Shown: positions 1-16,770 of the stretch, one piece after another
Position numbering within the stretch: position 1 is the first letter of the stretch
Layout: each line of letters begins with the position of its first letter
Source: Patescibacteria group bacterium
Lineage (GTDB): Bacteria > Patescibacteriota > Minisyncoccia > Phycocordibacterales > PALSA-1337
Assembly: GCA_023487965.1 (NCBI GenBank)
Contig: JAMDBV010000004.1
Location: 1-16,770 of the forward strand
Reading direction: 5' to 3'
Length of the DNA: 16,770 bases
The notes under the pieces: model-generated
Databases searched by the model: none
What the model saw: only the letters and a program-made list of their open reading frames with translations
Told to the model about the DNA's origin: nothing
Program-made: the position numbers and the translations under genes

Positions 1-510
1 TCCGGCCGGGACGTATAGACAACGTCTTGAGGATCAAAATCGTCCTCTGAAATGAGGGTACGTCTGCGCGGTAGAGGCGCTTTAAATGCCCGCACGTCGT
101 GTTCCAGATCCATTACCCTGAGGCCCCTGTCCTGTATTTGTGAAATTGACTCGGGCAGGAACTCCGGGAACGCCATTAACACGATTGGGATTTCTTGACC
201 TCGCGCTACGAGTAGCTGGTCAAGTGAGGCGATCACTTGATCCGCATGACTGACGACGGCGATAGGCCGACATTGTTTGATAACGAGAGCGTCAAGGCTT
301 CGGGCTACCGCGCTCGCATTGGTACGGACCCGCGCAACAAGTTTCTCCTCAGCTAGAGACCATTCTTTGCCAGTCGCTAGCCGAAGCGCCACGACCTCGT
401 AGCCCTGCGATTTCAGGTATGCCTGAAAGCCTTCGGTAGCCTGCGCCTGGCTTGGCTCTACAGAACCGTGCGGCTCGGTGTGTTTTCCTGAGACCACGAA
501 AAGGGTGACC
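1..510 (-). CDS. Unidentified ORF fused in frame behind the transposase (possible DUF218/YdcF-like fold), partial
   Basis: The transposase reading frame stays open to the left edge, but from about codon 219 the protein no longer resembles a transposase. About 169 residues are visible. They begin with a hydrophobic strand ending in VVSG, followed by a Glu/Ala-rich helix, a TNAS motif and a strand ending in VVSHADQ. This order (SG, then an acidic helix, then NA, then V-S-x-H) is reminiscent of DUF218 (YdcF/SanA/ElyC) proteins, but I only infer this from pattern and would not assign a function. Base composition looks more GC-rich than in the transposase half. No start codon of its own is visible at the junction, and the C-terminus lies outside the window. 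It could be a genuine fusion, an old recombination scar, or an assembly join. Confidence 0.4.
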
Positions 511-1163
511 TTTTTTGGTCTGGTCACAAAGTAAATGCCCTGATTATGTAAATGATCCCAGAACCTAAAATCTAGGTAACCACGGTCAAAAACCAAGATA
601 CTGCCTCGTGGAATGTTAATATCCATTCTTCGGGCAGCTTTCATGTCGTTGACACTCCCTTTGGTCATGTCAATCACTTCCGGAATACCAATGCGGTTGT
701 TGAGCAGAGTGTGGATTTTCAGAGCACCTTTCTCGTGTCGATATCTTGCCCAGTTGCAGAGCGACAAACACAGACTTACCGTTGTCGAATCAAGTGAATA
801 GAGCGGGTTTTCGAATGAGAATCTTCTCTTCGGCGTAATTGAGCGACATTGCTCGAGTATTGAGTAGAATAGATTCTCAAATATCTTTGAATCACGTCTG
901 TTGTTGGCACGAGCAATACTTGATCTGGCGACGGTATTAACTCCCAAGTGATACCAAGAGTTTTCTTGAGTCCGGAGTCCGATCTCAATATCACGCAAAC
1001 TGTCTTTCTCGGAAGCTTGGGCATACATGAGAACAACAAATTGATTCCATACCGTCATTTTCTTAACGTATCTGTCTGCATGCTGCTGTCCCACAAAACG
1101 CTGTAAACGATCCTTTGGCACAAATGCCAAAATCTGGTTAAAAATCGTGGTAGAGTAATACAT
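511..1163 (-). pseudogene. IS4-type (DUF4372 + DDE_Tnp_1) transposase, truncated N-terminal part
   Basis: This is the N-terminal 218 residues of a cut-and-paste DDE transposase. The first ~100 residues match the DUF4372 pattern found before the catalytic domain (F-x-Q-I-L-x-F-V-P near the start, then D-S-L-R-D-I-E around residue 55-60). The catalytic region shows D125 in LDSTT and D193 in VFDRGYLDF, the first and second acidic residues of the triad. The third residue, a Glu near the C-terminus in this family, is missing, because the family resemblance stops after FVTRPKK (residue ~218) and an unrelated ORF follows in frame. The protein should therefore be inactive as read. The start ATG at 1163 has an AGAGG Shine-Dalgarno-like stretch about 10 nt upstream, unlike the host genes in this window, which agrees with a foreign origin. 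Confidence 0.8.
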
Positions 1164-1165
1164 AC

Positions 1166-1240
1166 GAAAAACCCTCTTTAGGTATTGAGATTCATAATGA
1201 GTTCGACAGACACATTATGGCTCACCTGAAAGGGTTTTTC
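1166..1240 (-). promoter_or_regulatory. Imperfect hairpin over the transposase ribosome binding site
   Basis: A 10-bp perfect outer stem (1166-1175 with 1231-1240) continues inward through imperfect pairing to a CATAATG/CATTATG pair around a loop near 1201-1212. On the minus strand the 3' arm contains the AGAGG Shine-Dalgarno-like sequence just before the transposase ATG. In a transcript that enters from outside the element, this structure would hide the binding site. Such protection against read-through expression is known for several IS4-family elements; its use here is inference. Confidence 0.55.
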
Positions 1241-1291
1241 ATTTCTGATGGAAATTTAGTGGGACACTAGTGATTCCCGCATGGAAATATA

Positions 1292-1329
1292 GGAAAAAAC
1301 CCCGGCACACAGTAGATTTGGTGCCGGGG
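1292..1329 (-). terminator. Rho-independent terminator of the 1292-1606 RNA
   Basis: A perfect 9-bp stem, CCCCGGCAC (1300-1308) with GTGCCGGGG (1321-1329), has a 12-nt loop. Read on the minus strand it is followed directly by TTTTTTCC (1292-1299). The T-run is on the minus-strand side only, so it ends minus-strand transcription. Confidence 0.85.
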
Positions 1330-1606
1330 CCTTAGGGAGCAAGTGATCTTCCTTTAGGCTTATCCCCTTGGGCGGATTAATCGCGCCACTGTGGGACTAA
1401 ATGTGTACCAACCGCTCGCTCGAGAGAGCAATCGGTACTGGGAGTGTTGAGGGCGTAGTTTAGTAACCGAAACCCATTTTTCGCGGTAACTGTACAGGCA
1501 CCCTGCCTTTGGCGTACAACATCCCTCGACCCCCGTCAGAACGGGTTTGGCCTGGTCCGGTTTGCTTAACCGGAATCACCTTGTTTTCTTGAAAGATCGA
1601 AGTGCT
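1292..1606 (-). ncRNA. Unassigned structured RNA gene with own promoter and terminator
   Basis: No convincing ORF occupies 1276-1665. Read on the minus strand, the stretch is a dense set of hairpins. A closing helix pairs 1575-1583 with 1340-1347 (8 bp, one bulged G). Inside it are a 6-bp stem 1557-1573, a 5-bp stem 1532-1545, a two-part stem 1491-1518, and a 13-bp stem 1405-1438. The last contains three G-U pairs that become A-C mismatches on the plus strand, so the transcript should come from the minus strand. A GC-rich terminator hairpin with six U follows at 1292-1329, and an extended -10 promoter precedes it at 1613-1640. I looked for the conserved cores of RNase P RNA, tmRNA, SRP RNA and 6S RNA and saw none of them. 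It lies 30-60 bp downstream of the DoxX-like gene. Product length would be about 310 nt. Confidence 0.6.
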
Positions 1607-1612
1607 GATACC

Positions 1613-1640
1613 AATATAGCACCGTCACTTTATTTTGCAA
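1613..1640 (-). promoter_or_regulatory. Extended -10 promoter for the unassigned RNA
   Basis: On the minus strand: TTGCAA (1635-1640), 16 bp, then TATATT (1613-1618). TATATT is preceded by TGC, the TGn extension of the -10 element. Transcription would start near 1606, shortly before the closing helix of the RNA. Confidence 0.6.
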
Positions 1641-1665
1641 TATTACGCGTGTCTTCGCAAAAAAA

Positions 1666-2028
1666 TTACAACGGCAAGTCAAATGCCCACCAACCGGCGC
1701 CGGTGACTAGGAGGGAGATGGAGATGGCAAGGAGGATGAGGTAATAGTTTACACCGTCGGTAAGGAAGGCTTTCCTGTTGATGCGCTCGAATATACATAT
1801 AATGAGATAAATCGCTGATACAAGTGCCACCGCCTGCGTGAAGAGCCCGACGATAAACAGAATGCCGGCGATACCTTCAACTATGCCCTGAATAAGCTTC
1901 ACTTTATTCTTATCGTGTTTGCGTATCTGCCTATAGGCCCAGAATAGGAAAACGGCGCCTAGAACGATACGTAAGATAAAAGGCGACAATTGTTGATATG
2001 AGAGAAATGTTGGGAATACGGAAAGCAT
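1666..2028 (-). CDS. DoxX-like small membrane protein
   Basis: The product has 120 residues and four hydrophobic helices (about 15-33, 43-62, 64-78 and 93-115) with basic loops between them, including the KHDKNKVK loop after the first helix. The arrangement, including L-R-I-V-L-G in the first helix and a GIAGILFIVGLFTQ second helix, is typical of DoxX-like four-helix proteins of the inner membrane. Their biochemical role is poorly defined; some members associate with thiol or quinone chemistry. The ATG at 2028 is the first in frame. TATAAT lies at 2056-2061 (predicted leader 21 nt) and a nearer TATAAA at 2037-2042, so a near-leaderless transcript is also possible. It is divergent from the SpoU methylase gene across a 108-bp AT-rich spacer. 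Confidence 0.65.
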   Translation of the reverse strand: MLSVFPTFLSYQQLSPFILRIVLGAVFLFWAYRQIRKHDKNKVKLIQGIVEGIAGILFIVGLFTQAVALVSAIYLIICIFERINRKAFLTDGVNYYLILLAISISLLVTGAGWWAFDLPL

Positions 2029-2060
2029 TTTGGTGATTTATATGATAATAATAGTATTAT

Positions 2061-2074
2061 AGGTCAATTGACCT
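2061..2074. repeat. Perfect 14-bp palindrome in the doxX/spoU divergent spacer
   Basis: AGGTCAATTGACCT is a perfect inverted repeat that abuts the TATAAT of the DoxX-like gene. It could be an operator for either divergent gene. It also begins a run of CCTAATTRA repeats (2072-2096), so it may simply be part of that repeat. Confidence 0.5.
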
Positions 2075-2094
2075 AATTAACCTAATTGATCTAA
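2072..2094 (-). repeat. AT-rich dispersed repeat, copy 1 (second copy 9343-9365)
   Basis: Read on the minus strand this stretch matches 9343-9365 on the plus strand at 20 of 23 positions, including 14 identical leading bases (TTAGATCAATTAGG). Inside it is built from 9-bp CCTAATTRA units. Both copies are intergenic. Confidence 0.6.
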
Positions 2095-2136
2095 TTTCTA
2101 AGGAATGACAAATGCCAAAATCCAAATGATAAATCT

Positions 2137-2631
2137 ATGATAAATGATAAGAACGAAAATCCGGAGATCATTTTATTGCTCGACAATATTCGAAGCGTTC
2201 ATAATGTCGGCTCCATATTCAGGACGGCGGATACGATCGGTGTAAACAAGATAATCTGCGTAGGTACGACGCCGACACCAAACGATCGCTTTGGTCGCAA
2301 ACGCAAAGATTTTGCAAAAGTCGCATTGGGTGCCGAGGATATGATCGCTTGGGAATATTTGGATCAGATGAAGGTTGTGAAGAGGGTGGTGGACATGAAA
2401 AAGAAAGGATATGAAGTCGTCGCTCTCGAGCAGGCTGAAAATTCTCGGGACTATAAGGAAGTAAAGATCAAAGGTCCGACGATTATTATTCTTGGAAATG
2501 AAGTGGATGGTGTTAGCGGGGAACTGTTGGAGATGTGCGATATTGTCGCCGAGATTCCCATGCGCGGAAAAAAAGAATCATTGAACGTTGCCATCTCTGT
2601 CGGAATTTTTCTTTTTCGTTTACTTGATTAG
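2137..2631 (+). CDS. SpoU/TrmH-family RNA 2'-O-methyltransferase
   Basis: The product should transfer a methyl group from S-adenosylmethionine to a ribose 2'-OH in tRNA or rRNA. All three SpoU motifs are present in 164 residues: motif 1 (NIRSVHNVGSIFRTAD, ~17-32), motif 2 (IIILGNEVDGVS, ~116-127) and motif 3 (IPMRGKKESLNVAISVGI, ~140-157) with the Asn-Val-Ala-x-Ser core. Motif 2 and 3 residues form the trefoil knot that holds the cofactor. The protein is a bare catalytic domain without an N-terminal substrate-binding domain, so the target cannot be named. ATG 2137 has no Shine-Dalgarno site; AATGAT lies exactly 6 nt before it, a weak version of the leaderless pattern seen elsewhere. Its 3' end overlaps the convergent fpg gene by 12 bp. 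Confidence 0.9.
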   Translation: MINDKNENPEIILLLDNIRSVHNVGSIFRTADTIGVNKIICVGTTPTPNDRFGRKRKDFAKVALGAEDMIAWEYLDQMKVVKRVVDMKKKGYEVVALEQAENSRDYKEVKIKGPTIIILGNEVDGVSGELLEMCDIVAEIPMRGKKESLNVAISVGIFLFRLLD

Positions 2632-3537
2632 TCTCTGGTGCTTATCGCAATAATGTGCGCTTCTCGTGCCGACGATCGTGCGGCGCATGTTGCCGGTACA
2701 CCCTTTCTTAAGGCATTTCATTCCGGTACGACGGTAGGCGCAATGTTTGTCCTGGAATTTGCCGCGCTCGCCGTGAATATTTCTATAATCAGACATGGAA
2801 TCTCCGCCGAAATCTATACCTCTACGCAGAACTTCTTTAATCGCCCTGAATAATCCACGCGCCTTATCAGGCGAGATACTACCGACTTTTTCGAGAGGGT
2901 GAATGCCGGCGCGCCAGAGCGCCTCGTCGGCGTATATATTGCCGATACCGGCTATGACGCTTTGGTCCATGATGACTTGTTTGATCTTGCCATTTGGTCT
3001 CATTGCTATCCGCAAAGCAAATTTGTCAAAAGTAAAATTGCCATCGAGCGGCTCCGGACCGATGTGTGACAAATGGAGAGAGTCTCCGATTTTGTCCGTA
3101 TCGATGAGCGTGACCTTGGCAAATTTGCGGGAATCGCAAAGGGCGAGATGCTGGCCGTCATCAAGAGTCAAAACAAAATGAATATGGCGATTGAACGGAT
3201 CCTTGAGCGCCGGCGGGGAAATTGGTTGCCACTTGTTTGTCTTCGCATCAAAAGAATATTTGCCGAAAAGTAAATGGCCGGTCATTTTCATATGAATGAG
3301 GATCGTCTTTTTATTGTCGAGATTTATCAAGATATTCTTGGCGCGACGATCGGCCGATATTACCTTGCTTTTGTTCGTTGCGCGCTCGAACGACGCAAAA
3401 TATTTGCGATCTTTGATATTGTCGGCGCCTTTGTGATACGCACTATTATAATCAGACCAGATCGCGACAATCCTGCGTCCGATTATTGTTTTGCGCAAAC
3501 CGTTTACGGTTGTTTGGACTTCAGGTAATTCGGGCAT
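2620..3537 (-). CDS. fpg: Formamidopyrimidine-DNA glycosylase (Fpg/MutM)
   Basis: This base-excision repair enzyme removes oxidised purines such as 8-oxoguanine and cuts the abasic strand. The N-terminus is MPELPEVQT, giving the catalytic Pro2 and Glu3. The conserved Lys sits in RRAKNIL (K67), and the helix-two-turn-helix is clear in QSVIAGIGNIYADEALWRAGIHP around residues 190-215. The C-terminal zinc finger is unusual: the ligands I can see are C275, C280, C297 and H300 (C-x4-C ... C-x2-H) instead of the usual C-x2-C ... C-x2-C. The rest of the finger (IVGTRSAHYC) is normal. At 305 residues it is slightly longer than the ~270 usual, owing to insertions near residues 35-60 and 95-110. It is divergent from the amidase gene with a 56-bp spacer. 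TATGAT at 3546-3551 would start the transcript 2 nt before ATG. Confidence 0.95.
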   Translation of the reverse strand: MPELPEVQTTVNGLRKTIIGRRIVAIWSDYNSAYHKGADNIKDRKYFASFERATNKSKVISADRRAKNILINLDNKKTILIHMKMTGHLLFGKYSFDAKTNKWQPISPPALKDPFNRHIHFVLTLDDGQHLALCDSRKFAKVTLIDTDKIGDSLHLSHIGPEPLDGNFTFDKFALRIAMRPNGKIKQVIMDQSVIAGIGNIYADEALWRAGIHPLEKVGSISPDKARGLFRAIKEVLRRGIDFGGDSMSDYRNIHGERGKFQDKHCAYRRTGMKCLKKGCTGNMRRTIVGTRSAHYCDKHQRLIK

Positions 3538-3578
3538 ACAAAATCATCATAATTCACAGGTTCATTCGTCGCAACCTT

Positions 3579-3594
3579 TGATATAATGCGCTTA
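3579..3594 (+). promoter_or_regulatory. Extended -10 promoter giving a leaderless amidase mRNA
   Basis: TGA-TATAAT (3579-3587) is followed by six bases and then ATG at 3594, so the predicted +1 is the A of the start codon. No -35 match is seen, as is common when the TGn extension is present. Confidence 0.65.
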
Positions 3595-4847
3595 TGAGGC
3601 ATCTATCAATCGCATTGGCGTTATTTATCCTGATCCTGGCACCATGGCTCGCTTTCAATTATGCCGATCGGATGCAGAGTATCACCGCTTATTTTATGAA
3701 TACCGCCGATCAACTGGCGGCGGTTGTGGCGCACAATCCGAAAACTGTCGCCGGCCTGCAGTCGACATACAATATTGCTCACAGTGCCGGCAAAAAGATC
3801 AAGATACTTCTGGTTCCTGGTCACGAACCGGACTATGGAGGGGCTGAATATGGTTCTTTGAAGGAGCGCAACATGACGGTTGAATTGGCCGACGACTTGG
3901 CCGGCATTCTCGGCAATAACAATCATTATGAAGTGTATGTGACTCGCGATACCGATGCGTGGACACCGACCCTCGCCAAATACTTCAAGGACAATTGGAG
4001 CAATATTATCGATTGGGAAAATTCATATGCCAAGGCAATGTCGCAACTGGTGTCTATAGGCAAAGTGCCGAAGAAATCGAGTCCGGTATATCACGTTGCC
4101 GCAAGGCAGGATGTTGCTATGAGATTGTACGGCATCACCAAATGGGCAAATGAGAACGATATTGATATTACAATCCACATACATTTCAATGATTATCCCG
4201 GACACGGTGGTGGAGTGCCGGGCAAATATACCGGTTTTGCGATATATGTGCCGGCGACGCAGTACCAGAATGGAACCACGACGCGCTCGGTCGCTCAATA
4301 CGTTTTCAATCGTCTCAGGAAATACAATCCGGTCAGTGATCTGCCGGGTGAAAATACGGGCGTGGTAGATGATGCGGAATTGATCGCCGTCGGCGCCAAT
4401 GATACAGCCGATTCGGCCAGTATGCTGATCGAGTACGGATACATATATGAACCGCAATTCGTAAACGCGGATACACGCGACTTGGCGCTCAAGGATTTGG
4501 CATTCCAAACGTATTTGGGAATTCAGGATTTCTTTGGATCCGGCAATGACTATAGTCTGGCGTACGATACGTTACTCTTGCCGTACAAATGGCAGAGACA
4601 GATAGACGGCAAAAGTGGGCCGAATAAGGATATATACGCTCTCCAGACTGCTTTATCTTTTGACGGCATATATCCGCCGGCCGATAAGAGCAAGAATGAT
4701 TGCCCGAGGACCGGAACATTCGGCGCGTGTACCAAGAATGCATTGTCTGATTTTCAGAGCAAGAATGATGTAAAAGGCGAAAGAGGAATAGTCGGGCCAA
4801 AGACGCTAGAGGCGCTCAATGAACAATTCGGAGGACAACGGATATAA
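3594..4847 (+). CDS. Secreted N-acetylmuramoyl-L-alanine amidase (Amidase_3) with C-terminal peptidoglycan-binding domain
   Basis: The enzyme should cut the bond between muramic acid and the stem peptide in peptidoglycan. The N-terminus (about 4-21) is a hydrophobic signal or anchor segment after Arg2, so the enzyme faces outside the membrane. The Amidase_3 zinc site is visible: H77 in VPGHEPDYGG, E91 in SLKERN, and H197 in HIHFND; the catalytic Glu is E280 in SMLIEYGY. Between E91 and H195 there is an insertion compared with compact members. Residues ~345-415 resemble a PG_binding_1 repeat: ALQTAL near its start, GTFGACTKNALSDFQ and GPKTLEALN at its end. Neighbours do not form an operon with it; murE ends convergently 7 bp away with no obvious terminator. 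It fits cell-wall remodelling or attack on host or rival walls, which I cannot distinguish. Confidence 0.88.
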   Translation: MRHLSIALALFILILAPWLAFNYADRMQSITAYFMNTADQLAAVVAHNPKTVAGLQSTYNIAHSAGKKIKILLVPGHEPDYGGAEYGSLKERNMTVELADDLAGILGNNNHYEVYVTRDTDAWTPTLAKYFKDNWSNIIDWENSYAKAMSQLVSIGKVPKKSSPVYHVAARQDVAMRLYGITKWANENDIDITIHIHFNDYPGHGGGVPGKYTGFAIYVPATQYQNGTTTRSVAQYVFNRLRKYNPVSDLPGENTGVVDDAELIAVGANDTADSASMLIEYGYIYEPQFVNADTRDLALKDLAFQTYLGIQDFFGSGNDYSLAYDTLLLPYKWQRQIDGKSGPNKDIYALQTALSFDGIYPPADKSKNDCPRTGTFGACTKNALSDFQSKNDVKGERGIVGPKTLEALNEQFGGQRI

Positions 4848-5587
4848 TTTCTAATTACGACAGTCTTTTCTCAATTTCCTCTCTTGCGATTTTAGCGTCG
4901 CTCCATGGAGTCTTGGTATCATTCGGGCCCATAATGTATGGATCGGTACCTTTGCCTGTAATCAAGACAGAATCTCCGGTCTTGGCGCGCTTTATGGCTT
5001 CGCGTATAGCTTCGCGTCGATCCATAATGATAGTCGGTGTTTGTGTCACTATACCTTCGCAAATATCATCAACGATCTTTTTGGGGTCCTCGTCGTACGG
5101 ATCCTCATCGGTTAGGATAATCTCATCACAATAATTGTCAGCGATTCTGCCCATGTCCCTGCGCTTCCAACGATCACGGCCCCCTCCGGTACCGCCGAGA
5201 ACGCATATACTCTTGGAATCTTCGAATACCTGATAGAGTTTCTCGAGGGAATCGGCCGTATGAGCGTAATCGACAATAACGGTGAAATCCTGTTTACTCT
5301 TTATTTCCGGTTTGTCCGAATATATCTTTTGTACTCTGCCCGGAATACCTTCAAAGGCTTCTATGGCTCTCACAATCGTATCGTCTCCGACTCCCTGGCT
5401 TCGTGCCGCCGAAGCGGCTGCTACGATATTGTATAGGTTGAATAATCCTTTGAGCCGACTGTGTGCGGTGCGGCCGGAAATGGTCAAGCTGATACCGTTT
5501 TCATCGATATTATACGGTTCGACATCTTTGACGGAGAAACTGATCTTGTGTTCGACATTACATTCCAGGAATCTATATGCTTCCTTA

Positions 5588-5608
5588 TCATCTGACAATC
5601 TCTACAAG
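5588..5608 (-). repeat. 21-nt inverted repeat inside murE, arm holding the amber codon
   Basis: The 21 bases here are the exact reverse complement of 5863-5883. Both arms are in murE, 254 nt apart. Read in the gene's sense the arm gives L-stop-R-L-S-D-D, where Mur ligases normally carry a hydrophobic strand followed by N-x-DD. Confidence 0.97.
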
Positions 5609-5862
5609 GCGCGGTTCGCTTTTTTGGAACGGGCGAGCTGTTTTGCTATGTCGAGCTTGGCACTGGCGTAATTTTCATATGAGCCGTGGGCTTCGATATG
5701 TTCCGGCGAAAGGTTGGTGAATACGAGGGCGTCCATGGATATGAAACGTTGGCGATGCAATAGTGCGCCTTGGGATGTCATTTCGATAATGGCGAAATCG
5801 CATTTTGCATTTACGGCTCGGCGCAGAAGTCTCTGCAGTGCGAACCGGCCGGGCATGCTCAT

Positions 5863-5883
5863 CTTGTAGAGATTGTCAGATGA
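5863..5883 (-). repeat. 21-nt inverted repeat inside murE, donor-like arm
   Basis: Exact reverse complement of 5588-5608. In the gene's sense it encodes SSDNLYK (residues 87-93), immediately before the conserved MSMPGR motif, so this arm looks like the original coding sequence. Confidence 0.97.
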
Positions 5884-6151
5884 CGATTCGGCGACCTTGA
5901 AGCGTATCGTATTTGATAGGGCGACACGATAACCCGATTCTTCGAGCATGGCTCCAAGAAGCTCCACGGTCGAACTTTTGCCCTTCGTTCCCGTTACGCC
6001 GATGACTTTTATCTTGCGAGAAGGGAAGCGATAGTATATGGCACCCAAAAGCGCGAGCAGGAAATGGTATGCCGGTCCGGATTTGCTATGGACCAATTTT
6101 GGAGTGATGCGACGGATTTTGCTGAGGATTTTTTCGATCATGGGATTTGTA

Positions 6152-6721
6152 TTATCTGCCCAAAAACTTTAGCGCGGCTTTGACCTTGTCGCCGGTGTCC
6201 GCTATATCTTTGTCCAATTTCTTGATAGCCTCACGTGCTTCATCGGTATTGTATCCGAGCGCTTTCAGGGCTTCAATGGCGTCCGAATCATTATTCATGT
6301 CCACATTGTCTCCATTGCCAAATTCGGCCATGCGATCGCGCAATTCCATAACGATCTTCTCCGCGGTCTTGCGGCCTATGCCGGAGACTTTGACGAGATG
6401 GGCGGTTGAACCGCTGTGAATAGCTCCGATCAGCGCCTTTGCGGATACAAGAGACAATATATTGAGAGCGGTCTTAGGTCCGATACCGGAAACGGTGAGT
6501 AACAATTCGAAGAGATTGCGCTCGTCTTCTATTGCGAAGCCGTACAATTCATGCGAATCCTCGCGGACTGCATCGTGTGTCCATAGCAAAGCGTCTTGAC
6601 CGGAAGATAATTCATGCAAAGCGTCGTCGGTAACATTGACCTTGTAGCCGATATTATTGTTTTCCAGAATGACGTATCTGGGCCCGATAAATGTGATTTT
6701 GCCGCGAATATAGGCGATCAT
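6152..6721 (-). CDS. ruvA: Holliday junction branch migration protein RuvA
   Basis: RuvA binds four-way DNA junctions as a tetramer and loads the RuvB motor. The 189 residues show the N-terminal OB-fold domain (MIAYIRGKITFIGPRYVILE, and the HELYGF strand near 58-63), and two helix-hairpin-helix motifs: LLTVSGIGPKTALNIL (~74-89) and LVKVSGIGRKTAEKIV (~109-124). The C-terminal domain III (~140-189, EALKALGYNTDEAREAIKKL) is the RuvB-contacting part. Length is close to the usual ~200. It is the first gene of a ruvA-murE pair on the minus strand, with only 10 bp between them. The start ATG at 6721 has a predicted leaderless promoter. RuvX, another junction-related name, lies 2.2 kb away but in a separate unit. 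Confidence 0.95.
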   Translation of the reverse strand: MIAYIRGKITFIGPRYVILENNNIGYKVNVTDDALHELSSGQDALLWTHDAVREDSHELYGFAIEDERNLFELLLTVSGIGPKTALNILSLVSAKALIGAIHSGSTAHLVKVSGIGRKTAEKIVMELRDRMAEFGNGDNVDMNNDSDAIEALKALGYNTDEAREAIKKLDKDIADTGDKVKAALKFLGR

Positions 6722-6736
6722 GCTTGCATAATAACA
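6721..6736 (-). promoter_or_regulatory. Extended -10 promoter giving a leaderless ruvA mRNA
   Basis: On the minus strand, TGT-TATTAT (6736-6728) is followed by GCAAGC and then ATG, which places +1 on the A of the ruvA start codon. It is back to back with the rpsT promoter region. Confidence 0.6.
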
Positions 6737-6753
6737 TATATTCTGCTAAGTTT

Positions 6754-7026
6754 ATGAGCGTTATGGCAATCACATCTTCAGCAAAAAAGGCACTAAGAGC
6801 GGCAAAGAAGCGTCGCGTATTCAATCTGAGGCGCAAGTCAGATATCGAAAAAGCGTCAAAGGGTTTCAGGAAATTGGTTTTGGCAAAGGACAAGGTTGGT
6901 GCCGGCAAACAATTGACATCCTTGTACAAGGCTTTGGATAAAGCGGCAAAAACCGGCTATATCAAGGTAAATGCGGCCGCCAGACTCAAATCCCGCGCAA
7001 CGAAGGCGTTGAATAAGATACAGTAA
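6754..7026 (+). CDS. rpsT: 30S ribosomal protein S20
   Basis: S20 binds 16S rRNA in the 30S body and is needed for normal assembly. The protein is Lys/Arg-rich and all helical: ITSSAKKALRAAKKRR at the N-terminus, LVLAKDKVGAGKQLTSLYKALDKAAKTGYI in the middle and AAARLKSRATKALNK at the C-terminus, the standard S20 pattern. ATG at 6754 (MSVMAITSS) and ATG at 6763 (MAITSS, 87 residues) are both possible; the second fits the family N-terminus better. An earlier in-frame TTG (6724) would overlap the divergent promoters and is rejected. TATATT at 6737-6742 is a plausible -10. The gene is monocistronic and ends in a strong terminator. Confidence 0.95.
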   Translation: MSVMAITSSAKKALRAAKKRRVFNLRRKSDIEKASKGFRKLVLAKDKVGAGKQLTSLYKALDKAAKTGYIKVNAAARLKSRATKALNKIQ

Positions 7027-7042
7027 ATCATTTCCACCTCTG

Positions 7043-7079
7043 ATATCAAAAACGCTGGGATCACCAGCGTTTTTGATAT
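7043..7079. terminator. Bidirectional terminator after rpsT
   Basis: A perfect 16-bp stem (7043-7058 with 7064-7079) closes a 5-nt GATCA loop. The stem carries an A-run on the left and a T-run on the right, so it can stop transcription of rpsT from the left and read-through from the tRNA-Arg side. Confidence 0.88.
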
Positions 7080-7138
7080 TGATACCGTAAAGCGCGCAGG
7101 CGCCTTGCTCGGGGCCACAAAATTTGCGTTGCTCATTG

Positions 7139-7210
7139 TGCCCCCGAGAGGAATCGAACCTCTATTGCAGGATCCGCAATCCTGCGTCCTATCCGTTGAA
7201 CGACGAGGGC
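7139..7210 (-). tRNA. tRNA-Arg, anticodon GCG
   Basis: A full cloverleaf reads on the minus strand. The acceptor is GCCCTCG with CGGGGGC (one G-U pair), the D-arm is GTTC...GGAT, and the anticodon stem CAGGA/TCCTG closes loop TTGCGGA, giving anticodon GCG. The T-arm is GAGGT-TCGATTC-CTCTC and the discriminator is A. CCA is not encoded. Most bacteria read CGU/CGC with an ACG anticodon edited to ICG; a GCG anticodon needs no editing but cannot read CGA. Confidence 0.93.
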
Positions 7211-7249
7211 AATGCGGTTAGGTTAGCACGAGAAATGATAAATTCAAAA

Positions 7250-7714
7250 TCAAAAACCCAATCTTTCCAACAGGTGTTTGATGAGAGATTCGTGGTGTTC
7301 AGTCTCGGCGATATATCGTAACAATACCTGTCTGACGTCTTCGGGGTCGATCTCGTCTATGTATATGACAATGTAGGGAGAAAATATTTTGCGCGATTTT
7401 ATAAGCAAGCGTGGCGGGTCAATGTCATGTGGTAACCAGAATGATTCAAGGGATGTAAAAGGGTAGAAGACTTCGTCCACCATGATACCGCGATCGTTGA
7501 TCTGATGTGGTACATGTTTTGAAGGTCTCGAGGCGTGAATGACGAGCGCGGATACCGCTACGACGATAAAGATGGCGGTGATAACACTGTCAAATATTAT
7601 CGCGACTGCCGCAAGCGCGAGCGTGATGATGCCGACGATCCAATACCAATCAGGACCTTTGTCTTTGTAGATATGTTCCGGAGCGTTCCAAACGATAATA
7701 GGTTCGAGAGCCAT
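7250..7714 (-). CDS. Conserved hypothetical protein with two membrane helices
   Basis: The 154-residue product begins with a short cytoplasmic stretch containing YKDKGPDWYW (~16-25), followed by two adjacent hydrophobic helices (~25-42 and 45-60). It then has a soluble domain of about 90 residues: a basic turn RPSKHVPHQI, a strand pair with FYPFTSLESFWL, and LLIKSRKIFSPYIVIYI before a C-terminal helix pair rich in Glu and His. The SPDWYW-like motif plus double helix recurs in short proteins of candidate phyla; I know no function. Only 39 bp separate its stop from tRNA-Arg on the same strand, so the tRNA may be cut from its transcript. The start ATG 7714 matches a leaderless promoter. Confidence 0.8.
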   Translation of the reverse strand: MALEPIIVWNAPEHIYKDKGPDWYWIVGIITLALAAVAIIFDSVITAIFIVVAVSALVIHASRPSKHVPHQINDRGIMVDEVFYPFTSLESFWLPHDIDPPRLLIKSRKIFSPYIVIYIDEIDPEDVRQVLLRYIAETEHHESLIKHLLERLGF

Positions 7715-7729
7715 AGGGATATTTTATCA
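7714..7729 (-). promoter_or_regulatory. Extended -10 promoter, leaderless start of the 7250-7714 gene
   Basis: Minus strand TGA-TAAAAT (7729-7721), then ATCCCT, then ATG at 7714. The predicted +1 is the A of ATG. No -35 match is seen. Confidence 0.6.
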
Positions 7730-7786
7730 CCTTAGGATAAAAACTGTATGTGAATACCACGATATGTTTTAGCAGCAGATTTCATC

Positions 7787-8290
7787 TTAAATATCATGCG
7801 TGGATTGTTGAATATCTCCGTTGCTCAGTGATTTACGGTCCGTGATGTTGCAGTTCCAGAGGTTTTTTAACGAACTGGGCAGGTTTTCTTTAAAAGATGC
7901 AGGGGAGGTGGTGCATAATTCGGCTGTTATATTCTCACGATCAAACGTATTCTCGGGAGTTCTTTTGTAGATAAAATCACCAACATCACTGCTGTGAATC
8001 CACACAGAGCCGTTTGTGTCAGATACAAAATACCAACGCTCGGCATCGGTGAAGTTGCTGCTGGCCGATATAAGATCATTTCCTTCTGAGTCCAGAATCA
8101 TATAACTTATATAACCATTAATGTTGTTAATCTGAAGCTTGTTACCGTATTTGATATCGAAGACTCCTGCTCGCGTATACATGTCAGGCGACTGTTTGGA
8201 TCGATTAGTTATCATTATGGCGAGGAGACAAATGAGTGCGATGAAAAGTAGACAAATGAATATTCGTATTGTTGATCGCAGTATATTCAT
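7787..8290 (-). CDS. Hypothetical membrane-anchored exported protein
   Basis: Its 167 residues begin with a basic N-terminus and one long hydrophobic helix (~9-28, rich in Ile/Leu/Cys), so the rest is probably outside the membrane. The exterior part looks like beta structure with aromatic residues (WYFVSDTNGSVWIHSSDVGDF, ~86-106) and ends in a low-complexity Ser/Asn tail. Two Cys (in AELCTTS and LWNCNIT) could form a disulfide. I do not recognise the family. The hydrophobic helix, the alternation of polar and aromatic residues and a perfectly placed promoter support a real gene. Its base composition seems lower in GC than its neighbours, which may mean recent gain. Confidence 0.65.
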   Translation of the reverse strand: MNILRSTIRIFICLLFIALICLLAIMITNRSKQSPDMYTRAGVFDIKYGNKLQINNINGYISYMILDSEGNDLISASSNFTDAERWYFVSDTNGSVWIHSSDVGDFIYKRTPENTFDRENITAELCTTSPASFKENLPSSLKNLWNCNITDRKSLSNGDIQQSTHDI

Positions 8291-8305
8291 AGGTAAATTA
8301 TATCA
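8290..8305 (-). promoter_or_regulatory. Extended -10 promoter, leaderless start of the 7787-8290 gene
   Basis: Minus strand TGA-TATAAT (8305-8297), then TTACCT, then ATG at 8290. The layout and TGATATAAT core are identical to the amidase promoter at 3579-3594. Confidence 0.65.
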
Positions 8306-8372
8306 ATAAAATAATCCAGAGTGACTATTTTATGGGGTACTGATCATGTCTACTAAACAGGGTACGGATCAA

Positions 8373-8462
8373 TGGCGGAGGAGGTGGGATTCGAACCCAC
8401 GGTCCCTTTTCAGAGACAACAGTTTTCAAGACTGTCCGATTAAACCACTCTCGCACTCCTCC
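8373..8462 (-). tRNA. tRNA-Ser, anticodon TGA, CCA encoded
   Basis: A class II tRNA on the minus strand. The acceptor is GGAGGAG/CTCCTCC with discriminator G and an encoded CCA (8373-8375). The anticodon stem ACAGT/ACTGT closes loop CTTGAAA, so the anticodon is TGA (8426-8428). There is a long variable arm (about TGTCTCTGAAAAGGGAC), and the T-arm is CGTGGG-TTCGAAT-CCCAC. The nuclease ORF upstream on the same strand runs 37 nt into this gene and ends exactly on the anticodon triplet. Confidence 0.95.
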
Positions 8463-8827
8463 GTATATTTTCGAAGAACCAATGATAGGGCATCCTTATC
8501 GTTTGGTTTTACCGATCTACGTCCGGACAGGTCTCTCCTAACCAAATACTCTCTGCTGTCACTCGTGAGAACGTATAGCCAGTCGTACGAACCGGCTTTC
8601 GGCTTCTTGACCACATACCCTGTTGAATTGGAATGTATTCTGCGCAAATCAGTCTGTCCGTTAGCCGCATATCTCACCTGCACCCTCTTCAGCTCTCTGC
8701 CCGTATCGACAATAATGTCGTACGAAGCAGATTCGGTCAAGGGTAGAGCCACATCATAACCGTTTTTTGTGAACGTCGCAACCGCTTGTGCGACGGCAAT
8801 ATCTCCTTTTCTTTGGGTGATTCGCAT
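8426..8827 (-). CDS. PD-(D/E)XK nuclease, group I intron endonuclease-like (PDDEXK_5)
   Basis: The 133-residue product matches the small PDDEXK_5 family. KGDIAVAQAVATFTKNGYDVALPL (7-30) forms the first helix and strand, SYDIIVD (35-41) carries the metal-binding Asp37, KRVQVRYA (47-54) holds the Q-x-[K/R] end of the motif, and YDWLYVL (81-87) is the family's C-terminal strand. The catalytic Lys is Arg here (R52), so activity is uncertain. Residues 123-133 are encoded inside tRNA-Ser, and the stop is the tRNA anticodon. No intron is visible around it, so it stands alone. The start ATG 8827 has no clear -10 at the 6-nt distance. It is divergent from ruvX (69 bp). Members are common in candidate phyla; the biological role there is unknown. 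Confidence 0.8.
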   Translation of the reverse strand: MRITQRKGDIAVAQAVATFTKNGYDVALPLTESASYDIIVDTGRELKRVQVRYAANGQTDLRRIHSNSTGYVVKKPKAGSYDWLYVLTSDSREYLVRRDLSGRRSVKPNDKDALSLVLRKYTEECESGLIGQS

Positions 8828-8883
8828 ATATCTTGTCCGATTGGTGGGATAATACAGGACATGATTATTCTTCGCAATTGTAA

Positions 8884-8897
8884 TACAATTATGTTCA
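8884..8897 (+). promoter_or_regulatory. -10 element for a leaderless or near-leaderless ruvX mRNA
   Basis: TACAAT (8884-8889) precedes ATG 8897 by 7 nt, and a second in-frame ATG lies at 8891. The predicted +1 is 8896-8897. Confidence 0.5.
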
Positions 8898-9283
8898 TGA
8901 CCAAACGCATTATCGGCATCGATTATGGCACCAAGCGCGTCGGAATCGCCGCCTCTGATCCGAGCGGTAAGATCGCCATGCCCGTTTCTGTCATTACCAA
9001 TACATCGGCATTATGCGCCGAGGTTGAGAAGATATGCCATGAATATGAAGCCGACGCTATCGTGATCGGCGAATCGCGCGACTATTCCGGCAAACCAAAT
9101 CCGATACTTGATAGTATTTTGTCATTCAAGGTCGAGATGGAGAAGCGTGGCCTCGAAGTCATTCTGGAATTGGAATTTATGAGCAGTATTCAGGCCGAAA
9201 GAATTCAAGGTAAGAATAATATGCTCGACGCTTCGGCGGCGGCTGTTATTTTGCAGGGATACCTCGATAGGGTAAATACGTAG
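8897..9283 (+). CDS. ruvX: RuvX/YqgF-family RNase H-like protein (putative pre-16S rRNA nuclease)
   Basis: The family has an RNase H-like fold; the E. coli member YqgF is tied to 16S rRNA 5' maturation, and it is also annotated as a Holliday junction resolvase. Starting at ATG 8897 the product has 128 residues. It opens with RIIGIDYGTKRVGIA, giving the first catalytic Asp, continues with ADAIVIGES in the central strand and ends with DASAAAVILQGYL, whose Asp completes the active site. The middle Glu region (ILELEF) replaces the usual DER motif, so one catalytic residue may differ. An upstream ATG at 8786 is ignored because that extension covers the divergent nuclease promoter and lacks similarity. 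It is followed by a REP-like hairpin and the DedA gene. Confidence 0.88.
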   Translation: MTKRIIGIDYGTKRVGIAASDPSGKIAMPVSVITNTSALCAEVEKICHEYEADAIVIGESRDYSGKPNPILDSILSFKVEMEKRGLEVILELEFMSSIQAERIQGKNNMLDASAAAVILQGYLDRVNT

Positions 9284-9293
9284 GATTTGTGAT

Positions 9294-9323
9294 GTGTCAT
9301 CCTCGCGAAAGCGAGGATCCACT
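9294..9323. repeat. REP-like palindromic element with GAAA tetraloop
   Basis: ATCCTCGC (9299-9306), GAAA, GCGAGGAT (9311-9318): an 8-bp perfect stem capped by a GNRA loop. The flanks TGTC and CCACT match the widely distributed palindromic repeat of the form TCATCC-[C/T]CGCGAAAGCG-GGATCC. It lies between ruvX and dedA and could also slow or stabilise the transcript end. Confidence 0.75.
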
Positions 9324-9342
9324 TATGCGAATAGCCTTGAAG

Positions 9343-9365
9343 TTAGATCAATTAGGCCAATTAGA
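9343..9365 (+). repeat. AT-rich dispersed repeat, copy 2 (first copy 2072-2094)
   Basis: Matches the minus strand of 2072-2094 at 20 of 23 positions, with the first 14 bases identical. It lies just before the DedA start. Confidence 0.6.
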
Positions 9366-9375
9366 AATTAATGAT

Positions 9376-9975
9376 ATGTTAAATCCGGAAACACTCATCA
9401 CAACACTGGGCACGATCGGAGTAATCGTCATTATATTTATGGAGACGGGACTCTTCTTCGGCTTTTTCTTTCCGGGTGATTCGTTACTATTTACCGCCGG
9501 TTTCTTGGCGAGCGGGGGCTATGTGTCTTTGCCGATCATACTCTTCGGGGCATTCATCGCGGCCATATTGGGTGATAGCTTTGGGTACGCATTCGGGTCG
9601 CGTATCGGCCCGGCGATATTCCGCAAGGATAATTCGTTTTTTTTCAATCGAAAATATATAGAGAAGGCAGAGGTTTTTTATGAGAAGTACGGCAAGAAGA
9701 CAATTATCTTGGCGCGATTTGTGCCCATCGTGAGGACTTTTGCACCGATCGTGGCGGGCGTGGGCAAGATGTCATATCGTACATTCATCGCTTTCAATGT
9801 TATCGGGGCATTCCTGTGGACATGGGGCATGACTATCGCCGGCTATGCGCTCGGCAGTCTGGTGCCCAATCCCGACAAATACGTATTACCGGCGGTAAAT
9901 AGTAACGAATCACCATCGATCATGCCGGCATTGAGGGAAATTATAAAATCTAGGAATAATAAAGACAAAATATAA
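9376..9975 (+). CDS. DedA-family inner-membrane protein
   Basis: DedA proteins are polytopic membrane proteins; recent work ties members to lipid-carrier or phospholipid flipping, and others affect membrane potential and division. The best start is ATG 9376 (MLNPETLITTLG), because the longer ORF begins in the REP-like hairpin. This gives 199 residues. FMETGLFFGFFFPGDSLLFTAGFLA (~17-41) is the first conserved motif (E-x-G-L-x-x-G-F-F-x-P-G-[D/E]). GAFIAAILGDSFGYAFGSRIG (~51-71) contains G-D-x-x-G-Y-x-x-G-R, and FVPIVRTFAPIVAGVGKM (~112-129) is the third motif with the essential Arg. F-x-x-N-x-x-G-A-x-x-W follows. A short Ser/Asn/Lys-rich tail closes the protein. No operon partner is evident, since pilM has its own promoter downstream. 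Confidence 0.92.
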   Translation: MLNPETLITTLGTIGVIVIIFMETGLFFGFFFPGDSLLFTAGFLASGGYVSLPIILFGAFIAAILGDSFGYAFGSRIGPAIFRKDNSFFFNRKYIEKAEVFYEKYGKKTIILARFVPIVRTFAPIVAGVGKMSYRTFIAFNVIGAFLWTWGMTIAGYALGSLVPNPDKYVLPAVNSNESPSIMPALREIIKSRNNKDKI

Positions 9976-9985
9976 CAGCATATCA

Positions 9986-10021
9986 TTGGCAATTATTCTA
10001 TTTCATTCTAAAATAGAATCA
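9986..10021 (+). promoter_or_regulatory. -35/-10 promoter giving a leaderless pilM operon mRNA
   Basis: TTGGCA (9986-9991), 17 bp, TAAAAT (10009-10014), six bases, then ATG 10021. This has the best -35 box of the leaderless set and no TGn extension. Confidence 0.7.
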
Positions 10022-10983
10022 TGCATCGTTCCTTTTTCTTCAAATTATTTCCACCACCTCGCTATCTCGCCGTATCTCATTCAGGACTGGAGATAGAAGA
10101 CAATGCCATCAGGATGGTTGAATACGGTCGCAAGAGCGGGGGCATGTGCATCAGCAAATTCGACAGTCAAGAATTGCCGGACGGTCTCGTCGATGGAGGA
10201 GACGTGAGAGATGAAAACAAGTTTGTCGAGATCTTGACTGACTTCGTGAGACGCAATCGTATTTCATACGCCAGAGTCTCTTTGCCCGAAGAGAAGGTGT
10301 ATCTGTTTCAGACGGATATCGAAAGTGATATCACCAAGGAAGCAACTCAAAATATCGAATTCAAATTGGAAGAAAATGTACCTTTATCAGCCGAAGATTC
10401 TCTCTTCTATTTCGATATTCTGCCAAAGACGGTAACGGGAGGAATGTTGCGGGCAAGCGTATCGGTCGCACCGAAAACCTATATCGAGAAATTCGTGTCA
10501 CGGTTGAAGTCTGTCGGGGTGACGCCTATCGCGCTTGAGATTTCGCCAAAGGCGATAACTCGTTCAGCCGTGCCGCTCTCGGATGAACCGACGCTTATTA
10601 TTCATGCTATGAAGGGTAAAACCGGTACGTATATCGTATCTGGAGGTGTTGTATGTTTCTCTTCGACATTGGCTTGGACTTCCGGCAGTAACGATACGAT
10701 TCTGACCTTGCCGGGGAAATTGGTCAAAGAAATAGGTCGAGTTCGCGATTATTGGTCGACTCGGCCTGAAACGCATTCTGATATATCCCATATCCTTTTT
10801 GTGGGCGAGAATGCCGTCCAAGCGCTTTCAGGTACGAAGATTGCCCTGTCTGTCGGCAACATAAAGGTGGCGCAGGCCAATACATGGGAGAATATTTTTG
10901 ATCTGGAGAAATATATACCGCCGATCGATAACGATAGATCGTCGCAGTTCGTTGTGGCCGCCGGTTTGGCCCTGCCGCTATAA
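10021..10983 (+). CDS. pilM: Type IV pilus assembly protein PilM
   Basis: PilM is an actin-like cytoplasmic ATPase-fold protein that binds the N-terminus of PilN and links the pilus inner-membrane ring to the motors. Its 320 residues show the first strand pair (YLAVSHSGLEIEDNAIRMVEY, ~14-34), a SLPEEKVYLFQTDI region (~87-100), NIEFKLEENVPLSAEDSLFYFDI (~110-132), and C-terminal strands including TLIIHAMKGKTGTYIVSGG. The phosphate-binding sequences are degenerate compared with typical PilM: DIGxxxIK is SHSGLEIE here, so nucleotide binding may be weakened. It leads a four-gene operon; pilN begins 5 nt after its stop. Confidence 0.87.
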   Translation: MHRSFFFKLFPPPRYLAVSHSGLEIEDNAIRMVEYGRKSGGMCISKFDSQELPDGLVDGGDVRDENKFVEILTDFVRRNRISYARVSLPEEKVYLFQTDIESDITKEATQNIEFKLEENVPLSAEDSLFYFDILPKTVTGGMLRASVSVAPKTYIEKFVSRLKSVGVTPIALEISPKAITRSAVPLSDEPTLIIHAMKGKTGTYIVSGGVVCFSSTLAWTSGSNDTILTLPGKLVKEIGRVRDYWSTRPETHSDISHILFVGENAVQALSGTKIALSVGNIKVAQANTWENIFDLEKYIPPIDNDRSSQFVVAAGLALPL

Positions 10984-10987
10984 AAAG

Positions 10988-11527
10988 ATGAGACATACAT
11001 TATTACCAATTCAAGACAGAAAAGCGCTAAGGCACGATTATACCGCGCGCTTCGTAACCACCCTCTGTCTGTTTCTTTCCTTGGCCGCCGTCATCGGAGC
11101 GGTAGCATTGTTGCCGGCGTACATTCACGCCAGAAATATGGAACAATCAGAACTGGCAATGGTCCAGTCCTTGCAGAGTAATAACGACAAAAGCGGACTC
11201 TCGAATATAGAGAACGAATTGAAATCGGATGCGGCAACTATCAAGAAGGCGTCAGGTTCTACGGGATCATCAGCAATGTCGGATGCCGTAAAGGAATTGA
11301 TAGCACTGCGTGGCAAGGTCAGAATCGTATCGTTCGCTTATAATCCGCAACCAAAAGTCATGTCGATGGTCATTCAAGGCATAGCACCGACCAGAGAAGA
11401 GTTGGTTGTATTCAAGGATCGTATCCAAAACAGCATCAGCGGGGCAAGCGTCGAATTGCCTCTGTCACAGTTGACGAAAAGTAGCGACATACCGTTTTCT
11501 GTTGCAGTCACGTATTCACTGCCATGA
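10988..11527 (+). CDS. pilN: Type IV pilus inner-membrane protein PilN
   Basis: PilN forms, with PilO, the periplasmic stalk of the pilus machine, and its N-terminus docks into PilM. Start ATG 10988 gives 179 residues. The cytoplasmic N-terminus HTLLPIQDRKALRHDY resembles the PilM-binding NLLP motif with an L-L-P core. One membrane helix spans ~24-44, followed by a helical segment (~48-90) and a compact domain with FAYNPQPKVMSMVIQGIAPTREELVVF, the ferredoxin-like fold typical of PilN. The longer ORF to 10898 is rejected because it lies inside pilM. Its TGA stop overlaps the ATG of pilO (ATGA). Confidence 0.82.
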   Translation: MRHTLLPIQDRKALRHDYTARFVTTLCLFLSLAAVIGAVALLPAYIHARNMEQSELAMVQSLQSNNDKSGLSNIENELKSDAATIKKASGSTGSSAMSDAVKELIALRGKVRIVSFAYNPQPKVMSMVIQGIAPTREELVVFKDRIQNSISGASVELPLSQLTKSSDIPFSVAVTYSLP

Positions 11528-12114
11528 ATAATCCGCGAACCAGAATTACACTGCTGATATTCTCGATCGTGCTCATGATCGCATCGGTTGGCGCGTATCT
11601 GTATATGCGCTATACGGCATCTTCATCATTGGAACGCACGATTGAAGCGAAAAACATTGTCAGCAACGAAGAAGCGCGAGTCGCCCGCGAAAAGGGTGTT
11701 CGTCAAATATATTCGAGCACGCAGAACGATCGCGACAGGGTGCGCAACTATTTCTTGGCGGAGGGCGATGCTGTGCCTTTCATTGAATCGCTTGAAAAGA
11801 TCGGTTCGGCTACAGGCGCGTCGGTGGCAATAGGGGCGATCTCGGCCGACAATACCAGCAAATTGCCAGCCGGATCATTCTCGAACATAAGAGCGCATGT
11901 GGATGCTATCGGTTCATGGAATGCTGTCATGCGCACGCTCGAATTGGCGGAAGTTATGCCATTCGCTTCAAATCTGTCCAATATTCGTTTGGAAATGGGG
12001 GAGTCGCCGAATGCAAAAATTAAGACGCCTGTCTGGAAACTGGCTTTTGATATAAATGCGGTTGTTATCGTCGGCTCATTGGCGACATCAACGCCAAATT
12101 ATAATAAGAAATGA
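11524..12114 (+). CDS. pilO: PilO-like type IV pilus inner-membrane protein
   Basis: The 196-residue product has one membrane helix (~9-27), a helical stretch with many charged residues (~33-75) and a C-terminal domain that includes IESLEKIGSATGASVAIGAIS and a strand with SNIRAHVDAIGSWNAVMRTLELAEVMPF. This is the layout of PilO, which pairs with PilN and lacks enzymatic activity. Sequence similarity to PilO is weak at family level, so position is the main support: directly after pilN with ATGA overlaps on both sides, which implies translational coupling. It is preceded by pilM-pilN and followed by a fourth membrane protein. Confidence 0.75.
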   Translation: MNNPRTRITLLIFSIVLMIASVGAYLYMRYTASSSLERTIEAKNIVSNEEARVAREKGVRQIYSSTQNDRDRVRNYFLAEGDAVPFIESLEKIGSATGASVAIGAISADNTSKLPAGSFSNIRAHVDAIGSWNAVMRTLELAEVMPFASNLSNIRLEMGESPNAKIKTPVWKLAFDINAVVIVGSLATSTPNYNKK

Positions 12115-12446
12115 TTTTCAACTTTTTACATAGGAAAGGGAACAATAGTCATGCAAAACATGGCACGAGCGCCTTTCGGAAGTTTGGCAGGGATCCGTAT
12201 TTCGACTGGATGTTCATATTGATTGTCTTTATCTTGATTTCATTGGGACTCATATATTACGGATATGCGCGATATGAATTGGTCAATGATAGTGATGGCG
12301 ATACAAACATCGGTAAGGGAACGGAGAAGGGCCAGTCATTCGACGTCGGACTTATGAACAAGGTGATCAATACGATCGATACGCAGGCTGATGAGAGGAA
12401 AATGATCATGGGTGGTTATTCCGGTCCAGATGACCCGTCAAAATAA
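12111..12446 (+). CDS. Small membrane protein at the end of the pil operon
   Basis: This 111-residue protein has a basic N-terminus (FLHRKGNNSHAKHG, ~4-17), one hydrophobic helix (~34-52) and an acidic or polar outer tail of about 55 residues ending in Gly-Pro-Asp. Its ATG overlaps the pilO stop (ATGA), so it belongs to the pilM-pilN-pilO operon. In other bacteria this position holds the lipoprotein PilP, but there is no lipobox or Cys and the length is far smaller, so I do not call it PilP. It may be an added stalk component of the pilus base in candidate phyla; that is inference from position. Confidence 0.72.
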   Translation: MIFNFLHRKGNNSHAKHGTSAFRKFGRDPYFDWMFILIVFILISLGLIYYGYARYELVNDSDGDTNIGKGTEKGQSFDVGLMNKVINTIDTQADERKMIMGGYSGPDDPSK

Positions 12447-12449
12447 ATG

Positions 12450-12465
12450 TGCTATGGTATTGCCA
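12450..12465 (+). promoter_or_regulatory. Possible extended -10 promoter for tRNA-Arg(TCT)
   Basis: TGC-TATGGT (12450-12458) lies 11 nt before the tRNA 5' end. Only four of six -10 bases match and no -35 is clear, so this is tentative. Confidence 0.35.
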
Positions 12466-12469
12466 TCCT

Positions 12470-12541
12470 CCTCCCGTAGTTCAATGGATAGAACCGGAGA
12501 CTTCTAAGCTCTTGATGGGGGTTCGATTCCCTCCGGGAGGA
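12470..12541 (+). tRNA. tRNA-Arg, anticodon TCT
   Basis: Acceptor CCTCCCG/CGGGAGG, D-stem GTTC/GAAC, and anticodon loop CTTCTAA with anticodon TCT (AGA/AGG codons). The anticodon stem GGAGA/GCTCT has an A-G mismatch next to the loop. The T-arm is GGGGG-TTCGATT-CCCTC, the discriminator is A, and CCA is not encoded. It starts 23 nt after the pil operon ends. Confidence 0.92.
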
Positions 12542-12646
12542 CAAAAATTTCGTGCACCGTTGAGACATAAAAGCTCTTGAATACGGGTCATTTTCTTCGG
12601 GAAAACGAAAAGCTGTGAATTACCCACATTGCGCTTGTGTTGGAAA

Positions 12647-12662
12647 TGTTACAATTAAGGTA
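12647..12662 (+). promoter_or_regulatory. Extended -10 promoter for the DUF378 gene
   Basis: TGT-TACAAT (12647-12655) predicts a start near 12662 and a 34-nt AT-rich leader before ATG 12696. The leader has no clear Shine-Dalgarno site. Confidence 0.45.
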
Positions 12663-12695
12663 GTTCCTTATTATTAATTACAAATAATAAATATC

Positions 12696-12917
12696 ATGAA
12701 AGCACTTCACGCTATCGCTTTTATTCTCGTCGTTGTCGGCGGCCTCAATTGGGGTCTTGTCGGTGTCGGCGCTGGTGATGTGGTAATGCTCCTCGGAGCG
12801 ACATTGGCCAAGATTGTCTATGTCCTTGTCGGACTATCGGCCCTCTGGCTTATCGTCACACACAAAGGTTCGTGCAAGTATTGCACCAAAGGCGAGTCAT
12901 CGGCCCCTCAGATGTAG
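12696..12917 (+). CDS. DUF378 small membrane protein
   Basis: A 73-residue protein with two membrane helices (~5-26 and ~31-53). It carries the DUF378 signature I-x-x-x-V-x-G-G-L-N-W-G-L-V-G at ~11-24 and IVYVLVGLSALWLI in the second helix. The tail has a CxxC pair (KGSCKYCTKGE), which could bind metal or form a disulfide. DUF378 (YuzA-type) proteins have no known function. The gene stands alone between tRNA-Arg(TCT) and its own terminator. Confidence 0.88.
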   Translation: MKALHAIAFILVVVGGLNWGLVGVGAGDVVMLLGATLAKIVYVLVGLSALWLIVTHKGSCKYCTKGESSAPQM

Positions 12918-12938
12918 TCTGTCGCAGGTTGTTTCGGC

Positions 12939-12974
12939 ACAAATTCCCGGCACAGATGTCGGGAATTTGTTTTT
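12939..12974 (+). terminator. Rho-independent terminator after the DUF378 gene
   Basis: ACAAATTCCCG (12939-12949) pairs perfectly with CGGGAATTTGT (12960-12970), followed by TTTT. Further pairing inside the loop (GCA/TGT) is possible. Confidence 0.85.
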
Positions 12975-12994
12975 GGAAGAAAACGACGATGATC

Positions 12995-13070
12995 TGGTGG
13001 GCGATACAGGACTCGAACCTGTGACCTTTCCCGTGTAAAGGGATTGCTCTACCAACTGAGCTAATCGCCC
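12995..13070 (-). tRNA. tRNA-Val, anticodon TAC, CCA encoded
   Basis: The minus-strand cloverleaf has acceptor GGGCGAT/ATCGCCC, D-arm GCTC-AGTTGGTA-GAGC, loop TTTACAC giving anticodon TAC, T-arm ACAGG-TTCGAGT-CCTGT, discriminator A and encoded CCA (12995-12997). Confidence 0.95.
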
Positions 13071-13089
13071 GAAGGAACACAAAGAATAT

Positions 13090-13165
13090 AATACGAATCT
13101 ACGAATTATGCGAATGCTACGAATAAATACAATACGAATCTACGAATTATACGAATGCTACGAAT
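13090..13165. repeat. Two tandem 35-bp units of ACGAAT repeats
   Basis: Units at 13090-13124 and 13131-13165 have a 41-bp period and differ at one base (TATG versus TATA). Each unit contains four CGAAT cores 7-10 bp apart. Such ACGAAT arrays are frequent between genes in Parcubacteria-type genomes. Here they separate tRNA-Val from the rluD promoter. Confidence 0.88.
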
Positions 13166-13176
13166 GTGTCGGACTA

Positions 13177-13213
13177 TTGCTTACATAGCACAGACTAGCG
13201 TATATTCATGGTA
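13177..13213 (+). promoter_or_regulatory. Promoter giving a leaderless rluD-like mRNA
   Basis: TTGCTT (13177-13182), 18 bp, TATATT (13201-13206), six bases, then ATG 13213, which becomes the predicted +1. Confidence 0.6.
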
Positions 13214-13959
13214 TGAGCAATAGCGAAAACATTTCAATATTATACGAAGATGACAATATTCTGGCAGTGAACAAACCGGCGGGACTTATGGTGCATCCGG
13301 ACGGCAGATCGGAAGGCCCTTTTTTGACCGACTGGATTCTGCAAAAATTCCCGGAAACAAAAGATGTCGGCGAAGATATTCGGGACGACAAGGGAAATGT
13401 TATTCATAGGCCGGGAATAGTTCACAGGCTCGATCGTGATACTTCCGGTGTTATTTTGATAGCAAAGACAAAGCAGGGCCATGAATGTCTGAAAAAACAA
13501 TTCCAGGATAGAACGATAAAGAAAAAGTATCTGGCATATGTGCATGGTAGGGTTGCCGAAAACTTCGGCACGATCGATTTGCCGATAGGGAGGAGCAAGT
13601 CTGATTTTCGCAAATGGTCTGCACAAAGGGGCGCGCGTGGGGAATTGCGGCCGGCGGAGACGTATTGGACGAAGATTGCCGAGAAAGAGACTGTTGATGA
13701 TAACGGACAAATACATTTTGTGACTCTCGTGGCGGCCGAGCCGAAGACCGGACGCACACATCAGATCCGGGTGCATTTCGCGGCGATACAAAGGCCGATT
13801 GTCGGTGATGAATTATATGGTCCGGGTAAACCGGCATTGCTCGGCTTTGCGAGGACTGCTCTGCATGCGAAATCCATAGAGTTTGATAACTGCGAAGGAA
13901 AAAGAATACATATAGAGGCGTCGGAGCCGGAGGATTTTGTTGCTGCCAAATCCGCCTAG
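13213..13959 (+). CDS. RluA/RluD-family RNA pseudouridine synthase
   Basis: The enzyme isomerises uridines in 23S rRNA or tRNA. The catalytic motif PGIVHRLDRDTSGV (67-80) carries Asp74. Also present are YEDDNILAVNKPAGLMVHP (11-29) and KTGRTHQIRVHF (~178-189), both typical of the RluA/RluD group. The 248-residue protein lacks the N-terminal S4 RNA-binding domain of RluC/RluD; residues ~40-62 form an insertion before the motif. Without the S4 domain the substrate is open, so I give no gene symbol. Its stop is TAG. It is a single gene with its own leaderless promoter, and the terminator about 120 bp downstream probably belongs to it. Confidence 0.9.
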   Translation: MSNSENISILYEDDNILAVNKPAGLMVHPDGRSEGPFLTDWILQKFPETKDVGEDIRDDKGNVIHRPGIVHRLDRDTSGVILIAKTKQGHECLKKQFQDRTIKKKYLAYVHGRVAENFGTIDLPIGRSKSDFRKWSAQRGARGELRPAETYWTKIAEKETVDDNGQIHFVTLVAAEPKTGRTHQIRVHFAAIQRPIVGDELYGPGKPALLGFARTALHAKSIEFDNCEGKRIHIEASEPEDFVAAKSA

Positions 13960-14076
13960 GATCGGTCGAGGTCAGACCTCGGCATGCCCACTCCCACCTT
14001 GGAATCGAGAACGGCGCGTTCGCCATCCTGAACAGGAAAGCGTACAAGATCTGAATGTTCTTTCCGTCAATTCAAG
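13960..14076 (+). other. 117-bp spacer after rluD with small hairpins, no gene seen
   Basis: Short perfect hairpins occur at 13967-13981 (CGAGGT/ACCTCG, 3-nt loop) and near 14011-14024 (GAACG/CGTTC). No ORF with support is present. It may be the structured 3' UTR of the rluD-like gene or a small RNA ending at the 14077 terminator. Confidence 0.4.
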
Positions 14077-14104
14077 CCGCAGGTGTTCGTGCCTGCGGTT
14101 TTTT
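14077..14104 (+). terminator. Rho-independent terminator
   Basis: CCGCAGG (14077-14083) with CCTGCGG (14092-14098), 8-nt loop, then TTTTTT (14099-14104). Confidence 0.9.
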
Positions 14105-14120
14105 GTTACCATATTCAAGT

Positions 14121-14324
14121 ATGAATACGCGTAAATGTTGCATTTGTGGAGCCGACATCCACGAATGCATGGGATTCGTCGTTGTCAGGGATTTCCTTCG
14201 CGGAGCAAAAGAGCCTAGGGAGATTTGTGGCAAGTGTGGGTTCCGAGCGTTGCTTGATCCGTACAAGCTTCTGGTAACGATCGATTTCCAAGATTTGTCA
14301 CGCAAGGCCTTACCGATGGGGTAA
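14121..14324 (+). CDS. Small four-cysteine zinc-ribbon-like protein
   Basis: The 67-residue protein has CxxC (CICG, residues 7-10) and a second CxxC (CGKCG, ~36-40) about 26 residues apart, a plausible treble-clef or zinc-ribbon site; another Cys precedes the first pair and one lies at ~16. The middle is FVVVRDFLRGAKEPREI. I do not recognise the family and infer metal or RNA/DNA binding only from the cysteines. ATG 14121 is chosen because the longer reading to 14055 runs through the preceding terminator. The terminator that follows overlaps its stop codon. Confidence 0.7.
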   Translation: MNTRKCCICGADIHECMGFVVVRDFLRGAKEPREICGKCGFRALLDPYKLLVTIDFQDLSRKALPMG

Positions 14325-14334
14325 GGCCCTTTTT
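14306..14334 (+). terminator. Rho-independent terminator overlapping a stop codon
   Basis: GGCCTTACC (14306-14314) pairs with GGTAAGGCC (14320-14328), and a T-run reaches 14334. The 3' arm contains the TAA of the preceding gene. Confidence 0.88.
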
Positions 14335-14366
14335 GACTAAACCACCAATAAATGTTACCGTCTAAT

Positions 14367-14389
14367 ACACATGCCCAACATGTGTTTTT
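14367..14389 (+). promoter_or_regulatory. Short hairpin directly before typA
   Basis: ACACATG (14367-14373) pairs with CATGTGT (14379-14385), followed by TTTT. It ends 7 nt before the typA ATG. It could be an operator, a weak attenuator or a start-site shield; TCTAAT at 14361-14366 could be the -10. Confidence 0.45.
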
Positions 14390-14395
14390 AAATTC

Positions 14396-16208
14396 ATGGA
14401 AATAAGAAATATTGCAATTATCGCCCACGTTGACCACGGTAAGACAACACTTACCGACGCCATAATGACCCAATGTGGTCATGGCGATGAAGGCTCGATG
14501 GACTCAAACGCTCTCGAACAAGAGCGCGGTATTACTATTTATGCAAAGAATACCTCCATCCAATACAAGGGAACAAAGATCAATATCGTCGATACTCCTG
14601 GACACGCGGATTTTGGTTCGGAAGTCGAACGCGTATTGCGCTCTATCGATACCGTATTGCTGGTCGTTGATGCCCAAGAAGGACCGATGCCTCAAACCCG
14701 TTTCGTGTTGAAGAAGTCGCTCGAACTCGGTCTCAAGCCGATCGTCGTAATAAACAAGATAGACAAGCCGGCGGCGGATCCGGAGAGGGCGCACGAGCAG
14801 GTCCTCGAGCTTTTTTTCGAACTCGGAGCCAATGAAGAGCAGATCAATTTCCCGACGATTTACGCTATTGGTCGGCAAGGTATTGCCAAGAAAAATATTT
14901 CTGATGATACAAAGGATCTCTCGGCTCTGCTCGATACGATAATCGAGCATGTCATTCCTGCTAATTCTGACACAAATATTTCCAATAATGGTTCAGCGGC
15001 GCAAGTATTCAATCTGGCATATGACAATTTCCTCGGTCGCATGTCGATATGTCGCGTATACGGTGGTAAATTTGTCGACGGACAAAGCGTCTTCGTCAAG
15101 AACAATTCGGGACGGACATACGCGGGCAAAATAACAAAACTTTTTACATTTGAAGGCAAACAAAGGGTTGCTGTACCGGAAATTGTCGCCGGCGATATCG
15201 TTATGATTGCCGGAATGCCGGAAATATTTATCGGCGATACAATCGTCGATACCGAAAACGGTGATGTCATGCCGGCCATAAAGATCGATGAGCCGACGGT
15301 CAGCGTCGACATTCTGGTGAACAATTCTCCATTTGCCGGCAGAGAAGGTAAGTTTGTGACCGGTCGTCAGATACGCGAAAGACTGGAAAAGGAACTCGAA
15401 GTCAATGTCGGTCTTAGGATTGATTTTTCCTCCAATGAATCGTTCCATGTGAGTGGTCGCGGTGAATTGCATATCGCCATTTTGCTCGAGAATATGCGCC
15501 GCCGAAGGATATGAACTCCAAGTTTCACAACCACACGTCATCACAAAGGAAAGGGTTGAGATGGTAAATGGTGAAGAAGTGAAGACTATCGAGGAACCGT
15601 ATGAAGAATTGACTATAGATATGCCCGAAGCTTATTCTGGCGCTGTTATCGAAAGACTCGGCAAGCGTAAAGGTATCATGAAGGACATGAAGAGTCGTGA
15701 TGGACATGTGCGAATGCTTTTTGATATTCCGACGCGCGGTCTCTTGGGTTATCGCAACATTTTTACTATCGATACCAAAGGTGAGGGTATACTCTCCAGT
15801 CGCTTTACTGATTTCCATGAATATGCTGGCGAGATAGAGAAGCGCGAAACGGGTTCGATGACGTCTATGATATCTGGCAAAGCACTCGGCTACGCCTTGT
15901 GGAATCTCCAGGAAAGGGGCAGGCTCTATATCGCGCCGGCGGAGGAAGTTTATGAAGGCATGGTTATCGGCGACACATCGAAAGGCGAAGACATGGCGGT
16001 TAATCCTTGCAAAGGCAAGCAACTCACAAATATGCGCGCTTCGGGATCCGATGAAGCGATCATGCTTGAGCCGGCATATCGTCTAGATATAGAAAGGGGC
16101 CTGGAATTGATGCGCGACGATGAATATCTCGAAGTTACGCCAAAGAGCGTTCGCTTGCGCAAGAAATTCCTGACTGAACTCGATAGGGTGAGGGCGGGGA
16201 GGAAATAG
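14396..16208 (+). pseudogene. typA: Ribosome-associated GTPase TypA/BipA with a one-base frameshift
   Basis: TypA is a translational GTPase that binds 70S ribosomes and helps 50S assembly and stress or cold growth. Frame 1 (to 15503) has HVDHGKTT (11-18, G1), RGITI (44-48, G2), DTPGHADFG (66-74, G3) and NKID (120-123, G4), then domain II and SGRGELHIAILLENMRR. Frame 2 continues without loss: EGYELQVSQPHVITKE, domain III, GLLGYRNIF, and the BipA C-terminal domain (RGRLYIAPAEEVYEGMVIG, NPCKGKQLTNMRASG). One extra C in the CC at 15502-15503 causes the break after codon 369 (CGC); removing it gives 603 codons, the normal family length. Everything else is intact, so a sequencing or assembly error is the simplest cause. 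A real recent mutation or a +1 shift at CGC-CGA cannot be excluded. Confidence 0.93.
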
Positions 16209-16242
16209 AATGATTCGGGTGCAACATTCAGGTGATTTGTGG

Positions 16243-16259
16243 TACTATCTAGTTCTCAA
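16243..16259 (+). promoter_or_regulatory. Weak extended -10 before the ABC exporter
   Basis: TGG-TACTAT (hexamer 16243-16248) would start the transcript about 4 nt before ATG 16259. Only four of six bases match TATAAT. Confidence 0.3.
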
Positions 16260-16705
16260 TGTATAGCGCTATCGATCTCATACGAGATGTTTGGGTTTAT
16301 GTTCGGCCGCGTAAGGGTCGCTTTTTTGTCGCATCACTATTGCGTGTCGCCTCAGATATCGCTTGGCTGTATCCACCTTATGCCTTGGCGATTGTTGTAG
16401 AATATCTTTCGCATTATACGGTCGGCATGTCTATGACGCCCGTCTATACGCCGATCGCGCTCTCTTTCGTAGCAATTGTTATCAGATATGCCGGTCTGTA
16501 TCTCGGCAAGAATACGATGTTTGTCTTGTCGGAGAGAGCGGCTCTCGATGCACAAATGAGGGCGATGCGCCACATCATGATGCTCGATACTTCGTGGCAT
16601 GAGGCAGAAAATTCTGGAAACAAATTCAAAAGAATAGATCGTGGCGCCGATAGCGTCGATAGAATAATACGCATCTGGATTACTGATATTCACACATATC
16701 CTTAG
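16259..16705 (+). pseudogene. Truncated ABC exporter, N-terminal membrane domain only
   Basis: The 148 residues resemble the first part of a type I ABC exporter (MsbA/MdlB-like): an N-terminal elbow helix (YSAIDLIRDVWVYVRPRKGRFFVASLLRV), TM1 (~24-48), a loop, TM2 (~68-86), then the coupling-helix region SERAALDAQMRAMRHIMMLDTSWHEAENSGNKFKRIDRGADSVDRIIRIW, which matches the conserved start of the family's first intracellular loop. Similarity ends at ~143 (ITDI), and a stop follows five codons later. TM3-TM6 and the whole nucleotide-binding domain are absent, and no other frame continues them, so the gene is non-functional as read. Directly after the stop lies a hairpin and a promoter-like -10 for another ORF, suggesting a deletion join or an assembly join. 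Confidence 0.75.
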
Positions 16706-16725
16706 CGTATTTACATCATATGCGG

Positions 16726-16738
16726 TACAATTACCGCA
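16726..16738 (+). promoter_or_regulatory. -10 and hairpin at the start of the last ORF
   Basis: TACAAT (16726-16731) followed by six bases and ATG 16738 repeats the leaderless layout. The same bases lie within a perfect hairpin, ATGCGGTA (16720-16727) and TACCGCAT (16732-16739), so the -10 is part of an inverted repeat that reaches the start codon. Confidence 0.45.
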
Positions 16739-16770
16739 TGAATACACATCATCATCCTAACCGCGCTCTT
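16738..16770 (+). CDS. Possible 5' end of a further gene, cut by the window edge
   Basis: Eleven codons are visible (MNTHHHPNRAL). Only the position of the preceding -10 element supports it; no family can be judged. Confidence 0.25.
   Translation, partial: MNTHHHPNRAL

Follow-up and report, generated by a model that had tools for sequence, protein, structure and literature searches.

Chimeras formed during multiple displacement amplification (MDA) are for the most part inverted. In the available portion of one study, 406 of 475 chimeras (85%) were of this kind, the order of the segments was reversed in approximately half, complementary matches of at least 2 nt were present at 76.8% of junctions, and there was about one junction per 22 kb (PMC1855051). 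Excerpts of two other reports place the peak of the distance between MDA chimera segments at 250–300 nt, with an overlap peak of 6 nt (PMC4595205), and at 80–280 nt, with an overlap peak of 7 nt (PMC5372508). A 2026 paper, as represented by part of its text, addresses palindromic MDA reads that disturb assembly (PMC13265396), and Patescibacteria are among the organisms that, according to a report available in part, have been studied by single-cell MDA with short-read assembly (PMC8241940).

The stretch of DNA that we analyzed (hereafter the window; 16,770 nucleotides) is contig 9 of a genome of 506,721 bases in 61 contigs, with a completeness of 74%. On its minus strand lies murE (4855–6141), the gene for UDP-N-acetylmuramyl-tripeptide synthetase, which reads as two pieces because of an in-frame TAG at codon 180 (5602–5604). 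Both pieces match TIGR01085 (1.4e-33 and 2.2e-56, each under the whole-protein cut-off), and there are matches to Mur_ligase_M and Mur_ligase_C. A preliminary description of this DNA had placed the stop codon within a 21-nt inverted copy of another part of the same gene, and our repeat search of the window bore this out: positions 5588–5608, which hold the TAG, and 5863–5883 (both arms read on the minus strand) are exact 21-nt reverse complements separated by 254 nt. The same description had considered chance very unlikely as the origin of the repeat, and we reject it, with an expectation of ~16,770 × 1,000 × 4^-21 = 4e-6. Exact inverted repeats of at least 15 nt are indeed few in the window; at any distance there are three others, of which two are longer and of the same kind and one is a 16-nt hairpin.

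We aligned the murE site with 109 relative loci, drawn from named contigs and from other genomes (some genomes being present twice). Relatives differ from the window in sequence at this site, and just 3 of the 109 loci have a gap at codons 174–190; the replacement therefore most likely kept the length of the gene, as had been proposed. In nearly all of the 60 loci listed of the 109, the site reads hydrophobic-x-N-x-DD, as against L-stop-R-L-S-DD in the window, which agrees with the family pattern described earlier (the exceptions among these 60 are L142, L132 and L117/L033, where DD differs, and L116/L016, which are gapped). The proposed direction of copying, from 5863–5883 as the original to 5588–5608 as the copy, also proved right, since the source arm is closer to the relatives: averaged over 83 distinct relatives, 12.4 of 21 nt are identical to the window in the source arm, versus 7.6 in the copied arm. 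The source arm encodes SSDNLYK, and the nearest relative agrees with it at six of the seven residues. No murE relatives were found on plasmids, and a search for a same-strain murE found none, the highest identity being 71% among the best 120 of 8000 proteins scored. Because no same-strain murE was found, our interpretation of the stop codon is argued from two neighboring repeats and from the assembly as a whole.

The inverted repeat in murE is real but, a point missed in the preliminary description, it is not unique, for there are two more in the window and dozens in the assembly. The first of the neighbors (9475–9501 and 9888–9914; 27 nt, 386 nt apart) has both arms within a plus-strand gene of the dedA family (9289–9975; NF008102, 2.4e-47, under the cut-off; VTT_dom), the true start of which is probably downstream, near 9373. 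(The N-terminal extension, at 9293–9370, consists of two short dispersed repeats, encoding CHPRESEDP and then LDQLGQL, that have more copies genome-wide.) One arm is family-like and the other is not: at 9475–9501, the source arm, all nine residues are the same in the three best relatives shown, whereas the copied arm, 9888–9914, is missing from an otherwise identical protein. In particular, a database DedA protein from a contig of 2334 bases (P0121) is identical to the window protein at 220 of 227 residues, all 7 differences fall inside arm 9888–9914, and at that site P0121 has a family-like hydrophobic stretch. The second neighbor (10690–10712 and 11312–11334; 23 nt, 599 nt apart) spans pilM (10021–10983, plus strand; TIGR01175, 1.1e-5, under the cut-off; PilM_2, 4.7e-7) and a pilN-like gene on the same strand. 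Here a database PilM protein from a contig of 2089 bases (P0241) is identical to the window protein at 315 of 320 residues, and all 5 differences fall inside the copied arm, 10690–10712. For the source arm in the pilN-like gene, 11312–11334, relatives agree at 4 of 8 (L174) and 2 of 8 (L096) residues. Relatives thus support the assignment of source and copy for murE and dedA and do so less clearly for pilM/pilN; because the pilM region is variable among relatives, the main support for the assignment there is P0241.

Both database proteins are length-neutral with respect to those of the window, and all three patches in the window are short and entail no change in length. (Note that when length neutrality was compared across all of the repeats, the result was for the most part uninformative, as many arms are intergenic or have no homologue.) The window's genome contains no contig of 2334 or 2089 bases, and P0121 and P0241 may represent a different cell, strain or assembly. 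We also considered a duplicate locus and rejected it; the DNA from 9289 to 11527 has matches at 17 places in the same genome, and these are nothing but the region itself, its repeat arms and dispersed short repeats.

Several other features of the window deserve mention. The contig starts within an IS4-family transposase gene (3–1163; NF033592), a common assembly break site. In typA (14396–16208), a frameshift near 15500, possibly another sequence error, produces two overlapping frames, with TIGR01394 matching both halves. A minus-strand frame of 133 aa (8426–8827) overlaps a tRNA-Ser gene (8373–8462), and two 40-nt tandem units of 95% identity (13085–13165) lie between a tRNA-Val gene and a frame that, from the look of its sequence, we take to be pseudouridine-synthase-like.

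We screened the assembly for exact inverted repeats of at least 19 nt with arms 50–3000 nt apart, counting over 498,311 readable bases. The screen returned 42, of which 5 were dropped because their arms are found elsewhere in the genome, leaving 37 unique-arm repeats in ~0.5 Mb. These have a median spacing of 346 nt and, as in MDA chimeras, are near and inverted. In 16 of the 37, where ~0.2% would be expected, an arm ends no more than 1 nt from a contig end (8 repeats) or from a run of N (8 repeats), such runs being taken as scaffold gaps although part may instead be masked sequence. Arms of at least 43 nt reach a contig end or N run in six of eight cases; the other positional class, that of internal repeats, comprises 21 of the 37, and 17 of these have arms of 20–32 nt. 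By comparison, none of the five repeats in two control genomes, in both of which contig ends were scored, touches a contig end or N run (G015, 84 kb in 20 contigs; G002, 261 kb in 20 contigs or contig starts).

Inverted repeats with spacings of 20–100 nt are no commoner here (5 in 0.5 Mb) than in controls (16 in 1.11 Mb), and several with spacings of 78–109 nt look like ordinary intergenic elements; we therefore compared densities at spacings of at least 130 nt. At 130–2500 nt the window's genome has 30 unique-arm repeats in 497 kb, or 60.3 per Mb, versus none in G015, 1 (3.8 per Mb) in G002 and 1 (0.9 per Mb) in 1.11 Mb of named control loci. The last are the best-matching 80 of 321 loci from the murE scan, and those best-matching loci are from Patescibacteria, including Taylorbacteria, Nomurabacteria and Campbellbacteria. 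The genome with the top match among 60 (G009; 575 kb, stretches L174–L210) stands above the other controls, with 7 unique exact inverted repeats at this spacing, or 12.2 per Mb.

When mismatches were allowed, at spacings of 100–1000 nt, 25 of 30 inverted repeats in the window's genome were exact; the corresponding figures were 5 of 8 for G009 and 2 of 6 for the named loci. Direct repeats found in the same way numbered 11 in the window's genome, 43 in the named loci and 12 in G009, of which 6, 9 and 1, respectively, were exact. Inverted repeats thus outnumber direct ones here, whereas the controls show the reverse (43 direct versus 6 inverted in the named loci; 12 versus 8 in G009). Exact repeats of at least 19 nt over the same distances comprise 32 inverted and 14 direct in this genome, and exact direct repeats of at least 36 nt number 7 in 0.5 Mb here versus 4 in 1.11 Mb of the named loci. 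Because the inverted repeats are mostly exact, the excess lacks the decaying copies that old mutations would leave.

The edges of the patches bear on how the copies arose. Bases shared between a patch and the unaltered gene were deduced from forced nucleotide differences, so that the values are upper bounds. The dedA patch has at most 7 nt in common with the unaltered gene on one side and none on the other, where forced differences reach the last base of the arm; for pilM the corresponding values are at most 4 nt and at most 1 nt. In murE, where the edges were read from relatives, up to ~4 and ~7 nt could be common, which would also fit a switch matched at both ends, and murE alone therefore does not decide the mechanism. 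If a polymerase went back to its original template, it would be expected to require matches at that point, and length need not be preserved; the tail of a chimeric read overlaid on true sequence would have a match at one junction, an arbitrarily placed second end and unchanged length. The strand switching originally proposed for murE stands insofar as a polymerase appears to have changed strands where short matches occur, but the switch and return that formed part of that proposal is disfavored by the dedA and pilM edges.

Taken together, our findings make it very probable that the stop-bearing arm of murE is an artefact of inverted chimera formation in vitro, most likely the tail of a phi29 MDA read overlaid in assembly. 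The repeats themselves, their excess, their coincidence with breaks in the assembly, the absence of decay among them and the unaltered proteins available for two of the three repeats in the window are observed; that phi29 MDA was the means of amplification is the most likely reading of them, that a read tail was laid over real bases is what we infer from the patches, and murE itself is probably intact in the organism. The artefact could have arisen as follows. Very little DNA, from one or a few cells, would have been amplified in vitro, likely by phi29 MDA. A growing 3′ end, once displaced, would anneal through a handful of matching bases to a nearby strand running the other way, re-prime there and copy it, so that the resulting murE reads cross over at one of the arms into the inverted form of sequence ~254 nt off. 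Wherever true coverage was low, ungapped read tails of 20–30 nt may have been taken into the assembly in place of the real bases, and longer tails, too long to be overlaid, would tend to terminate contigs or scaffold pieces.

The preliminary description had instead seen a mutation in the organism's own murE, in which replication changed strands at short inverted matches, went back after copying ~21 nt, and so broke the gene. In vivo template switching that yields identical inverted-repeat arms is known in yeast (PMC8604942, available in part), and both the length-neutral replacement and the possible short matches at the two murE edges are as such a mutation would have them. We nevertheless consider it very unlikely, because half a megabase would have to hold dozens of such events that show no decay, many of them ending right at a contig end or N run, in an assembly full of such copies; because the dedA and pilM copies are missing from otherwise identical proteins; because the one-sided edges of these two patches (0 nt in dedA, at most 1 nt in pilM) leave little or no match for a return; and because the spacers searched in the available part of the yeast work reach 70 nt at most, compared with a median of 346 nt here. 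To a variant of this idea, that a patescibacterial lineage is truly going through a burst of inverted template switching over long range, still under way and polymorphic within the population, we give scarcely any credence; if true, it would mean tens of fresh inverted copies of 20–100 nt per genome, with murE, dedA and pilM broken in some cells and intact in others.

A source in vitro other than phi29 MDA, such as fold-back chimeras arising in low-input library preparation, seems unlikely, if well short of negligible. Library-preparation artefacts associated with sequences that form structures, inverted repeats among them, have been reported (PMC10908179, in the portion available), but recovery of 74% of the genome in 61 contigs, the excess of inverted repeats and spacings of hundreds of nucleotides would suit MDA well. 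(Note that this reading shares the verdict of an artefact with the phi29 reading and differs in the step held responsible, so that the two overlap and our estimates do not sum to one.) We also weighed a 21-bp helix, of RNA or DNA, that closes a 254-nt loop and is conserved for a function in murE expression. The arms are perfectly complementary in the window, but the copied arm breaks the reading frame, and the positions corresponding to the two arms in 83 distinct relatives pair on average at 6.4 of 21 (maximum 11), with shifted controls at 5.3 (maximum 13). Pairing is not kept in the relatives; we accordingly reject a conserved hairpin, and a functional helix has almost no chance of being correct.

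At face value, the window would present a striking mutation that has turned a cell-wall gene into a pseudogene. If the patch in murE is instead an overlaid chimeric read tail, as we favor, assemblies of this kind can hold short errors within genes, which completeness checks would be expected to miss. A simple screen is to count exact inverted repeats of at least 19 nt at spacings of 130–2500 nt per Mb and to score their positions relative to contig ends.

Comparison with known systems is limited to the portions of the respective reports that were available. Like the coding palindromes of Nematomorpha mitochondria (PMC6649704), the repeats described here are perfect inverted repeats within protein-coding genes; however, in Nematomorpha both arms are protein-coding, in four species, whereas here conserved sequence is lost where the copied arm lies, and relatives do not have that arm. 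As in the template-switch (quasipalindrome) mutations of yeast (PMC8604942), one arm becomes an exact copy through several adjacent substitutions. The search in yeast covered spacers of up to 70 nt, with arms of up to 16 bp in the portion available, as against arms of 21–27 nt lying 254–599 nt apart in the window; a further difference is that for two of the three window repeats there are proteins, identical elsewhere, that do not carry the copy. The likeness is closest to the chimeras of phi29 MDA (Lasken and Stockwell 2007; PMC1855051), which are described in reads, whereas the patches here lie inside contigs and at contig ends, and among which the intramolecular events favor inversion 26-fold, more than the ratio of inverted to direct repeats here (25:6 or 32:14). 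In both cases the copies are inverted, lie hundreds of nucleotides apart, occur genome-wide and in both segment orders, and have room for short matches at one junction, the match being about 3–13 nt in MDA and, as upper bounds, 7 nt in dedA and 4 nt in pilM.
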